NCBI GenBank assembly: GCA_947501885.1
Contig: CANMXN010000001.1
Location: 744,001 to 808,000 of the forward strand
Source: an uncultured Sphingorhabdus sp.
GTDB lineage: Bacteria > Pseudomonadota > Alphaproteobacteria > Sphingomonadales > Sphingomonadaceae
Length of the DNA stretch: 64,000 nt
Reading direction: 5' to 3'
A program made the position numbers and the translations under genes. Below the pieces are notes generated by a model, which was not told the origin of the DNA, searched no databases, and saw only the letters and a program-made list of their open reading frames with translations. How positions within the stretch are numbered: position 1 is the stretch's first letter; each line of letters opens with the position of its first letter. Positions 1 through 64,000 of the stretch are shown one piece after another.

Positions 1-1
1 A

Positions 2-256
2 GAATTTGAGCAAATTTTATTCGATGAAACAAAAACCGGTAAAGAGATTAATAAGTTGAAAGACCGAATCGGTAAGCTTGAAAAAGTGAATAAAGCTTTA
101 ATAGATCATATGCTTGCTAAAGCATCCAAAGATACCGTAAGAACAAAAGACAACAGGATTCAAGAGAAACAAGATATCTTAAAAGAACAGGCTCTCAATG
201 AACGCATTAGAGCAATTGAGCTTAATAAAGAATTTGAAGATATTGGCGGCTTTTAA
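2..256 (+). CDS. C-terminal part of an unrecognised charged helical protein (partial)
   Basis: The frame is open from the left edge and ends at a TAA at 254-256; the first internal start candidate is a TTG at 56. The visible 84 residues are rich in Lys, Glu, Asp and Arg with regularly spaced Leu and Ile, as expected of a long helix or coiled coil, and end in EFEDIGGF. I do not recognise a family. It runs convergently into the decayed phage-type gene ending at 257, with no bases between the two stops, so it is probably part of the same mobile or accessory segment. The real start lies outside the window. Confidence 0.45.
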   Translation, partial: EFEQILFDETKTGKEINKLKDRIGKLEKVNKALIDHMLAKASKDTVRTKDNRIQEKQDILKEQALNERIRAIELNKEFEDIGGF

Positions 257-787
257 TCATTCATCTTTAATCTTACCAGTGGTCAAGCCTTCATACCAAT
301 CGCCAATAGTTTCAGGATCATATTCATCATATCCTACATCAACCAAGAATTGCGTTGACGCAGACATTTTCCCAGTCCATTTGCCAGTTGAATATCCCAC
401 AAGGTCAAGCGCGTTTCACGTAGCGTTTTTGGTCTCTTCGCCTTCAATCACATTACCAATATCCGATGCAATACGGCCTGCGGTTTCAACACCACTTGTT
501 GCAGGTGTAAACCTATAACCAAAATTCTTTTGATCGGTAGCTTTCTTAACTGCGTCAAGTGCAAAATCACGGACAATAGGGATAGGACCAAAAGCATGAA
601 ATAAAATAGTCTGAAATGACCACATACCCCAATTTTCATCTTCAGCAGACCCACGATTGGCAAGCAATTCAACAATAATTGGCGCAGCAATAATAATCCA
701 TGATGCACGAGTAATTAACTCAGGTGCTACCTTAACATTACGCTCACTAATCGCCGTTCCAATATCACGGACTAAAGTTCGCTGACA
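257..787 (-). pseudogene. Decayed fragment of a phage/ICE large polyvalent protein
   Basis: Reading the minus strand from 787 gives a continuous frame (CQRTLVRDIGTAISE... then FHAFGPIPIVRDFALDAV...) down to a TGA at 416-418. The same frame continues for 52 more codons (NALDLVGYSTGKWTGK... DWYEGLTTGKIKDE) to a TGA at 257-259. A TAA at 788-790 precedes it and there is no start codon with a ribosome site near the left part. The pattern of an alternating hydrophobic segment, then an iPivRDf motif, then a Gly-Tyr-x-x-Gly segment and a Trp-rich tail resembles the C-terminal helical domains of large polyvalent phage or conjugative-element proteins. That family match is by pattern only. A truncated N-terminus plus an in-frame stop make it a pseudogene. 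Confidence 0.55.
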
Positions 788-803
788 TTAATCAAATATA
801 ATA

Positions 804-1349
804 TTAATTTTTCATGTCAGGAGGGATATAAGGCATGGGCAAAGGCGCTATATCGATACCTTCATCAATAAGATCAGATGCTTGTTCTTCAGAAACATGC
901 CCATGAATTTGACGGTGATCACTTTCGCCATAATGAATGGCCCTCACCTCATCGGTAAATTTATGACCGACCCATGTTGATTCTTTTAGCAATGCATTTT
1001 GTACCTTGGTCAATGTTTCAACCATTGCTTTATCCAACGCAGCATGAGCAACATTTTCAGCATTACTCACTTGCTTAGTTACTGCTTTTGGCACTTCAGC
1101 GCTGTTTGACGCTGCTTCAATATCTACGATTTGTTCAGTAGGCGAAGTATCTATATGCGGTCGATGTGATAATCTTTGGTTACTTTTCATGCCAATATTG
1201 GGCGCCATTACAGACTTTTGAACTTCGTTCGACCCGCAATGCGGACAGGACAATAGATTATTTTGTTTTTGCTTATGATAATCCTCTGAAGAACCGAACC
1301 AGCCTTCAAAAACATGGTTTTCTGAACAAATAAGGTCAAAAATAATCAT
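804..1349 (-). CDS. DUF1178 family protein
   Basis: 181 residues, the normal size for DUF1178. The N-terminus (MIIFDLICSENHVFEGWF) followed by a CPHCGS zinc-ribbon-like pair near residue 36 is the hallmark of the family, and the C-terminus has the usual conserved acidic and proline-rich tail (DIAPLPMPYIPPD). The function of the family is unknown; it is soluble and probably binds a metal through its Cys pair. It starts 6 bases after the grxC stop and is the last gene of a comF-grxC-DUF1178 unit. In many alphaproteobacteria a carbon-nitrogen hydrolase lies between grxC and this gene; here it is absent. Confidence 0.9.
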   Translation of the reverse strand: MIIFDLICSENHVFEGWFGSSEDYHKQKQNNLLSCPHCGSNEVQKSVMAPNIGMKSNQRLSHRPHIDTSPTEQIVDIEAASNSAEVPKAVTKQVSNAENVAHAALDKAMVETLTKVQNALLKESTWVGHKFTDEVRAIHYGESDHRQIHGHVSEEQASDLIDEGIDIAPLPMPYIPPDMKN

Positions 1350-1355
1350 ATATTA

Positions 1356-1619
1356 TTAAGACGCACCTTGCAGCATTGGATCCAACTTACCCGCGCTCTC
1401 GAGATCATAGAGATCATCACAACCACCAACATGCACATCATCAATAAAGATTTGCGGAACAGTACGTCCACCATTGGCGCGTTCAATCATCTCTTTTTTG
1501 AGTTGACCTCCCAAAGTGACATTATGCTCCGTAAATTCTACGCCTTTTTTCCTCAGCAAGGCTTTTGCTGAATGACAGAATGGACATGTCATGCTGCTAT
1601 AAATTTCAATATTTGCCAT
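1356..1619 (-). CDS. grxC: Glutaredoxin 3
   Basis: An 87-residue glutaredoxin. The redox motif CPFC is at residues 12-15, followed by the cis-proline motif TVPQIF and the glutathione-binding GGCDDL. It reduces disulfides and glutathionylated proteins in the cytoplasm with glutathione. I chose the ATG at 1617-1619 because AGGA lies at a good distance upstream and the protein then starts MANIEIYSS like other GrxC; the frame is open for 16 more codons upstream but those are not glutaredoxin-like. It lies 60 bases downstream of comF and just upstream of the DUF1178 gene. Confidence 0.93.
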   Translation of the reverse strand: MANIEIYSSMTCPFCHSAKALLRKKGVEFTEHNVTLGGQLKKEMIERANGGRTVPQIFIDDVHVGGCDDLYDLESAGKLDPMLQGAS

Positions 1620-1679
1620 AAATTTTTCCTTTGATGAATGAATGGTAACATCTATATAAATTGTCAATGTGACAATCTA

Positions 1680-2453
1680 TTATTTGATCACACGAGTCCA
1701 ACAATAAATAATGACTTTTTTGGCACCAGCCAATTTCAAGGCCTTCACACAAGCGTCCGTCGTAGCACCGCTCGTATAAACATCATCAACCAATATGATG
1801 GAACGATCTTTAATCACCTCACGATATTTATCATTCACGGTAATAGAATTTTTCAAAATCTTACGCCGCTGCTTTGAATTTTTACCAATAAGAGGCGGTG
1901 TTCTTTTGATACGTTTTAAAATATCTGGGTGATGTTTAATATTTTCATTCTTTATCGTTTTTAAAAGCGCATCCGCAATTAGAGCCGATTGATTGTAGCT
2001 GCGTTTCCACAACCGCGTCCAATGAAGCGGTACTGGTACAAACAATATATCATCACCAAAACGTTCCACATCATCGTGCAAAAAGCGGTTTAAATGGTCT
2101 GCTACCAGATCTGCTATACCGATACGTCCACTATATTTAAGTTTTAAGATAATATCACGAGGAATATCATTATAATATAGCGCGGCTCTTATACCATCAT
2201 GAAGTGGGGCCTCTTGCAGACAAGCCATGCATTTGCGTTCATCCTTATCCCTTATATGCTCCATCTCATATGCGAGAGGCCTTGAACATGATATACACCA
2301 AGGTGGTGTAATAAATTTCACATCCGACCAGCAATTCGGACAAAAGCCGCTTTGTTGTGAATGTGAGCTACCATTAACAATATCACCGCAAGAGACACAG
2401 CGCAGCGGCAATATACTGTCTATAACAGTTTGCCTTGCCTTATTCAGACCCAT
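1680..2453 (-). CDS. comF: ComF family amidophosphoribosyltransferase-like protein
   Basis: About 257 residues. The N-terminal half has four Cys-x-x-Cys pairs (CVSC, CPNC, CISC, CMAC), a zinc-binding double ribbon. The C-terminal half is a type I phosphoribosyltransferase fold with the PRPP loop IILVDDVYTSGATTDA near the end. ComF proteins support DNA uptake and transformation in some bacteria; outside naturally competent species the role is unclear. The start is uncertain: an ATG at 2453 or a GTG at 2471 six codons earlier; neither has a convincing ribosome site. The methyltransferase gene is divergent from it, 40-60 bases away, so the two probably share a promoter region. Confidence 0.88.
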   Translation of the reverse strand: MGLNKARQTVIDSILPLRCVSCGDIVNGSSHSQQSGFCPNCWSDVKFITPPWCISCSRPLAYEMEHIRDKDERKCMACLQEAPLHDGIRAALYYNDIPRDIILKLKYSGRIGIADLVADHLNRFLHDDVERFGDDILFVPVPLHWTRLWKRSYNQSALIADALLKTIKNENIKHHPDILKRIKRTPPLIGKNSKQRRKILKNSITVNDKYREVIKDRSIILVDDVYTSGATTDACVKALKLAGAKKVIIYCWTRVIK

Positions 2454-2512
2454 ATGGAGTATTTTATACACAATATCTTGTCGCGCCTATTATTTGTCTG
2501 CACAAGGATTAA

Positions 2513-3376
2513 ATGAATCAAAATGCGCAACAAGCTCCGCAAATATTCGATATGCGAAAACGATCAGCGAAATTTGAACGCTCGGCCAATAGGTTGAAGC
2601 AACGCAATGAAACCAGTTTTATCTGGGATCATATTGCAAATGAATTTTGTGAGAGGCTAGAATCAATAAAGCGCAAATTCAACAATATCCTCATCATTGG
2701 TCCAATGGCATATTATATAGATAAGCTTATTTCAGCGGGCGAAAATGCGATTGAGCAAAATGCCAACATAATCATTATGAATAATAGTGCTGCAGAAGAT
2801 GAACTTCCCTATGACGTCGCGCAGTTCGACCTCATCATATCAGGCGGTACATTAGATAGCGTCAATGACTTACCCGGAGCCTTGGTTCAAATACGCCGTA
2901 TTTTAAAAGCAGACGGATTATTAATTGGTACTATCTTTGGTAGCGGTTCTCTCTCAATGCTCAAATCAATCATGATGGCCGCTGACAATACCCCTATACG
3001 CCCGCATATCCATCCACAAATTGATATAAGAACGATGGCCGATTTGTTAGTACGAGCCGGATTAAAATTACCCGTTGCAGATCGCGATACGCTAGTCATT
3101 CGTTATTCTAATCTCTTCACTCTTGTTAATGACATAAGAGATATAGGTGCAGGTAATTGCTTATCGGGGCCAATTCACCCCATGAATAAAACATCTTTAA
3201 AGCGGGCAGTACACAAATGGATAAGCCTGCAAGAAGAAGATGGAAAAGTTTCAGAAACAGTCGAACTTATTCATTTCAACGGCTGGGCTCCTTCACCCGA
3301 TCAACCAAAGCCAACCAAACGCGGAAGTGCTTCTGTGTCACTCATTGACGCCTTAAAGTCGAATAATAATATATAA
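2513..3376 (+). CDS. SAM-dependent methyltransferase, NDUFAF5/BioC-like
   Basis: 287 residues. The start is the FDMRKRSAKFERS-type N-terminus typical of alphaproteobacterial NDUFAF5-like proteins. The methyltransferase core follows, with a degenerate first motif (NILIIGPMAYY), an acidic strand and FDLIISGGTLDSVNDLPGALVQIRRILKADGLLIGTIFG, the usual post-motif region where the fold presents substrate. The mitochondrial homologue hydroxylates an arginine of a complex I subunit; the bacterial role is not settled. The gene is divergent from comF, a common alphaproteobacterial arrangement, and convergent with the Nudix gene. The glycine-rich SAM loop is weaker than usual (GPMAYY rather than GxGxG). 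Confidence 0.82.
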   Translation: MNQNAQQAPQIFDMRKRSAKFERSANRLKQRNETSFIWDHIANEFCERLESIKRKFNNILIIGPMAYYIDKLISAGENAIEQNANIIIMNNSAAEDELPYDVAQFDLIISGGTLDSVNDLPGALVQIRRILKADGLLIGTIFGSGSLSMLKSIMMAADNTPIRPHIHPQIDIRTMADLLVRAGLKLPVADRDTLVIRYSNLFTLVNDIRDIGAGNCLSGPIHPMNKTSLKRAVHKWISLQEEDGKVSETVELIHFNGWAPSPDQPKPTKRGSASVSLIDALKSNNNI

Positions 3377-3393
3377 ACCCAATAATTATAGTG

Positions 3394-3816
3394 TTATAAT
3401 GGTGGTTGCATTATTTTGCTAAGCGTCTTTACCAGAGGAATATCAGCTGGTGGCATTTCAAGAGATGATAATTGGTCAATTGCGAACCAACCATAGTCTT
3501 GCTCTTCTTGCGCGGTAATTTCCCCATGCCATTCATCAACAATATATAACAATAATAGCAAATGTTTTGACTCGAGAGCCTCACTTGCAAAGCAGCTAGG
3601 CCTTAGCTTATCTGCCTCAATATCTATATTAAGCTCCTCTTTGAGTTCCCGTACAAGTGCAAACTCTGGTATCTCGCCCATTTCAACCTTACCGCCAGGG
3701 AACTCCCATAACCCAGCCATACTTTTACCTAAAGGTCTGGTTTGCATAAGTATTTTTTTCTTTTCATTCATAATAGCCGCTGCCACCACAAATAATAATG
3801 TCGGATTATTTTCCAT
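3394..3816 (-). CDS. mutT: Nudix hydrolase, 8-oxo-dGTP diphosphatase (MutT)
   Basis: 140 residues from the ATG at 3814-3816, which has a GGTGGAAG ribosome site; 20 upstream codons in frame are not Nudix-like. The Nudix box is complete: GGKVEMGE, then RELKEELNI. The preceding QTRPLGKSMAGLWEFPGGK is characteristic of MutT, which removes 8-oxo-dGTP from the nucleotide pool so that it is not misincorporated opposite adenine. It sits alone on the minus strand, convergent with the methyltransferase. Confidence 0.9.
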   Translation of the reverse strand: MENNPTLLFVVAAAIMNEKKKILMQTRPLGKSMAGLWEFPGGKVEMGEIPEFALVRELKEELNIDIEADKLRPSCFASEALESKHLLLLLYIVDEWHGEITAQEEQDYGWFAIDQLSSLEMPPADIPLVKTLSKIMQPPL

Positions 3817-3899
3817 TTTTTCTTCCACCTTAAAGCTTTTGTTAACACTTTTGTGGAAAAAAGCAGCTGTTCGCAACCCAATTAATTAGGCAGAAATCG

Positions 3900-4073
3900 A
3901 TGTTAAAAAAATTCAAAAACATTCTTCGATGCCAGCAGGGTGCGACTGCCATTGAATATGGCCTTATAATATCACTTATCGTGATCGCAATTATCGCATC
4001 TATGATGCAAGTTGCTGGAACGACAATTGAAATGTGGGGCTTTGTTTCAAATACCGTCGTTAATGCAGGATAA
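3900..4073 (+). CDS. Flp/Fap family type IVb pilin (first copy)
   Basis: A 57-residue protein, MLKKFKNILRCQQ then the pilin cleavage and start motif GATAIEYGLI, followed by a hydrophobic helix (ISLIVIAIIASMM) and a short tail. In Flp pilins the prepilin peptidase cuts after the Gly and the Glu at +5 is needed for assembly; both are present. It differs from the second copy by a Cys before the cleavage site and a Trp in the tail. No strong ribosome site is visible. No Flp assembly (cpa/tad) genes are in the window, so the secretion machine must be elsewhere. Confidence 0.85.
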   Translation: MLKKFKNILRCQQGATAIEYGLIISLIVIAIIASMMQVAGTTIEMWGFVSNTVVNAG

Positions 4074-4181
4074 TAATTTTGATATTAACGAATTAGTAGG
4101 AATTTGAAGTTAAGAAGATGACAGTCGTTAAATTTTATGCGGCATGGGTGTTATAAATAAATTGAACTATGGAGACTTAAA

Positions 4182-4349
4182 ATGAAATTATTTTCTAAAA
4201 TCGTAAAGAACGAAGAAGGCGCAACTGCAATTGAATATGGTCTAATCGCTGCTCTTATCGCTGTAGCTGCTGTGACTGCAATGAGCTCAGTTGGTGGTAC
4301 TTTGACCAACACCTTCACAAATGTTGATGATGCTATGACACAAGCTTAA
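4182..4349 (+). CDS. Flp/Fap family type IVb pilin (second copy)
   Basis: A 55-residue prepilin: short basic leader MKLFSKIVKNEE, then GATAIEYGLIAALIAVAAV and the tail VGGTLTNTFTNVDDAMTQA. This is the textbook alphaproteobacterial Flp pilin sequence and probably the main subunit of the two. A good GGAGAC ribosome site lies at 4171-4176. It is followed by an intrinsic terminator, so this pair forms a short unit whose second gene is translated more strongly. Confidence 0.92.
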   Translation: MKLFSKIVKNEEGATAIEYGLIAALIAVAAVTAMSSVGGTLTNTFTNVDDAMTQA

Positions 4350-4380
4350 TTTTAAGCTTTAGTCTAATAGACTTAAAATC

Positions 4381-4413
4381 GGGCGGTGGCTTAAATGTCG
4401 CCGCCCTTTTTTT
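4381..4413 (+). terminator. Intrinsic terminator after the Flp pilin genes
   Basis: GGGCGG at 4381-4386 pairs with CCGCCC at 4401-4406, with further G-C pairs inside, followed directly by a run of seven T. It ends the pilin transcript just before the convergent M48 gene. Confidence 0.85.
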
Positions 4414-4419
4414 GTCCAA

Positions 4420-5916
4420 TTAATATGTCACTATCTTCATTTTTCTACCAATGCGCAATTGCCTAGCGCTATCCATACCATTTAGCGCCATAAATCTCTC
4501 GCGTTTTAAGGTTGCATAATCCATTCGTGCAGACAGGCTATCAATTGTATCACCCGATTTCACAGTTACAATGCGGATCCTCAATGGTTTTACTTTTGCG
4601 GCCTCGCTGCTACTAATTCTTTCTACACTTCGGTACATATTGGTAAAAGGCTGTGAATTGGCTGGAGATGTCGTGACAAAGTGAAAAGCCTGTGAATTGG
4701 AAAATTCATAAGCAAATACAGTTACTTCAACATCGCCGTTTTGCCCACTAACAATAGCTTTTGATGTAAAGCTATTTATACCATTTATGCGTGCAGAAGT
4801 AATATTACCATAATTTATTTTCTGATCATCACCCGCAACAGCTTTAAATGCAGCATCAATATAATTTGCTTTATTACCCGTATAAGGAAGTGTGGTAAAA
4901 AACCCTCTTCCGCTACGACCATTTATTTGCACGGCTTGCGTGCCATTTTGCATAGAGAAACCAGCAGGCACCGAAAATTTAAATCGTAAATCAGGATGAA
5001 TAAAATCCAAACCATCGACTATACCTTGTTTAGGGTCATCCCCATATAGCATACCATCAATAGCTGCCATATGTCGGTCAGTCCTACGAACATTAGAAAC
5101 CGCATATTTTTGCCCTTCACGCAGTGCACGCGGTACACGTTTTGCTGGTTTGGGGTGGGTGCTCGCCCAAGCAGGCACTGATCTTACTTCTCGCCCTGAT
5201 GCTAACGCATCAACATTGGTAGCTAATGATAGTGATAATAACATATCCGATAGTGCTGTAGGGTCATATCCTGCTTTGCTGAGATATTCGACTCCAAGGT
5301 CATCCGATTCTTCTTCTTGTTTACGCGAAAAGCTGAGGGTTAATATATTGGCCAAAGCTCCAGAATATTGCTGTGTGAGACCACCAAATAATCCAGCTAA
5401 CCCTCCGTTATCACCCAATAATCCACCTGCAATCCCAGCAATTGCTCCTAAAATTGAATTGCGCCGTGCTTTTCTCTGACGTTTTTTGCTATGACGAGCC
5501 GCAACATGCCCTACTTCATGCCCCAAGACGCCAGCCATTTCTGCTTCACTATTGCAAAGCGCCGTTAGCTGCCGCGTAATGTAAATATAGCCGCCAGGAA
5601 TTGCGAACGCATTATTCACAGGCGAATTTAACAATGTAACCGTAAAATCTTTTTCAGCATTGCCAAGTCCAGATTGCAAAGCAATATTCTTACCCACACC
5701 AACAACATATTCAGTCTGTGGTGCCTGCCATGCTCCGCCAAATTCCTGTAATATTTGCGGATGGACTGCGTCGCCCTGCGCTCTTTCTTCCGCTGTAATG
5801 GATTGTGGAACCAATTCTCTTGTTTTTTTCTTAGCTTCCGCTGTGGTTGCACATCCACTCACCAATGAAATAATTATACCGCTTGTTAATAGTTTCGCAA
5901 TTGATCGTTTTTGCAT
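4420..5916 (-). CDS. M48 family metalloprotease lipoprotein with LysM-like C-terminus
   Basis: 498 residues. A lipoprotein signal with lipobox VSGC puts the acylated Cys at 22. The zinc protease motif HEVGH is at residues 133-137, and EEESDDLG supplies the third ligand Glu downstream, as in BepA/Oma1-type M48 proteases. The last ~50 residues (VTVKSGDTIDSLSARM... LNGMDSARQLRIGRKMKIV) look like a LysM peptidoglycan-binding unit. The likely role is envelope quality control of outer-membrane protein assembly, acting in the periplasm tethered to a membrane. The ATG at 5914-5916 has a GGGAGCC ribosome site. It is a single gene, between the pilin terminator and accA. Confidence 0.9.
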   Translation of the reverse strand: MQKRSIAKLLTSGIIISLVSGCATTAEAKKKTRELVPQSITAEERAQGDAVHPQILQEFGGAWQAPQTEYVVGVGKNIALQSGLGNAEKDFTVTLLNSPVNNAFAIPGGYIYITRQLTALCNSEAEMAGVLGHEVGHVAARHSKKRQRKARRNSILGAIAGIAGGLLGDNGGLAGLFGGLTQQYSGALANILTLSFSRKQEEESDDLGVEYLSKAGYDPTALSDMLLSLSLATNVDALASGREVRSVPAWASTHPKPAKRVPRALREGQKYAVSNVRRTDRHMAAIDGMLYGDDPKQGIVDGLDFIHPDLRFKFSVPAGFSMQNGTQAVQINGRSGRGFFTTLPYTGNKANYIDAAFKAVAGDDQKINYGNITSARINGINSFTSKAIVSGQNGDVEVTVFAYEFSNSQAFHFVTTSPANSQPFTNMYRSVERISSSEAAKVKPLRIRIVTVKSGDTIDSLSARMDYATLKRERFMALNGMDSARQLRIGRKMKIVTY

Positions 5917-6056
5917 AAAATATGGCTCCCAACTTTATAATATTAATATCGCAACATGATGAACGATATATTTACCATAAGCATAGCGGATTTTACGAAC
6001 AAAATTCGTAAAATCTTATTTAGTGTTAAATTTCAATAACTATCTTTATACTTCAA

Positions 6057-7004
6057 CTATATAGAACCTAGTGAAAGATATTTTTCAGCGCGTGATGCCT
6101 TTAAATCACTCGGGGATAGTTTTTTCAATAAATCTAACTCGGCAAATATTGCTTTACCAACATTTGCAATGGCAAGAGCTCTATTACGATGCGCACCACC
6201 AACAGGTTCAGAGATGATTTTATCAATCACCCCTAATTCTAGTAAATCTTGTGCGGTCACCTTCATAGCTTGTGCAGCATCAGCCGCCTTATCACCTGTG
6301 CGCCATAATATCGAGGCACAGCCTTCGGGCGAAATAACCGAATAAACGGCATGCTCTAACATCAACACTTTATTACCTGCAGCAAGTGCAACAGCGCCTC
6401 CACTGCCACCTTCTCCCACAATACACGCCACCATTGGCACACCAAGGTCAAGGCATTTTTGCGTCGAACGGGCAATGGCTTCGGCTTGTCCACGCTCTTC
6501 AGCTTGGACACCAGGAAAAGCGCCTGATGTATCAACCAACGTTACGACGGGAAGATTAAATTTATCGGCAAGTTCCATTAAACGAATAGCCTTACGATAA
6601 CCCTCTGGTTTACCCATACCAAAATTATGCTTAATACGGCTTTCCGTATCATCACCCTTTTCATGGCCAATAACCACGAGGCGGCGATCACCAACTTTTG
6701 CAAACCCACCAATGATTGCTTGATCATCGGCAAACGCCCTATCACCCGCTAAAGGGATAAATTCATCAAACATATCAGTGACAAAATGCTTAAAATGTGG
6801 GCGTTCCGGATGTCTAGCGACTTGCGTCTTTTGCCAAGGCGTTAGGCGTTTATAAGTATCCCCAATCAATTTATCTGCTTTTTTACGCAGTTTGAGCATA
6901 TCAGGGTCAAGATCAACGGGCGATTCATTCGCAGTTTGTTGCAATTCCAATATGCGCGATTCAAGCTCCGCTATTGGTTTTTCAAATTCCAAATATATTG
7001 TCAT
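6057..7004 (-). CDS. accA: Acetyl-CoA carboxylase carboxyltransferase, alpha subunit
   Basis: 315 residues, normal for AccA. The N-terminus (YLEFEKPIAELESRI) and the core FGMGKPEGYRKAIRLM, TLVDTSGAFPG, GEGGSGGA and SPEGCASILWRT are all diagnostic. With AccD it transfers the carboxyl group from carboxybiotin to acetyl-CoA, the first committed step of fatty acid synthesis. I start at the ATG at 7002-7004; a GTG two codons earlier is also in frame. It is 31 bases downstream of xerD, on the same strand, as in other sphingomonads. Confidence 0.97.
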   Translation of the reverse strand: MTIYLEFEKPIAELESRILELQQTANESPVDLDPDMLKLRKKADKLIGDTYKRLTPWQKTQVARHPERPHFKHFVTDMFDEFIPLAGDRAFADDQAIIGGFAKVGDRRLVVIGHEKGDDTESRIKHNFGMGKPEGYRKAIRLMELADKFNLPVVTLVDTSGAFPGVQAEERGQAEAIARSTQKCLDLGVPMVACIVGEGGSGGAVALAAGNKVLMLEHAVYSVISPEGCASILWRTGDKAADAAQAMKVTAQDLLELGVIDKIISEPVGGAHRNRALAIANVGKAIFAELDLLKKLSPSDLKASRAEKYLSLGSI

Positions 7005-7035
7005 AAGCACCGATTAGAGGGCAAATGCGATTTGG

Positions 7036-7947
7036 TCAACGCGGTAGCTTGCGTTTTGTCAATGGATGACGGCTATTCACTAATTTTATCAAACGACTAG
7101 CATCAACATGCGTGTAAATTTCCGTTGTCGATATATCTGAATGACCAAGCATCGTCTGCAAAGCACGCAAATTTGCACCGCCGGCTAATAAGTGCGTCGC
7201 AAAAGCATGGCGAAGCACATGCGGGCTAAGTTTTTCTGGGTCTAATCCAGAATCACTCGCCAGTTTTTTGATGATCTGAAATAATCTGATACGACTCATA
7301 TGTTTATGAATATTACGTTTGCTAGTCGGAAATAGATAAGATGCATCAGAGTCAACATAGCCTCGCCACGTTATTACTGCGTTTCTAGCTCTATCAGAAA
7401 TAGGTACGAGCCTCTCTTTACCGCCCTTCCCTTTTAAAATAATAAAGGATTTATCCTTCAATATCGCATCATATGGGATAGAAACCAATTCGCTAGCCCT
7501 CAAACCCGAACCATATAATAATTCAACCAGAGCCGCCAACCGATAATCATTCGGGTGTACATTTACATCATTAATTTTTTTATCAATGGTATCAAATAAT
7601 TGATCGACTTCTGATATATTTAATATCTTGGGCAAAGCGCGTTTTTTTTGAAGTTTTGGCAGTGATGACGAAGGATTATCACTCCGAATGGCATCTTGCT
7701 CTAAAAAGTCAAAAAATTGACGAAGAGCCGAGACCTTCCTTGCTACGCTATTGTCCCCTAAATCACGCCAATGATGCGATAAAGTCGATAAAATTTGCGG
7801 CGATGCAAGTGATAATCTGCCGTGTAAAAACTCTGAAGCATCATTGAGATCATTGCGATAAGCAGAGATACTATTATCCGCTAGCCCCCTCTCCACAGCC
7901 ATCATCTCTAAAAATGTCTGGATCAGGTCAGCGTCTTGATGATCCAT
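7036..7947 (-). CDS. xerD: Site-specific tyrosine recombinase XerD
   Basis: 303 residues, with an N-terminal SAM-like DNA-binding domain and a C-terminal catalytic domain. All active-site residues are visible: R150, K174, H243-x-x-R246, H269 and nucleophile Y278. It acts with XerC on the dif site to resolve chromosome dimers. A XerC-type recombinase is also in this window at 34.7 kb; this copy is called XerD from its length and the DISTTEIYTHVD end. It lies between the secreted unknown gene and accA on the same strand. Confidence 0.93.
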   Translation of the reverse strand: MDHQDADLIQTFLEMMAVERGLADNSISAYRNDLNDASEFLHGRLSLASPQILSTLSHHWRDLGDNSVARKVSALRQFFDFLEQDAIRSDNPSSSLPKLQKKRALPKILNISEVDQLFDTIDKKINDVNVHPNDYRLAALVELLYGSGLRASELVSIPYDAILKDKSFIILKGKGGKERLVPISDRARNAVITWRGYVDSDASYLFPTSKRNIHKHMSRIRLFQIIKKLASDSGLDPEKLSPHVLRHAFATHLLAGGANLRALQTMLGHSDISTTEIYTHVDASRLIKLVNSRHPLTKRKLPR

Positions 7948-7955
7948 GTCTTATA

Positions 7956-9755
7956 TCAAACACGGTCAATAGCTTCGGCAGCAATCATCCGTGCTTCTGC
8001 TTCCAGTCCAACGCTGTTAAGTGCCTTCATAATATGATAAATATGAAAGGCAGGAGTACCTTTCCAAATTTCACCTTGTAAACCAGCCGCCACTAGCAAA
8101 ACAACAGCGCCTTTATCATTACGCGCTACTGCTTTTTCCAAAGATTTACTCCATTTGCTATTTTTACGGCTATTAGCATCATATTGATCGGAGATTTGTA
8201 CCCCCTCACCCTCTAGACGCCCCATTCCATCCAAAGCTGCAATTAAAAATTTGGTTTTAATCCGACCATCGCTATTATCATCATCATAAAAGGCGTTTAT
8301 ATTGGCCTCACTGACAGGCGTATCTATATCTGCTCCTAACATGATCTGCGCCCAACCCATCGATCCTATTTCGGCGTAATCAATCCAACGCAATGCTTGC
8401 TTATCCAAACCAGCCGTCATCATGGAAGCTATAATAGCATCAACATCTATTACTTCTAAATCAGCAGGCATAATCCGCGCAGCCGCTCTGGCCGTCAATA
8501 TTTTCATAGAATATTGCGCAATCTCGCTATCTCTGCTGTCCCATAAAGATCGCATAGCGACGACACGCTCAGCAACATTTGCGGTATAAGCCTTATTAAG
8601 AAATTCCGTTTTTTCTAATGTTTCTGGCGATGCGTCAGGGTCTTCTTCAGCTGAAGCAAATAAATCTACCATAGCCTTATTGGATAATGTCCCATTTGCA
8701 GCGGCAGCATAAGATGAAAATATGCGATCATTGATGGATACCATTGGTGCAAGCGTGAGCCAACTGCGAACATGCCTTCCGGAAATATTATAAAATCTTT
8801 CTGGTGGTTTAACGCCTGTGGCTATCGCTAGGCCATGTCGCCATGCGTTAAAACCATTAACGCCTTCCCATTCAATTTTCACAGCTCTACGGCCATTGGT
8901 ACCAGCTCCAATAGCCTTCTCTGCCAATAAATAATCAACCCCTGTGGCCCATTGTCCACGCCTTGCACGGTTTAATAATGAAGTCGCCCTGCTTTGTTCT
9001 CCAGATAGTGACAAACAAATAACACGGGACATTTTCCAACTGGGTGCATCTGTTTTGCGCGCTGCAGTGTCTGCCACAGGGCAAAAGCCAGCCAAATCAC
9101 CATTAGATAGAAAAACTGGCATAGCCACGCCATATAATCTGTTAGAATATTGATCCGCATCAACCTGTTGAATCAAATGGCGTGCATTGACCGATTCGCC
9201 CATACGCAGCAACAACCATGCACGCTCGGCCACCCAATCAGCACCATCAACATTGTCTGGTGCAGCGGTTTTGCTCATCAATAATCGCCTGGTCATAATA
9301 GTGGCCCAGCGCGATAAAAAAGGGGCTTTGATACTTTTTGCAAGGCGCGTTAAATATTCGCCGTCACGATTAGCAAAAACAGATTGTTCAAAACCGCCCT
9401 GCCGCTGATTAATTATACCAACAACCCCTAAAGAACGGCGTTTGGCTCTGGGTACCACATAGCTAATCGGTGTATCTTCTTCGGCTTCTTCCTCAATTTC
9501 TTCTTCTCTTGGTGCAGAGCGGGAAGATTGATTCTCGCTAGGTGTCGGAGTTGCCTGTTCAGGGCTTTGCGGTTCAGCTTGATTAGGTGCGGGCGGTACA
9601 TCAGGTGTAACCGTAGGTTCAGTATTTTCTGGTGGAGGCGGCGGATCGCCAAACCCTGGCGGCAATAATGATTCGGGGCTATCTTGTGACGCGGCTGGTA
9701 AAGCAAATAAAACACCCGCTGCAAATAGCAGCATATATTTATGATTATATCTCAT
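7956..9755 (-). CDS. Secreted sphingomonad protein of unknown function
   Basis: 599 residues. A Sec signal peptide (residues about 1-23, ending PAASQ) is followed by a very proline- and acid-rich linker (about 30-95: PPPPP, repeated Pro-x-Pro, EEEIEEEAEEDT). The rest is largely helical, with many Ala and Leu pairs reminiscent of TPR/SEL1-like solenoids, though I cannot define repeat units. I recognise no enzyme motif. It probably lies in the periplasm, with the disordered linker crossing toward another layer. It overlaps the upstream small membrane protein gene by 4 bases (ATGA), so the two are translationally coupled and probably work together. Confidence 0.75.
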   Translation of the reverse strand: MRYNHKYMLLFAAGVLFALPAASQDSPESLLPPGFGDPPPPPENTEPTVTPDVPPAPNQAEPQSPEQATPTPSENQSSRSAPREEEIEEEAEEDTPISYVVPRAKRRSLGVVGIINQRQGGFEQSVFANRDGEYLTRLAKSIKAPFLSRWATIMTRRLLMSKTAAPDNVDGADWVAERAWLLLRMGESVNARHLIQQVDADQYSNRLYGVAMPVFLSNGDLAGFCPVADTAARKTDAPSWKMSRVICLSLSGEQSRATSLLNRARRGQWATGVDYLLAEKAIGAGTNGRRAVKIEWEGVNGFNAWRHGLAIATGVKPPERFYNISGRHVRSWLTLAPMVSINDRIFSSYAAAANGTLSNKAMVDLFASAEEDPDASPETLEKTEFLNKAYTANVAERVVAMRSLWDSRDSEIAQYSMKILTARAAARIMPADLEVIDVDAIIASMMTAGLDKQALRWIDYAEIGSMGWAQIMLGADIDTPVSEANINAFYDDDNSDGRIKTKFLIAALDGMGRLEGEGVQISDQYDANSRKNSKWSKSLEKAVARNDKGAVVLLVAAGLQGEIWKGTPAFHIYHIMKALNSVGLEAEARMIAAEAIDRV

Positions 9756-9988
9756 AAAGCGCCAGGTCCCTCACTCTCAGCGGCTTCATCTGCGGCTTCT
9801 CTCGCATCAATTTCTGCTTGGTATCGTTCTGGTAATTCTATGGGCCTATCTACCAAACGTTGCGGTTTTTCAGCGCCCAACCATTCAAAGAAGAATATTG
9901 CTGCTATGATAATCACAGCGATAATAATCAAATATAAATATCCAGGAGGTCGTTTTCTTTTGCGAACCATATTTTTGCTCATACTCAT
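9752..9988 (-). CDS. Small single-span membrane protein
   Basis: 78 residues: a very basic N-terminus (NMVRKRKRPPG), one strong transmembrane helix (YLYLIIIAVIIIAAIFFF, about residues 18-35), and a charged acidic tail (DAREAADEAAESEGPG). The positive-inside rule predicts the N-terminus in the cytoplasm and the tail in the periplasm. No family name is recognised. Its stop overlaps the start of the secreted 599-residue protein, suggesting a two-part envelope complex. It is divergent from aroK. Confidence 0.72.
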   Translation of the reverse strand: MSMSKNMVRKRKRPPGYLYLIIIAVIIIAAIFFFEWLGAEKPQRLVDRPIELPERYQAEIDAREAADEAAESEGPGAL

Positions 9989-10070
9989 TTTATATGCTTC
10001 AAATTAGAATGAAGCTTATTTTGTTTATTTCTTTGCGCAACGGCTTAGCCGATATATAGGCAATACCGCA

Positions 10071-10634
10071 ATGAAATCTATCAATCAAAAATATATAGCG
10101 GATACAAAACAACAACTGCAAACCAAAAATGGTAAAGCTATTGTATTGGTGGGTATGATGGGCGTGGGCAAAACAACCATTGGGAAGCGCCTAGCTGCGC
10201 GGCTAAATGTACCTTTTGTAGATGTTGATGATGAAATTACCATCTCGGCTAATATGGATATTGCTGATATATTTGAAAAACATGGCGAAGAGCATTTTCG
10301 TGATGGCGAACGCAAAGTTATTGAACGGTTGCTCGATGGAAAAATGAAAGTCATCGCAACCGGCGGCGGGGCCTTTATCCAAGATAAAACGCGGACTATC
10401 ATCATAGAAAATACCCGCACGGTCTGGCTGCATGCTAGCCTGAATATCATTGTAAAAAGGGTTTCTAGGCGTAATACGCGACCTCTCTTGCATGGCCGTG
10501 ATCCCAAAGAAGTGATTACCGAGCTTAGCAAAGTGCGTAATCCTATCTATGCTATGGCTCAATATCACATTAACACTGATGATTCACCACATGAGAAAAC
10601 TATCGAAAAAATAATAAGGGCCATTTCAAAATGA
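10071..10634 (+). CDS. aroK: Shikimate kinase
   Basis: 187 residues. The P-loop GMMGVGKTT is at 28-36, followed by DVDDEI (Mg and shikimate binding), FRDGERKV, the GGGAF loop and the lid RNTRPLL. It phosphorylates shikimate at the 3-OH with ATP in aromatic amino acid synthesis. The ~20 residues before the P-loop are a little longer than in E. coli AroK but usual in alphaproteobacteria. It overlaps aroB by 4 bases, a conserved aroK-aroB operon. Confidence 0.96.
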   Translation: MKSINQKYIADTKQQLQTKNGKAIVLVGMMGVGKTTIGKRLAARLNVPFVDVDDEITISANMDIADIFEKHGEEHFRDGERKVIERLLDGKMKVIATGGGAFIQDKTRTIIIENTRTVWLHASLNIIVKRVSRRNTRPLLHGRDPKEVITELSKVRNPIYAMAQYHINTDDSPHEKTIEKIIRAISK

Positions 10635-11761
10635 CATCATCTGAAAGCGTCAACGTTGCTCTAAGCGGAAAAAGCTATGACATCATTATCGAAGATGGCT
10701 TATTGTCTAACTGCGTCCATTTTCTAGCGGATAAAGCAAGAGACGCACGCTTTTGTCTAATCACCGATGAAAATGTTGCAAAACATATATTACCACAATT
10801 TCAAGCCTATATGACTTCGCACTCTATAGCTATTAAACCCTATATTCTGCCTGCAGGCGAAACCGCTAAAAACTGGGATAATCTACAATCTTTATGCGAA
10901 TGGTTGATTGAAAACGGCGTTGAGAGAAATGATCATATCCTTGCATTGGGCGGCGGTGTTGTAGGCGATATCACTGGATTTGCCGCGCATATCATCAAGC
11001 GCGGTTGCAATTTCATTCAAATACCCACCACATTATTGGCACAAGTAGACAGCAGCGTTGGTGGAAAAACAGCGATTAATAGCGCTAATGGAAAAAATCT
11101 TGTCGGCGCTTTTCATCAACCATCATTAGTATTAATCGATCCATCTGTATTAGACAGTCTGTCTGAACGCGAACTCGCCGCTGGCTTTGCCGAAGTGGTG
11201 AAATATGGGTTAATCCAAGATGCAGAATTTTTCCAATGGTGTGAAGATAATATTGAAACATTCTTTGGCAAAGAAGGTGCAGATCGAGCCGCCGTTCGCA
11301 GCTATGCCATAAAAAAATCAGTCGAAGCTAAGGCCGCTATTGTTGCTGCAGACGAAGAAGAACGCAGTGGCGTTAGAGCATTGCTTAATCTTGGCCATAC
11401 ATTTGGTCATGCATTAGAAGCCGAAACAGGGTTTAGTGATAAATTACTGCACGGTGAAGGCGTCGCAATGGGGATGATCTTGGCCTTTGGTTTTTCCGAA
11501 GCACAAAATTTATGTCCGACTGGCAGAGCAAACCGCATTGCGACTTTGTTAGCAAAAGCAAAATTACCCAGCACATTATCCGATATTGACATGCAAACAG
11601 ATGGCAAAACATTGGTTCATCATATGCTCCATGATAAAAAAATGAGTGCAGGAAAATTACCTTTCCTGCTAGCCCATGATATTGGCCAGACTTTTTTAGC
11701 CCATGATATTGATTTAAAAGAGGTTATTATATTTTTGGATGAAATGATGACAGCTCAATAA
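10631..11761 (+). CDS. aroB: 3-dehydroquinate synthase
   Basis: 376 residues. Diagnostic stretches are GGGVVGDITGFAA, IPTTLLAQVDSSVGGKTAIN, ELAAGFAEVVKYGLI, LNLGHTFGHALE (zinc-binding His) and HGEGVAMGM. It is an NAD- and Zn-dependent enzyme that cyclises DAHP to 3-dehydroquinate, the second step of the shikimate pathway. The start ATG overlaps the aroK stop. It is convergent with the antiporter gene. Confidence 0.97.
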   Translation: MTSSESVNVALSGKSYDIIIEDGLLSNCVHFLADKARDARFCLITDENVAKHILPQFQAYMTSHSIAIKPYILPAGETAKNWDNLQSLCEWLIENGVERNDHILALGGGVVGDITGFAAHIIKRGCNFIQIPTTLLAQVDSSVGGKTAINSANGKNLVGAFHQPSLVLIDPSVLDSLSERELAAGFAEVVKYGLIQDAEFFQWCEDNIETFFGKEGADRAAVRSYAIKKSVEAKAAIVAADEEERSGVRALLNLGHTFGHALEAETGFSDKLLHGEGVAMGMILAFGFSEAQNLCPTGRANRIATLLAKAKLPSTLSDIDMQTDGKTLVHHMLHDKKMSAGKLPFLLAHDIGQTFLAHDIDLKEVIIFLDEMMTAQ

Positions 11762-11778
11762 ATAGCATTATTTAACAA

Positions 11779-13566
11779 TCATTTTTGTTCTTTCATATCA
11801 TAATGATCAGACATATCTGCCCCCAGACTATAATTACTGCCCGCAGCTAGATCTTTCTCGGTATATTGTGCCTGCAATCTTGCAGTATCACGAAATTGAA
11901 ATTCACGTACAACATTGTCTGCTAAATATTCTTCGGTGCCATTATCAATAATCGCCTCACGCGCCATATTCATTGCAGAACCAATCATCTCACGATAAAT
12001 CTTCACATTTTCATCGGGCATAAGGTTAAGCACCTGACGTCTATCATAGCTTCGAACATATAGCTTTAGATGCGGGAATACATGGCGTATTGGCACAAGA
12101 GTTTCTGCACTAATATCTCTATCATCTCCACAAAATAATATCGCTTTAGCATTATCTGCTCCTGCTCGCCGCAGCAGCTCTATGCGTGTTCCATCACCAT
12201 AAAAGACTTTACGGCCAAATTGACCACTTAATTGAATCTGGTCAGGCTCTTGATCAATCAATGTAACCACATAACCAGCACCCATTACAATCTGTGCAAC
12301 ATTTTGTCCAAACCTACCATGTCCAACAATGATGATACAGCCTTGTTCAATCTCTTCATCTTCTTCAATCTCTGTTATCGCTTTATTGCGCCATGCAATA
12401 TATTTTTGCGCAGCAATGATCAGGAACGGCGTACTCGCCATCGACAATGTAATTACAGCTCCAAAAAGGCTCGCTGCTTGGGCTTCTATTAACAGCGCAT
12501 TTTGAGCAGCAGCAAATAATACAAAGCCAAATTCACCGCCTTGCGAGAGGAACAATGCCATCACTATGGAAGATTGTTTGCTCATTCCGCGAAAGCGACC
12601 AATTGCAAAAATAACCGCGATTTTAATCAACACCAAGGCAAACGCCGAAATAATGATTTTAACAGGATTGCTCCATAGTACATCAAGATCGAGCAGCATC
12701 CCCACCGCCAAGAAAAACAACCCCAATAATAAAGAACGGAAAGGATCAATATCTGCTTCTAATTCATGACGATAAGGCGATTCCGCCAGCATCACACCTG
12801 CGATAAACGCACCTAATGCGGCCGATAACCCTATAAGCTGCATCAATGCAGCACTGGCACAAACGGTAAACAAACCAGCGACAATAAACAATTCGCGCTC
12901 GGATACTTTACCGATAAGTTTAAGAAGTGGCGATAAAATATAATGCCCCGCCAAAACCAATATGATTATAGCCAGAGCACCAAATGATAGCAGCAACCAA
13001 CCCGATAGCGCACCTGGCTGTTCAGGGGCTCGCGAGAGAGCTGCAACTATCGCCAATAGTGGAACAATCGAAATATCTTGGAACAAAAGAATGGAAAATG
13101 ATTTTGATCCATATTCAGTTTTCAATCGCCCATTCGATTGTAATAGCGGTAATACTTGCGCAGTGGATGATAATGCCAATGGCAAAGCAATCACCAACGC
13201 AGCTTGCCATGAAAAACTACCATAAAAATAAGAAACAGCACCAAAAAGAGCCAGTCCACACAATATGACCTGTAAAGGTCCAAGTAAGAATATATCTGCT
13301 CGTGCTTGCCAAAGCCGCTTTGGTGAGAGTTCTAACCCTACCAGAAAGAGCAGTAACACAATGCCAATTTCGGCAAATGCCAAGATTGATTCGGCCTCTG
13401 ATACAAATCCCAAAACATGCGGTCCAACAATAACGCCAGCCACCAGATATCCCAATACAGCGCCTAATCCAATGTAGCGAAACAACAACACAAACAGCAT
13501 GCCAGTACCCAGTAAAATGGTTCCTGATACAAAAAATTCAATCATGAAATGATGCATATCTTCCAT
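11779..13566 (-). CDS. Monovalent cation:proton antiporter-2 (Kef-type) with TrkA-N domain
   Basis: 595 residues. A CPA2 membrane domain of about 12 helices (roughly residues 1-385, including GAVLGYLVAGVIVGPHVLGF and LGAFIAGVMLAESPYRHELEADIDPF) is followed by a cytoplasmic TrkA-N/Rossmann domain (IIIVGHGRFGQNVAQIVMGAG). This is the layout of KefB and KefC, glutathione-gated K+/H+ antiporters that acidify the cytoplasm during electrophile stress. No kefG/kefF partner is adjacent. It starts 4 bases after the stop of the IscU-like gene, so it is probably cotranscribed with cvpA and that gene. Confidence 0.9.
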   Translation of the reverse strand: MEDMHHFMIEFFVSGTILLGTGMLFVLLFRYIGLGAVLGYLVAGVIVGPHVLGFVSEAESILAFAEIGIVLLLFLVGLELSPKRLWQARADIFLLGPLQVILCGLALFGAVSYFYGSFSWQAALVIALPLALSSTAQVLPLLQSNGRLKTEYGSKSFSILLFQDISIVPLLAIVAALSRAPEQPGALSGWLLLSFGALAIIILVLAGHYILSPLLKLIGKVSERELFIVAGLFTVCASAALMQLIGLSAALGAFIAGVMLAESPYRHELEADIDPFRSLLLGLFFLAVGMLLDLDVLWSNPVKIIISAFALVLIKIAVIFAIGRFRGMSKQSSIVMALFLSQGGEFGFVLFAAAQNALLIEAQAASLFGAVITLSMASTPFLIIAAQKYIAWRNKAITEIEEDEEIEQGCIIIVGHGRFGQNVAQIVMGAGYVVTLIDQEPDQIQLSGQFGRKVFYGDGTRIELLRRAGADNAKAILFCGDDRDISAETLVPIRHVFPHLKLYVRSYDRRQVLNLMPDENVKIYREMIGSAMNMAREAIIDNGTEEYLADNVVREFQFRDTARLQAQYTEKDLAAGSNYSLGADMSDHYDMKEQK

Positions 13567-13569
13567 AAT

Positions 13570-14016
13570 CTAAGTGCCTTTCTGTGTTGTTTCGAGAGCA
13601 TATAATAGGGCATCATATGGTAATATTATCGCCGAATGACGAGCGGGATACTCGCTGGCAATGGCCAATATCTCTATTTTGGGATAGGGTGTAATATCCG
13701 CAGTGGAACCTTTTAATATAGCATTTACGGCTTCACGCATTTTTAATGCGGTCGAAATATCCATATCTTGCACATATTCAATCAATAAAGCCGCAGATGC
13801 TTGCCCCAAGGCGCAGCTTTGCACTTTAAAAACAGTGTCTTTTATGCGGAATTTTTTATCAATGGCTACTTTGACAGTAACAATACTACCACATATTTTT
13901 GCACGTTTTTCTGCCTCAACAATAGTATAATCACTAACATCGCTTTGAAAATCTTGACCCGCATCCAATTGCGAAACGAGCCGCAAAATATCACGATTAT
14001 AGAGCGCTTCTGACAC
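13570..14016 (-). CDS. IscU/NifU-like iron-sulfur cluster scaffold protein
   Basis: 148 residues from a GTG at 14014-14016 (a TTG two codons earlier is also possible). Two of the three cluster-binding Cys of IscU are present: KICGS and QSCALGQAS. The third, usually YPARxxC, is Ser here (YPARHSAIILPYDAL). The fold is clearly IscU-like, so it may be a variant scaffold or a carrier for SufS/SufE-type systems. It sits between cvpA (12 bases away) and the antiporter (4 bases away), not in an isc or suf operon. Many sphingomonad homologues may lack the same Cys; I cannot check that here. Confidence 0.8.
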   Translation of the reverse strand: MSEALYNRDILRLVSQLDAGQDFQSDVSDYTIVEAEKRAKICGSIVTVKVAIDKKFRIKDTVFKVQSCALGQASAALLIEYVQDMDISTALKMREAVNAILKGSTADITPYPKIEILAIASEYPARHSAIILPYDALLYALETTQKGT

Positions 14017-14028
14017 AATCAAAACTCT

Positions 14029-14565
14029 TTAATTCTCGCTGGATAATGCATCTTGTTCTTCAATTTGTGCATCGCCCAACCGCCGCTCTTCAACAAAGGT
14101 AGAAAGCGCATTTCCGCTCGCATTTAACAGCGGGTAGGTGCGTGATTCCGTGAGCCATTCTGGTTTTTCATCGGGCCCAAAAAGCGTTTCCATCGAAAGG
14201 ATAAGAAATAAATATAGCAAGGTCGCAATGATAAGTCCTTTCATGGCGCCAAAGCCAAAACCAAGCACTCTATCAATGGGTCCTAAAATTGATTTTCGGC
14301 TTTTAGATCCAGCATATTTGGCAATTTGTTTGCCGAGAAAATAGGTAACAATACCCAAACCCAAAAAAGCAACCACTGCAGCTCCCGATTCTGTGCCAAT
14401 TGGTTCCGATAGATATATTACCGCTGGCGTATGGAAAAAACGCACTGCAATAATAACACATACCCACGCAATGATTGATAATATCTCTTGAACAAAACCC
14501 CGCATAAAGCCGAATATTGCGCCGCCGCCGAGTAAAAATAATGTCAAAATATCTACAACAGTCAT
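14029..14565 (-). CDS. cvpA: CvpA family membrane protein
   Basis: 178 residues with four predicted membrane helices; the family motif GFMRGFVQEILSIIAWVCVIIAV is at about residues 19-41, and the C-terminus is a charged cytoplasmic tail. CvpA is needed for colicin V production in E. coli and for envelope stress tolerance; the exact role is unknown. It lies 9 bases after the radA stop, so radA-cvpA-IscU-like-antiporter form one minus-strand run. Confidence 0.9.
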   Translation of the reverse strand: MTVVDILTLFLLGGGAIFGFMRGFVQEILSIIAWVCVIIAVRFFHTPAVIYLSEPIGTESGAAVVAFLGLGIVTYFLGKQIAKYAGSKSRKSILGPIDRVLGFGFGAMKGLIIATLLYLFLILSMETLFGPDEKPEWLTESRTYPLLNASGNALSTFVEERRLGDAQIEEQDALSSEN

Positions 14566-14574
14566 AGATCCTTG

Positions 14575-15951
14575 CTAATCGCGACTGAGCATATGGTCAA
14601 CGAGATTGCGCAAAGTTTTAAACTTTTGCTGCTTCATGCCTTTCACATCACCTCCACCCGATGGCAAATAAGCCTGATTAAATCCTAATTTTTCAGCTTC
14701 TTTAACCCGTAAATTGGCATGAGCCACTGGCCTTACCTCACCAGAAAGTGCGATCTCACCAAATAAGATAGCATCCGATGGCAGAGGTTTTTCCGCCAAA
14801 GCAGAAATGAGCGCTGCTGCAACGGCCAAATCAGCCCCTGGATCAGATACTTTATAGCCACCAGCGATATTTAAATAAACCTCACACGTGCTAAAGCTTA
14901 AGCCGCAGCGGGCTTCCAACACCGCCAATATCATCGCCAACCGCCCGCTATCCCAACCCACCACAGCGCGGCGCGGGGTTGCTCCAGATGCAAGCCGAAC
15001 GGTAAGAGCTTGTATTTCGATGAGCACGGGCCGCGTTCCTTCTAATGCAGGGAATACGGCACCGCCCGTTACATGATCATCACGATCAGAAAGAAACAGC
15101 GAACTGGGGTTAGCAACCTCGGTTAAACCTTTTTCTTCCATAGCAAAAACGCCAATTTCATCGGTCCCGCCAAAGCGATTTTTGCTAGCACGCAATATAC
15201 GATATTGATGACTACGTTCGCCCTCAAAGCTCAGCACTGTATCAACCATATGTTCCAATACGCGCGGCCCTGCGATGCTACCATCTTTGGTAACATGGCC
15301 AACCAATATCAGCGCGCTGCCGCACTTTTTGGCAAATCGGATAAGCTCTTGCGCCGAAGAACGCACTTGGCTGACTGTTCCCGGTGCGCCTTCTATTTGA
15401 TCGCTATGCATGGTTTGGATAGAATCGATAATGATTAAAGCAGGCACGTCACCATCGCTTAAAGTCGTCAATATATCCCGAACAGAAGTAGCCGCTGCTA
15501 AACTAACTGGCGCATCACCAAGCCCCAGCCTGCGGGCACGCAGCCGTACTTGATCGACTGCTTCTTCACCTGAAATATAAGCTGTCTTCAATCCTTTATA
15601 AGCCAAATTTGCAACAGTTTGGAGGAGCAAGGTTGATTTACCAATGCCGGGATCACCGCCCAATAATATAGCAGAACCTGGCACGAGGCCGCCCCCCAAA
15701 GCGCGGTCAAATTCGGTGATATCTGTACTGCACCTTTTTGGAAGCTCTATTGCGCTATTCAAATCCACCATTTGAACGCTGCGGCCACCACTTTGCAAAT
15801 CATGTTTAGCGGAAAATACGCTAGCCGCAGCTTCTTCTTGCAGGCTATTCCATTCCCCGCAATTATCGCATTGCCCTTGCCAACGCGGTGTAATATCTCC
15901 GCAATTTTGACATCGATATTTTCGTTTTGCCTTCGCCATAATTATAGCCAT
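14575..15951 (-). CDS. radA: DNA repair protein RadA
   Basis: About 458 residues. It has a zinc finger near the start (CQNCGD, CDNCGEWN), Walker A GGDPGIGKSTLLLQ, the RadA signature SKNRFGGTDEIGVF, and a C-terminal Lon-like domain (EVYLNIAGGYKVSDPGADLAVAAAL). It is a DnaB-like helicase that extends D-loops in homologous recombination. I start at the ATG at 15951, which has AGG five bases upstream; a GTG two codons upstream and an ATG four codons downstream (MAKAKRKYRC) are alternatives. Confidence 0.95.
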   Translation of the reverse strand: MAIIMAKAKRKYRCQNCGDITPRWQGQCDNCGEWNSLQEEAAASVFSAKHDLQSGGRSVQMVDLNSAIELPKRCSTDITEFDRALGGGLVPGSAILLGGDPGIGKSTLLLQTVANLAYKGLKTAYISGEEAVDQVRLRARRLGLGDAPVSLAAATSVRDILTTLSDGDVPALIIIDSIQTMHSDQIEGAPGTVSQVRSSAQELIRFAKKCGSALILVGHVTKDGSIAGPRVLEHMVDTVLSFEGERSHQYRILRASKNRFGGTDEIGVFAMEEKGLTEVANPSSLFLSDRDDHVTGGAVFPALEGTRPVLIEIQALTVRLASGATPRRAVVGWDSGRLAMILAVLEARCGLSFSTCEVYLNIAGGYKVSDPGADLAVAAALISALAEKPLPSDAILFGEIALSGEVRPVAHANLRVKEAEKLGFNQAYLPSGGGDVKGMKQQKFKTLRNLVDHMLSRD

Positions 15952-16090
15952 AAACACCTATAATTATTATTCAAGAACAAAATAAGAACATATATATTAT
16001 ATTCTACCATCCATCAAATAATAGTAACACTCTCTTATAAATCGGACTATTGTGGATATCGCAAATATATCTAAAAAATGGCGATCTTAC

Positions 16091-18433
16091 ATGATTGAAA
16101 AAGAATTACGATTATCCTTAGTCTGTTATGGCGGCGTTAGCTTAGCCGTATATATGCATGGCGTTACCAAAGAAATTTGGCATATGCTGCGTACCAGCAG
16201 AGATTATCATGACAATCAAAATGTCGAAGATGGCTCTGCAAAAATTTACATGGAAATCATGCGCGATATCGAAAATGATACTGGGACAAAATTACGTGTC
16301 ATGTCTGATATTATCTCAGGATCAAGCGCTGGCGGCATTAATGGCGTATTTTTGGCCAAAGCCATTGCCACAGGACAATCACTCGACCCGCTGACTGATC
16401 TATGGCTCGACATGGCCGATGTCGATAAATTGCTCGATCCAGATGCAAGGCCACTCTCACGCTTTTCCAAATTTTGGGCAACACCGCTCGTTTGGCTTGC
16501 GCTGCGCCGCAAAGGTGGGGCGGTCGAGAAATCCGTTTCTAGCGATAAGCGCGATGAAGTGGCGCATAAATTATCACGCCTCATTCGTGCACGCTGGTTT
16601 GCACCTCCTTTTGGCGGCAAAGAATTTACCGCGATGCTGCTCAATGCCGTGGATGCTATGCGCAATTCACCCAACAAACCGCCCTTACTACCCGAAGGCC
16701 AGCCACTTGATTTATTCGTCACCGTTACCGACTTTCGTGGATATTATGAAGAATTACAGCTCAACAGCCCCAGCACAGTCGTCGAAACCGAACATCGGTT
16801 AACACTACATTTCAAATCTTGTGAGAGCGGGACCTGCCCCCGTAAAGCAGATCATTTGGCCAAAGGGCCTGAATTGGTTTTTGCGGCACGGGCAACGGCC
16901 AGCTTTCCAGGCGCATTTCCACCCTTTACCTCTCGTGAGATTGATGCCGTTATGACAGAGCGCGGCGAGACATGGCATGAACGCGATGAATTTTTAGAGC
17001 GTGTTTTACCGCATCAATTTAATCGAGGCTGCGCGGCTGATACAGCCCTTATCGATGGTTCTGTGCTTAATAATGCACCCTTTCGTCAAGCCATGAGTGC
17101 GCTGCGCAATCGACCTGCACGCCGCGAAGTGGATCGGCGATTTGTATATATAGACCCTTCTCCAAGGCGGTCTTCAGAAAATGAAGAACCCGAAAAAATA
17201 TCAAAATTACCAGGTTTCTTCTCTACTGTTTTTGGAGCAATTTCAAATATTCCACGCCAACAGCCCATTCGTGATAGCCTCGAAGATATTCAGATAAAGT
17301 CAGACCGTATATTGCGTATGCAATCCATCACCGATCATTTGAAAGTAGAGATTGAAAATCAAATAGAGAGCATGTTGGGCAAAACATTTCTGCTCACGCG
17401 GCCAACCCCCAAACGCATTACCAAATGGCGCGTTTCTACCCATCAGAAAAGCAGCGCCTTAGCGGGGCTGAGTTTTGCCGCTTATGGTCATATGAAATTG
17501 GCGGGCATTGTCGATGATATTGTTGCTTTTTCTAAACAGGTCGTAAGCGGAAAATCTGCTAGCTTTTACAGCAATTTGAAAAAGAGCATTTGGCAAGAAT
17601 TAAACAATCGTGATTTGGATATTATGGCAGCGTCTAATGGAAAAGGAGCTACCAAAGCTGTTTTCAATTTCTTTCGCCAATATGATCTGCGCTTTCGTAT
17701 CCGCCGTATGCGTTTCTTGGCACGGCGATTGGCCATTGAAATTGAAGATAACCCATCATTTTCAGACGATATTACCAATAATATGCACAAAGCCATATAT
17801 GATTGCTTGGCCTTTTATTTAGAGAGGGAAACATCCCATTATCATAAAGATGCTATGATTTCTGTCGTTGAAAATGCACTTGAAAACCCTGCTGCATTGC
17901 TGGATGCTCTGGCAGAGCAAAGAGATTTGGTCGCGCTTGATGAGAAATGCGATGCATTGCTGTGCGAGGCATTACAAGATATGCCCAAGGATGCACAGCG
18001 TATCATGCTGCTCGGCTATATTGGCTATCCGCTCTATGACATTGCGACATTGCCATTATTACAGGGCGAAGGTTTGGATGAATTTGATCCGATAAAGATT
18101 GATCGTATATCCCCTGAGGATGCACAAACGATCAGAAAAGGCGGGGCAATGGCTACGCTTAAAGGGACTGAATTTTACAGTTTTGGCGCATTTTTCAGCC
18201 GAACATATCGTGAGAATGATTATCTGTGGGGGCGTCTACACGGGGCTGATCGTATGATTGATATATTAATATCAAGCCTGTCTCTCTCTCAATGCCCCGA
18301 TAAAGCCCGCATATTAGAATATAAACGCAAAGCTTTTAATGCCATTATCGCACAGGAAGAAGACAGGCTGTTGAATATCAAACCCTTGTTCAAACAATTG
18401 CACAAAGAGATTGCCAATATGAGCGTGGATTAA
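16091..18433 (+). CDS. Patatin-related protein (DUF3376 type)
   Basis: 780 residues from the ATG at 16091 (MIEKELRLSLVCYGGVSLAVYMHGVTKEIW); this is the usual sphingomonad start, though a GTG at 16052 is also in frame. The N-terminal patatin phospholipase domain has the oxyanion Gly pair (YGGVSLAVY), the nucleophile elbow GSSAGG near residue 77-82, and the catalytic Asp in LIDGSVLNNAPF. A long C-terminal region, characteristic of DUF3376 patatin-related proteins, follows. It is expected to hydrolyse phospholipid acyl chains; the physiological substrate is unknown. It is a single gene, divergent from radA. Confidence 0.88.
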   Translation: MIEKELRLSLVCYGGVSLAVYMHGVTKEIWHMLRTSRDYHDNQNVEDGSAKIYMEIMRDIENDTGTKLRVMSDIISGSSAGGINGVFLAKAIATGQSLDPLTDLWLDMADVDKLLDPDARPLSRFSKFWATPLVWLALRRKGGAVEKSVSSDKRDEVAHKLSRLIRARWFAPPFGGKEFTAMLLNAVDAMRNSPNKPPLLPEGQPLDLFVTVTDFRGYYEELQLNSPSTVVETEHRLTLHFKSCESGTCPRKADHLAKGPELVFAARATASFPGAFPPFTSREIDAVMTERGETWHERDEFLERVLPHQFNRGCAADTALIDGSVLNNAPFRQAMSALRNRPARREVDRRFVYIDPSPRRSSENEEPEKISKLPGFFSTVFGAISNIPRQQPIRDSLEDIQIKSDRILRMQSITDHLKVEIENQIESMLGKTFLLTRPTPKRITKWRVSTHQKSSALAGLSFAAYGHMKLAGIVDDIVAFSKQVVSGKSASFYSNLKKSIWQELNNRDLDIMAASNGKGATKAVFNFFRQYDLRFRIRRMRFLARRLAIEIEDNPSFSDDITNNMHKAIYDCLAFYLERETSHYHKDAMISVVENALENPAALLDALAEQRDLVALDEKCDALLCEALQDMPKDAQRIMLLGYIGYPLYDIATLPLLQGEGLDEFDPIKIDRISPEDAQTIRKGGAMATLKGTEFYSFGAFFSRTYRENDYLWGRLHGADRMIDILISSLSLSQCPDKARILEYKRKAFNAIIAQEEDRLLNIKPLFKQLHKEIANMSVD

Positions 18434-18455
18434 AATGAGAAAAGGTTATATTTGA

Positions 18456-19385
18456 TTATAAGCTTTTATACACTGCCTCAACAAAAGCATCGCCTTTGAT
18501 GAATCCATTAGGATTGGTATCATATTTGGCGGCTGGTTTCATGGCTTGTACTTCAGCAAGTGATTTCCCAGCTTTTTTGGCATCGCCAACCTTAGCGATC
18601 ACATCTTTCATCATATCCCGATAGCCCATCAAATCGGCCTTACTTGCCATTGGACCATGCCCTGGAATAATTTGTGTATCATCATTGGCCAATGAAAGCG
18701 CTTTTTCAGCCGCCGCCAGTACGCCCGTTGCATTTCCGCCGCTGCTTAAATCAATAAAGGGCAATGTTACTTGGTTGAAATAAAGATCGCCCATGTGAAT
18801 GACATTGGCTTTTTTCCAAAAGACGATGGAGTCGCCATCGGTATGACCCGTTGGAATATGGATGATATGCATTTCATCACCATTAATATGCATTTTCACA
18901 CCATCGGCATAGGTAACAGCAGGGAGCGCTGATTTAGGGGCGGGCCTTGGATTACCGCGTCCACTTGTTTGCTCACCCAACATACGCACACGTACATTGT
19001 CATGCGCCATGATTAATGCCCCTGCATTACCAAAATTTTCATTGCCCCCGCTATGATCGCCATGCCAATGGGTATTCACCACATATTTTGCAGGACTTGC
19101 TCCTAGAGATTTTACCGCATTTTGAATTTTCTCTGACAAAGGCGCAAATTGATCATCAATCAAAATCGTGCCATCCTCGCCATGCGATACCCCAATATTA
19201 CCACCTGCACCAAATAATACAGCTACACCATCGGTAAGCACCTGCGATTTCACTTCGACCTTGGCAAAACGATCTTCATTCTGAGCATTAATCTCGCTGC
19301 TGCATGCATTTAAAGCCAATGAAGATGTACCCAAAGCCAATAGAGCAATGATATTTGTTGAACTTTTTTTAGATAATAGGGACAT
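18456..19385 (-). CDS. Metallo-beta-lactamase-fold hydrolase, lipoprotein
   Basis: 309 residues from the ATG at 19383-19385, preceded by AGGAG. The leader ends in LNAC, a lipobox, so the mature protein is probably a membrane-anchored periplasmic lipoprotein. The zinc motif THWHGDHSGGN is complete; more ligands follow (PTGHTDGDSI, PGHGPMA). The closest named relatives are quinoprotein-relay-associated and SoxH-like MBL hydrolases. There is no evidence here that it is a clinical-type beta-lactamase. It is alone on the minus strand, divergent from the flavoprotein gene, across ~200 bases of AT-rich DNA. Confidence 0.85.
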   Translation of the reverse strand: MSLLSKKSSTNIIALLALGTSSLALNACSSEINAQNEDRFAKVEVKSQVLTDGVAVLFGAGGNIGVSHGEDGTILIDDQFAPLSEKIQNAVKSLGASPAKYVVNTHWHGDHSGGNENFGNAGALIMAHDNVRVRMLGEQTSGRGNPRPAPKSALPAVTYADGVKMHINGDEMHIIHIPTGHTDGDSIVFWKKANVIHMGDLYFNQVTLPFIDLSSGGNATGVLAAAEKALSLANDDTQIIPGHGPMASKADLMGYRDMMKDVIAKVGDAKKAGKSLAEVQAMKPAAKYDTNPNGFIKGDAFVEAVYKSL

Positions 19386-19587
19386 GACATTAAACTCCTG
19401 ATCAAACATATATTAGTTTCACATGTATCTAACATGCTTTATCCATATTGCAAATTAATCAAATAACTTGCCGCAACATATGATATAGTCCATCAATAAT
19501 AATGATTGCTATAATAAATATCACAATCATTGCTATATTCACACATATGTAAAAAAATAATTATCCATTTTCATTAGAAAGAATTTT

Positions 19588-20934
19588 ATGACTGAACGTT
19601 TCGATATCATCATCATTGGCGCTGGCAATGCAGGCTTTGGAGTATCTGCCGTTGCAAGCGAGGCTGGAAAATCTATTGCTTTTATCGAGGAATGGGATTT
19701 TGGTGGAACATGCCCAAATCGCGGCTGTACTCCCAAAAAAGTCCTAGTGGCCGCAGGAAATTTATTGCACGAAATGTCTCTAGCAGATCAACACGCCATA
19801 ACAGTGAATGATAGCAAGCTAGATTGGCAACAATTAATTAAGCGCAAGAGCGATATGATTGATTTCATCCCAGGCGCCATGCAAGGCGTGGCCGAAAAAC
19901 GTGGTAAAATCTATCGTGGGTCTGCAAAATTTGTTGGCCCTAATAGTGTCGAGGTCGATGGTACCGTAATTGAAGGCGATAATATTGTCATCGCCACGGG
20001 ATCAAAACCAAGGCCGCTCTCTATCGAGGGCGCTGAATATATGATCACCTCCGATGATGTTTTATCAAATGATGAACTCCCCGATGAAGTCGTCTTTATC
20101 GGCGGCGGCGTTATTGCAATGGAATTTAGCCATGTCTATGCCCGTGCAGGCGTTAAAGTGACGGTATTAGAAGTTACGCCTCAACTATTACCCCGAATTG
20201 ATTGCGATGCTGTTGCTGCGATTAAAGCAGAATCGGAACGTATCGGCATCACCGTTAAAACGGGAGTTATCGTCAAATCTATCAGCAAAAATGATGATCG
20301 TCTGAACGTTTCATATACTTATGAAGGCACAGAATATAATATATCGGCATCTACTGTCGTTAATGGTGCAGGTAGGATAGCCAATGTTGATACATTAGAC
20401 CTAGATGCAGCAAATATTGCTTATAATGGTATCCATATTGATGTAGATGATTATCTGCGCTCAACCTCAAACCCATCCATATGGGTTGCAGGCGATTCAT
20501 TGCTACATTCTGCTCAACTGTCCCCCGTTGCCACATATGAAGGCCGCATCGTGGGCCATAATATTGTCAATGGGCCCAGTAAAAAACCAAATTATGATAA
20601 TAGCCCTAGCGCCGTATTTACTGTTCCTGCGGTTGCTACCGTTGGCTTGACCGAGGCACAAGCCAAAGAAGAATATATTAATGTTAATGTCACCACCAGC
20701 GATATGACAGGATGGTTTTCTGGGAAAACTTATGCAGAGACTGTGGCTTGGGCCAAAATTATCACCGATAAAGATAGCGATAAAATTCTTGGCGCTCATA
20801 TCGTTGGACATAGAGGTGAAGAACTTATCAATATTTTTGGACTTGCCATGCAGCATGGTATTTCGGCTAGTGATTTAAAAGAGTCGCCAATGGCTTATCC
20901 GACTTTTGCAACCGATATAAAAAATATGATATGA
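19588..20934 (+). CDS. Glutathione-reductase-like FAD/NAD(P) disulfide oxidoreductase
   Basis: 448 residues. It has an N-terminal FAD loop GAGNAGFGVS, the redox-active disulfide CPNRGC (C42 and C47), an NAD(P) Rossmann loop VFIGGGVIAMEF, and a dimerisation domain at the C-terminus. It belongs to class I pyridine nucleotide-disulfide oxidoreductases. The catalytic His-Pro of glutathione reductase (usually HPT) is Tyr here (AYPTFATD), and the tail after it is short. The substrate therefore cannot be called; dihydrolipoamide, glutathione or another disulfide are all possible. It is single, with no obvious operon partner. Confidence 0.86.
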   Translation: MTERFDIIIIGAGNAGFGVSAVASEAGKSIAFIEEWDFGGTCPNRGCTPKKVLVAAGNLLHEMSLADQHAITVNDSKLDWQQLIKRKSDMIDFIPGAMQGVAEKRGKIYRGSAKFVGPNSVEVDGTVIEGDNIVIATGSKPRPLSIEGAEYMITSDDVLSNDELPDEVVFIGGGVIAMEFSHVYARAGVKVTVLEVTPQLLPRIDCDAVAAIKAESERIGITVKTGVIVKSISKNDDRLNVSYTYEGTEYNISASTVVNGAGRIANVDTLDLDAANIAYNGIHIDVDDYLRSTSNPSIWVAGDSLLHSAQLSPVATYEGRIVGHNIVNGPSKKPNYDNSPSAVFTVPAVATVGLTEAQAKEEYINVNVTTSDMTGWFSGKTYAETVAWAKIITDKDSDKILGAHIVGHRGEELINIFGLAMQHGISASDLKESPMAYPTFATDIKNMI

Positions 20935-20950
20935 TCTACAGTGATTTATG

Positions 20951-20990
20951 GCGCGCTCATAAGATTTCTAATAATCTCGTGAGCGTGCTG
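20951..20990. terminator. Long hairpin between convergent genes
   Basis: GCGCGCTCATAAGATT pairs with AATCTCGTGAGCGTGC almost along its full length (one mismatch and two G-T pairs), with a TCTAAT loop. A second short hairpin (AGATATT / AATATCT) lies at 21001-21017. There is no strong T run on either side, so it is an unusual terminator at best. It sits between the flavoprotein gene and convergent dnaJ. Confidence 0.5.
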
Positions 20991-21028
20991 TAATGAATAA
21001 AGATATTAGAAATATCTAATGCTTGAAT

Positions 21029-22153
21029 CTAATCGGTTAAATCTTCCCAAGCATCTTTTATTTTATCAAAAAACCCTTGAGAATTTGGCGTTTCTTTGCC
21101 TGTTTCCGTTTCTTGAAACGCGCGCAGCAATTCTTTTTGTTTACTACTCAGGCTAGTGGGCGTTTCAACGTCTATCTGCACAACAAGATCACCAAAACCG
21201 CGCCCTTGCAACACAGGCATACCAGCACCGCGCTTTTGCAATTGTTTGCCCGATTGGATACCCGCAGGTATGCGTATTTCATGATCGACCCCATCCATAC
21301 CAGGAATGGTAATTTCACCGCCAAGTGCTGCTTTGGTAAAGCTGATTGGCGCACGTGTGAACAATGTTGTCCCCTCACGTTCAAAATATTTATGCCGCTT
21401 TACATGCAGGAATATATAGAGATCACCAGCAGGCGCACCATTGGCTCCTGCTTCACCTTTTGATGCCAATCTGATGCGTGTCCCATCATCAACACCGGGC
21501 GGAATTTCCACCTCTAATGTTTTTTGCTCATCCATGCGTCCATCACCTTGGCAAGTATGGCATGGTTCAGCGATTACTTCACCGCGTCCTTGGCATGTTG
21601 GACATGTGCGTTCAACCACAAAGAAACCTTGCTGTGCACGCACCTTACCATGACCTTGACATGTACCGCAGCGCTTAACGTCACTGCCTGGTGCAGCGCC
21701 GCTGCCTGCGCAAGGATCGCACATAACGGCAACATCAACTTTAATTTCGGTTGATTTGCCATGAAAAGCTTCTTCAAGCGTGATTTCCATATCATAGCGC
21801 AAATCAGCGCCGCGTGCAGGGCCGCGCCCTTGTCCGCCGCCCATAGCATCGCCAAAAAAACTCTCAAATATATCAGAAAAATTACCAAAACCCTGATGAC
21901 CGCCGCCGCCAGCATTACCCATACCACCATTTTCATAGGCCTCACGGCCATATTGGTCATAGGCCGCCCGTTTTTGCGGGTCTTTTAAGCAATCATAAGC
22001 TTGACTTAATTCTTTAAACTTCGCTTCTGCTTCAGCATCACCAGGATTACGATCAGGATGACATTGCATCGCCAGTTTACGATAGGCCGATTTAAGCACT
22101 TTTTCATCAGCACTCCGATCAACACCCAATAATTGATAATAATCTGTGGCCAT
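21029..22153 (-). CDS. dnaJ: Chaperone protein DnaJ
   Basis: 374 residues from MATDYYQLLGVD; an ATG two codons upstream is also possible. A J-domain with HPD is followed by a Gly/Phe linker (GGMGNAGGGGHQGFGNF) and four CxxCxGxG zinc repeats (CDPCAGSG, CGTCQGHG, CPTCQGRG, CHTCQGDG), then the C-terminal peptide-binding domains. It delivers unfolded clients to DnaK and stimulates its ATPase. It is ~100 bases downstream of dnaK on the same strand, a dnaK-dnaJ operon. Confidence 0.97.
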   Translation of the reverse strand: MATDYYQLLGVDRSADEKVLKSAYRKLAMQCHPDRNPGDAEAEAKFKELSQAYDCLKDPQKRAAYDQYGREAYENGGMGNAGGGGHQGFGNFSDIFESFFGDAMGGGQGRGPARGADLRYDMEITLEEAFHGKSTEIKVDVAVMCDPCAGSGAAPGSDVKRCGTCQGHGKVRAQQGFFVVERTCPTCQGRGEVIAEPCHTCQGDGRMDEQKTLEVEIPPGVDDGTRIRLASKGEAGANGAPAGDLYIFLHVKRHKYFEREGTTLFTRAPISFTKAALGGEITIPGMDGVDHEIRIPAGIQSGKQLQKRGAGMPVLQGRGFGDLVVQIDVETPTSLSSKQKELLRAFQETETGKETPNSQGFFDKIKDAWEDLTD

Positions 22154-22251
22154 AAACATGTCCCGAAACGCTTTTCAAACGGTCATACCGCCGATCATAG
22201 AAAAGGCCCATCCATTAAGCATAGCTCAGAGAACAGGCCCCTAGTTATTTA

Positions 22252-24195
22252 TTAATCGTCTTTTTTCTCAGCCTCATCGGCGGCATCGTCTTCGTCTTCG
22301 ACTTCGGAAAACTCAGCATCAACGACATCATCATCGCTAGCTTCTTGCGCTGCAGCATCAGCCGCTGCCGCATCACCGCCGCCATTGGCTTGCTCTTGCT
22401 CATAAATGGCTTGACCAAGTTTCATAGCGACTTGTGCTAAAGCTTCTGATTTGCTCTTCATTTCTTCAGCGTCATTGCCCTCGATAGCAGTTTTGGTTTC
22501 AGCCAAAGCCGCTTCGATTTCAGATTTCAAATCAGCATCAACCTTATCGCCATGTTCTTCGAGCTGTTTCTCGGTTGAGTGGACAAGGCTCTCTGCATTG
22601 TTTTTAGATTCAGCAGCCTCACGGCGCGCCTTATCTTCTTCAGCAAATTGTTCTGCATCTTGAACCATTTGGTCAATATCACTGTCAGATAAACCACCAG
22701 AGGCTTGGATTTTAATCTGTTGCTCTTTACCAGTGCCTTTATCTTTAGCAGAAACATTGACAATACCATTGGCATCAATATCAAATGTTACTTCGACTTG
22801 CGGAACACCGCGCGGTGCGGGCGGGATACCAACCAAATCAAATTGACCCAGCAATTTATTATCCGCTGCCATCTCACGTTCGCCTTGCGATACGCGAATG
22901 GTCACGGCGTTTTGATTATCTTCAGCCGTTGAATAAACCTGTGATTTCTTTGTAGGGATGGTCGTATTGCGATCAATCATACGGGTAAATACCCCGCCCA
23001 ATGTTTCGATACCCAATGACAATGGCGTAACGTCAAGAAGAAGCACATCTTTCACATCGCCTTGGAGCACACCTGCTTGAATAGCTGCCCCCATCGCCAC
23101 CACTTCATCAGGGTTCACACCTGTATGCGGCTCTTTGCCAAAGAATTTCTCAACCGTCTCGCGCACTTTAGGCATACGGGTCATCCCGCCAACAAGTACG
23201 ACCTCATCAATTTCTGATGAAGTAACGCCAGCATCTTTTAGTGCCTTTTTGCAAGGATCGAGCGTGCGATTAATCAAATCACCGACCAATTTTTCCAAAT
23301 CAGAACGTGTGATATTCTTCACAAGGTGTTTTGGACCATTTTGATCAGCCGTAATGAAAGGCAGATTAACCTCAGTGCTTTGCGCAGAAGAAAGCTCAAT
23401 CTTTGCTTTTTCTGCCGCTTCTTTGAGACGCTGCAATGCTAGCTTGTCTTGAGTCAGATCAATGCTTTCAGTCTTTTTGAAATCTTCCGCCAAAAATTCA
23501 ACAACTTTGCTGTCGAAATCTTCACCGCCAAGGAATGTATCACCATTGGTTGACTTCACTTCGAAAACACCATCGCCGACCTCTAGAACCGAAATATCAA
23601 ATGTACCACCGCCAAGGTCATATACTGCAATAGTTTTATTCTCATCTTTATCGAGGCCATAAGCAAGCGCTGCCGCGGTTGGCTCGTTAATGATACGAAG
23701 CACTTCGAGGCCGGCAATCTTACCAGCATCTTTAGTGGCTTGACGTTGCGCATCGTTAAAATAGGCAGGAACCGTAATCACCGCTTGTGTTACAGTTTCG
23801 CCAAGATAAGCTTCGGCGGTTTCTTTCATTTTTTGCAATGTGAAAGCAGAAATTTGCGCTGGTGAATATTTATCATCGCCAGCTTCTACCCATGCATCGC
23901 CATTACTGCCCTTTACAATCTCATAAGGGACAAGTTTCATATCTTTCTTTGTAAGCGGATCATCAAAACGGCGACCAATAAGGCGCTTCACAGCGAAAAT
24001 AGTATTCTCAGGGTTGGTAACGGCTTGACGCTTTGCAGGCTGTCCAATCAAACGCTCACCATCTTTTGCAAATGCAACGATGGATGGCGTGGTGCGCGCA
24101 CCTTCTGAATTTTCAATAACTTTAGGTTTGCCACCGTCCATAACAGAAACGCAGCTGTTGGTCGTTCCCAAATCAATACCAATGACTTTAGCCAT
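22252..24195 (-). CDS. dnaK: Chaperone protein DnaK (Hsp70)
   Basis: 647 residues. N-terminal ATPase signatures are [26 protein letters not shown] and [12 protein letters not shown]; the substrate-binding domain follows, and the C-terminus is the usual acidic EEVD-like stretch found in bacterial DnaK ([12 protein letters not shown]). It is the main ATP-dependent chaperone for nascent and stress-denatured proteins, cycling with DnaJ and GrpE; grpE is 5.5 kb away in this window. A candidate RpoH promoter lies ~140 bases upstream. Confidence 0.98.
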
Positions 24196-24332
24196 ATTTT
24201 TATTCCTTAAAATCTATCAAACTAAATATTTTTGAGTGGCGATAGTTATGAAGCCCCTATGTCCAAATTATCAAACCATATTCACGGCCATAATAATTCG
24301 CCATTGATCACAACTGCCCCTCAGATGCACAT

Positions 24333-24363
24333 GCGATATAGGGGGCATTTTTCATTGCGCAAG
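24333..24363 (-). promoter_or_regulatory. Candidate RpoH (sigma-32) promoter of dnaK
   Basis: On the minus strand CTTG (24360-24363) is followed after 17 bases by CCTATAT (ends at 24337), matching the alphaproteobacterial RpoH pattern CTTG-N17/18-CYTATnT. It lies ~140 bases before the dnaK ATG. No CIRCE inverted repeat for HrcA was found in this upstream region. Confidence 0.6.
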
Positions 24364-24473
24364 GAGCAGAATGCATAAGAAAGTAAAAAATATCATTTTA
24401 TGATATAAATTTTAGCCCATATTGTGTTAAATGTGCCATTAATGAGCAAATATAGCATAAGGAAATATGTGAC

Positions 24474-24959
24474 ATGCTAAATAGCAGCGCAAAATATATC
24501 ATCGGCTTTCTTAGCCTCATATTTTTGAGCGTAAGCGGATGCAGCAAACCGCCGCAACTCAACGTCAAAGATGCTGTACTTATCCTATCACCCGTTGATA
24601 CAAACCCGTCGGCACTTTATTTCAACATTCAAGGCGGACCTCAGGATGTTTATCTGCGCAGCATATTATCACCATCGGTGATCCGCAGCGAAATTCACAA
24701 AAGCGGAAAAAACCCAGACACTGGGGTTATGCTAATGGAAAAACAAAATGAAGTTTTAATTCCAGCAGGTGAAAAAATAGAATTTAAGCGCGGTAGTTAT
24801 CATGGTATGGTATGGGGTGCCAATTTAATTGCACGACGAACAGGCGAAATGGAAGTACAATTCGCATTTTCCAACGGAGATCGGATCATTGCAATCGCAA
24901 AGGTTCAAGAATTGGACGGCAGTGCACCCGAAGAACGCAAAAAACTGGGCCTAGATTAA
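24474..24959 (+). CDS. Copper chaperone PCu(A)C-type lipoprotein
   Basis: 161 residues. A lipoprotein signal (lipobox VSGC, Cys 23) is followed by a beta-rich domain. Residues near 100-130 (MLMEKQNEVLIPAGEKIEF ... GMVWGA) match the PCu(A)C cupredoxin-like fold that hands copper to cytochrome oxidase; Met residues and a His are present, but the exact binding pair is not certain. It would act in the periplasm. An AAGGA ribosome site precedes the ATG. It is 6 bases upstream of the HEMTH protein gene. Confidence 0.75.
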   Translation: MLNSSAKYIIGFLSLIFLSVSGCSKPPQLNVKDAVLILSPVDTNPSALYFNIQGGPQDVYLRSILSPSVIRSEIHKSGKNPDTGVMLMEKQNEVLIPAGEKIEFKRGSYHGMVWGANLIARRTGEMEVQFAFSNGDRIIAIAKVQELDGSAPEERKKLGLD

Positions 24960-24965
24960 AGATTT

Positions 24966-25430
24966 ATGTTTGGACCTCATCCATCGGGGCGCAGATTAAC
25001 GCAGCGCGAGAATGATTTAGCGCGCAGTATTTTCAAAAATGCAATTGATCTAGGAAAAGTGCGTATTCACAATCGTAAATGGTGGTGGTTTCAGCCACGC
25101 AAAATTACTATGGCTCCCGATGGGCATCTCTGGTTCCATCCTAAAGGTAATTTATTTTGTGACGACTTCTGTGATCGCAACATCGTCCTGCAAGGATTGT
25201 TCATTCATGAAATGACTCACGTTTGGCAACATCAATCAGGTATATTTCTGCCGCTACGCCGCCATCCCTTTTGCCGTTATGATTATAGTATTAAACCAGG
25301 TTGGAAATTAGAGCGCTATGGCTTGGAACAACAGGCCGAAATAGTAAAACATATATTTTTACTGCGCAATGGTTATACATTTGCGGGCGCACCGCCGCTT
25401 TCCCATTATGATGGTATATTGCCTTTTTAA
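24966..25430 (+). CDS. Vgr-related / DUF4157-like zinc metallopeptidase fold protein
   Basis: 154 residues, no signal peptide. A zinc motif HEMTHVWQH at residues 81-89 and a third-ligand-type Glu in EQQAEIVKH about 30 residues later suggest a compact HExxH metalloprotease fold; sequences of this kind are annotated as Vgr-related or DUF4157 proteins. Whether it is an active protease is unknown. Its gene follows the PCu(A)C lipoprotein within 6 bases and both may be cotranscribed, but I see no functional link. Confidence 0.7.
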   Translation: MFGPHPSGRRLTQRENDLARSIFKNAIDLGKVRIHNRKWWWFQPRKITMAPDGHLWFHPKGNLFCDDFCDRNIVLQGLFIHEMTHVWQHQSGIFLPLRRHPFCRYDYSIKPGWKLERYGLEQQAEIVKHIFLLRNGYTFAGAPPLSHYDGILPF

Positions 25431-25451
25431 TTATCGGGTCGAATAGACGAT

Positions 25452-25739
25452 TTAACGTGGTTTACGGTCTGGATAACCTTCTCTACCATAACAATCATCA
25501 TCTAGTCGTCCTTGGTCATCATATCCGCTACAACCATTATCTTTATCTACAAAATAGCCAGCAGCAGCTCCAGCGGCTGCACCTACAGCCACGCCTGTTG
25601 ATACATCTCCGCCTGTAATAACCGCAATAGCACCACCAGCAAGTCCACCAGCAACGCCGCCTTCAACAGCATTATTAGTAGCGCATCCGCTCATTAGCAA
25701 TGTTATCGTAGCAGCGTTAATATAAATAAATTTATGCAT
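25452..25739 (-). CDS. Glycine-zipper lipoprotein
   Basis: 95 residues from the ATG at 25737-25739, which has a strong AAGGAG site. Lipobox MSGC, then a glycine/alanine-rich zipper (VAGGLAGGAIAVITGG, VAVGAAAGAAAGYF) and a short polar tail (SGYDDQGRLDDDCYG...). Glycine-zipper lipoproteins of this kind are small outer-membrane or periplasmic proteins of uncertain function. No partner is adjacent. Confidence 0.75.
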   Translation of the reverse strand: MHKFIYINAATITLLMSGCATNNAVEGGVAGGLAGGAIAVITGGDVSTGVAVGAAAGAAAGYFVDKDNGCSGYDDQGRLDDDCYGREGYPDRKPR

Positions 25740-25878
25740 ATTCTTTCTCCTTAAAAGTAGAGAAAAACATATGATTGATGAATGGTTACTGACAACTCCA
25801 TTCAAAATGAGTCAGAGCGTTGTTCAGAAGAGACAAGCTACTATTATAGGTTCCCCAGCAATCGGAATTGGCACGACC

Positions 25879-26292
25879 TTATTCAAATTCAGCATATATC
25901 TTAACTGGAGGTTTTTTAGGCTTTCTCTTTAACAAACGATCCATAGCTGTTCCATTAAAACAATCAAACACAGCTTTATCTACATATATTTGAATATCAC
26001 AATGTTTATCAAATGACGGTTCGACATAATTTAATGGGTGTTGGTAATATTTGGTATCTATATAATAATTGATAGATAGCAATCCAGAACCATTAACGAT
26101 ACGCTGAACAAACTTATGCTCACCAGACAAAAGCCCTGGAAACTTTACTTGGTTATCGACAAATAATATTTCTAATTTATCAATATCTGTACCCGATAGA
26201 TTGTCGATATAAACAGAGCTTGCAGTCAAACGCGAGCAGCCCTGCATTGATAAGATCACTACTGCCAAACATATCAATTTAATAAGTAACAT
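25879..26292 (-). CDS. Small lipoprotein of unknown function
   Basis: About 137 residues. The leader LIKLICLAVVILSMQGC carries a lipobox, so the mature protein begins at Cys. The rest is a beta-rich domain with three Cys in the mature part and a basic tail (LKRKPKKPPVKIYAEFE). No family is recognised. The start is uncertain: ATG at 26292 has no good ribosome site, and a TTG three codons earlier has a GGGAG 4 bases upstream. It follows the MATE gene on the same strand after 16 bases and may be cotranscribed. Confidence 0.55.
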   Translation of the reverse strand: MLLIKLICLAVVILSMQGCSRLTASSVYIDNLSGTDIDKLEILFVDNQVKFPGLLSGEHKFVQRIVNGSGLLSINYYIDTKYYQHPLNYVEPSFDKHCDIQIYVDKAVFDCFNGTAMDRLLKRKPKKPPVKIYAEFE

Positions 26293-26317
26293 TTCGTACA
26301 AATATCTCCCACCAGAT

Positions 26318-27709
26318 TTATAGCAAATTCAATCTCTCGCGCAGCATCCAGCGGGCCGTCATCAATATTGCGACCACGCCCAATCCACTAGCTAGGCCGA
26401 TCCAAATGCCCAAGCCAGCCATTTGATAATGAAACGCCAATATCCCGCCAACACCGATACCAATGACCCAATATCCAAATAATGCAATCAGCATGGGAAT
26501 AAGCGCATCGTGCAGTCCGCGTAGCATACCAGCAGCCACCACTTGAATCCCATCAACAATTTGAAACAAAGCCGCTATACCCAAAAACCCAACGGCTAAT
26601 GCAGCTACTTCGCTATTCTCTGGCAGACTAGCATCAATGAATAGAGCAATAAGAGCATCAGGAAAAAGCAGCATAATCAGCGCCATAACGCTCATAAAGC
26701 TTGTTCCCAAAATCATCGCAGTCCAACCAGCACGCGCGATACCATCTGGGTCACGCTGACCATAGGCTATACCAACGCGCACCGTTGCTGCTTGTGCTAG
26801 CCCCATTGGCACCATGAAGCTCAAGGATGCGAGCTGAAGCGCGATTGCATGCGCCGCCAGAGACTCCGCACCGAGCCAGCCCATCAATATGCCAGCCGCC
26901 CCAAAAACACCGCCTTCTAATCCCATCGTTATAGCAATGGGCAATCCTAATCTCCAGAGGGCCATATAGCGCGGCCAATCAGCCTTCCAAAAACGGCCAA
27001 ATATTTTATAGCGTCTGAAATCTCTGTGAAAAATCACCACCAAAGATAATCCGCCGAACATAAGCATATTGGTCATAACGCTGCCGATGCCAGCACCAAT
27101 AATGCCTAGCTTAGGCGCACCAAAATTGCCGAAGATCAAAGCATAGTTGAACAGAGCATTAGAAAAGACAGCAATGATACTGATGATTAATGCCCATATC
27201 GGTTTTTCCAAAGCCGATATAAAGTTGCGCAGCACTATGAAGAATAAAAAAGGCAGCATCGACCAAATATAGGCCTTTAAATATAAACCTGCATTGGCGG
27301 CCAGATCATCCTCTTGACCAAATGCTAGCAAAATAGCCTCTGTATTCCATAGCAATATCCATATTGGAATTATGACGGATACAGCCGCCCACAGGCTTTG
27401 CCGAAAAGTTCGGCGAATATCACGAACACTATGTTTCATACGGCCAATTTCAGAGGCCATTATAGGCGCAGATGCGGTAATCAAACCCATGCAAAATATC
27501 GCACATGTCATCGCCAAATTAAAACCAAGCGTTGCAGCCGCTAATTCACGCGCTCCCAACCAACCCAGCATTAATACATCGGTTGCGCCGATAAGCGCCA
27601 ATGTCATATTCGACATGATAAGCGGCCATGAAAGAGAGGCCGTTGCGAACAATTCATGTCGCCAGCCTCTATTTTGCATATTGGCAGATTTGATATGCGC
27701 TTCTGTCAT
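26318..27709 (-). CDS. MATE family efflux transporter
   Basis: 463 residues with twelve predicted membrane helices in two similar halves. Conserved MATE elements include the N-terminal WPLIMSNMTLALIGATDVLMLGWLGARELAAATL and the second-half GAAGILMGWLGAESLAAHAIALQLASLSFMVPMGLAQAATVRVG. NorM-like MATE pumps export cationic drugs and metabolites in exchange for Na+ or H+. The substrate cannot be called. It is divergent from the GntP permease. Confidence 0.92.
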   Translation of the reverse strand: MTEAHIKSANMQNRGWRHELFATASLSWPLIMSNMTLALIGATDVLMLGWLGARELAAATLGFNLAMTCAIFCMGLITASAPIMASEIGRMKHSVRDIRRTFRQSLWAAVSVIIPIWILLWNTEAILLAFGQEDDLAANAGLYLKAYIWSMLPFLFFIVLRNFISALEKPIWALIISIIAVFSNALFNYALIFGNFGAPKLGIIGAGIGSVMTNMLMFGGLSLVVIFHRDFRRYKIFGRFWKADWPRYMALWRLGLPIAITMGLEGGVFGAAGILMGWLGAESLAAHAIALQLASLSFMVPMGLAQAATVRVGIAYGQRDPDGIARAGWTAMILGTSFMSVMALIMLLFPDALIALFIDASLPENSEVAALAVGFLGIAALFQIVDGIQVVAAGMLRGLHDALIPMLIALFGYWVIGIGVGGILAFHYQMAGLGIWIGLASGLGVVAILMTARWMLRERLNLL

Positions 27710-27805
27710 CTGATGCGCCTAATGTAATTCAATGCAAAGTGCTATCATTAATCCCACTTGATTAGCATCCACTATCGCGGCAAGAGAGCAGCAAGAGGTG
27801 AATAT

Positions 27806-29161
27806 ATGATAAGTGCATTGGGATTAATTGGCGGCCTAGCTCTGCTGATTTATATGACGATTAAAGGCGTGAATATATTAATCGCAGGGCCAGTGGCGGC
27901 TATATTAGTAGCGCTAACCAGCGGCATAGGCTTATTACCGCCGCTTGCGATTAACGGAGCACCCGATTTTGCTACTTCTTATATGGAAGGCTTTGTGAGC
28001 TTTTTTAAAAGCTGGTTTTTAATATTCATGATAGGCGCAATTTTTGGCGAGATTATGGGGACTTCGGGCGCAGCAGCGAGCATCGCCCATTGGGTAACGC
28101 GCACCATTGGCGTCAAACATGCCGTATTGGCCGTGGTCGCGGCCTGCGCTATCCTGACCTATGGCGGGGTGAGCGTCTTTATTGTGTCATTTTCCGTATA
28201 TGCCTTAGCCGTACATTTGTTCCGCGAGGCAAATCTACCACGCCGTTTCATTCCCGCAGCACTCGCCTTTGGGTCCGTCACATTCACCATGACAAGCGCA
28301 GGGTCGCCCGAAATTCAAAACCTCATACCGATGGAGCATCTCGGCACTACGGCTTTTGCGGCACCAAAAGTAAGCTTTGTTGTAGCAATTACAATGGCCA
28401 TAATCGGTTGCTTCTGGATCAATTGGATGGTCCGACGTGCGGTGAGTAAAGGTGAATGTTTCATTGCACGAAACAATGATGCCGAACCCGAAGATTATAG
28501 CAAATTACCATCACCTCTATTATGCATCTTGCCGCTTTTTGCCGTACTAGGGTTATTCTTACTTTTCCAATATCCGCAAAATTTTGGCGCATTATCCAAA
28601 ATATTACCCGCAGCAACATGGGATAAATGGGCGTTAGTTCTAGCATTAGGCGTAGGATCAGTTTTGGCAATTTGGGTGGGGCGCAAGAAATTTAATGAAA
28701 TGCCCGAAGCCTTCTCTCGCGGTGCCAGCAGCGCAGTTATCGCCATCACCAATACCTGCGCGGTGGTCGGCTTTGGCGCAGTGGCCAAATTAACGCCAGC
28801 CTTTGGCCAAGCATTAGAGGCCGTCCAAAGCTTACCCGGTGATCCGCTCATAGGTGCTGCAATTGCGGTGACGGTTATCGCAGGTTTAACGGGCAGCGCA
28901 TCGGGCGGACAGAGCATCGCATTGCCGTTGATAGCACCGCATTATTTGGATGCAGGCGCTAATGCCGATGAATTACACCGCACTGTCTCCATCGCATCGG
29001 GTGCGCTCGATAGCTTGCCACATAATGGATATGTGGTGACAACAATTCGCGCCGTCTGCGGCGAAACGCATAAGGATGCCTATGGTGCAGTGGGCGCACT
29101 GACCGTTATATTACCATTGGGCGGATTGGTTCTTGCATTGGCATTATTTGCTCTTTTCTAA
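27806..29161 (+). CDS. GntP family permease
   Basis: 451 residues from the ATG at 27806 with an AGAGGTG ribosome site; an upstream in-frame stretch is not hydrophobic and is unlikely to be translated. It is almost entirely membrane helices; LIFMIGAIFGEIMGTSGAAASIAHW and ITNTCAVVGFGAVAKLTPAF are typical of the gluconate:H+ symporter family. Members carry gluconate, fructuronate, serine or hydroxybutyrate, so the substrate is open. No sugar acid enzymes are adjacent. Confidence 0.85.
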   Translation: MISALGLIGGLALLIYMTIKGVNILIAGPVAAILVALTSGIGLLPPLAINGAPDFATSYMEGFVSFFKSWFLIFMIGAIFGEIMGTSGAAASIAHWVTRTIGVKHAVLAVVAACAILTYGGVSVFIVSFSVYALAVHLFREANLPRRFIPAALAFGSVTFTMTSAGSPEIQNLIPMEHLGTTAFAAPKVSFVVAITMAIIGCFWINWMVRRAVSKGECFIARNNDAEPEDYSKLPSPLLCILPLFAVLGLFLLFQYPQNFGALSKILPAATWDKWALVLALGVGSVLAIWVGRKKFNEMPEAFSRGASSAVIAITNTCAVVGFGAVAKLTPAFGQALEAVQSLPGDPLIGAAIAVTVIAGLTGSASGGQSIALPLIAPHYLDAGANADELHRTVSIASGALDSLPHNGYVVTTIRAVCGETHKDAYGAVGALTVILPLGGLVLALALFALF

Positions 29162-29202
29162 AATTTAAGCCAAAATTAAAACATCGCTTATAATCTGGTT
29201 TT

Positions 29203-29685
29203 ATGAACGCACAGACAAAGATCGCAAAACCCGAAACAATAGAATTGGAGAATCCTACTTCTTCACAAATTGAAAAGTTTAATATTGATGCTGCACATAT
29301 TTTGCGTAGTAAATTTATTAATGCTTATGCAAAGGTTGAGATTTGGGCTGTTAAATATTGTTCTCTATCAAATATTAAAGGTGATAACTTCAATCAGAGA
29401 ATTGAAAAAATTCGAAAATTAAAATGCAAAAATCAGGAAAAGATTTCTCACTTGCTTGATGAACTTAAACCGATAACTGACTTTCGCGGTGAATTTGCAC
29501 ATGCTGTATTAGAGATGAATATTATAGCTGAAAAAAACCTAATATTATACCAATGCCCTAGCTTAATAGGTCATCCTATCACTCAAAACTTTGCTCATCT
29601 TTGCCCAGAAAAATTGAGAGAGATAACCAAGCGATTGCATTCTATAGCCAACAGTTTGTCAGGCTTCACTGGCCTTACAAAATAA
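29203..29685 (+). CDS. Unknown protein, possibly HEPN-like
   Basis: 160 residues, AT-rich, with no signal peptide and no recognised family. It is mostly helical; FRGEFAHAV at 94-102 contains the R-x4-H spacing (R95, H100) seen in HEPN ribonuclease domains, although the Asn usual after the Arg is Gly. That is a weak resemblance. There is no partner antitoxin gene within 500 bases, and codon use looks more AT-rich than the neighbours. It sits between the GntP permease and convergent grpE, a likely insertion point. Confidence 0.5.
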   Translation: MNAQTKIAKPETIELENPTSSQIEKFNIDAAHILRSKFINAYAKVEIWAVKYCSLSNIKGDNFNQRIEKIRKLKCKNQEKISHLLDELKPITDFRGEFAHAVLEMNIIAEKNLILYQCPSLIGHPITQNFAHLCPEKLREITKRLHSIANSLSGFTGLTK

Positions 29686-29688
29686 TCA

Positions 29689-30297
29689 TCAATCCGGTTT
29701 TTTTGCAACGCCCACAAAGGCTGGACGGAGCAAGCGATCTTTAATCATATAACCCGATTGCATTTCTTGGACGACTGTTCCGGGTTCTTCATCAGCAGTA
29801 GGAATTTCTACCATCGCCTGATGCTGGTTCGGGTCCAGCGGCAAGCCAACAGACGCAATACGTTTGATACCATGTTTACCAAATACAGTCTCCAGCTCGC
29901 GGCCCGTGGCTTCTATGCCCGTAATAAGGCCTTTCCATTTTTCTTCATCTTTAATTTCATCTGGAATGGCTTCTAAAGCGCGGCTTAGATTATCGGACAC
30001 CGACAATATATCGCGTGCAAAACCCGTTGCGGCATAAGCGCGCGCGTCTTGGGCATCTTTTTCGAGGCGGCGGCGTACATTTTGCGTCTCGGCCTGCGCA
30101 TAGAGTATTTCTTGTTTGGCTGCAGCCAGTTGATCGGTCAGCTTAGCAAACTCATCTTCTTCGCCTTCATCAGATTTTAAATGATCAGGAACACCCTCTA
30201 ATTCGGCTTCTGCTTCATTATCCAATGGAGCTTCTTGCGCGGCTTCACTTACTTCTGGAATTTCATTCTCAAGATTGTCTTTATCATCATGCATCAT
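29689..30297 (-). CDS. grpE: Nucleotide exchange factor GrpE
   Basis: 202 residues. An acidic N-terminal region and a coiled coil (KLTDQLAAAKQEILYAQAETQNVRRRLEKDAQDA) are followed by the beta-domain (GIKRIASVGLPLDPNQHQAMVEIPTADEEPGTVVQEMQSGYMIKDRLLRPAFVGVAK). It releases ADP from DnaK. It is 47 bases downstream of hrcA on the same strand, giving an hrcA-grpE operon. Confidence 0.97.
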   Translation of the reverse strand: MMHDDKDNLENEIPEVSEAAQEAPLDNEAEAELEGVPDHLKSDEGEEDEFAKLTDQLAAAKQEILYAQAETQNVRRRLEKDAQDARAYAATGFARDILSVSDNLSRALEAIPDEIKDEEKWKGLITGIEATGRELETVFGKHGIKRIASVGLPLDPNQHQAMVEIPTADEEPGTVVQEMQSGYMIKDRLLRPAFVGVAKKPD

Positions 30298-30344
30298 GTT
30301 AATATGTCTCTTATCACTCTATTTTCAAGGCCCAAATAGTCCGA

Positions 30345-31385
30345 TTATTTTGCAAATCGCGACAATGTTTGTGCTGTTAATTCTACCATGGGAACGATGC
30401 GGGCATAATTCAAGCGAGTCGGGCCAATCACCCCTACCACGCCAACTATTTTTCCACCTTCTTCCCGATATGGCGCTGCGATAACCGAGGAACCCGATAA
30501 AGAAAATAGATTATTTTCTGATCCGATAAATATTTTTGTTGATTGCGCCTCGCGCGCGCCATCCACCAGCTTGGCAATCGCTTCTTTATTTTCCAAATCA
30601 TCAAGCAATTGCCGCATCATATCCAAATCAGCATTAGCGCTATCATCAATTAAATTAGATTGCCCTTTTACAATCAGCACAGGTCTATTATTGGCGTCGC
30701 TCGACCATATCACAAGACCTTTACGCACCAAATCAGCACTAACCTTATCAAGCATAGCCCGTTCACCTGCTATTTCTTCATCTAGCCGTTTAATCGCTTC
30801 GGATAAGGTCATACCCGATAGACGTGCACTCATATAATTAGCGGCTTCGGCCATATTGCTATCACTAAGCTGTGCGGACACCTCAACGATACGGTTTTCA
30901 ATGCTGCCATCTACGCCTACTAATACCGCCAATGCCTGGGTGGCAGATAATCTGGCAAAACTAAATTGGCTTAATATCACTTCTTTGCGCGCTACCATCA
31001 CCAATCCTGCGCAATCGGATAGACCTGATAATATGCTACTCACTGCTGAGAGAGCTTCTTCAACGGGGCCTTCATGTTTAATTTGTGCTTCAATAGCAGC
31101 ACGCTCTGCCGCTGATGGTTCAGCCGCTTGCATCATACCGTCAACAAATAATCGAAGGCCACTATGCGTTGGTATACGCCCAGCGCTGGTGTGCGGTGCG
31201 GCGAGCAAACCTGTTTCTTCCAAATCTTGCATCACATTTCGAATCGAAGCGGGAGATAGATTCAGCTTAGAAATCTTTGAAATAGTACGCGATCCAACGG
31301 GTACGCCGTCATCCAAATAGCTCTCCACCACCAAACGAAAAATATCACGGGCGCGGTCTGACATGTTAGAAAAATCATCGCTCAT
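30345..31385 (-). CDS. hrcA: Heat-inducible transcription repressor HrcA
   Basis: 346 residues. An N-terminal winged helix ([57 protein letters not shown]) precedes the GAF-like dimer and insertion domains. HrcA binds CIRCE elements and represses heat-shock operons, controlled through GroEL. I found no CIRCE-like inverted repeat near hrcA-grpE or dnaK in this window, so its targets are probably groESL elsewhere. It is divergent from rph. Confidence 0.96.
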
Positions 31386-31421
31386 AAGCTTCCTATATCA
31401 AGATATAATAGAGATTCCAGC

Positions 31422-31450
31422 CTTGCGAAATATTTACGCTCGTCTATGCC
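31422..31450 (+). promoter_or_regulatory. Possible RpoH-type promoter upstream of rph
   Basis: CTTG at 31422-31425 and CTAT at 31444-31447 are separated by 18 bases, exactly the same arrangement as in the dnaK upstream region, and both share CTTGCG at the -35. The -10 part is a weaker match (TCTATGC). It lies between divergent hrcA and rph, 30 bases before the rph ATG. Confidence 0.35.
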
Positions 31451-31479
31451 ACTCCTTCAACCTTTTAGGAGAATCATTC

Positions 31480-32199
31480 ATGCGCCCATCTGGCCGTGCG
31501 CTCGATCAAATGCGCCCCATCACTATCGAAACTGGTTTCACCAAACATGCGGAAGGCTCTTGTCTCATCAGCTTTGGCGATACCCGTGTATTATGTACCG
31601 CTAGCGTTGAAGAACGCCTACCTCCTTGGATGCGTGGCAGTGGTGAGGGTTGGGTAACGGGTGAATATAGCATGCTGCCCCGTTCCACCCATACACGATC
31701 GGGCCGTGAAGCTGCACGCGGCAAACAATCAGGCCGCACCCAAGAAATTCAACGCCTTATTGGCCGTTCCTTGCGCAGTGTTGTCGATCTTAAAAAATTA
31801 GGCGAACGACAAATCACGCTTGATTGCGATGTCATCCAAGCCGATGGTGGCACACGCACCGCGAGCATCACGGGTGCATGGGTTGCGCTGCGTCTTGCAG
31901 TTACGGGATTAATGAAACAAGGCCTTGTGAATGTCGACCCTATCGAACAAAAGGTAGCGGCGATTAGCTGCGGTATCTATAAAGGCAATCCCGTGCTTGA
32001 TTTGGATTATGATGAGGATAGCAATGCAGGGGCCGATGCAAATTTCGTTCTGACCAGCAATGGTAATATCGCCGAAGCACAAGCCACAGCAGAAGGCGAG
32101 ACCTATGACGAAGAGGCGTTACTGCGTTTGCTTCGTTTGGCCAAAATAGGGTGTGGGCAGATTTTTGAAGCGCAAGAAAAAGCAGTCAGCGGAGCATAA
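31480..32199 (+). CDS. rph: Ribonuclease PH
   Basis: 239 residues from the ATG at 31480 with a TTAGGAGAATC ribosome site; the longer open frame upstream is not RNase [63 protein letters not shown] and [12 protein letters not shown] are diagnostic. It is a phosphate-dependent 3'-5' exoribonuclease that trims tRNA 3' ends. Its stop is immediately followed by the rdgB start. Confidence 0.97.
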
Positions 32200-32826
32200 A
32201 TGACGCATCGCACATTAGAGCCAGGCAAATTAGTAATCGCTAGTCATAATGCGGGTAAGGTACGCGAAATACGCGCCTTGCTCGAACCCTTTGGCATTGA
32301 CCCAATATCAGCGGGGGACCTTAATTTGCCTGAGCCTGAGGAAACGGGAAGCACATTTGAGGAAAATGCACTGCTAAAAGCGCATGCCTCTGCCCAAGGT
32401 TCTGGCCTGCCTGCTCTAGCAGATGATAGCGGTTTATGCGTTGCGGCTTTGGGCGGTACGCCCGGTGTTTACACGGCCGATTGGGCAGAAAGACAGAGTT
32501 TCGAAGGTGAAGCGGGACGCGATTGGTATATGGCCATGGGCAAAGTTGAAGGTAAATTGGCCGAGCAAGGCCCCGATGTTGATCGCAGCGCTTATTTCAT
32601 TTGCACTCTTGCATTGGCTTGGCCCGATGGTCATGCGGAAGTTTTTGAAGGCCGCGTTCAAGGATCACTCATTTGGCCACCGCGCGGGACATTAGGTTTT
32701 GGCTATGACCCTATGTTCAGCCCCAATGGATATGACAGAAGCTTTGCTGAATTAGACCCTGCTGACAAACACGCGATGAGCCACCGTGCCGATGCATTTA
32801 AAAAATTAGTAGCGGCTATTTTTTAA
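32200..32826 (+). CDS. rdgB: dITP/XTP pyrophosphatase (RdgB/HAM1)
   Basis: 208 residues with the typical N-terminus [60 protein letters not shown], and C-terminal [23 protein letters not shown]... MSHRADAF. It hydrolyses dITP and XTP to keep them out of DNA. It begins exactly at the base after the rph stop, so it is coupled to it. The gene order rph-rdgB-hemW is common in this group. Confidence 0.97.
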
Positions 32827-32887
32827 TACCCGTTTTTTTAATATTCACTTTTAATGCCTTTTAATCGCTCTTTATAGCATAAAATCA

Positions 32888-33481
32888 TCAATGATGGATT
32901 GGATGCTGCCCCATCACATTACCCGCTGGACTATATCGGCATACCAAAATATCATCTGTATCATTTGATGCAATCGCGCATCCAACATGCGTGGTGGAAC
33001 GCCAAATAATTTGCGTATAATGGCCAACTGCCGTCCAATTACCATTCACGCTCACATTGGGCATTATTCCATCTTTCTTATAGAGGCTCTTCTCGCTAAT
33101 CCAACCATCGGCCATTTGCGCATATCCAAAAGCACCGCGTGTCCCTTTCCAGAGATTCTCGCCCTGCCATTCGATCACGCCATTGTTAGGATCATGATCA
33201 AATTTATTATTATCTGCCAAATATTGCGCATATCTTTGGGCATGCTTTTCTAAGCGCTCATTCCATAATAGCGGCGCAACCCCTACTTCTTTTCGCGCAT
33301 CATTATGCGCCAACATCAATTGCATTTGCATGAAGGTCCATTTTTTCTCAGCCTCAGGCGCTTCTATTTGCACAGTAGCAGATACTAACTGTTGCTCACT
33401 ATCCACTGACGAGAATGAAGGTAAAGCCAGATAGGCTGGCGCTCCCAGAAAAATAACGCTAAGGCCAAAAATATAATGCAT
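32888..33481 (-). CDS. Secreted CAP (SCP/PR-1) domain protein
   Basis: 197 residues. A signal peptide (residues about 1-20) is followed by a CAP domain: AHNDARKEVGVAPLLWNERLEKHAQRYAQYLA, GENLW, GHYTQIIWRSTTHVGCA and VCRYSPAGNVMGQ. The His and Glu residues of the CAP cavity are conserved (H near AHND, ENLW, GHYTQ). Bacterial CAP proteins are secreted or periplasmic; their function is poorly known. It is divergent from hemW and the two genes share their start region: ATG here and the hemW ATG both lie in the hexamer ATGCAT at 33476-33481. Confidence 0.88.
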   Translation of the reverse strand: MHYIFGLSVIFLGAPAYLALPSFSSVDSEQQLVSATVQIEAPEAEKKWTFMQMQLMLAHNDARKEVGVAPLLWNERLEKHAQRYAQYLADNNKFDHDPNNGVIEWQGENLWKGTRGAFGYAQMADGWISEKSLYKKDGIMPNVSVNGNWTAVGHYTQIIWRSTTHVGCAIASNDTDDILVCRYSPAGNVMGQHPIHH

Positions 33482-34693
33482 AAATCATCCTTTTCAAACT
33501 ATGATTATAACACCCAAAGCTTAGCATTATATGTACATTGGCCATTTTGTGTTTCCAAATGTCCTTATTGCGATTTTAACTCTCATGTGCGTGAAACTAT
33601 TGATAATAAACAATGGGAAACTGCCCTTATAGCCGATATGGCCTATGAAGCGACGCTAACTCCCAATAGAAAATTAAGCAGCATATTTTTTGGTGGTGGA
33701 ACACCATCACTCATGCCGCCCAAATTGGTAGAAAGATTAATCACCCAAGCTTCCCAATATTGGGGCTTTGAAGATGATATAGAAATAACCCTAGAAGCCA
33801 ATCCTTCCTCGGTCGAAGCAGCACGCTTTAATGATCTATCGCATGCTGGAATTAACCGCGTATCGCTCGGCCTTCAAGCGCTTGATGATCAAACCTTAGA
33901 ATTTTTAGGCCGCGCCCATAGCGTTGCGGAAGGATTAGCAGCACTTGATATTGCGCAAAAGGTCTTTGCCCGCACCAGCTTTGATCTCATCTATGCGCGT
34001 CCTGAACAAAGCCTAAAAGCATGGGAAGAAGAATTACAGCGCGGCATTAGCTTTGGGACAAACCATCTATCGCTCTATCAACTCACCATAGAACCAAGCA
34101 CCCGATTTGAAACATTGGTACGCAATGGTACGCTCACCCCCGCTGATGATGACCATTGCGCCGATCTCTATGCGATGACGGCGCAGATTACCGCTGCGGC
34201 GAAAATGCCTTCTTATGAGATTAGCAATCATGCGAGCTTTGGCCAAGAAAGTCGGCACAATCTTATTTATTGGCGTTATCAGGATTATATCGGTATTGGT
34301 CCCGGAGCCCATGGAAGGCGACCCAACAGAGAAATTGCACATGGATGGCAACCTAATGAGAGGCAATATTACGCCACCGAGCGCCACAAAAAACCCGAAA
34401 ATTATCTCAGCGGCATAACTCACAACGGTCATGGTATCAAATCCGAAAATATGCTGGATGGCAAAACACGGGCAATGGAAGCAATGATGATGGGTCTGCG
34501 CCTGCGTGAAGGCATTGATATTGATTATATTATGGAACAAACAGGTGCAAGCGATATTATTAACCAAACCGCCCTTACCCATTTGCAAGATTTAGGCTTT
34601 ATCAGCACTAACGGCACACGCATAGCCATCACCGATAAAGCCATGCCGTTGCTTGATGCAATTTTACCTCAAATCATCAACATTGAGGGATAA
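33476..34693 (+). CDS. hemW: Radical SAM heme chaperone HemW (coproporphyrinogen III oxidase-like)
   Basis: 405 residues. The radical SAM motif CVSKCPYCDFN (C-x3-C-x2-C, C25, C29, C32) is near the start, and the HemW-type core (FFGGGTPSLMPP, LYQLTIEPSTRFETL, HNLIYWRYQDYIGIGPGAH) follows. Once called HemN-like, this family is now known as HemW, a heme-delivery protein. No alternative start lies between 33476 and the cluster. It shares its start hexamer with the divergent CAP gene. Confidence 0.93.
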   Translation: MHKSSFSNYDYNTQSLALYVHWPFCVSKCPYCDFNSHVRETIDNKQWETALIADMAYEATLTPNRKLSSIFFGGGTPSLMPPKLVERLITQASQYWGFEDDIEITLEANPSSVEAARFNDLSHAGINRVSLGLQALDDQTLEFLGRAHSVAEGLAALDIAQKVFARTSFDLIYARPEQSLKAWEEELQRGISFGTNHLSLYQLTIEPSTRFETLVRNGTLTPADDDHCADLYAMTAQITAAAKMPSYEISNHASFGQESRHNLIYWRYQDYIGIGPGAHGRRPNREIAHGWQPNERQYYATERHKKPENYLSGITHNGHGIKSENMLDGKTRAMEAMMMGLRLREGIDIDYIMEQTGASDIINQTALTHLQDLGFISTNGTRIAITDKAMPLLDAILPQIINIEG

Positions 34694-34717
34694 GGATCAT
34701 TCTGATAAGATTATTGT

Positions 34718-35617
34718 ATGAATGATCCATCTGCACATATTTTGCGCGACTATGGCAACTTTCTGCGTGACAGTCGGCGGCGTTCTGCGCACACCATTCG
34801 CGCCTATCTGGTCGCCGCAGAGAGGCTCACCGATTTTTTGCGCCAACATTGGGGTGAAAATGCAGATGCCAAGCGCATAGAGCAGATTACTTCTACCGAT
34901 ATTCGGTCCTATCTGGCTATGCGGCGCGGCGAAGGTCTCACCAACCGCTCCACAGCGCGCGAATTATCGGCCATAAAAGCCTTTTTGCGCTATATACTGG
35001 GGGAAGATGCGGCTTTACCCGTGATGCGCGCTCCCAAAATACATTCAACTCTGCCGCGCCCTCTCAGCCCCGAAGATGCCGTAAATCTCGCTGATGATAT
35101 TGCCAAAAGCGCGGTCAAGGATTGGACAGGCGCACGCGATTGGGCGGTGCTACTCATCCTTTATGGCTGCGGCCTTAGGATCAGCGAAGCGACAGGGCTG
35201 CTCGGTAGCATCTTGCCACTAGACGATAGCATCCGCGTGACAGGTAAGCGCGGGAAGACCCGTATCATTCCCATTATCGCACCTGTTCGCGAAGCAATTG
35301 AGCATTATCTTGCCCTATGCCCTTATCCGCCTGCACCTAATAAACCACTATTCCGTGGCGCTAGAGGCGGTGCGCTCTCTCCCGCTATCATTCGACGTGC
35401 CGTGCAAGGAGCAAGAAAGCGTCTTGGGCTTCCCGATAATGCAACGCCGCATGCTTTGCGCCATAGTTTCGCTACGCATTTATTGGCAGGCGGTGCGGAC
35501 TTACGATCTTTACAGGAATTGCTTGGCCATGCGAGCCTTAGCAGCACACAGGTGTATACGGCGGTTGATACGGCCATGCTGCTCGATGAATATGAAAATG
35601 CGCACCCACGTGCTTAA
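34718..35617 (+). CDS. xerC: Site-specific tyrosine recombinase XerC
   Basis: 299 residues. The catalytic residues are R154, K177, H245-x-x-R248, H271 and Y280. The N-terminal domain (SAHTIRAYLVAAERLTDFL, NRSTARELSAIKAFLRYILG) is XerC-like. It forms the XerCD pair with the XerD at 7 kb. It follows hemW by ~25 bases and may be cotranscribed; priA, its frequent neighbour elsewhere, is not in the window. Confidence 0.93.
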   Translation: MNDPSAHILRDYGNFLRDSRRRSAHTIRAYLVAAERLTDFLRQHWGENADAKRIEQITSTDIRSYLAMRRGEGLTNRSTARELSAIKAFLRYILGEDAALPVMRAPKIHSTLPRPLSPEDAVNLADDIAKSAVKDWTGARDWAVLLILYGCGLRISEATGLLGSILPLDDSIRVTGKRGKTRIIPIIAPVREAIEHYLALCPYPPAPNKPLFRGARGGALSPAIIRRAVQGARKRLGLPDNATPHALRHSFATHLLAGGADLRSLQELLGHASLSSTQVYTAVDTAMLLDEYENAHPRA

Positions 35618-35618
35618 A

Positions 35619-36710
35619 TTATAATACCCGTATCCATTTTTTAGCACTAGCGCAGACAGGCATTGAATAACGGCTTATGAATTCAAAAACCACTTCGCCA
35701 TCATACCCTTCTAACGTATAGGGATCCCAATAATAGTTGTCTTCCAATCCGCAATCGCGCTGTTTTCTGAGCCAAGAAGAGCTTTCTATCCTAGCACCAT
35801 TAATATTGGATACATAAATATTAGGCAAATATGGTAATGGCTTTAACTCACCATCACTTTTGTCTTTGAATCGCGCTCTCTTGAAATTCCAAGATGTATT
35901 CTCGCTTCTTTCGCCAACATATATTTTATAAAGAGTGTTCAATGCATCGCCGCCACAATTTATTTGAACCAAAATGGTTTTGGAAACGCTGCTACTTTTT
36001 ATAACATCCTTTCTTAAGCGCGAATATGGTTTTCCTTCATCACAAAACACATCACTATGATGGTTTTTACGTATATAATTATCCGTAGGCGTTGGAATTC
36101 TAGTGCTATTTCTCACTACATTAACGGCAACCCGATCAGCACTAACGCCTTGATCCTCTGGTATGAACTTTTTATTCCCTTTTAGTAGGAAGGCTGTATC
36201 AAAACCACGCAACCCTTGTTGCCTATCTAATTCAACCAATGCTGCATAAGAGCCATTCAAAGATACATAGCCGTATAGAGTACCATCATATTTATGCACA
36301 GTTAAAACCCTACCTTTAGCTATCGGTATTATGGACTCCTTCACAATATTTTCATCGCTAATAGCAACCGGTGTATCTCGACCTCTTGAACTAAAATCTT
36401 TTCGTAATTCTAATTCATGAATAGTTTTCCCATCAATTTTTATAATAACAGGTCTGCCTCCACGATAATCAAAATTAGAGAAGCCTATTGTGGTTCGACC
36501 AAAATATGTTCTTGTCACATACATAGTGATGGGATTTTCTAGTTTTTTATCGCCGATTAATGCCACTGAAGTACAGCTCTTATAAGGACCTTGGCTGCAA
36601 CCCGTGATCCAATCACCAGTTTTCTTTATATTATAATCATATGTCTCAGATGCATGCGCATTGTTAAAGACCTGTATTGCCAACATTATAAGGATTAGTT
36701 TTTTTATCAT
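35619..36710 (-). CDS. Secreted protein, possibly DUF1176-related
   Basis: About 363 residues from ATG at 36710 (a GTG three codons upstream is also in frame). A signal peptide (MIKKLILIMLAIQVFNNAHA) precedes a Cys-containing domain. GDWITGCSQGPYKSCTSVAL resembles the DUF1176 opening, and there are further Cys (VFCDEG, INCGGD, RDCGLE, PVCASA), giving an even number for disulfides. The DUF1176 call is by pattern and is not firm. It is probably periplasmic. Base composition looks AT-rich against xerC. It ends 2 bases after convergent xerC stops. Confidence 0.5.
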   Translation of the reverse strand: MIKKLILIMLAIQVFNNAHASETYDYNIKKTGDWITGCSQGPYKSCTSVALIGDKKLENPITMYVTRTYFGRTTIGFSNFDYRGGRPVIIKIDGKTIHELELRKDFSSRGRDTPVAISDENIVKESIIPIAKGRVLTVHKYDGTLYGYVSLNGSYAALVELDRQQGLRGFDTAFLLKGNKKFIPEDQGVSADRVAVNVVRNSTRIPTPTDNYIRKNHHSDVFCDEGKPYSRLRKDVIKSSSVSKTILVQINCGGDALNTLYKIYVGERSENTSWNFKRARFKDKSDGELKPLPYLPNIYVSNINGARIESSSWLRKQRDCGLEDNYYWDPYTLEGYDGEVVFEFISRYSMPVCASAKKWIRVL

Positions 36711-36877
36711 TGTAACCACTCTAAATCATCCAATTATAGTAAATACAAAACTACACTAGCTCTTCATCCCTATAAATCAAACAATTCTAAAAAGCACCTT
36801 TCATTTGAGTTATACCTGCCATCTTGAACACACAGTCGCCATCCTGAATACTCATTACCCTGCACACAATCGTCATG

Positions 36878-37054
36878 CTGAATTTATTTCAGGATAACCC
36901 ATCAGCACTATTGTTATGCTGAAACAAGTTCAGCATGACGCGTTTAAGAGTAAAGTGCAAGGGTAAGAGGAGTAATGAAATCTCAATTGCTCTAGCAACT
37001 ATTCGTCATTCCCGCATATTCTTAATCATTCCCACTCATCCCTCGTCATTCCCG
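36878..37054. repeat. Copy 1 of a 177-bp direct repeat flanking the HNH gene
   Basis: Nearly identical to 38138-38314 (one mismatch, at 37039), exactly 1,260 bases away. It contains a palindrome: ATGCTGAA at 36916-36923 pairs with TTCAGCAT at 36929-36936. The remaining ~150 bases before it (36720-36870) contain shorter related motifs (CATCCTGAA, GTCATGCTG) and no gene I can support. Confidence 0.9.
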
Positions 37055-37067
37055 CGCAGGCGGGAAT
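37048..37067. repeat. Palindromic REP-like element (copy 1 tip)
   Basis: ATTCCCGC, loop GCAG, GCGGGAAT. This GTCATTCCCGC...GCGGGAATCC type of hairpin is a common dispersed repeat in proteobacterial genomes. A second copy is at 37891-37910 with loop GTAG and a third, altered, at 38308-38327. Confidence 0.75.
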
Positions 37068-37162
37068 CCAGTATCAAAAATATAGATTGCTCCGTTACGC
37101 TTGCAATGATGATGGTATTTTTACTTACTCCCTACTTTTTCTATATTGATGACGAAATACCT

Positions 37163-37831
37163 TTACAGTAATCTCTCTAACCCATCCCAATCAGATGTCA
37201 TTATTTCCTTTTGACGCGGATCGATCAGTCCTAATTGCTCTAATGTCCAATTCTCTTTCCCACAATTACAAGGCGCACAGCTTGGCGCAAGATTTACGAT
37301 ATCATTATTCCCACCTCTGGAGTGCGGGATAATATGGTCAAATTCATTATCCATCGCCATGAAAGCAACATGCTTTTCATCATTCGTTCTGCCCCAACGC
37401 AATGCTTCGGGATAGGCTTGTAATAATTGGCGACGCGCAGTCCTATTAATCAACCCAATACCGCAATAGGCGCAGTGCCAACCAAATTTCTTGATAAGCC
37501 TCTCAGCAATTTGTTTTGAAGGTTGCCTTGATCTAACTCTTTTATCCTTGGGCAGACTAGGTTGAAGATTAAAAACATCTCTAATCCGCAAATAATGAAC
37601 TTTCTCAGGATATTTAACTTTATTCCCCCATAGAGATTCAACCCAATCTCTTATAATCGGAATATCTGCCGCTTTTATCGCTATAACAGCCTTTTTACCA
37701 TCGCCAGCCAAATGCGCATCTGCTGCTTCCCCCAGCAAATGCTGTGCTTCATATATCTCAGCTATTGGCTCTCTTAGGCAGGGCCTTAATGCTAAATATT
37801 CTTCGGAATTGGGTGAAGGATATTCATTCAT
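37163..37831 (-). CDS. HNH endonuclease
   Basis: About 222 residues from the ATG at 37829-37831. A short helical N-terminal region is followed by an HNH fold: CAYCG (first Cys pair), EFDHIIPHSRGGNNDIVNLAPSCAPCN with the DH...H/N catalytic core and second Cys pair. Zinc-binding HNH domains occur in restriction enzymes, homing nucleases and phage proteins; there is no methyltransferase or other partner nearby. The gene lies between two 177-bp direct repeats and among REP-like palindromes, like a small mobile or passenger unit. The GC-poor flanks differ from the neighbouring core genes. Confidence 0.85.
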   Translation of the reverse strand: MNEYPSPNSEEYLALRPCLREPIAEIYEAQHLLGEAADAHLAGDGKKAVIAIKAADIPIIRDWVESLWGNKVKYPEKVHYLRIRDVFNLQPSLPKDKRVRSRQPSKQIAERLIKKFGWHCAYCGIGLINRTARRQLLQAYPEALRWGRTNDEKHVAFMAMDNEFDHIIPHSRGGNNDIVNLAPSCAPCNCGKENWTLEQLGLIDPRQKEIMTSDWDGLERLL

Positions 37832-37890
37832 AACTCTCTCTTTCACTTCTCACTTACTTCGCAATAGTTCGTTCTCACATAGCCAACGCC

Positions 37891-38008
37891 ATTCCCGCGT
37901 AGGCGGGAATCCTGCCCCACAAACCGCCTCATGATGGATACCTATTTTCATAGGAATGACGATAAAATTACGGACTCACTCACCTCCCAACATTGGGTTT
38001 AATTCCCA
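37891..38008. repeat. Diverged duplicate unit A
   Basis: A ~118-base unit starting with palindrome ATTCCCGC GTAG GCGGGAAT and containing an ATGGATNCC-type stretch, GGAATGACGATAAA and CTCCCAACATTGGGTTTAATTCCCA. It aligns colinearly with 38308-38426, only loosely (clearly related, many substitutions). No gene lies in this 600-base gap between the HNH gene and the phosphatase-like gene. Confidence 0.7.
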
Positions 38009-38137
38009 ATGAACCTTGGCATCACCATCTTCATGCAAGGTAACCAATTCGTCACACTTAACACCATCATCATCACCGTGAACACCACCATTATACCCTG
38101 AACACAGTCGTCATCCTGAAACACAATCATCGTCATC

Positions 38138-38314
38138 CTGAATTTATTTCAGGATAACCCATCAGCACTATTGTTATGCTGAAACAAGTTCAGCATGACG
38201 CGTTTAAGAGTAAAGTGCAAGGGTAAGAGGAGTAATGAAATCTCAATTGCTCTAGCAACTATTCGTCATTCCCGCATATTCTTAATCATTCCCACTCACC
38301 CCTCGTCATTCCCG
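38138..38314. repeat. Copy 2 of the 177-bp direct repeat flanking the HNH gene
   Basis: Copy of 36878-37054 with one mismatch (T at 37039 versus C at 38299). The two copies are in direct orientation, 1,260 bases apart, with the HNH gene between them. Confidence 0.9.
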
Positions 38315-38426
38315 TAAAAACGGGAATCCAGCATCTAAAAATGCTCCATTATGGATTTCCATTTTCTTGGGAATGGTGATAAAGTTAGAGGCTTCCTCGT
38401 CTCCCAAACATTGGATTTAATTCCCA
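38308..38426. repeat. Diverged duplicate unit B with altered palindrome tip
   Basis: Colinear with 37891-38008. The palindrome is ATTCCCGT, loop AAAA, ACGGGAAT: compared with copy 1 at 37048 the stem base C-G is T-A instead, so base pairing is kept although both strands changed. Confidence 0.7.
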
Positions 38427-38450
38427 CGCTAATTCTTAGAAGATGATCTA

Positions 38451-38777
38451 TTAGACCATCGGCAGATAAGGCTTCATTTTAGTTTCAAGCAACTCGACAA
38501 GCCTTGGGTCCATAAACTTGTATCTATCAGGAATATCGAGGCAGATAATTCGTTTTGATCTAAGCGATGTTTGATATTTTCTTTGTATTTTTTGGCGATG
38601 TGTCTTTTCCATTACAAATATGATGTCGGACCATTCAATCAATTCTCTGCTGAGCGGGTTTTCAGCATCATTATTTGTGCCTGCGGAATCAACCTCTATA
38701 TTATTTCGGGCCGAGAATATCTGCTCTGCGGTCGGGCTTCTCCACTTATTTTGGCTACAGACGAAAAGGATATTCAC
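38451..38777 (-). CDS. Low-molecular-weight phosphatase-like protein (COG4551 type)
   Basis: 108 residues, starting at a GTG. The N-terminal phosphatase loop CSQNKWRS (C7, R13) fits C-x5-R, and a DP in FMDPRLV near residue 89 takes the place of the general acid loop. Small stand-alone proteins of this type are predicted protein tyrosine phosphatases; no substrate is known. It starts 3 bases after the glmU stop, so translation is probably coupled to glmU. Confidence 0.75.
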   Translation of the reverse strand: MNILFVCSQNKWRSPTAEQIFSARNNIEVDSAGTNNDAENPLSRELIEWSDIIFVMEKTHRQKIQRKYQTSLRSKRIICLDIPDRYKFMDPRLVELLETKMKPYLPMV

Positions 38778-38780
38778 CGC

Positions 38781-40136
38781 TCACTTACTCGCCTTTTTCT
38801 TTTTCATCGTGTCATGAAATCTATCGGCCCAGCCTGGCTTTGCCGATTGTTCAGAGCGCACCAAGCGCAATTCACCATCCATCACATCGCTAGTAACCGT
38901 TGCCCCTGCGCCAACAATAGCATCTTGGCCAATGGTCACTGGCGCTACCAATGCGCTATTGCTACCAATGAATGCGCCCTCGCCAATCACGGTTTGATAT
39001 TTGAAATAGCCATCGTAATTACAGGTAATCGTGCCAGCGCCAATATTGGCATTCGCGCCTACGGTAGCATCACCAAGATATGTGAGATGGCTGGCTTTCG
39101 CGCCTTTACCCAAGGTTGCTTTTTTCATCTCAACAAAATTACCGATTTTGCTATTTTCTTGCAGCACGGCTCCAGGACGCAGCCGCGCAAACGGCCCAAC
39201 CTCAACACCGCTAGCAAGGCTCGCGCCCTCAATATGACTGTTGGCCTTAATCTTCACATGGTTGGACACCACCACTTTTGGGCCAAAAAACACATTAGGT
39301 TCAATCACCACATCGCGGCCTATTTGCGTGTCGGCGCTAAAATATACCGTATCAGGCGCGATCAATGTTACGCCACCAGCCATCGCTTGTTCGCGGCGAC
39401 GTGCCTGCCAATCCGCTTCTACTTGAGCAAGTTCGGCTCGGCTATTAACACCCGCAACTTCCCATTCAGGACATTCAATCACCGCACAGGGGCGTCCATC
39501 GGCAAGTGCAATCGTCACCATATCGGGCAGATAATATTCGCCTTGCGCATTATCATTACTCACGCGATCTAATAGCGCGAACATATCATTGCTGCGCGCA
39601 AGGATCAGGCCGCTGTTACACAAATCGACGGCGCGTTCCGCATCATTGGCATCTTTAAATTCGACCATCTTGCTAATGCTGCCACTATCATCCGCGATAA
39701 TACGGCCATAGGCTTTTGCATCATCGGGGCGGAACCCTAGCACTACACAGGCAATATTTTCATCGGCATGCAATGTATCGCGCATCGCATCAATGGTTGC
39801 GCTTTGTACCATTGGCACATCACCAAAAGCCGCCAAAATATCACCGCTAAAATCTGCCAGAGCATCGCGCGCTTGCAAAACCGCATGTCCTGTGCCGAGC
39901 TGCTCGCTCTGCACGGCTATAGCGATCGGATAATCAGCCGCTGCTGCTTCCACTTGCTCGCGCTTGGCACCCACCACCAATACGGATTTTTCGGCCCCCG
40001 ATTCCATTACGCTATCAAGTAAATGGTGCAACATTGGCTTTGATGCGATTGGGTGCAGCACTTTATGCGTGTCTGACTTCATCCGTGTACCCTGCCCTGC
40101 GGCCAAGATAATTGCTGAAAATGGGGTGTCGTTCAT
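38781..40136 (-). CDS. glmU: Bifunctional GlmU (UDP-GlcNAc synthesis)
   Basis: 451 residues. The N-terminal uridylyltransferase has LAAGQGTRMKSDTHKVLHPI; the C-terminal left-handed beta-helix acetyltransferase has the hexapeptide repeats and VEMKKATLGKGAKASHLTYLGDATVGANANIGAGTITCNYDG. It makes UDP-GlcNAc from glucosamine-1-phosphate for peptidoglycan and LPS. It is divergent from gph and coupled to the downstream phosphatase-like gene. Confidence 0.97.
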   Translation of the reverse strand: MNDTPFSAIILAAGQGTRMKSDTHKVLHPIASKPMLHHLLDSVMESGAEKSVLVVGAKREQVEAAAADYPIAIAVQSEQLGTGHAVLQARDALADFSGDILAAFGDVPMVQSATIDAMRDTLHADENIACVVLGFRPDDAKAYGRIIADDSGSISKMVEFKDANDAERAVDLCNSGLILARSNDMFALLDRVSNDNAQGEYYLPDMVTIALADGRPCAVIECPEWEVAGVNSRAELAQVEADWQARRREQAMAGGVTLIAPDTVYFSADTQIGRDVVIEPNVFFGPKVVVSNHVKIKANSHIEGASLASGVEVGPFARLRPGAVLQENSKIGNFVEMKKATLGKGAKASHLTYLGDATVGANANIGAGTITCNYDGYFKYQTVIGEGAFIGSNSALVAPVTIGQDAIVGAGATVTSDVMDGELRLVRSEQSAKPGWADRFHDTMKKKKASK

Positions 40137-40257
40137 AATTTCATCCTAATATCATTCAAAACATCTTTGCCATGATAGGCTTGCATATTCCAGCATGTTT
40201 CGTTCATGAGTAAAAAAATGCTCTTTAATTCATCATTATTTACACTAAGGACGGTGC

Positions 40258-40968
40258 ATGGCAGAAATAAATTTCGATATTATCGGTTTTGATCTTGATG
40301 GGACATTGCTCGATACTAGCGGCGAATTAACCGCATCGACAAACCATGCACTTGATGCTGCTGGCTTGCCACCATTATCGCGCGATGAAGTCATTTCTAT
40401 GATCGGACTTGGTGCGAAAAATATGCTCGATATGGGGTTAAAGAAAGCATCCCCTGGTTTGAGCGATGCTGAAAATAAAGCACGCTTGAAACAATATTTA
40501 CCCATTTTGATGACCCATTATGAAGAAAATTTGGGTAGTGACTCCCCGCCCTTTGATGGCCTGTTAAAATTTATGGATCAATGCGATGCAGATGGTACCA
40601 TAATGGCCGTTGTTACCAATAAATATGAAGGCTTTGCGCATAAATTACTGCATAATGTCGGACTATTTGATCGTTTTTCCTGTGTGATTGGCAGCGATTC
40701 TCTGGGGCGCGGCAAAGATGGCCGTTATATTGCCAAACCGATGCGCGAGCCGATAGATGAAATGATAAATCGCAGCGGCGGCAAGATTGGCGAAACCCGC
40801 GCTATTTTCATCGGCGATGCTATCTATGATGTGATGGCAGCGCATAATGCGCAAATACCCGCCATCGCCGTGAGTTTTGGATTTTTGCACCAACCTGTTG
40901 AAACATTGGGCGCAGATCATATCATCGATCATTATGATGAACTTTGGCCGCTTCTTAAAACATTATGA
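40258..40968 (+). CDS. gph: HAD family phosphoglycolate phosphatase-like
   Basis: 236 residues. HAD motif I is DLDGTLLDT (residues 11-19), motif II VVTNKYEG, and motif III/IV GRYIAKPMREPI and FIGDAIYDVMAAHNAQIPAIAVSFGF. Phosphoglycolate phosphatase is the usual call in this position and architecture but HAD substrate calls are weak. An AAGGACGG site precedes the ATG. It is convergent with the nucleotidyltransferase gene. Confidence 0.82.
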   Translation: MAEINFDIIGFDLDGTLLDTSGELTASTNHALDAAGLPPLSRDEVISMIGLGAKNMLDMGLKKASPGLSDAENKARLKQYLPILMTHYEENLGSDSPPFDGLLKFMDQCDADGTIMAVVTNKYEGFAHKLLHNVGLFDRFSCVIGSDSLGRGKDGRYIAKPMREPIDEMINRSGGKIGETRAIFIGDAIYDVMAAHNAQIPAIAVSFGFLHQPVETLGADHIIDHYDELWPLLKTL

Positions 40969-40970
40969 AT

Positions 40971-42011
40971 TTAAGTAATTGGTTTATGGCCTTTGCGCCA
41001 TTTGGTAAATAAATGCTTTGTCAACATAAGCGGCGGCATACGCAACCAATGTGAGCGAATGTAAAATCCAAACCTTAGGAACTTGCGTGTTTGTTGACCC
41101 CAACTATTGCGCGCTAATAATCTCTTTTGTATTAATTCGTCAGAAAATTTCCAAAGCATCCACTCGCTCGGAATATTAGTGCCATATAGCGCATTGGCAT
41201 GGCGAGCAGACAAATGTACGGCTTCCCATAGTTCATGCTGTTCAGCACGGTTTTTTAGCCGCGCCCAAAAATCACCTGCTGCGCCAGAAAAGTCACTGAG
41301 CAGACAATGCATATCCCATAAATTACGCAGGCCGCCAGCCAAATCACCATCGGCCATCATATGTGCCGCACAATGACAGATCATATCTTCAGGCATAAAA
41401 ATATAATGCCCGTCTTCAAGTGGAATAGCGTCTGCAATCATCGCCAAAGCATTAGGATTAGGCCTAGCAGTTTTGGGAAGGATCGTATGATGTACATCTA
41501 TCATCTGATCGCGGTCTTTATGGATTAGTGGCGGTAATTCATGCATATGGTCACGGTAATAAGCGTCATCATAATCATCTTCTTTGACCCATTCCCAATC
41601 CGCAGCCAACAGCAGTTCTTCAACCTGCTTTAGCCCACCTTCACTAACCATAATATCCAAATCACCAATATGCCGCCCGTTTGATGCTTCCATGCCCGTA
41701 GCTGCGTAAGCGCTACCTTTCATTAGTACCACCGGTCCGTCATAATTTTGCAAAGCACGGCGCGTACTATCCACTTCCCATAATGAACAACGACGCTGAT
41801 ATTCAGCATCAACTAATGCATCGCGGACAAAATTCTCAATATGCTTGGCATTGCTTTTACCTTGCAATCTATACGCCAAAGTACCTGCTAAGACTTCTGC
41901 TCTCGCCATAGTAATAAGTGCGGTCCAGTCACCATCATTCAAGCGAAGCGCACGTTCTGGTTCGCGCAAACAATCAACAAGCAGCATGGCATCTTTATGA
42001 TAGCTGCTCAT
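40971..42011 (-). CDS. Nucleotidyltransferase family protein (PF14907 type)
   Basis: 346 residues. A nucleotidyltransferase signature is visible: VVLMKGSAYA near 94-103 and GRHIGDLDIMV with the metal-binding D117 and D119. The rest is helical with several His and acidic residues. This family is found with HprK-like kinases and PqqD-like chaperones in several peptide-modification loci, including lasso peptide clusters. Here its start overlaps the HprK-related kinase stop by 4 bases, so the two proteins are probably made in fixed ratio. Activity on a peptide is inferred from neighbours. Confidence 0.85.
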   Translation of the reverse strand: MSSYHKDAMLLVDCLREPERALRLNDGDWTALITMARAEVLAGTLAYRLQGKSNAKHIENFVRDALVDAEYQRRCSLWEVDSTRRALQNYDGPVVLMKGSAYAATGMEASNGRHIGDLDIMVSEGGLKQVEELLLAADWEWVKEDDYDDAYYRDHMHELPPLIHKDRDQMIDVHHTILPKTARPNPNALAMIADAIPLEDGHYIFMPEDMICHCAAHMMADGDLAGGLRNLWDMHCLLSDFSGAAGDFWARLKNRAEQHELWEAVHLSARHANALYGTNIPSEWMLWKFSDELIQKRLLARNSWGQQTRKFLRFGFYIRSHWLRMPPLMLTKHLFTKWRKGHKPIT

Positions 42012-42859
42012 ATTTTACTCCACAATTCATTGACCATAGAAATAGCATCTTCACTATTTTGGTAATCAATGGCGTATACTGGCGTTTCATCAATAAAACG
42101 CGTTAATGTATTGAATCCTACCTCTCCCATAGTAACATAATTTGTTGATGCTTGGGTAAGGCGCATGAAAGCCTCACTGGGTAAAACCTCACGTACTTCA
42201 GTATCATGACCAAAACGTGGAAATAAAAGCATGGCAGGCCGAGCGGATTTTTCCATATTCCTAATAGCATCAATAGGTGGCACCATATGGCGTATATCAC
42301 CTTTTGGGGTTGCCTCTATCAAAGGGCCTAAAACAGCGTTAGGCACTTGTTTTTCCATAGCTGCTATCGCTTGATTTTTTAGACTAATCATACGTGGATA
42401 AGGTACAGCCTCTCCATTATCATGATCAATAAGGGCAAATTCATCACCCATAAACCGCCAACCATTATAGCCTAGTAACGCCGATAATGTAGATTTCCCA
42501 GAACCAGATTCGCCTGTCATGATCAAGGCTTTACCATCTTTTTCAGCACTGCTCGCATGTAATATTAAATGCCTGCGCCAACCCAGTGCCATTTGCAAAT
42601 TAAGTCCCATCTCAGCTGCTAAAAAGGCCTGTTCAAGCGGCAGGGGCAGTGCATCGGGCAGCATATAATCACCCTTAATTTGAACGGATGGTCTTATATA
42701 TCGCCGCCAAGGCTTTGTCGCCTCCATACGGACGGTAAAATCGCTTAATGATGGTTTGGGGTAAGCCGCATATAATTCATCAATAAGCGCAATTGGCTCT
42801 TTCCAATCAGAACCGATACGAAATGATGCAGGACCAACCTTGAGTGTGGTTTCAAACAT
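42008..42859 (-). CDS. HprK-related kinase A
   Basis: 283 residues. The Walker A loop GESGSGKST is at 116-124, with the HPr kinase-like downstream acidic pair in FMGDEFALID (D139, E140). It is similar to the C-terminal catalytic part of HPr kinase but no phosphotransferase HPr is encoded nearby. The TIGRFAM class name HprK-related kinase A fits. Its likely substrate is a Ser/Thr of a small protein; the Tat-signal protein in the same operon is the candidate. It is 33 bases downstream of the PqqD-like gene. Confidence 0.88.
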   Translation of the reverse strand: MFETTLKVGPASFRIGSDWKEPIALIDELYAAYPKPSLSDFTVRMEATKPWRRYIRPSVQIKGDYMLPDALPLPLEQAFLAAEMGLNLQMALGWRRHLILHASSAEKDGKALIMTGESGSGKSTLSALLGYNGWRFMGDEFALIDHDNGEAVPYPRMISLKNQAIAAMEKQVPNAVLGPLIEATPKGDIRHMVPPIDAIRNMEKSARPAMLLFPRFGHDTEVREVLPSEAFMRLTQASTNYVTMGEVGFNTLTRFIDETPVYAIDYQNSEDAISMVNELWSKI

Positions 42860-42892
42860 AAACCTTCACTTCCAAGCTGAATGATAAATATA

Positions 42893-43210
42893 TCATGTCA
42901 GCTTCACTTTTTGTTCTTCATCGCATTTATCAATAATGCCTAAGTCGATAAATTCATCGAGGCGCGCAGTGATAATGTCTGCAAAACTATCATCGCTATC
43001 TTCAAAGACTTTTAGATCATATTGTTTCTGCAATTCGCGCTCAATTTGCTCAACGCTAAGGGCTTGCGAACCCAATGTTTCAATGATTTGCGGAGCAGGT
43101 TCAGCTACAATATGCGTTATACCTGATAATCTATCATATAATAAAGTCATATAATCAAGCGGATGAAGCCTGACATTATTATTATCTTTAATATAATAGA
43201 TAGTCCCCAT
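42893..43210 (-). CDS. HPr-rel-A system PqqD family peptide chaperone
   Basis: 105 residues, the size of PqqD-like recognition domains. The N-terminus is polar; LDYMTLLYDRLSGITHIVAEPAPQIIETLGSQALSVEQIERELQKQYDLK is the PqqD-like wing with the conserved hydrophobic and acidic spacing. In RiPP pathways this fold (RRE) binds the leader of a substrate peptide. Here no classical leader is encoded; the substrate may be the neighbouring Tat-signal protein. It is the second gene of the cluster, 52 bases after the first. Confidence 0.85.
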   Translation of the reverse strand: MGTIYYIKDNNNVRLHPLDYMTLLYDRLSGITHIVAEPAPQIIETLGSQALSVEQIERELQKQYDLKVFEDSDDSFADIITARLDEFIDLGIIDKCDEEQKVKLT

Positions 43211-43262
43211 AAATATGTCTAATAGGAATATTTACAGGGAATAATCAAGGGTTTCTATACAA

Positions 43263-43694
43263 TTAATAACGTCGAGTTTGGATAGATGCAAAGCATGTGA
43301 AACCGCTTTGTCCAGAGCGTAAGCGCTTAATATATTTAACATAAGCACGTGTTTCTTGATAAGTGGTTCCTGGTAGCGTCCGTCCACGCACTGCGTGTCT
43401 CAGATCTTCACCTCTAAACCTACGCCCATAAGGGTTAAATGAACCAGGCGTATTGCGCGGTACTAAGCTTCCATCTGGTGCTACATTTTGGCCTGCACCA
43501 TGAGGACCTGGAATTGGGACAGTACAAGTCAATACTGATGATGAAGTCTGCGCCATTGCGGGACGTACACTGACCGCAGTAGTTGCGGCAACAGCACCCA
43601 TCATCAACATACGCCGGCGATTAGGTTCTGCCCCTGCCTTCATATTATTTTCAATGGAGTCTTGGCTCTCATCAATATTTTTATCTTCGCTCAT
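43263..43694 (-). CDS. Tat-signal small protein, candidate substrate of the kinase cluster
   Basis: 143 residues. An acidic N-terminus is followed by a twin-arginine motif NRRRMLMMGAVAATT (RRR at 26-28), a hydrophobic core, and a likely cleavage AMA|Q after residue 48, so it would be exported folded. The mature part is ~95 residues, polar and Gly/Pro-rich (PIPGPHGAGQ, TPGSFNPYG, RGRTLPGTTYQE) with two Cys (C57, C134) and ends FASIQTRRY. I recognise no enzyme domain. It is the first gene of the cluster, so it is made in the greatest amount. A secretable substrate or carrier is the inference. Confidence 0.75.
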   Translation of the reverse strand: MSEDKNIDESQDSIENNMKAGAEPNRRRMLMMGAVAATTAVSVRPAMAQTSSSVLTCTVPIPGPHGAGQNVAPDGSLVPRNTPGSFNPYGRRFRGEDLRHAVRGRTLPGTTYQETRAYVKYIKRLRSGQSGFTCFASIQTRRY

Positions 43695-43905
43695 ATAATT
43701 CCCAATCTTTACTCACTAGATACTCGATACAAATCACATATACATAATTTAGCGCAATGCCATGTAAAATATACTCACATCGAGAAAAAAGGTCGAAAAA
43801 TATGATTGATATGGGATCATTAGAAAAAAACGTCTATTAACGGGACGAAAAATATAGCAATTATTGACCGAATCGATCAAATCTTATGAAGCCCATTCTC
43901 ACAAT

Positions 43906-45189
43906 ATGACGATATTTGCCTCACGTCGTTTTATTATAACTTTGATATTGGCTATTGCTGGAGCACTTCTGGCCGCCCAAATTGCTGGATATTGGAGCAG
44001 AGTATTGGCTATTTTAATGGTCAGTATGATCGCAATAGTCATAATTTCAGATGAAGGGGTAAACTCTTCTCGCAAACACCGCGATGGTTATAATAAAGAC
44101 TTACTCAATCCCATCAATGATCATCCGGAATTTCAATTACTTATCAACAGTATAAGAAGTCCGTTATTAATTATTTCTAAAAATCGCGTGCTTGCAGCAA
44201 ACCTATCTGCATTACAATTGCTTGGCTCCCCTTTAGTAGGGCAAAATATTGCTGGGGCATTTCGCCATTCTGTCATCATTGAGAAATTGACAAAGTTTGA
44301 ACATCATGATGATGAGAATATCTCTATTTCCGGCCTTGGCCAGCGCGAACAACGTTGGGATATGCATGTCATACAGCTGAATAACCAATATCGTATTGTG
44401 CAGCTTCTTGATAAATCAATCAACCATGCTGCCGAAAAAATGCGTGTCGATTTTGTTGCGAATGCCAGCCATGAACTATTGACTCCGCTCGCTTCTATCA
44501 AGGGATTTATTGAAACTTTAAATGATGATAGTGCTGGAGGTGATAGCAAAACACGGCATAAATTTCTTTCTATAATTGGTGATGAAGCACAGCGAATGGA
44601 ATTGCTCATTCGTGACCTTATGTCTCTATCACGCATAGAATCGGGAACTTTTGCTGACATCGCCAAAGAGGTATCATTTATTGAAATTGTTAATCAAGCG
44701 ATCAACGGCCTTGTCAAAGGGTCTAATAAGCGCGGTAAAGATATTGTTTTAAATGCCAAAACGGATTTACCGCGCGTCGCTGGGGATGAAGGGCAATTGC
44801 GGCAAATGGTGATCAATATTGTCGCCAATAGTATGAAATATGCCAAAACTGATACGCCTATTGAAGTGACAATAGATAAGATCAAATCTGGTTCTATGGT
44901 ACGATTTTGCGTAAGAGATTATGGAAATGGCATTGCTTCAGAGCATATTCCAAGATTAACCGAGCGTTTTTACAGAGTCGATTCTGGGCGCAGTAAAGCA
45001 CTTGGCGGCACGGGACTTGGACTATCATTGGTTAAACATATCGTACAGCGCCACAGAGGCCATATGGATATCAGCAGTACAATTAACGATGGTACGAAGA
45101 TTACAATCCTCTTACCCGTTGCAGCAGCAGATCATGATAATATTAGGCACATAATTAGACCGCGCCGTACGATCGAAGAAGATACATAA
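43906..45189 (+). CDS. phoR: Phosphate regulon sensor histidine kinase PhoR
   Basis: About 427 residues from the ATG at 43906; a TTG at 43864 is 14 codons earlier and neither has a good ribosome site. Two N-terminal membrane helices (RRFIITLILAIAGALLA, VLAILMVSMIAIVII), a PAS-like region, then the dimerisation helix with phospho-His (ANASHELLTPLASIKGF, His 203 counting from the TTG) and the ATPase domain (N box NIVANSMKYA, DYGNGIASEHIPRL, GTGLGLSLVKHI). It phosphorylates PhoB when phosphate is low. It is separated from phoB by the pst genes and phoU, as in several alphaproteobacteria. The H-box reads SHELLTPL, with Leu where Arg or Lys is usual. Confidence 0.9.
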   Translation: MTIFASRRFIITLILAIAGALLAAQIAGYWSRVLAILMVSMIAIVIISDEGVNSSRKHRDGYNKDLLNPINDHPEFQLLINSIRSPLLIISKNRVLAANLSALQLLGSPLVGQNIAGAFRHSVIIEKLTKFEHHDDENISISGLGQREQRWDMHVIQLNNQYRIVQLLDKSINHAAEKMRVDFVANASHELLTPLASIKGFIETLNDDSAGGDSKTRHKFLSIIGDEAQRMELLIRDLMSLSRIESGTFADIAKEVSFIEIVNQAINGLVKGSNKRGKDIVLNAKTDLPRVAGDEGQLRQMVINIVANSMKYAKTDTPIEVTIDKIKSGSMVRFCVRDYGNGIASEHIPRLTERFYRVDSGRSKALGGTGLGLSLVKHIVQRHRGHMDISSTINDGTKITILLPVAAADHDNIRHIIRPRRTIEEDT

Positions 45190-45251
45190 TAGACTCTTGT
45201 TTTCATTGTATTCTATTACAAAAAAATATCATTGATGCGAGGGGTAAAATC

Positions 45252-45271
45252 GATTGTCATAAAAGAGTCTT
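45252..45271 (+). promoter_or_regulatory. Candidate Pho box upstream of pstS
   Basis: GATTGTCATAAAA (45252-45264) contains TTGTCAT, close to the CTGTCAT half of a Pho box, followed at the usual 4-base spacing by a poor second half (GAGTCTT). The same 13 bases occur upstream of the OprP-type porin gene at 53080-53092. Only the first half-site is convincing. Confidence 0.45.
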
Positions 45272-45398
45272 ATATTGGTAATAAATCGGCCTCTGAACAT
45301 ATTTAAAGCCCAATTTGCACAGCGTAGATTTAGTGTTCAACCGCAAAATTTATGCAAGAGGGCAAAATTTATAGCCATATCAATTGGAGAAATTATCA

Positions 45399-46448
45399 AT
45401 GTTAAAGAAATTATCTTTGGTAGTAGTGAGCATGCTTGCTTTATCAGCTTGTCAAGACGAAGCATCTAGCGGTGGTTCAGGGGATGCGCGTAATGAATTG
45501 CGTATTGTTGGATCATCTACCGTATTTCCATTCGCAAAATTAGTCGCTGAAAAATATCAAGCCAGCGGCGAAAACATCAAAGCACCTGTTTTGGAATCTA
45601 CCGGCACTGGTGGGGGATTAGAGCGCTTTTGTGAAGGCATTGGCGCAAACACACCTGATATTGCCAATGCATCACGCCGTATCAAGAAAAAAGAATTTGA
45701 TAAATGCCAAGCCAATGGCGTTACTGACATCATCGAGATTCAAGTCGGTATTGACGGCATTGCGATGGCTCAATCGATTTCTGGCCCTGATGTTCAATTA
45801 ACAGTAAAAGATGTTTATGCTGCCCTAGCAGCAAAGCCTTTTGGTAAAGAACAAACTGCAGAAAAATGGTCTGATGTAAATCCTGCCTTACCTGATTTGG
45901 CAATCTCTGTTTATGGTCCACCTCCTTCCTCAGGAACTCGTGATGCTTTTGAAGAATTAATTATGGAAGCTGGCTGTAAAACAGATCCAGCCATGAAAGC
46001 ATTAAAAGATAGTGACAAAGATCTTTACAAAGAAACATGTCACGAAGTCCGCAATGACACAAAATTCCAAGAGCAAGGCGAGAATGACAATCTAATCGTT
46101 GGTAAATTGAGCGCCAACCCGAATACTATGGGCGTATTTGGCTATAGCTATATGGAAGAAAATGCCGACAAAGTGCGCGGTATATCTATGGATGATAATG
46201 CTCCAACTTATGACAGCATTGCCAGCGGCGATTATCCTGGAGCACGTCCTTTATTCATCTATGTCAAAAAGCAACATATTGGTAAAATACCTGGCATTCA
46301 AGAATTTATAACTGAATTTGTCGAAGCAGGTGTAGCGGATACATATTTGGCAAAAATTGGCCTAATTGCATCACCTGACGATGTCCGTGCTAAGGCAAAA
46401 GCCGCTGCTACTGATCTTGTCACTATCGATGGCAGCGAGCTGCAATAA
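45399..46448 (+). CDS. pstS: Phosphate-binding protein PstS (lipoprotein)
   Basis: 349 residues from the ATG at 45399 with TTGGAGA upstream. Lipoprotein signal (LSAC, Cys 18). The phosphate-binding loops are visible: RIVGSSTVFPFAK, STGTGGGLERFCEG, and PPPSSGTRDAFEEL. It captures phosphate in the periplasm and passes it to PstCA. An intrinsic terminator follows it, so more PstS is made than the membrane parts. Confidence 0.96.
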   Translation: MLKKLSLVVVSMLALSACQDEASSGGSGDARNELRIVGSSTVFPFAKLVAEKYQASGENIKAPVLESTGTGGGLERFCEGIGANTPDIANASRRIKKKEFDKCQANGVTDIIEIQVGIDGIAMAQSISGPDVQLTVKDVYAALAAKPFGKEQTAEKWSDVNPALPDLAISVYGPPPSSGTRDAFEELIMEAGCKTDPAMKALKDSDKDLYKETCHEVRNDTKFQEQGENDNLIVGKLSANPNTMGVFGYSYMEENADKVRGISMDDNAPTYDSIASGDYPGARPLFIYVKKQHIGKIPGIQEFITEFVEAGVADTYLAKIGLIASPDDVRAKAKAAATDLVTIDGSELQ

Positions 46449-46472
46449 ATTTGTCATAATTTCTTACTTGAT

Positions 46473-46503
46473 AGGGGCATAGTTTCGGCTATGCCCCTTT
46501 TAT
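46473..46503 (+). terminator. Intrinsic terminator between pstS and pstC
   Basis: AGGGGCATAG (46473-46482), loop TTTCGG, CTATGCCCCT (46489-46498), then TTTAT: a perfect 10-base stem. It should stop most transcripts after pstS and so limit pstCAB relative to pstS. Confidence 0.9.
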
Positions 46504-46586
46504 AAGTGAATCATTTTTGAGTCGCATACGGCAAATAGCAATACTCTTTGCTATGGTGTATTAGAACCAATTGGGGTAGATTAGAT

Positions 46587-47963
46587 ATGACCACAAACGA
46601 GCTCTTATTTCTCGTTTTTGCCTTTGGTTTAATAGCATGGTTTGTAGGCCGTGCGAGAGCTGCATCATTCATAAACGCCGACACTCCAATCATTAACAGC
46701 CTACCCAATTATCATGGCTGGTTTTCTTGTCTTTGGGCCATTATCCCACCGATCATATTCCTCATCATCTGGAGCAATATATCCCCTGCCCTTGTCACCG
46801 ATATGGTACTGGCCAATCCAGAAGCAGCCAGCATTACAGCAGATACATTCTCCCGCTCGGCCATATTATCTGAAGCACGCGCTGTCGCAAATGGCAGCAA
46901 CCAAGCTTTATTCCAAGAAGGTTCTGAGAAACTTGTCCCGCTCTATGCCGAGGCACAAAGCTATTATAATAGCATTGCTCTAGTAGCGACAATATTGCTG
47001 ATCTTCGCTGGCGGTGCTTTTGCCTATACGCGATTAAAACCTAATTTTAGAGCGCGTTCCAAAGTCGAAAAGATAGTGATGCTTGGCCTATTACTGGCAT
47101 CATTAATCGCTGTTCTGACCACCGTTGGCATTGTCGCCTCGCTTATCTTTGAAGCTTACCGATTTGTAACCTTAGTATCCCCAATAGAATTTTTATTCGG
47201 CACCAATTGGAACCCGCGAGATGATATTGTTGCGGGAGAAGATAATGGATATGGTGCTATACCTTTATTTTGGGGTACAATATTCATTGGCGCCATCATC
47301 GCTATGATCGTGGCCATACCTTTTGGATTGATGAGCGCGATCTTCTTAACCCAATATTCAAGCCCTCGTTTCCGTTCAATAATGAAACCCGTTTTGGAGA
47401 TTTTGGCGGGTGTTCCTACCGTAGTTTACGGATATTTCGCAGCCTTAACTGTTGCACCAGCTGTTCGTGATTTTGCTGTAATGGTCGGCTTTAGCAATGC
47501 TGCATCTGATAATGCTATGGCCGCTGGTATTGTGATGGGTATCATGATTATCCCATTAGTAGCCTCAATGGCCGACGATAGTATTGCTGCGGTTCCTGGC
47601 GCTATGCGCGATGGCTCGCTCGCTATGGGGGCAACCAAAAGCGAAACAATCAAAAAAATATTATTGCCAGCTGCATTACCGGGTGTTGTTGGTGGCATAT
47701 TATTGGCAGTAAGCCGCGCCATTGGTGAAACAATGATCGTGGTGATGGCAGCAGGTTATGCTGCCAATTTAACGGCCAATCCTTTTGCCAGCATTACCAC
47801 TGTTACAGTGCAAATTGTGGCACTTCTTACAGGTGATCAAGATTTTGGTAGTCCGCACACCCTAGCTGCTTTTGCGCTTGGCTTAGTATTATTTATCGTG
47901 ACATTATTACTAAATTTGGTCGCGCTGCGCGTGGTCAAAAAATATCGGGAAGCTTATGAATAA
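46587..47963 (+). CDS. pstC: Phosphate ABC transporter permease PstC (long form)
   Basis: 458 residues from the ATG at 46587. It is longer than E. coli PstC: the first ~240 residues carry extra membrane helices and a periplasmic region, and the BPD-transport permease core (WGTIFIGAIIAMIVAIPFGLMSAIFLTQY, LPAALPGVVGGILLAVSRAIGETMIVVMAAG) is in the C-terminal half. This long form is usual in alphaproteobacteria. It overlaps pstA by 8 bases. Confidence 0.94.
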   Translation: MTTNELLFLVFAFGLIAWFVGRARAASFINADTPIINSLPNYHGWFSCLWAIIPPIIFLIIWSNISPALVTDMVLANPEAASITADTFSRSAILSEARAVANGSNQALFQEGSEKLVPLYAEAQSYYNSIALVATILLIFAGGAFAYTRLKPNFRARSKVEKIVMLGLLLASLIAVLTTVGIVASLIFEAYRFVTLVSPIEFLFGTNWNPRDDIVAGEDNGYGAIPLFWGTIFIGAIIAMIVAIPFGLMSAIFLTQYSSPRFRSIMKPVLEILAGVPTVVYGYFAALTVAPAVRDFAVMVGFSNAASDNAMAAGIVMGIMIIPLVASMADDSIAAVPGAMRDGSLAMGATKSETIKKILLPAALPGVVGGILLAVSRAIGETMIVVMAAGYAANLTANPFASITTVTVQIVALLTGDQDFGSPHTLAAFALGLVLFIVTLLLNLVALRVVKKYREAYE

Positions 47964-49230
47964 CACCATTGATCCCACCCCGACAGATTGGAATAGCCCT
48001 GAAATGCAGAAACGCATAGCCAAGCGTTATGCATCAGAGAAGCGTTTTAAACTCATGGGGTTAAGTGCTGTTATAATGTCAACGGCATTTCTCATATTCT
48101 TGCTCATAACAATGCTAGGTAATGGGTTCAGCGGTTTCCAACAGACCAACGCGAAACTCGAAATAGATTTCCCAAGCATGACAGGTGGTGCAAGCGCCCA
48201 ATCTATATCCGGTGATGGGGCCGATGCTGCGATACGATCTATGGATATAGCAGGGATTGTTGCTATCGCGGTTGATAATCAATATGGCGATCTTGCAAAA
48301 GATATGGATCAAACCCTATTTTCAAGCGGTGCCGATAGGCGCGTCGCAGCTATGTTAAAAGCAGATCCCAGCTTAGTTGAACAAAAAGTTGTTTTGGAAC
48401 TGCCTGCCGATGCCGCTATCGACACTGCCTATAAAGGTGATGGCCTCAAAAAAGCTGAAGAATTAACACAGATATTGGATGAGAAAGGCCTTTTAACTAC
48501 TGAATTTAACCTTTCTTTTTTAACAGGGTCTGATGCATCTGATCCTGCGGAAGCAGGTATTTGGGGGGCTTTTAAAGGGTCTTTAATGACTATGGTCATT
48601 ACCATATTATTGGCCTTTCCTGTCGGTGTATTATCTGCGCTCTATTTAGAAGAATATGCCCCTAAAAACCGATGGACTGATTTGATAGAAGTATCCATCA
48701 ATAATTTGGCGGCGGTACCATCCATCATCTTTGGTCTACTTGGCCTTGTTGTATTCTTAAGCTGGTTCAACATGCCACGTTCTTCTGCACTGGTTGGAGG
48801 TCTCACATTGGCGCTTATGACCATGCCCATCATTGTTATCGCTGGCCGCAATGCCGTAAAGTCTGTTCCGCCATCTATCAGAGAAGCTGCATTGGGTGTG
48901 GGTGCATCACCCGTCCAAGTAGTATTTCATCATGTTCTACCGCTCGCCTTGCCTGGAATATTAACAGGCACCATCATCGGCATGGCCCGTGCATTAGGGG
49001 AAACAGCACCCTTACTTTTGATCGGCATGCGCGCCTTTGTTCCTGCAGCGCCAAGCGGTTTTTCGGAACCATCAACGGTTCTTCCCGTACAAATTTATCT
49101 CTGGTCCGATGAAGTAAGCAGAGCTTTCGTAGAAAAAACCAGTGCAGCCATCATTATATTATTATTATTTCTCATGACGATGAATGCCGTAGCTATTTAT
49201 TTGCGTAATCGTTTTGAGACACGCTGGTAG
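47956..49230 (+). CDS. pstA: Phosphate ABC transporter permease PstA (long form)
   Basis: 424 residues. An N-terminal membrane helix and periplasmic domain (DUF3333-like, to about residue 195) precede the permease core (SLMTMVITILLAFPVGVLSALYLEEYAP, HHVLPLALPGILTGTIIGMARALGETAPLLLIG). It pairs with PstC to form the phosphate channel. Start overlaps the pstC end. Confidence 0.95.
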   Translation: MNNTIDPTPTDWNSPEMQKRIAKRYASEKRFKLMGLSAVIMSTAFLIFLLITMLGNGFSGFQQTNAKLEIDFPSMTGGASAQSISGDGADAAIRSMDIAGIVAIAVDNQYGDLAKDMDQTLFSSGADRRVAAMLKADPSLVEQKVVLELPADAAIDTAYKGDGLKKAEELTQILDEKGLLTTEFNLSFLTGSDASDPAEAGIWGAFKGSLMTMVITILLAFPVGVLSALYLEEYAPKNRWTDLIEVSINNLAAVPSIIFGLLGLVVFLSWFNMPRSSALVGGLTLALMTMPIIVIAGRNAVKSVPPSIREAALGVGASPVQVVFHHVLPLALPGILTGTIIGMARALGETAPLLLIGMRAFVPAAPSGFSEPSTVLPVQIYLWSDEVSRAFVEKTSAAIIILLLFLMTMNAVAIYLRNRFETRW

Positions 49231-49279
49231 CACCATAGAATATGCTATAGACTGCATATAATTAAAGAGGACGACTGAA

Positions 49280-50083
49280 GTGGTTGAACAAAAATCTGGA
49301 TCTAACACGATAGAAAACAGTGATAGCACGCATAAAATTACGGCGCGCAATGTTAATGTTTTCTATGATGCAAAACAGGCCATTAACGATGTCTCTATTG
49401 ATGTTGATATGGAAAATGTAACCGCATTTATTGGCCCATCTGGTTGCGGTAAGTCTACATTTTTACGCACCATCAATCGCATGAACGATACGATACCCTC
49501 TGCTCGTGTAGAGGGAGATATTCGCCTTGATGGGCAGAATATATATGATCCTGCTATGGATGTTGTGCAATTGCGCGCCCGCGTCGGTATGGTGTTTCAA
49601 AAACCCAACCCATTTCCAAAGTCTATTTATGATAATGTTGCCTATGGCCCCAAAATCCACGGTTTAGCAGCCAATAAAGGGGAATTGGACATAATAGTTG
49701 AACGCTCATTACAGCGTGCTGGCTTATGGGGTGAAGTGAAAGATCGCTTGAGCGATAGCGGAACAGCCTTATCAGGCGGACAACAACAAAGATTATGTAT
49801 CGCACGCGCCATCGCCGTTGATCCCGAAGTTATATTGATGGATGAACCTTGTTCTGCGCTTGATCCTATAGCCACAGCTAAGATCGAAGAATTAATTCAC
49901 GAATTACGCGGAAAATATGCTATCATCATTGTGACACATAATATGCAGCAAGCAGCTCGCGTTTCACAGAGAACAGCATTTTTTCACTTAGGAACGCTCG
50001 TAGAATTTGGTGAAACATCAAATATTTTCACCAATCCACAAGAAACGCGTACTCAAGATTATATTACTGGCCGATATGGCTGA
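49280..50083 (+). CDS. pstB: Phosphate ABC transporter ATP-binding protein PstB
   Basis: 267 residues from a GTG with a GAGG ribosome site. Walker [10 protein letters not shown], signature [16 protein letters not shown], Walker [13 protein letters not shown], and the switch His in [14 protein letters not shown] are all present. It powers PstCA. It is followed by phoU after 12 bases. Confidence 0.97.
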
Positions 50084-50095
50084 TAGGAATTATAT

Positions 50096-50767
50096 ATGAA
50101 TAGCGGCAACAAACATACGTTAAGCGCCTTTGACGAAGAAATGGATAACATTAGAGCTTTGATCTCTGAAATGGGTTCGCGCGCAGAAAGCGCCGTTGAA
50201 AGGGCAATGAAAGCTCTTTTGAATAATGATTCAAAACTAGCCAAACAAGTGCGAGCCGATGACAAGATAATCGATAATTTAGAAACTGAAGTTGAACGGA
50301 TTATCGTACAAACTATTGCACTGCGTGCACCCATGGCTGATGATCTGCGCGAATTGGTTGCAGCAATGAAAATATCGGCCGTGATCGAACGTATCGGTGA
50401 TTATTCAAAAAATATTGCTAAACGCGTGGGCAACCTCAAAACAGAAGATTTTTTAACCGATAATAACGCGCTACAACGTATGGGGGAAATTGCTGCCGAG
50501 ATGGTTAGCACGGCTATGGAGGCCTATGCCAAGCGCGATATCGATCTTGCTATTGCGGTAACGCGCCGTGATGATGATGTGGATCAGCTTTACAAAGAGT
50601 TATTTGTCGATTTTGTTGGCTTTATTGCGAAACATCCAGAAGCAGCCAATGAAGTCGCGCACCTCTTATTCATATCTAAAAATTTAGAGCGTATTGGCGA
50701 TCATAGCACCACCTGTGCAGGTATGATTTATTTCACAGAGACGGGTGAGAATTTACCAGACGATTAA
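50096..50767 (+). CDS. phoU: Phosphate signalling protein PhoU
   Basis: 223 residues, two similar three-helix bundles. Characteristic segments are the RADDKIIDNLETEVERIIVQTIALRAPMADDLRELVAAMKI block and the second-half DDDVDQLYKEL ... NEVAHLLFISKNLERIGDHSTTCA. It couples the Pst transporter state to PhoR and prevents toxic phosphate uptake. The phoB start lies 25 bases after its stop. Confidence 0.97.
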   Translation: MNSGNKHTLSAFDEEMDNIRALISEMGSRAESAVERAMKALLNNDSKLAKQVRADDKIIDNLETEVERIIVQTIALRAPMADDLRELVAAMKISAVIERIGDYSKNIAKRVGNLKTEDFLTDNNALQRMGEIAAEMVSTAMEAYAKRDIDLAIAVTRRDDDVDQLYKELFVDFVGFIAKHPEAANEVAHLLFISKNLERIGDHSTTCAGMIYFTETGENLPDD

Positions 50768-50792
50768 TCCAATAATTGATAAGCAGAATAAG

Positions 50793-51488
50793 ATGGCAAA
50801 AACAAAATTATTGCTGGTTGAAGATGATAACGCGCTTGTGGAGTTAATCCGCTGGAATTTTGAACATGAGGATTATAGCGTCAGCGATACCAGCGATGGT
50901 GAAGAAGCCATATTATTGGCCAAAGAAACATTGCCGGATATCATCATACTCGATTGGATGATCGAAAATCTATCAGGCATTGAAGTGTGCAGACAATTAC
51001 GCCGCGATGAAAGCACACAGCATATTCCTATCATCATGCTAACTGCGCGCAGCGAAGAAGATGATAAAATACGCGGTCTAGAAATAGGTGCCGATGACTA
51101 TCTCACTAAACCTTTCAGTCCCCGAGAGTTAATCGCTAGGGCGCATGCTGTTTTGCGCCGAACACGGCCCGCACTTGCCGGTAAAAACCTGAAGTTTGGC
51201 GATATCGAGATGGATATTGTTGCACATAAAGTGAGGCGTGATGGCAAAAGCATTACCCTTGGCCCTACCGAATATCGCCTTCTCAAACATTTCTTAGAAT
51301 ATCCCAGTCAGGTATTCTCACGCGAGAGACTACTCGACACTGTTTGGGGTTATGATAGCGATATTGAAATCCGTACCGTTGATGTTCATATTAGACGCCT
51401 TCGTAAGGCGCTCAATAAAGATGGAAAGATCGATATTATTCGCACAGTACGCAGCGCTGGCTATTCGCTCGACAAAGACGCTGTTTAA
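50793..51488 (+). CDS. phoB: Phosphate regulon response regulator PhoB
   Basis: 231 residues from the ATG at 50793. A receiver domain (LLLVEDDNALVELIRW, phospho-acceptor D54 in IILDWMIENLSG, Lys in LTKPFSPRELIARAHAVLRR) and an OmpR-type winged helix (TEYRLLKHFLEYPSQVFSRERLLDTVWG ... EIRTVDVHIRRLRKAL) follow. Phosphorylated by PhoR, it should activate pstS and probably the porin. It is convergent with the porin. Confidence 0.96.
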   Translation: MAKTKLLLVEDDNALVELIRWNFEHEDYSVSDTSDGEEAILLAKETLPDIIILDWMIENLSGIEVCRQLRRDESTQHIPIIMLTARSEEDDKIRGLEIGADDYLTKPFSPRELIARAHAVLRRTRPALAGKNLKFGDIEMDIVAHKVRRDGKSITLGPTEYRLLKHFLEYPSQVFSRERLLDTVWGYDSDIEIRTVDVHIRRLRKALNKDGKIDIIRTVRSAGYSLDKDAV

Positions 51489-51552
51489 GTTCGAAATAAC
51501 TAAAAAAACAAATTTATATTTGTCTGCTTATAATTGATAAGCACGATAAGCA

Positions 51553-51583
51553 CAAAAAAAGAGGCCGATCAATCAGCCTCTTT
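51553..51583 (-). terminator. Terminator between phoB and porin (stronger for the porin)
   Basis: AAAGAGGC (51558-51565) and GCCTCTTT (51576-51583) form a hairpin. On the minus strand it is followed by a T run, so it ends the porin transcript; on the plus strand the T run is short. Confidence 0.75.
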
Positions 51584-51605
51584 CCCATGATTATAACTTA
51601 TTATT

Positions 51606-53006
51606 TTAGAAATTAATTTGCGCTCTTGCGCCAAATACACTCACATCAAAATCAGTCTCTGTACCATTGGCCAAACTTGCTGTTACATCTGAGTAATCAA
51701 GCAGACCATAGTTCAGCAAGAAACGTACATTGTTAACAGGATTCCAAATTAATGATGCTTGATAGCTATCTTGTGTACCGCCAATGATGCCTGCATCATT
51801 CAAATCTAAACGGTCATAGCGAACATTAAATTGCAATGCGCCCCAGCCACCTTTGCCAACAGGGTTTTTAACCTTAATACCTTTAAAGACACCATTTTTA
51901 TATGTTCGCTTATCGTCTGTAAGATAGAAACCTGCTTCAATAGCTCCGCCGAAGAAGGTTGGATTATCAAATCCAGCACGAGACACTGTATGCCATGATG
52001 CTTCCCCAACCGCATGAAAACGTCCTGAAACAACAGCTGCTTCTAGTGCAAAATTGGTTTCTTCTTCTGCATTACTGATAGAGCCTGTGTCAATGAAACG
52101 GATATCGGTCGGATGGACCAAAGGACGTTGACGAAAACGGGTTGAAGAGATTGCATCGCCAAGATCACGCCAGTGAGCAGAGCCGCCAAAATGCAATTGT
52201 GTGTTACCAAATTTGGGAAAATAAACAAAACGGCCATCTAAACCAATAGCATTATTACCATCATCATTTAGGTCTTCATTATTATCGGTAAATACACCGC
52301 CTTGCAGCAGAACATTGCTGGTCGTATATTCCGCCGCAATACCAACACGGCGCTCAAAACCAAATGCATCGGTAAAGGCAGCACGCTCAATAAAGCTGGT
52401 GTCATTACTGCTGGTTAATTCTTCAATACCTTGGAAATTGTTTAAGTGACCAAATGTTAATTTTAAGCCATTTTTCTTATAATAGAAAAAGGCATCGTTC
52501 AGTGTAAATCCGCCGCTCGCAATATCGCCATAGATTTTATACCCAAAACCACCTGGTACTGTGCCTTCTGCACCCAAACGTACACGGCGTAACTCATTAG
52601 AAAAGCCAAGACCAGGATCACTTACACCATCAGGCGCATCTACTGTTGCAACATCAACTTGTACGCGCCCACGAGGCTTAAAGCTCCAACCACCCTCACC
52701 TTTAATTTTAGGAGCGCCTTTCCATTCAACATCAATGGGAGAAGTAGATGCTTGCGCTACAGCTGCTTGTGCATTGTCAGCCGTTGTTTTAGCCTGATTG
52801 GCAGTTGTTTTAACAACTTCTACTTCATTCTGCGTTTGCGTATTTTGTTCTGATTGTGCTTCAACCTTTGAACTTAATATTTCCAACGCAGCTTTTAATT
52901 CTGCAATCTCAGCTTTTAATACATCTACTTCCGATTCCTGAGCTTGTGCTGTGCTGCTCGCAGCTGTCAGAGCGGTTGCTAATAATAAATGTGTTCCAAA
53001 TTTCAT
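51606..53006 (-). CDS. OprP/OprO-type phosphate-selective porin
   Basis: 466 residues. Signal peptide (ends TAQAQ), a short coiled coil (VDVLKAEIAELKAALEILSSK...), then a 16-strand barrel with alternating residues and a C-terminal Phe (GARAQINF). The N-terminal WSFKPRGRVQVDVATV is typical of phosphate-selective porins O and P. It would let phosphate through the outer membrane. It lies directly after phoB, and its upstream region shares 13 bases with that of pstS. Confidence 0.88.
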   Translation of the reverse strand: MKFGTHLLLATALTAASSTAQAQESEVDVLKAEIAELKAALEILSSKVEAQSEQNTQTQNEVEVVKTTANQAKTTADNAQAAVAQASTSPIDVEWKGAPKIKGEGGWSFKPRGRVQVDVATVDAPDGVSDPGLGFSNELRRVRLGAEGTVPGGFGYKIYGDIASGGFTLNDAFFYYKKNGLKLTFGHLNNFQGIEELTSSNDTSFIERAAFTDAFGFERRVGIAAEYTTSNVLLQGGVFTDNNEDLNDDGNNAIGLDGRFVYFPKFGNTQLHFGGSAHWRDLGDAISSTRFRQRPLVHPTDIRFIDTGSISNAEEETNFALEAAVVSGRFHAVGEASWHTVSRAGFDNPTFFGGAIEAGFYLTDDKRTYKNGVFKGIKVKNPVGKGGWGALQFNVRYDRLDLNDAGIIGGTQDSYQASLIWNPVNNVRFLLNYGLLDYSDVTASLANGTETDFDVSVFGARAQINF

Positions 53007-53079
53007 AGTTTGAGTCCCTTAATTAACTGAGACCTCTAGAGAGTAATTATGTGACTCACACATGACCCAAATATTTCTA

Positions 53080-53092
53080 TTTTATGACAATC
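53080..53092 (-). promoter_or_regulatory. Candidate Pho box upstream of the porin
   Basis: On the minus strand GATTGTCATAAAA, identical to 45252-45264 upstream of pstS. Sequence around it is AT-rich (ATGTTAG, 11 bases upstream, weakly resembles another half-site). It lies 74 bases before the porin ATG. Confidence 0.45.
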
Positions 53093-53261
53093 CACTAACA
53101 TTATATCTGTCCGTATAAAAACGTAATAAATTCAGAGATTATTACATCACTCATGATATATATTTTTATTGAATATAGCATGATTTTCTTATGCTTTACG
53201 CTTGCGTAAAGCTAAGGAACATGTCAGATAGCTATTTAAATATACCGTTAAGGAGGCCAAC

Positions 53262-54164
53262 ATGGGCATAGATTATAAAGATAAAGTAGCGATCGTAACA
53301 GGCGCAGGCGGTGGACTAGGCCGCGAATATGCTCTGGAATTGGGCCGCAGAGGCGCGAAAATAGTCGTTAATGACCTTGGTGGTGCACGCGATGGTACTG
53401 GTTCTTCCGATGCAGCGGCACAAGTTGTTGAAGAGATTAAATCTGCTGGCGGTACCGCTATGGCCAATGGCGGCAGCGTAACCGAATTTGATCAAATGCA
53501 AGAAATGGTCGCAAAGGCAAAAGAAGCCTATGGCGGTGTGCATATCCTTATTAATAATGCGGGTATATTGCGCGATAAAAGCTTTGCCAAAATGACGCCT
53601 GCCGATTTTGATTTGGTTGTCCAAGTGCATCTGATCGGTTCGGCCAATTGCTCTAAAGCCGTTTGGGAAACCATGCGCGAGCAAGCTTATGGCCGCATAT
53701 TGATGACCGCATCATCTACGGGGCTTTATGGCAATTTTGGTCAAGCCAATTATGGCGCTGCGAAACTCGGTCTCGCGGGTCTTACTAAAACACTTTATTT
53801 GGAAGGCGCGAAATATAATATCCATGTTAATTCGCTTGCTCCTGTTGCGGGAACGCGGATGACCGAAGACCTATTCCCCGAAGAATTGTTCAAACAATTC
53901 ACGCCGCAAAATGTAGTGCCCGCCGCGCTTTATCTTGTCAGCGATCAAGCCCCAACCAATATGATTATCGGTGCAGGTGCTGGCGTTTATCAAGCCAGCT
54001 ATGTCACCATGACACCTGGCGTTGCTCTTCCCGAAGATAAGCGCACCGTTGAGGGTTTTGCCGAAGTGTATGAGCAGATTATTGATCGGACGGGCGAGAC
54101 TGTACCGCAATCAGGAAGCGAACAAAGCGCAGCAATTATGAAAGCCTTGCAAAAGATTTCATAA
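53262..54164 (+). CDS. SDR family oxidoreductase (17-beta-HSD4 / MFE-2-like)
   Basis: 300 residues. The NAD(P) loop TGAGGGLG, NNAG, and catalytic S...YGAAK are present; the early VVNDLGGARDGTGSSDAAAQVVEEIKSAGG is typical of the (3R)-hydroxyacyl-CoA dehydrogenase part of MFE-2. It probably oxidises 3-hydroxyacyl-CoA or a steroid-like alcohol. It has an AAGGAGG ribosome site. It is single. Confidence 0.87.
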   Translation: MGIDYKDKVAIVTGAGGGLGREYALELGRRGAKIVVNDLGGARDGTGSSDAAAQVVEEIKSAGGTAMANGGSVTEFDQMQEMVAKAKEAYGGVHILINNAGILRDKSFAKMTPADFDLVVQVHLIGSANCSKAVWETMREQAYGRILMTASSTGLYGNFGQANYGAAKLGLAGLTKTLYLEGAKYNIHVNSLAPVAGTRMTEDLFPEELFKQFTPQNVVPAALYLVSDQAPTNMIIGAGAGVYQASYVTMTPGVALPEDKRTVEGFAEVYEQIIDRTGETVPQSGSEQSAAIMKALQKIS

Positions 54165-54214
54165 GCACATGATACCACGTAAATAGGTGGTAATTGACAG
54201 TTTGCATATAAAAC

Positions 54215-54248
54215 ATAAGCTCTTCCCTAATATAAGCTCTTCCCTAAT
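54215..54248 (+). repeat. Two tandem 17-base copies
   Basis: ATAAGCTCTTCCCTAAT occurs twice, back to back (54215-54231, 54232-54248), just before the terminator arm that can pair with either copy. Confidence 0.85.
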
Positions 54249-54267
54249 ATTGAGGGGAGAGTTTTTT
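54237..54267 (+). terminator. Intrinsic terminator after the SDR gene
   Basis: CTCTTCCCT pairs with AGGGGAGAG (54253-54261), followed by six T. The upstream 17-base copy offers an alternative 5' arm. I see nothing else in 54268-54430 apart from a short tandem CCCGCAACATAATG. Confidence 0.85.
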
Positions 54268-54430
54268 GTATAGCCAATCCGAAATTCAATCCGTCTCTTT
54301 GCATTTATAACGTTTCAACCTCTCTGCATTTTGGACACCGTCGCGCAGAAAATTGGTGAACATTATGCCGTCAATCATAAAGGACAATGTCCCCGCAACA
54401 TAATGCCCGCAACATAATGAAGGTAATGGT

Positions 54431-54784
54431 TTAATCGCCTACAATCTTCATCAATTTACGTTCTAATGGGGCAAGCACAGGGCCAAGTTCATGGCCGCGT
54501 TTCAATGTCATGCCTTGTTCGCCAAATAAGGTATATTGCCCTTGTTTATTGCGCAGCGATGGGCGCTTTTCAATACGATATTCCGCCCGTTCAGCAGCGC
54601 GGCGAAAAGCATGAAATATTGCAGCATCTTTGGTGAAGTCCATAGCATAATCGCGCCAATTACCCGCCGCAACCATACGCCCATATAAATCCAATATCTG
54701 TTTGAGCTCTTGTCTTTCAAAACCAACTTGCGATGGCTTTTGCCCAACCGACAGAGAAGTTGGAAAATGCGATATTGTACCCAT
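54431..54784 (-). CDS. DUF2794 family protein
   Basis: 117 residues, the typical DUF2794 length, with FERQELKQILDLYGRMVAAGNWRDYAMDFTKDAAIFHAFRRAAERAEYRIEKRP at the core. No function is known. It is typical of alphaproteobacteria. Its start is immediately after the cysE stop, so it is cotranscribed. Confidence 0.9.
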   Translation of the reverse strand: MGTISHFPTSLSVGQKPSQVGFERQELKQILDLYGRMVAAGNWRDYAMDFTKDAAIFHAFRRAAERAEYRIEKRPSLRNKQGQYTLFGEQGMTLKRGHELGPVLAPLERKLMKIVGD

Positions 54785-55522
54785 TTATTTAGATTTGCTC
54801 TGCTTTTTTGGGGTTTTTTGAGACTTTACCGAGGCAATTTCAGCTTCTTTACTCGACGCTTTTTTGGTTTGTTGTTCAAATATATGCAATTGTTGTTGCA
54901 ATTTTTTTATTTCTTCTTGCAAACAAGCCAATGTTTTTTCGGATGGATTATCCATTTCTGTACAGGGCGTGCCATAGGGTATAAAGTCTTGGCTATAGGT
55001 TTCCGCCGCAACCAATGTCGATTTGGCTTTGACGCCAACCATTGTTGCCCCCTCTGGCACATCACTAGTGACAACAGCGCTAGCACCAATTCTTGCACGT
55101 TCACCAATGGTAATGGGACCCAATATCTGCGCTCCAGAGCCTATGATCGCACCATTAAGCAATGTAGGGTGCCTTTTGCCCCCTTCCCCATTGGTAGGAT
55201 TGGTTCCACCTAGTGTAACACATTGATAGATAGTTACATTATCGCCGATAATCGCCGTTTCGCCAATTACTGTAAATCCATGATCAATAAACAGGTTTTT
55301 ACCGATTTGCGCACCAGGATGTATATCAATTGCTGTTAAGAAACGTGATATATGATTCACGAAGCGTGCGAGGAAAAACATATTCCCATTAAACAACCAA
55401 TGCGATATTTTGTGCATACCAACGGCTAAAACACCAGGATATAATAATATTTCCATACGCGATCTTGGCGCAGGGTCGCGGTTTTTGATGGAGTCTAAAT
55501 AATCTATGAGTCTATCAAACAT
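54785..55522 (-). CDS. cysE: Serine O-acetyltransferase
   Basis: 245 residues from the ATG at 55520-55522 with AGGA upstream. The left-handed beta-helix with hexapeptide repeats (IDIHPGAQIGKNLFIDHGFTVIGETAIIGDNVTIYQCVTLGG) is diagnostic of CysE, the first step of cysteine synthesis. The C-terminal extension is helical and Lys-rich (LACLQEEIKKLQQQLHIFEQQTKKASSKEAE...). It is coupled to the DUF2794 gene and divergent from oxyR. Confidence 0.94.
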   Translation of the reverse strand: MFDRLIDYLDSIKNRDPAPRSRMEILLYPGVLAVGMHKISHWLFNGNMFFLARFVNHISRFLTAIDIHPGAQIGKNLFIDHGFTVIGETAIIGDNVTIYQCVTLGGTNPTNGEGGKRHPTLLNGAIIGSGAQILGPITIGERARIGASAVVTSDVPEGATMVGVKAKSTLVAAETYSQDFIPYGTPCTEMDNPSEKTLACLQEEIKKLQQQLHIFEQQTKKASSKEAEIASVKSQKTPKKQSKSK

Positions 55523-55704
55523 AAAAAATCCTTGGTTGCTTCGCATTTTTGGAGGTTTGCGCCGCTATATTTTCATCAAGATAGGAGGTAATCATGCAAA
55601 TTCCAACAATATTTGCGATTTTTATCACCTTCCTCTAGAAATATCGAAGAAGACGATTATATCAGCCATACTAACAGTTTTAATCAATAAGCTAGGATTC
55701 CCCC

Positions 55705-56607
55705 ATGATCAGCTATTTACCTACGCTAAAACAGCTACAATATTTGGTGGCATTGCATGAGCATTGTCATTTCGGTAATGCTGCAAAAGCTTGTTTTGTA
55801 ACACAGTCAACGCTTTCCGCTGGTATCAGAGAATTAGAAACATTGCTCGGCATTACCTTAGTGGAACGAACAAGGCGGGTTGTGCGTTTCACCACGCTTG
55901 GCAATCAAATGGTCGAAAAGGCGCACAGAATTTTACGCGAATCTGAAGAATTAACCGACATCGCCCGTAGCGCTGGCAAGCCAATGATGGGCGAAATGCG
56001 CATGTCCGTAATACCGACAATCGCGCCATTTTTATTACCCAAATTATTGCCCGCAATACGGCAAGAATATCCTAACTTAAAATTATATCTACGCGAAGAA
56101 CCTAGTACAGATGCTTGCGCATCTTTGCACCATGGTGATGCCGATTGTGTATTATTGGCCTTACCTTATGGATGCGGAGATATAGAGAGTGCAGAATTAT
56201 TCGATGATAATTTACTAGTCGCTTTTCCAAATGGTGACAATATTCCAGATCATATAACACCGCAAATGATTGACCCTGAAAAACTATTATTGCTGGTTGA
56301 TGGTCATTGCCTCAAGGATCATATATTATCAGCCTGTAATCGTCCTGATATGGGTAATAACTCCACCATGCTAGGTACATCGTTACACACATTGGTTCAG
56401 CTGGTCGATAATGATCTAGGTATAACCATGATCCCTGAAATGGCGGTTGATGCAGGAATATTAAAAGATACAGATATTATAACGCGCCCCCTTGTAGCAG
56501 ATAACCCAGCACGGCAAATCGTATTGGTTTGGCGCACCAATAGTCCGCGTAAAAAGGAGTTTTTGTTGCTCGCAGAGGAGTTGCGGAAATTAAAATCTAC
56601 CGTTTGA
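55705..56607 (+). CDS. oxyR: Hydrogen peroxide-sensing LysR regulator OxyR
   Basis: 300 residues. LysR helix-turn-helix (FGNAAKACFVTQSTLSAGIRELETLLG) at the N-terminus; the two redox Cys are C202 and C211 (DGHCLKDHILSAC), the spacing found in OxyR. It activates peroxide defence genes when they form a disulfide. The gene is divergent from cysE; its own targets are not in the window. Confidence 0.93.
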   Translation: MISYLPTLKQLQYLVALHEHCHFGNAAKACFVTQSTLSAGIRELETLLGITLVERTRRVVRFTTLGNQMVEKAHRILRESEELTDIARSAGKPMMGEMRMSVIPTIAPFLLPKLLPAIRQEYPNLKLYLREEPSTDACASLHHGDADCVLLALPYGCGDIESAELFDDNLLVAFPNGDNIPDHITPQMIDPEKLLLLVDGHCLKDHILSACNRPDMGNNSTMLGTSLHTLVQLVDNDLGITMIPEMAVDAGILKDTDIITRPLVADNPARQIVLVWRTNSPRKKEFLLLAEELRKLKSTV

Positions 56608-56617
56608 TATTTTTGCT

Positions 56618-57064
56618 CTAATCGTTCCAACTTTGCGATGCTGCCACATCGCTTAACTTTTGCTCAATCCAATGTTCACTGCCATCCTGACGAATTTCCT
56701 TTTTCCAAAGTGGCACATCCGTTTTTAATCGGTCCATAGCATATTCTATTGCCTTCATCGCATCAATCCGGTGTGCTGATGATACCGCTACGAACACAAT
56801 CGGTTGCCCGACACGCAATATTCCATAACGATGAATGATAATAATCCCGCGCAAATCATATTTGGTTTCACAGCGATCAGCCAAATCATTAAGAGCCGCA
56901 ACACTCATAATAGGATGATGCTCTATCATTAGCGCTTCAACCTTATTTTCAGCACGAACAATGCCCGTAAAACTGCTAATAGCGCCTAGGCCATCATCAT
57001 TAAATTTTGTGAGTTCAGAGCCTATATCAAATATGTCTGATTGCAGCGATATATAACGCATCAC
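56618..57064 (-). CDS. moaE: Molybdopterin synthase catalytic subunit MoaE
   Basis: 148 residues. GAISSFTGIVR, MIEHHPIMSVAALNDLADRCETKYDLRGIIIIHRYGILRVGQPIVFVAVSSAHRIDAMKAIEYAMDRLKTDVPLWKKE is the MoaE core. With MoaD it puts two sulfurs into precursor Z to make molybdopterin. It overlaps moaD by 4 bases. Confidence 0.96.
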   Translation of the reverse strand: MMRYISLQSDIFDIGSELTKFNDDGLGAISSFTGIVRAENKVEALMIEHHPIMSVAALNDLADRCETKYDLRGIIIIHRYGILRVGQPIVFVAVSSAHRIDAMKAIEYAMDRLKTDVPLWKKEIRQDGSEHWIEQKLSDVAASQSWND

Positions 57065-57306
57065 CCGCCCGTAACCGGCGGAAAAATAGCCAGCTCACCT
57101 TTGCCTTCTATGGGTGCATCAAGCCGCGCAAGTTCATTATCAAGAGCAAAGCGAAGTCGCGCTTCATCATCAAATATATCATAATCATTAGTTTCCCGCA
57201 GATATCTGACAGCTTGCTGTACAGTCTTAATTGTATCCGGAAATATTATATGCTCTTCATCACGGCCCAATTGTTCACGGACTTTGGCAAAATAGCTAAT
57301 TTTCAT
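57061..57306 (-). CDS. moaD: Molybdopterin synthase sulfur carrier MoaD
   Basis: 81 residues with a ubiquitin-like fold and the C-terminal Gly-Gly (FPPVTGG) that is thiocarboxylated. It delivers sulfur to MoaE. It lies 3 bases after the pgsA stop and overlaps moaE. Confidence 0.94.
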   Translation of the reverse strand: MKISYFAKVREQLGRDEEHIIFPDTIKTVQQAVRYLRETNDYDIFDDEARLRFALDNELARLDAPIEGKGELAIFPPVTGG

Positions 57307-57309
57307 AGC

Positions 57310-57894
57310 TTAATCCATATGCTTGAGGCCAACACGCAAATAATCCCAACCTGTAATTAACGTTAAAATAGCAGCGCCCCATAAGGTCACAAATGTTGCT
57401 AAATATAGCCATTCATATATGATTTCAAAATTCACAACTGCTCCGCATAATATAACCCCACCAAGCGATAATAGTTGAAACGTTGTCTTCCATTTTGCCA
57501 ATTTGCTGACAGGTACAGAGACCTGAAGGCCTGCCAAAAATTCACGAAGGCCAGACACAATAATCTCACGCAATAATATTATAAGAGCCGCAACAACATG
57601 CCAACCATCGATATCACGAGTAAAAACAAGCATTAATATAACAGCCGCTACCATGATTTTATCGGCTATCGGGTCTAAAAATATACCCAGCTTAGATACA
57701 GTGCCTTGCGTGCGGGCAACATAGCCATCAAAATAATCGGTAATCGCCATAAGTGCATAGAGTCCCCATGCAAGGCCATAGTGTAGCGGTGTAGGATGTT
57801 CTATTCCGCCATTATATTGCGGCCACAATAGAAAAACCAGAATTGGAACTGCAAATATGCGCGATAATGTTAAAATATTGGCTAAGCTTAGCAT
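57310..57894 (-). CDS. pgsA: CDP-diacylglycerol-glycerol-3-phosphate phosphatidyltransferase
   Basis: 194 residues with several membrane helices. The CDP-alcohol phosphotransferase motif D-G-x2-A-R-x8-G-x3-D-x3-D is fully visible: DGYVARTQGTVSKLGIFLDP then IAD. It makes phosphatidylglycerophosphate. Cotranscription with moaD and moaE is likely (3-base gap). Confidence 0.95.
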   Translation of the reverse strand: MLSLANILTLSRIFAVPILVFLLWPQYNGGIEHPTPLHYGLAWGLYALMAITDYFDGYVARTQGTVSKLGIFLDPIADKIMVAAVILMLVFTRDIDGWHVVAALIILLREIIVSGLREFLAGLQVSVPVSKLAKWKTTFQLLSLGGVILCGAVVNFEIIYEWLYLATFVTLWGAAILTLITGWDYLRVGLKHMD

Positions 57895-58103
57895 TCATAT
57901 CCCCAATATGATTTGTGATGCTGCGAAATATATCAATAATTCATAGGGCCGAATTAGAAAACAGCCAATGATTAATTTCATTTTATATTATATGCTTTTA
58001 TTCAAAGTGAAAATCATTACATATAACAATAGATAAATGCTTGTGGCCGTAATATTTTTATGTTCGCTTGCATTCGCAACCAAGAATGTCAGGGGAGGCA
58101 TCA

Positions 58104-59411
58104 ATGGCCAGCACAGCAGCACTTTTGGTGGATAAAAGATTCTTACCGCTCTTTATCACGCAGTTTCTAAACGCCTTTAATGACAATTTCTTCAAAATGG
58201 CGATGGTTATTCTGGTCACATTTAAGTTGCTTAACAGCGAAGGAGACGAAGCACAATTTAACGCAATCGTTGGCGCTACATTAATGCTGCCATTCTTTCT
58301 CTTTTCGGCACTAGCAGGACAACTAGCTGATAAAAAAGACAAGACCAAAATTATCCATATAGTCAAAAATGCCGAAATTATCATCATGCTCATTGGCGCA
58401 TATGGAATCATGATTGAGAATATCTATATAATGATGATTGCCTTTTTCGCACTTGGAACACAATCAGCATTTTTAGGGCCAATAAAATATGCCATTTTAC
58501 CACAACATTTAGAAGATGATGAAGTGCTCAGCGGCACGGGCCTAGTAGAAGCAGGCACCTATATCGCTATATTATCGGGCACTATATTGGGCGGCTTATT
58601 AGAAGCAAAATATTCTGCCATTGGTATTATTATATGCTCACTTATTGGCAGGGCAAGTGCACAATTTATTCCCAATGCAGCCCCAGAGGCAGATAGCGAA
58701 AACATAATAATTGATTATAATATTTTTCGCAGTTCTTGGCGCATATTGCGCAGTGCAATGAACAGTGCGCAGATCGCACTTTCAATATGGGCCATCAGCT
58801 TTTTTTGGACAATTGCCGCTGTGTTTGGCGCTATATTTCCACCAATGGTGAAAAATGCATTGGCCAGTGATAATACAGTTGCAACGCTTTTCACTGCCGT
58901 TTTCTCCATCGGTATCGCCATTGGCTCTGTTGCCATTAATAAAATGCTCAAAGGCAAAATATCAGCACGATATTCTATGGTTTCAGTCGTAGTAATGGCA
59001 TTATTCATTCTCCATCTATGGTGGAGTATAAATCAATGGTCCGCTGCATCATCCGCCCTAGCCAATGGCGAACTTATGGACTGGAAAATATTTCTGGCTG
59101 CTGATTTTACAAAGATATTGTTATTTGATGTATTATGTATTGCCATAGCTGGCGGCATGTTTGTTGTTCCGCTCTATGCTTTTTTAACCACTAAAGTAGC
59201 AAGGTCAGCCACGGCTCGCACAATAGCCGCAAACAATATTGTGAACAGCGGCGCAATGGTGTTTGGGACTATCATATATTTGGTGATTGTTGGTTTAGGC
59301 ATTAGCGTAACCAATTCACTCTTCATGCTCATTATTATATGTATCATATCGGCATGGCTCGCTCATAAGCTCAGCAATACAGAAGATAAGACCGATACAG
59401 AAGAAGCGTAA
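58104..59411 (+). CDS. MFS transporter, LplT-like
   Basis: 435 residues from the ATG at 58104 with a GGGGAGG ribosome site. Twelve membrane helices; the opening FLPLFITQFLNAFNDNFFKMAMVILVTF is the LplT-family signature (lysophospholipid flipping), with ATLMLPFFLFSALAGQLADKKDK next. The acyltransferase partner aas is not adjacent. The substrate is inferred from the family only. Confidence 0.82.
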   Translation: MASTAALLVDKRFLPLFITQFLNAFNDNFFKMAMVILVTFKLLNSEGDEAQFNAIVGATLMLPFFLFSALAGQLADKKDKTKIIHIVKNAEIIIMLIGAYGIMIENIYIMMIAFFALGTQSAFLGPIKYAILPQHLEDDEVLSGTGLVEAGTYIAILSGTILGGLLEAKYSAIGIIICSLIGRASAQFIPNAAPEADSENIIIDYNIFRSSWRILRSAMNSAQIALSIWAISFFWTIAAVFGAIFPPMVKNALASDNTVATLFTAVFSIGIAIGSVAINKMLKGKISARYSMVSVVVMALFILHLWWSINQWSAASSALANGELMDWKIFLAADFTKILLFDVLCIAIAGGMFVVPLYAFLTTKVARSATARTIAANNIVNSGAMVFGTIIYLVIVGLGISVTNSLFMLIIICIISAWLAHKLSNTEDKTDTEEA

Positions 59412-59458
59412 GGTACATTCGAAAACACCTAAGACCGTTCAAGCTGTGCGAAAGCCAT

Positions 59459-59686
59459 TTAGGCAATAAATGTATAAAATACGATAAAGAAGGCCGTAAA
59501 GCTTAACACAAATAAATGCGTATCCTCTTTGGTCCACCATTTTTCTTTTTCGGTTTCAGCATCCACAACCATCAAGTCGGGATTGATTTGTTGGCGAAAA
59601 GCGTTCGGTTTACGCTCGCTTATAGATATCATATTTCTGTTTCTCATATCCTCTGTTAACGATTTATTAGGGATATATACTAGCAT
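59459..59686 (-). CDS. Small C-terminally anchored membrane protein
   Basis: 75 residues. A polar, basic N-terminal part (MRNRNMISISERKPNAFRQQ) is followed by one membrane helix at the very C-terminus (THLFVLSFTAFFIVFYTFIA). Three ATG codons are possible starts; none has a clearly placed ribosome site. No family recognised. Confidence 0.45.
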   Translation of the reverse strand: MLVYIPNKSLTEDMRNRNMISISERKPNAFRQQINPDLMVVDAETEKEKWWTKEDTHLFVLSFTAFFIVFYTFIA

Positions 59687-59823
59687 AATATTTGGTTAAC
59701 ATTTCATCGTCTCATTCTGTGACAATATCTTAAGAACTTCTTAATTATGCTTTAGACAATAATGTCATTAATTCCATATGTTAACTGCCGCTCATATAAT
59801 AGATTAAAGGAGGTTCATCTATT

Positions 59824-59901
59824 ATGCGGCGTATCAATTTATTGACAATATATCGTCTGATTTTACTCAATATTTTAGCTTGTGCCGCCCCTATATATTA
59901 A
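59824..59901 (+). CDS. Possible 25-residue peptide gene
   Basis: MRRINLLTIYRLILLNILAC... ends in Tyr then TAA. An AAAGGAGG ribosome site lies 10 bases upstream (59806-59813) and a TATAAT is at 59795-59800. The composition (two Arg, then a hydrophobic stretch) suits a short membrane peptide or a leader. No homologue is known to me. The rest of the 450-base gap (59687-60136) shows no other gene I can support. Confidence 0.4.
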   Translation: MRRINLLTIYRLILLNILACAAPIY

Positions 59902-60136
59902 GATCAAGACAAGAGCACCACCCATAAGGTCAAACGCTTTTGGTCCCTATCCAGAAACTGACGCACCATGATGCAAGCCATTAAGCGAGATGAGGCATCC
60001 TGAACTATTGCCTACTGAACGTGTAATCCCAATAGTCATGTCCATTCTAGTTATGAACGCAGCGTTATACCTTACCATTAAGTTTGATGTTAATTTAGAC
60101 ATGATTGTTCAGAACGAAATCAAACTGGTTTAGTTA

Positions 60137-61240
60137 TCAAACCACTACATATAGGCCTTGATTAGCAGATATCTTGCCTTGCAATAATTGTTCATAACTC
60201 TGCTTTACATGTTCAGGACCATCAATGGTTATTATATCCAATTGTCCTGCCATATAATCCATAAATCCATATAGTGCACGACCAGATTGCGCATCGAATT
60301 CTGCTTGTCCAAAACTATGTATAAATTCTTGAGCTGCAGCCGGTGCAAAGAAAAAGACAGGCTTTGGCCCTACTATATCATCAATATCACCAACCTCAGC
60401 AACATGGGTCAAACCAATACGCGAGCTGAATTTTAAATTATCGCCCATATGCTTATGAATATCGCATAATGTTTTAGCACTGCCCGCAAAATCCACCAGC
60501 ACAATATTCTCTTCTGGATCTAAACCTATATCGGTATCAAGCATATCATCATAAGTGATAACTTCATCATAGAGATCGCTTTCTGTGATAAAATCTCGGT
60601 TAGCCGCCGATGTAATCCCAATTCTGCGAATATCTTCACTCTCGCCACGCACCATGTAAGCAAGCGCCATCGCCGTTTTGGACGAAGCACTCGTAATCAC
60701 AATATTTTGCGCATCAAACCATGTCTCATTGCGAAATTGATGCTCAATCAAAAAGCTGGTCATAAACAATGGTTGAACAATAGCACGCAGAGCTTCTGTT
60801 TCATGATCGCCAATATGTGTGTCCGATACTTTGTGATAATGGTTATAAATAGGCGCCATCTCTGCACGGTGCTGAGCTATATCTACAAAGCCTGAGGATG
60901 TATCACCTTCATTTGGTGTGACAATCACATGTGAGCCCATGGGGTAAAAACCATAAAAGCGCATCCCTACTTCAAATTCTAAATTGGCCGTTTCAACAAT
61001 AGTCGCATAGCCCCAAACAGGAACAATGCCATTGGTTCTATCTTGCGCAGGAAAAAAATTCCAATACCCCATCATATCACCAGCTGAGGCATAGCTAATA
61101 TTATTGGCAGTGAGCGCATAACCATCAATTTTGAGTAAAATCTGGTCTTCTTCAAGCTCTGGTAAATCGCTTATTTCAATGCTTGCTCTGGCGATATTGG
61201 TTTTATCGACCAAGATATTCCATTGTTGATAATCTTCCAT
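60137..61240 (-). CDS. DUF2855 family protein
   Basis: 367 residues. The Rossmann-type central part (VITSASSKTAMALAYMVRG ... ENIVLVDFAGSAKTLCDIHKHMG) and the MDR-like N-terminal domain (LEEDQILLKIDGYALTANNISYASAGDMMGYWNFFP) fit DUF2855, a medium-chain dehydrogenase-like family without the zinc ligands. Its substrate is unknown. It is alone on the minus strand. Confidence 0.85.
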   Translation of the reverse strand: MEDYQQWNILVDKTNIARASIEISDLPELEEDQILLKIDGYALTANNISYASAGDMMGYWNFFPAQDRTNGIVPVWGYATIVETANLEFEVGMRFYGFYPMGSHVIVTPNEGDTSSGFVDIAQHRAEMAPIYNHYHKVSDTHIGDHETEALRAIVQPLFMTSFLIEHQFRNETWFDAQNIVITSASSKTAMALAYMVRGESEDIRRIGITSAANRDFITESDLYDEVITYDDMLDTDIGLDPEENIVLVDFAGSAKTLCDIHKHMGDNLKFSSRIGLTHVAEVGDIDDIVGPKPVFFFAPAAAQEFIHSFGQAEFDAQSGRALYGFMDYMAGQLDIITIDGPEHVKQSYEQLLQGKISANQGLYVVV

Positions 61241-61414
61241 AATATCATCCCATGCTATATTCAGGCATGATCTATAGTGGAAGAAAGATCATATATCCAT
61301 TGATTATATGAACCACTAAAAGGCAAATAAAGATTGATTGGTATATAATTTTCGATACCATTTATGATATCATTGATTCTATGAGAAACTAAATATTAGT
61401 TAGTGGAGTGAAGT

Positions 61415-64000
61415 ATGAAGTATATTATCAGTAGTGCTATTGTTTCTTGTATCTTCATTTACAATCAAACGGCCTTAGCTGGTGAAAATATTCAATATGC
61501 TCCTGCTGCTGATTGGGTTAATCAAACAGACATAAGCAAATTACTAGAAGACAACCCTGAAAGTAATGCCTATTCGGTTCTTTGGGATGAACAAATTAAA
61601 ATCGAAGATGGCATTATCGAGGAATATGCTGATCTTGCTCTTAAAGCATCGACCTCTGACTTTTTGACACAAATGGGAACCAGTTTTAAAGCTACTTGGC
61701 AACGCGATCGTGCTGACATTACCATTCATGCCTTCGAGATTTATCGCAATGGTGAAATTATCAACATATTAGATGATGAAGATGTATTTGAGATTATTCG
61801 TCGAGAACGAAATTTAGAACAGCAACAATTAAATGGACTGTTAACCGCCACAACACAATTGCGCGACTTACAATTGGGTGATGTGGTACGTTTCGCTTAC
61901 ACCATTACATCAACCAACCCTTCACTCAAAAAACGGGGTGAAATTAGCAAATCTTTCTCACAAACCGAACGTTCTGTAGATAAAACATATCGCCGCATAT
62001 TATGGCCCAAGAATAGCAAACTCAATTGGAAAGCTCATTCCAAAGATATGAAGCCGAAAATCAGCAGCTATGGAAAATATAATGAGATAATCTTAGATAT
62101 GATTATCCCTAAGGAAAAAGAAAAACCCAAAAACGCTCCTATACGCTATCGGATGGCTCCTTTTTTTGAAGCCAGCAATTTCCAAAGCTGGGAAGAAGTA
62201 TCAAAAACCGCATCATCCCAATATGAAACCAAAGGCCTGATCGCCCAATCACCTGAATTGGCCGCTGAAGTAGCAAAGATTAAAGATCAAACCAATGATC
62301 CAATGCAACGATCAGAGCTTGCTCTTCGTTTAGTGCAAGACAAAGTTCGCTATCTCTATAATGGGCTTGGTTACGGAAATTATGAACCCCAAAGCCCAGC
62401 CGAAACTTGGAATTTAAAATATGGGGATTGCAAAGCAAAAACATTATTGTTGCTAGCGATCATGCACGAACTAGATATTGAAGCGACTCCTATTTTGGTT
62501 AATTTAAACCTTAAAGATGCCGTGGGGATCCGTATCCCATCTATGATGGCATTCAACCATATTATGGTCAAAGCCAATGTTAAAAACCAAACTTTATGGA
62601 TGGATGGTACAGGCCGCGGCGATAGGCTTCGTGATATTCAAATTGCACCATCGCACAGATATGCTCTACCTATCTCTGCAAAAGGCGCTGCACTAGAAGA
62701 AATTGCAATCACCAAAAACACTGTTCCTGATCAAGATACATTTTTACAATATGATCTAAGCGCTGGACGCGCTTTGCCCGCTTTATATGATGTAAAACTA
62801 ATATTACGCGATAATCAGGCATTTCAGCTTCATAGTACCAGAAACCAATTTTCAGATGAACGGTTCCGTGAAAAGCTCCGTGAGATTGCGGCCCAATATG
62901 TCATAGGTGATATTATCTATGACGCCGATTTCAAATTTAATGATGAAACGAGAGAGGGTACGATTCAAGCCAAAGGGATTGCATGGCTTGATTGGAAAAA
63001 GAAGGCAGGTAAATTTAAACATGCCATATGGTCTTCACTCGATGCGCGCAAAATAACTCAAGATAGAAATAGTGAAGAGTGGAAAAACATTCCCGTATTG
63101 GTAGGTAACACCAATTATTTCCGTGAAAACACAAGTTATAAATTACCGCAATATTCAAGGCCTTTTAAATTATCCGGAAATACCAATATTTCAAATGTCA
63201 TCGAAGGCCGTCAAACCAAAAGAGATACTTTATTACAAGATAATATCGTCAACTTCTCTGAATCAACCTTCCCCGCACAATGGGAAGTCGAGTCCAACCA
63301 ATTACCCATTGATCGTAAAAAATTAAATTTTGAAAAACGAAAAGCTGTATCGATCATTCTGCCAGATAATGCGCCTGAGGAATGGCAAGAATATGAAGCT
63401 GGTAAGACAAATGGGGCCGTTGAAAAAATTATCGCTGGCCTCAACCAATTTGTCACTAATGCGAAAGAAGATGATAATAGTGCATATTATCACCGTGCTT
63501 ATTTTTACTGGAAATTGGGTGATTATGAAAAAGCAATTCCTGATCTAAAGGCAGCTATAGCAATTGAGCCTTCTGCTAGCTACTATAATTGGCTTGCAGA
63601 CATGCTAACGGGCAGCGATGAAGATGCAGCCATCGAAGCACTTAATGAAGCTTTAAAACTCGAACCTAGCAATTATAATTCTATTTTTGATTTGGTAAAA
63701 ATATATACACGGCAAAATAATAGTGAAAAAGCTATCTCGATCGTATCAACTGCTCAGGATCAAGGGCTATCTGATCTAGATGCAGCCGAGCTCAATGCAG
63801 AGATTTACCGCGGTAACAAAGATTTTGATAAAGCGAATGCATTGATTAATGACTTACTAGAAGATGATCCTGACAATGCCTTCTTGCTCAGTGAGCGATG
63901 CCTTACCAATGCTTTAGCCAATAAAGATTTACTCTCCGCCAAAAGTGACTGCACATTGGCCATAGAGATTGCAGAAAAACCTGCTTATGTTCTCGAAAAA
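61415..64000 (+). CDS. DUF3857 / transglutaminase-like / TPR protein (partial)
   Basis: Open from ATG at 61415 to the right edge (862 residues seen). Signal peptide (MKYIISSAIVSCIFIYNQTALA), then a DUF3857 beta-domain (about 30-250), a transglutaminase-like core with the triad visible (C339 in GDCKAK, H382 in FNHIMV, D397 in WMDGT), and TPR repeats from about residue 685 (YHRAYFYWKLGDYEKAIPDLKAAIAIEPS ...). Members are periplasmic or secreted; function unknown. A GTGGAGTG site lies upstream. The stop is beyond the window. Confidence 0.88.
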   Translation, partial: MKYIISSAIVSCIFIYNQTALAGENIQYAPAADWVNQTDISKLLEDNPESNAYSVLWDEQIKIEDGIIEEYADLALKASTSDFLTQMGTSFKATWQRDRADITIHAFEIYRNGEIINILDDEDVFEIIRRERNLEQQQLNGLLTATTQLRDLQLGDVVRFAYTITSTNPSLKKRGEISKSFSQTERSVDKTYRRILWPKNSKLNWKAHSKDMKPKISSYGKYNEIILDMIIPKEKEKPKNAPIRYRMAPFFEASNFQSWEEVSKTASSQYETKGLIAQSPELAAEVAKIKDQTNDPMQRSELALRLVQDKVRYLYNGLGYGNYEPQSPAETWNLKYGDCKAKTLLLLAIMHELDIEATPILVNLNLKDAVGIRIPSMMAFNHIMVKANVKNQTLWMDGTGRGDRLRDIQIAPSHRYALPISAKGAALEEIAITKNTVPDQDTFLQYDLSAGRALPALYDVKLILRDNQAFQLHSTRNQFSDERFREKLREIAAQYVIGDIIYDADFKFNDETREGTIQAKGIAWLDWKKKAGKFKHAIWSSLDARKITQDRNSEEWKNIPVLVGNTNYFRENTSYKLPQYSRPFKLSGNTNISNVIEGRQTKRDTLLQDNIVNFSESTFPAQWEVESNQLPIDRKKLNFEKRKAVSIILPDNAPEEWQEYEAGKTNGAVEKIIAGLNQFVTNAKEDDNSAYYHRAYFYWKLGDYEKAIPDLKAAIAIEPSASYYNWLADMLTGSDEDAAIEALNEALKLEPSNYNSIFDLVKIYTRQNNSEKAISIVSTAQDQGLSDLDAAELNAEIYRGNKDFDKANALINDLLEDDPDNAFLLSERCLTNALANKDLLSAKSDCTLAIEIAEKPAYVLEK

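Follow-up and report, generated by a model that had tools for sequence, protein, structure and literature searches.

The window, i.e. the whole 64,000-nucleotide stretch of DNA analysed in this work, carries at positions 40971-43694 four minus-strand open reading frames (ORFs), which encode, in this order, a small exported protein, a PqqD-like protein, a kinase and a nucleotidyltransferase. The ORFs confirmed the original prediction of four co-directional genes, with intergenic spacings of 52 and 33 bases followed by a 4-base overlap. The features considered below are as follows:

43263..43694, minus strand: small exported protein, proposed substrate, 143 aa; no family match, conserved, co-occurs with the kinase
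43551..43694, minus strand: acidic N-terminus and twin-arginine signal block of the small protein (RR at residues 26-28, A46-M-A48-Q49), from the sequence
43266..43550, minus strand: predicted mature part, residues 49-143, with invariant C57 and C134 (alignment A2, AlphaFold2 model)
43281..43298, minus strand: C-terminal block T133-C134-F135-A136-S137-I138 of the small protein (alignment A2)
42893..43210, minus strand: PqqD-like peptide-binding protein, 105 aa (TIGR04353)
42008..42859, minus strand: HprK-related kinase A, 283 aa, with H101, Walker-A K122, D139 and E140 (TIGR04352)
40971..42011, minus strand: nucleotidyltransferase, 346 aa, with K98-G99, D117, D119 and D172 (PF14907)
40258..40968, plus strand: flanking HAD phosphatase (gph-like; HAD matches), a marker of the site outside the system
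43864..45189, plus strand: flanking PhoR-like sensor kinase (profile matches), a marker of the opposite side, also outside the system

The identities predicted for the kinase, the PqqD-like protein and the PF14907 protein were all upheld by scores above the curated cut-offs. The kinase scored 248.1 bits with TIGR04352 (HprK_rel_A, cut-off 200) and the PqqD-like protein 50.0 bits with TIGR04353 (cut-off 35), which places both in the "HPr-rel-A system" of NCBIfam, as it is worded in the description of TIGR04353 (PqqD-family chaperone). The nucleotidyltransferase scored 156.5 bits with PF14907 (gathering cut-off 31.2). What sets the window system apart from the NCBIfam one is its small protein, which no model covers; the model descriptions shown mention no substrate. 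In the open-licence part of PubMed Central we found no paper on the HPr-rel-A system, TIGR04352, TIGR04353 or PF14907, nor one treating HprK together with an exosortase. None of the four cassette proteins matched the PADLOC anti-phage models at E 0.01.

The kinase residues His101, Walker-A Lys122, Asp139 and Glu140 were 100% conserved among 121 sequences and invariant in alignment A3 (n=25), and in a comparison of this stretch with solved HprK they lined up with its His, Lys and Asp-Asp. In the nucleotidyltransferase, Lys98-Gly99, Asp117, Asp119 and Asp172 were 100% conserved (n=113 sequences). Nothing points to decay of the enzymes, whose catalytic residues are intact.

Anatomy and conservation of the small protein

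The small protein had no match in NCBIfam or Pfam, and no matching structure was found for it in the PDB. A database search with its sequence yielded 178 proteins, the first of which was the window's own. Among the 120 listed, none carried a Pfam domain and the names were hypothetical or uncharacterised, one beginning with "Twi", probably for twin-arginine. The relatives are under purifying selection, with dN/dS values of 0.02-0.21 in 11 of 12 pairs and a saturated dS in the other pair.

Conservation was concentrated in two blocks, the signal block and the C-terminus, with a variable middle. The signal block consists of RR, a small hydrophobic core and then A-x-A, and this RR-hydrophobic-AxA pattern was present in the window protein, in 119 of the 120 listed database proteins and in four sets of hits that overlap in part (78/81, 22/24, 17/18 and 79/80). 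G33, P45, A46, A48 and Q49 were invariant in the 53-sequence alignment, among them residues next to the signal cleavage site. The small protein had been predicted to carry a Tat signal. The pattern agrees with this; the curated Tat-signal models PF10518 and TIGR01409, however, did not report the window protein, and a relative (L071) reached only 13.3 bits with such a model (cut-off 16.7). The Tat label rests on the RR-hydrophobic-AxA pattern. We consider export via Tat quite likely.

Conservation of the modified residue had been named as something that would support the original prediction, and the alignment of the small proteins revealed a nearly invariant C-terminal Ser/Thr-Cys-x-x-Ser block common to the relatives. 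T133, C134, A136 and S137, as well as C57, were invariant in alignment A2 (53 sequences). The pattern [ST]-C-x-x-S-[hydrophobic] was found in 78/81 hits of the first set, 23/24 of the second and 79/79 named loci (the sets overlap in part), as well as in 119 of the 120 listed database proteins, the remaining one stopping directly after the Ser. The misses in the first set were one half of a split gene (L054), a protein in which the block lies farther from the C-terminal end (L079) and one that reads SCIHSA (L086). The split gene belongs to genome G344 (L054, L167), where the small gene is divided into two overlapping frames beside three intact enzyme genes, either by a frameshift or by a sequencing error.

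Within the host family, conservation extends over about 95 mature residues, with a mean column identity of 69%. In the AlphaFold2 model, the 10-residue blocks covering residues 51-140 had mean pLDDT values of 66-92 and the last block had 51. A C57-C134 disulphide formed after export is plausible. The C-terminus ends in FTCFASIQTRRY, in which no PEP-CTERM tail was seen by eye and none was matched in NCBIfam.

Distribution and genomic setting of the four genes

A TIGR04352 search of 396 genomes of the order placed 155 above the cut-off, and 80 fetched loci together with the window (81 loci) were searched with iterative profiles. The nucleotidyltransferase and the kinase were hit in all 81, PqqD in 80 and the small protein in 78, always on one strand within a locus. 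The four genes were thus found together within the order, as predicted, and 77 of the 81 loci had exactly the window's order. One locus (L074) carries an additional small gene, located between PqqD and the kinase. Three cassettes (L073, L103 and L106) are without a small gene at the locus; L103 and L106 are from genus g6, whose small gene lies elsewhere in the genome, and L073 (G053), which is also without PqqD, is a real exception. This locus (L073:5870-7925) is an orphan pair of a TIGR04352 kinase and a nucleotidyltransferase of the same family, and its neighbour resembles a TonB receptor by eye.

A profile built from 41 mature host-family sequences of the small protein and run on the same 396 genomes was positive in 98 of them. 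All but G002 are host-family genomes (97); elsewhere the small protein has diverged too far to be picked up by this profile. Within the host family (313 genomes), the small protein was detected in 97 of 99 kinase-positive and in none of 214 kinase-negative genomes. Had it been absent or unrelated beside the enzymes, this would have spoken against the original prediction; in the host family it accompanied them in 97/99. The Fisher p of 7e-80 for this table (97/2/0/214) is valid only for independent genomes, and these are not independent because they share ancestry. The two misses were G053 (L073) and G286, whose locus L110 carries a diverged small protein. A scan of named genomes gave a similar picture for the best 80 of 586 confirmed loci: the three enzymes were present in 80/80 and the small gene in the flanks of 79/80, the exception being Sphingomonas sp. 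AX6 (L236), with the small gene 3.7 kb upstream (longer locus L034). These 80 loci are from Sphingomonadales, except for records whose label reads only Alphaproteobacteria, uncultured bacterium or Bacillus sp. 2B10. Sphingomonas and Sphingobium are among the carrier genera with isolates.

The usual place of the cassette within the order is between gph and phoR, for which relatives were present in the fetched stretch of 56/81 and 51/81 loci, respectively. At six empty sites, five from kinase-negative genomes of the window's genus and one from a kinase-negative genome of g24, gph lies next to phoR and all four genes are missing; the aligned parts of gph and phoR are 93 to 330 bases apart. Four further kinase-negatives told less, with gph aligning only partly in L253 and not seen beside phoR in L254, L256 and L257. 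In 15 of 18 kinase-positives of genus g6, apparently Sphingopyxis, the small gene lies at a distance from the kinase, or else on a separate contig (G295 being placed from its locus alone). At the 12 unlinked small-gene loci fetched from g6, phoR adjoins the small gene and PqqD, kinase and nucleotidyltransferase are absent, and at two g6 kinase loci the three enzyme genes lie beside gph-glmU. As both separated loci are present, the operon was broken and its two halves were retained, probably in a single event inherited by the genus.

In a sample of 398 genomes from the phylum, 61 were above the TIGR04352 cut-off, with no positive in the other orders of the window's class. From the other classes, 40 of 48 positive loci were fetched, some on contigs that end early. 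Profile hits were obtained for the kinase in 40 and for the small protein in 24; the nucleotidyltransferase and PqqD were each hit in 32, one of the PqqD hits being on the opposite strand. In 24 of the 40 loci (23 found by a pattern script and L116 recognised separately) there is an upstream protein with a twin-arginine signal and a C-terminal [ST]-C-x-x-S-[hydrophobic] block. In six others (L113, L114, L130, L141, L142 and L145) it is replaced by a different upstream RR-signal protein with an [ST]-[PH]-G-aromatic motif, and none of the three such proteins tested was above a Pfam cut-off. The RR-signal proteins of L131 and L143 show neither motif, and in the remaining eight no clear candidate small protein was recognised. 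Eleven loci (L116, L123, L124, L125, L133-L135, L137, L147-L149) have a gene of 555-754 aa directly after the kinase, whose product by eye combines TPR and sulfotransferase-like parts; that of L149, the only one tested, had no NCBIfam match at E 1e-20.

We also compared the neighbourhoods of 61 loci from other families and classes, including two host-family loci (L070 and L073), assigning each gene cluster through its one scanned representative. As in XrtA/PEP-CTERM exopolysaccharide loci, members of TIGR03108 (amidotransferases; 23/61 loci), TIGR03088 (17/61), TIGR03087 (14/61), TIGR03019 and TIGR03006 (6/61 each) were found near part of the cassettes outside the host family; unlike PEP-CTERM proteins, the window's small protein is without the sorting tail. 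All five downstream asparagine-synthetase homologues tested fitted TIGR03108 (846-1018 bits, cut-off 816.9) in comparison to 238-287 bits with the lasso cyclase model (cut-off 525). The upstream homologue of L086 (first representative) was just below the TIGR03108 cut-off, with 794 bits, and scored 272.5 with the cyclase model. The co-occurrence of XrtA with the cassette is partial and not strict: in the window's genome XrtA is on a separate contig, and the cassette is present also in genomes without a TIGR03109 match. In L079 and L080 (genus g70), XrtA-type FemAB and deacetylase genes adjoin the cassette and no TIGR03109 match was obtained at E 1e-55, so the exosortase may be diverged or missing in these genomes.

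The small protein as a candidate substrate

The four genes almost certainly form one functional unit. Because related genomes retain or lose the four as a set, the small protein is probably the target modified by the three enzymes. Building on the gene content, the conservation, the joint presence and absence and the anatomy described above, we propose the following course of modification. The small protein would be made with its N-terminal twin-arginine signal block, and the PqqD-like protein would bind this N-terminus as a leader. HprK-related kinase A would then phosphorylate the C-terminal block at a hydroxyl residue, most probably Ser137 of T-C-F-A-S-I, with T133 as an alternative site, and the PF14907 enzyme would attach a nucleotide or a sugar to the Ser phosphate. 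Modification likely precedes export, as the kinase requires ATP and no signal is visible in it by eye. Tat exports folded proteins, and thus a bulky modified protein could leave; the whole modified protein would do so and act in the envelope, probably in connection with exopolysaccharide. XrtA-type genes lie close to many of the cassettes beyond the host family, which points to such exopolysaccharide or envelope work. We hold this overall model, i.e. one unit in which the small protein is modified by three enzymes and exported by Tat, with moderate confidence. The original interpretation, in which a folded or Tat-exported protein and not a cut peptide is modified, is partly supported. S137 is our best guess for the modified site, at somewhat less than even chances, and given the six loci without a C-x-x-S block it is not the rule for every cassette. 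Counting against the model are the kinase locus L073, with neither PqqD nor small protein, the split small gene of G344 beside intact enzymes, the incomplete sets of profile hits in the 40 loci from other classes, the shared ancestry behind the genome counts and the failure of the curated Tat models to reach the window protein.

The B1 protein of lasso peptide pathways is PqqD-like. The proposed leader binding, Ser phosphorylation and capping are drawn by analogy with paeninodin (PadeK, ThcoK) and pseudomycoidin (PsmK, PsmN), where, according to PMC9266682, an HPrK-like kinase and a nucleotidyltransferase homologue likewise act on a gene-encoded precursor. The same paper describes that the precursors share a conserved C-terminal Ser, that HPrK-like kinases phosphorylate this Ser and that PsmN puts hexoses onto the phosphate. 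The window system differs from these in its roughly 95 mature residues and twin-arginine signal, and in the position of Ser137 of 143, the seventh residue from the C-terminus, whereas the lasso Ser is the last residue of a short precursor. The lasso kinases are described in this paper (PMC9266682) with a His-Lys-Asp-Asp motif, whereas the window kinase has an invariant Glu140, which may therefore mark HPr-rel-A kinases.

Alternatively, the small protein could be a co-inherited partner, such as an exported sensor or effector, with the enzymes modifying another protein, e.g. an exopolysaccharide enzyme. The exopolysaccharide genes beside many of the cassettes beyond the host family would fit this, and so would the unlinked small gene in g6, the kinase locus L073 without a small protein and the 16/40 loci outside the class without a small-protein profile hit. 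However, PqqD-type proteins bind peptides, and within the order it is the small protein that recurs in the cassette as the short protein with a conserved leader and tail; its retention without linkage suits a substrate at least equally well. We therefore consider a mere partner role possible but unlikely.

It is less probable still that the C-terminal part is cleaved off after export as a modified, lasso-like peptide. The enzyme types are indeed those of lasso tailoring as described in PMC9266682, and the N-terminus is leader-like and the C-terminus conserved. On the other hand, the cyclase had been predicted to be missing, and the nine flanking window genes scanned indeed contained neither an asparagine-synthetase-like cyclase nor a leader protease (B2). 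The related downstream homologues at other loci are exopolysaccharide amidotransferases (5/5 tested), fitting TIGR03108 far above the lasso cyclase model, and some 95 conserved mature residues are unlike a short core.

Carbon-catabolite control, with the kinase acting on HPr like classical HprK, is very improbable, as the weak HprK similarity, including the His and Walker A, amounts to only 13.9 bits with TIGR00679 (cut-off 240) and the cassette is without a phosphotransferase gene. For a chance neighbourhood nothing speaks beyond the small protein having no family name, and the 97/2/0/214 table and the joint absence at six empty sites contradict it, leaving it a negligible probability.

Returning to the small protein as the substrate, this reading would supply a candidate target, with a candidate residue, for an enzyme set that is annotated in many genomes and for which we found no described target. 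If true, lasso-type tailoring enzymes would act on whole exported proteins too, and the system may be a protein component of XrtA-type exopolysaccharide biology. In a more speculative and rather doubtful extension, the cassette might represent a widespread bacterial pathway in which a RiPP-like enzyme set serves protein instead of peptide modification, the signal peptide doubles as the recognition leader and a phosphate-linked nucleotide or sugar on the Cys-x-x-Ser block makes the protein an exported primer, anchor or carrier for XrtA-type exopolysaccharide.

The window holds two further minus-strand genes near glmU. One, at 38451-38777 and directly downstream of glmU, encodes a low-molecular-weight protein phosphatase-like protein of only 108 aa, in which the PF01451 match covers residues 3-47. 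The other, at 37163-37846 and close to glmU, is an HNH endonuclease-like gene (PF01844).
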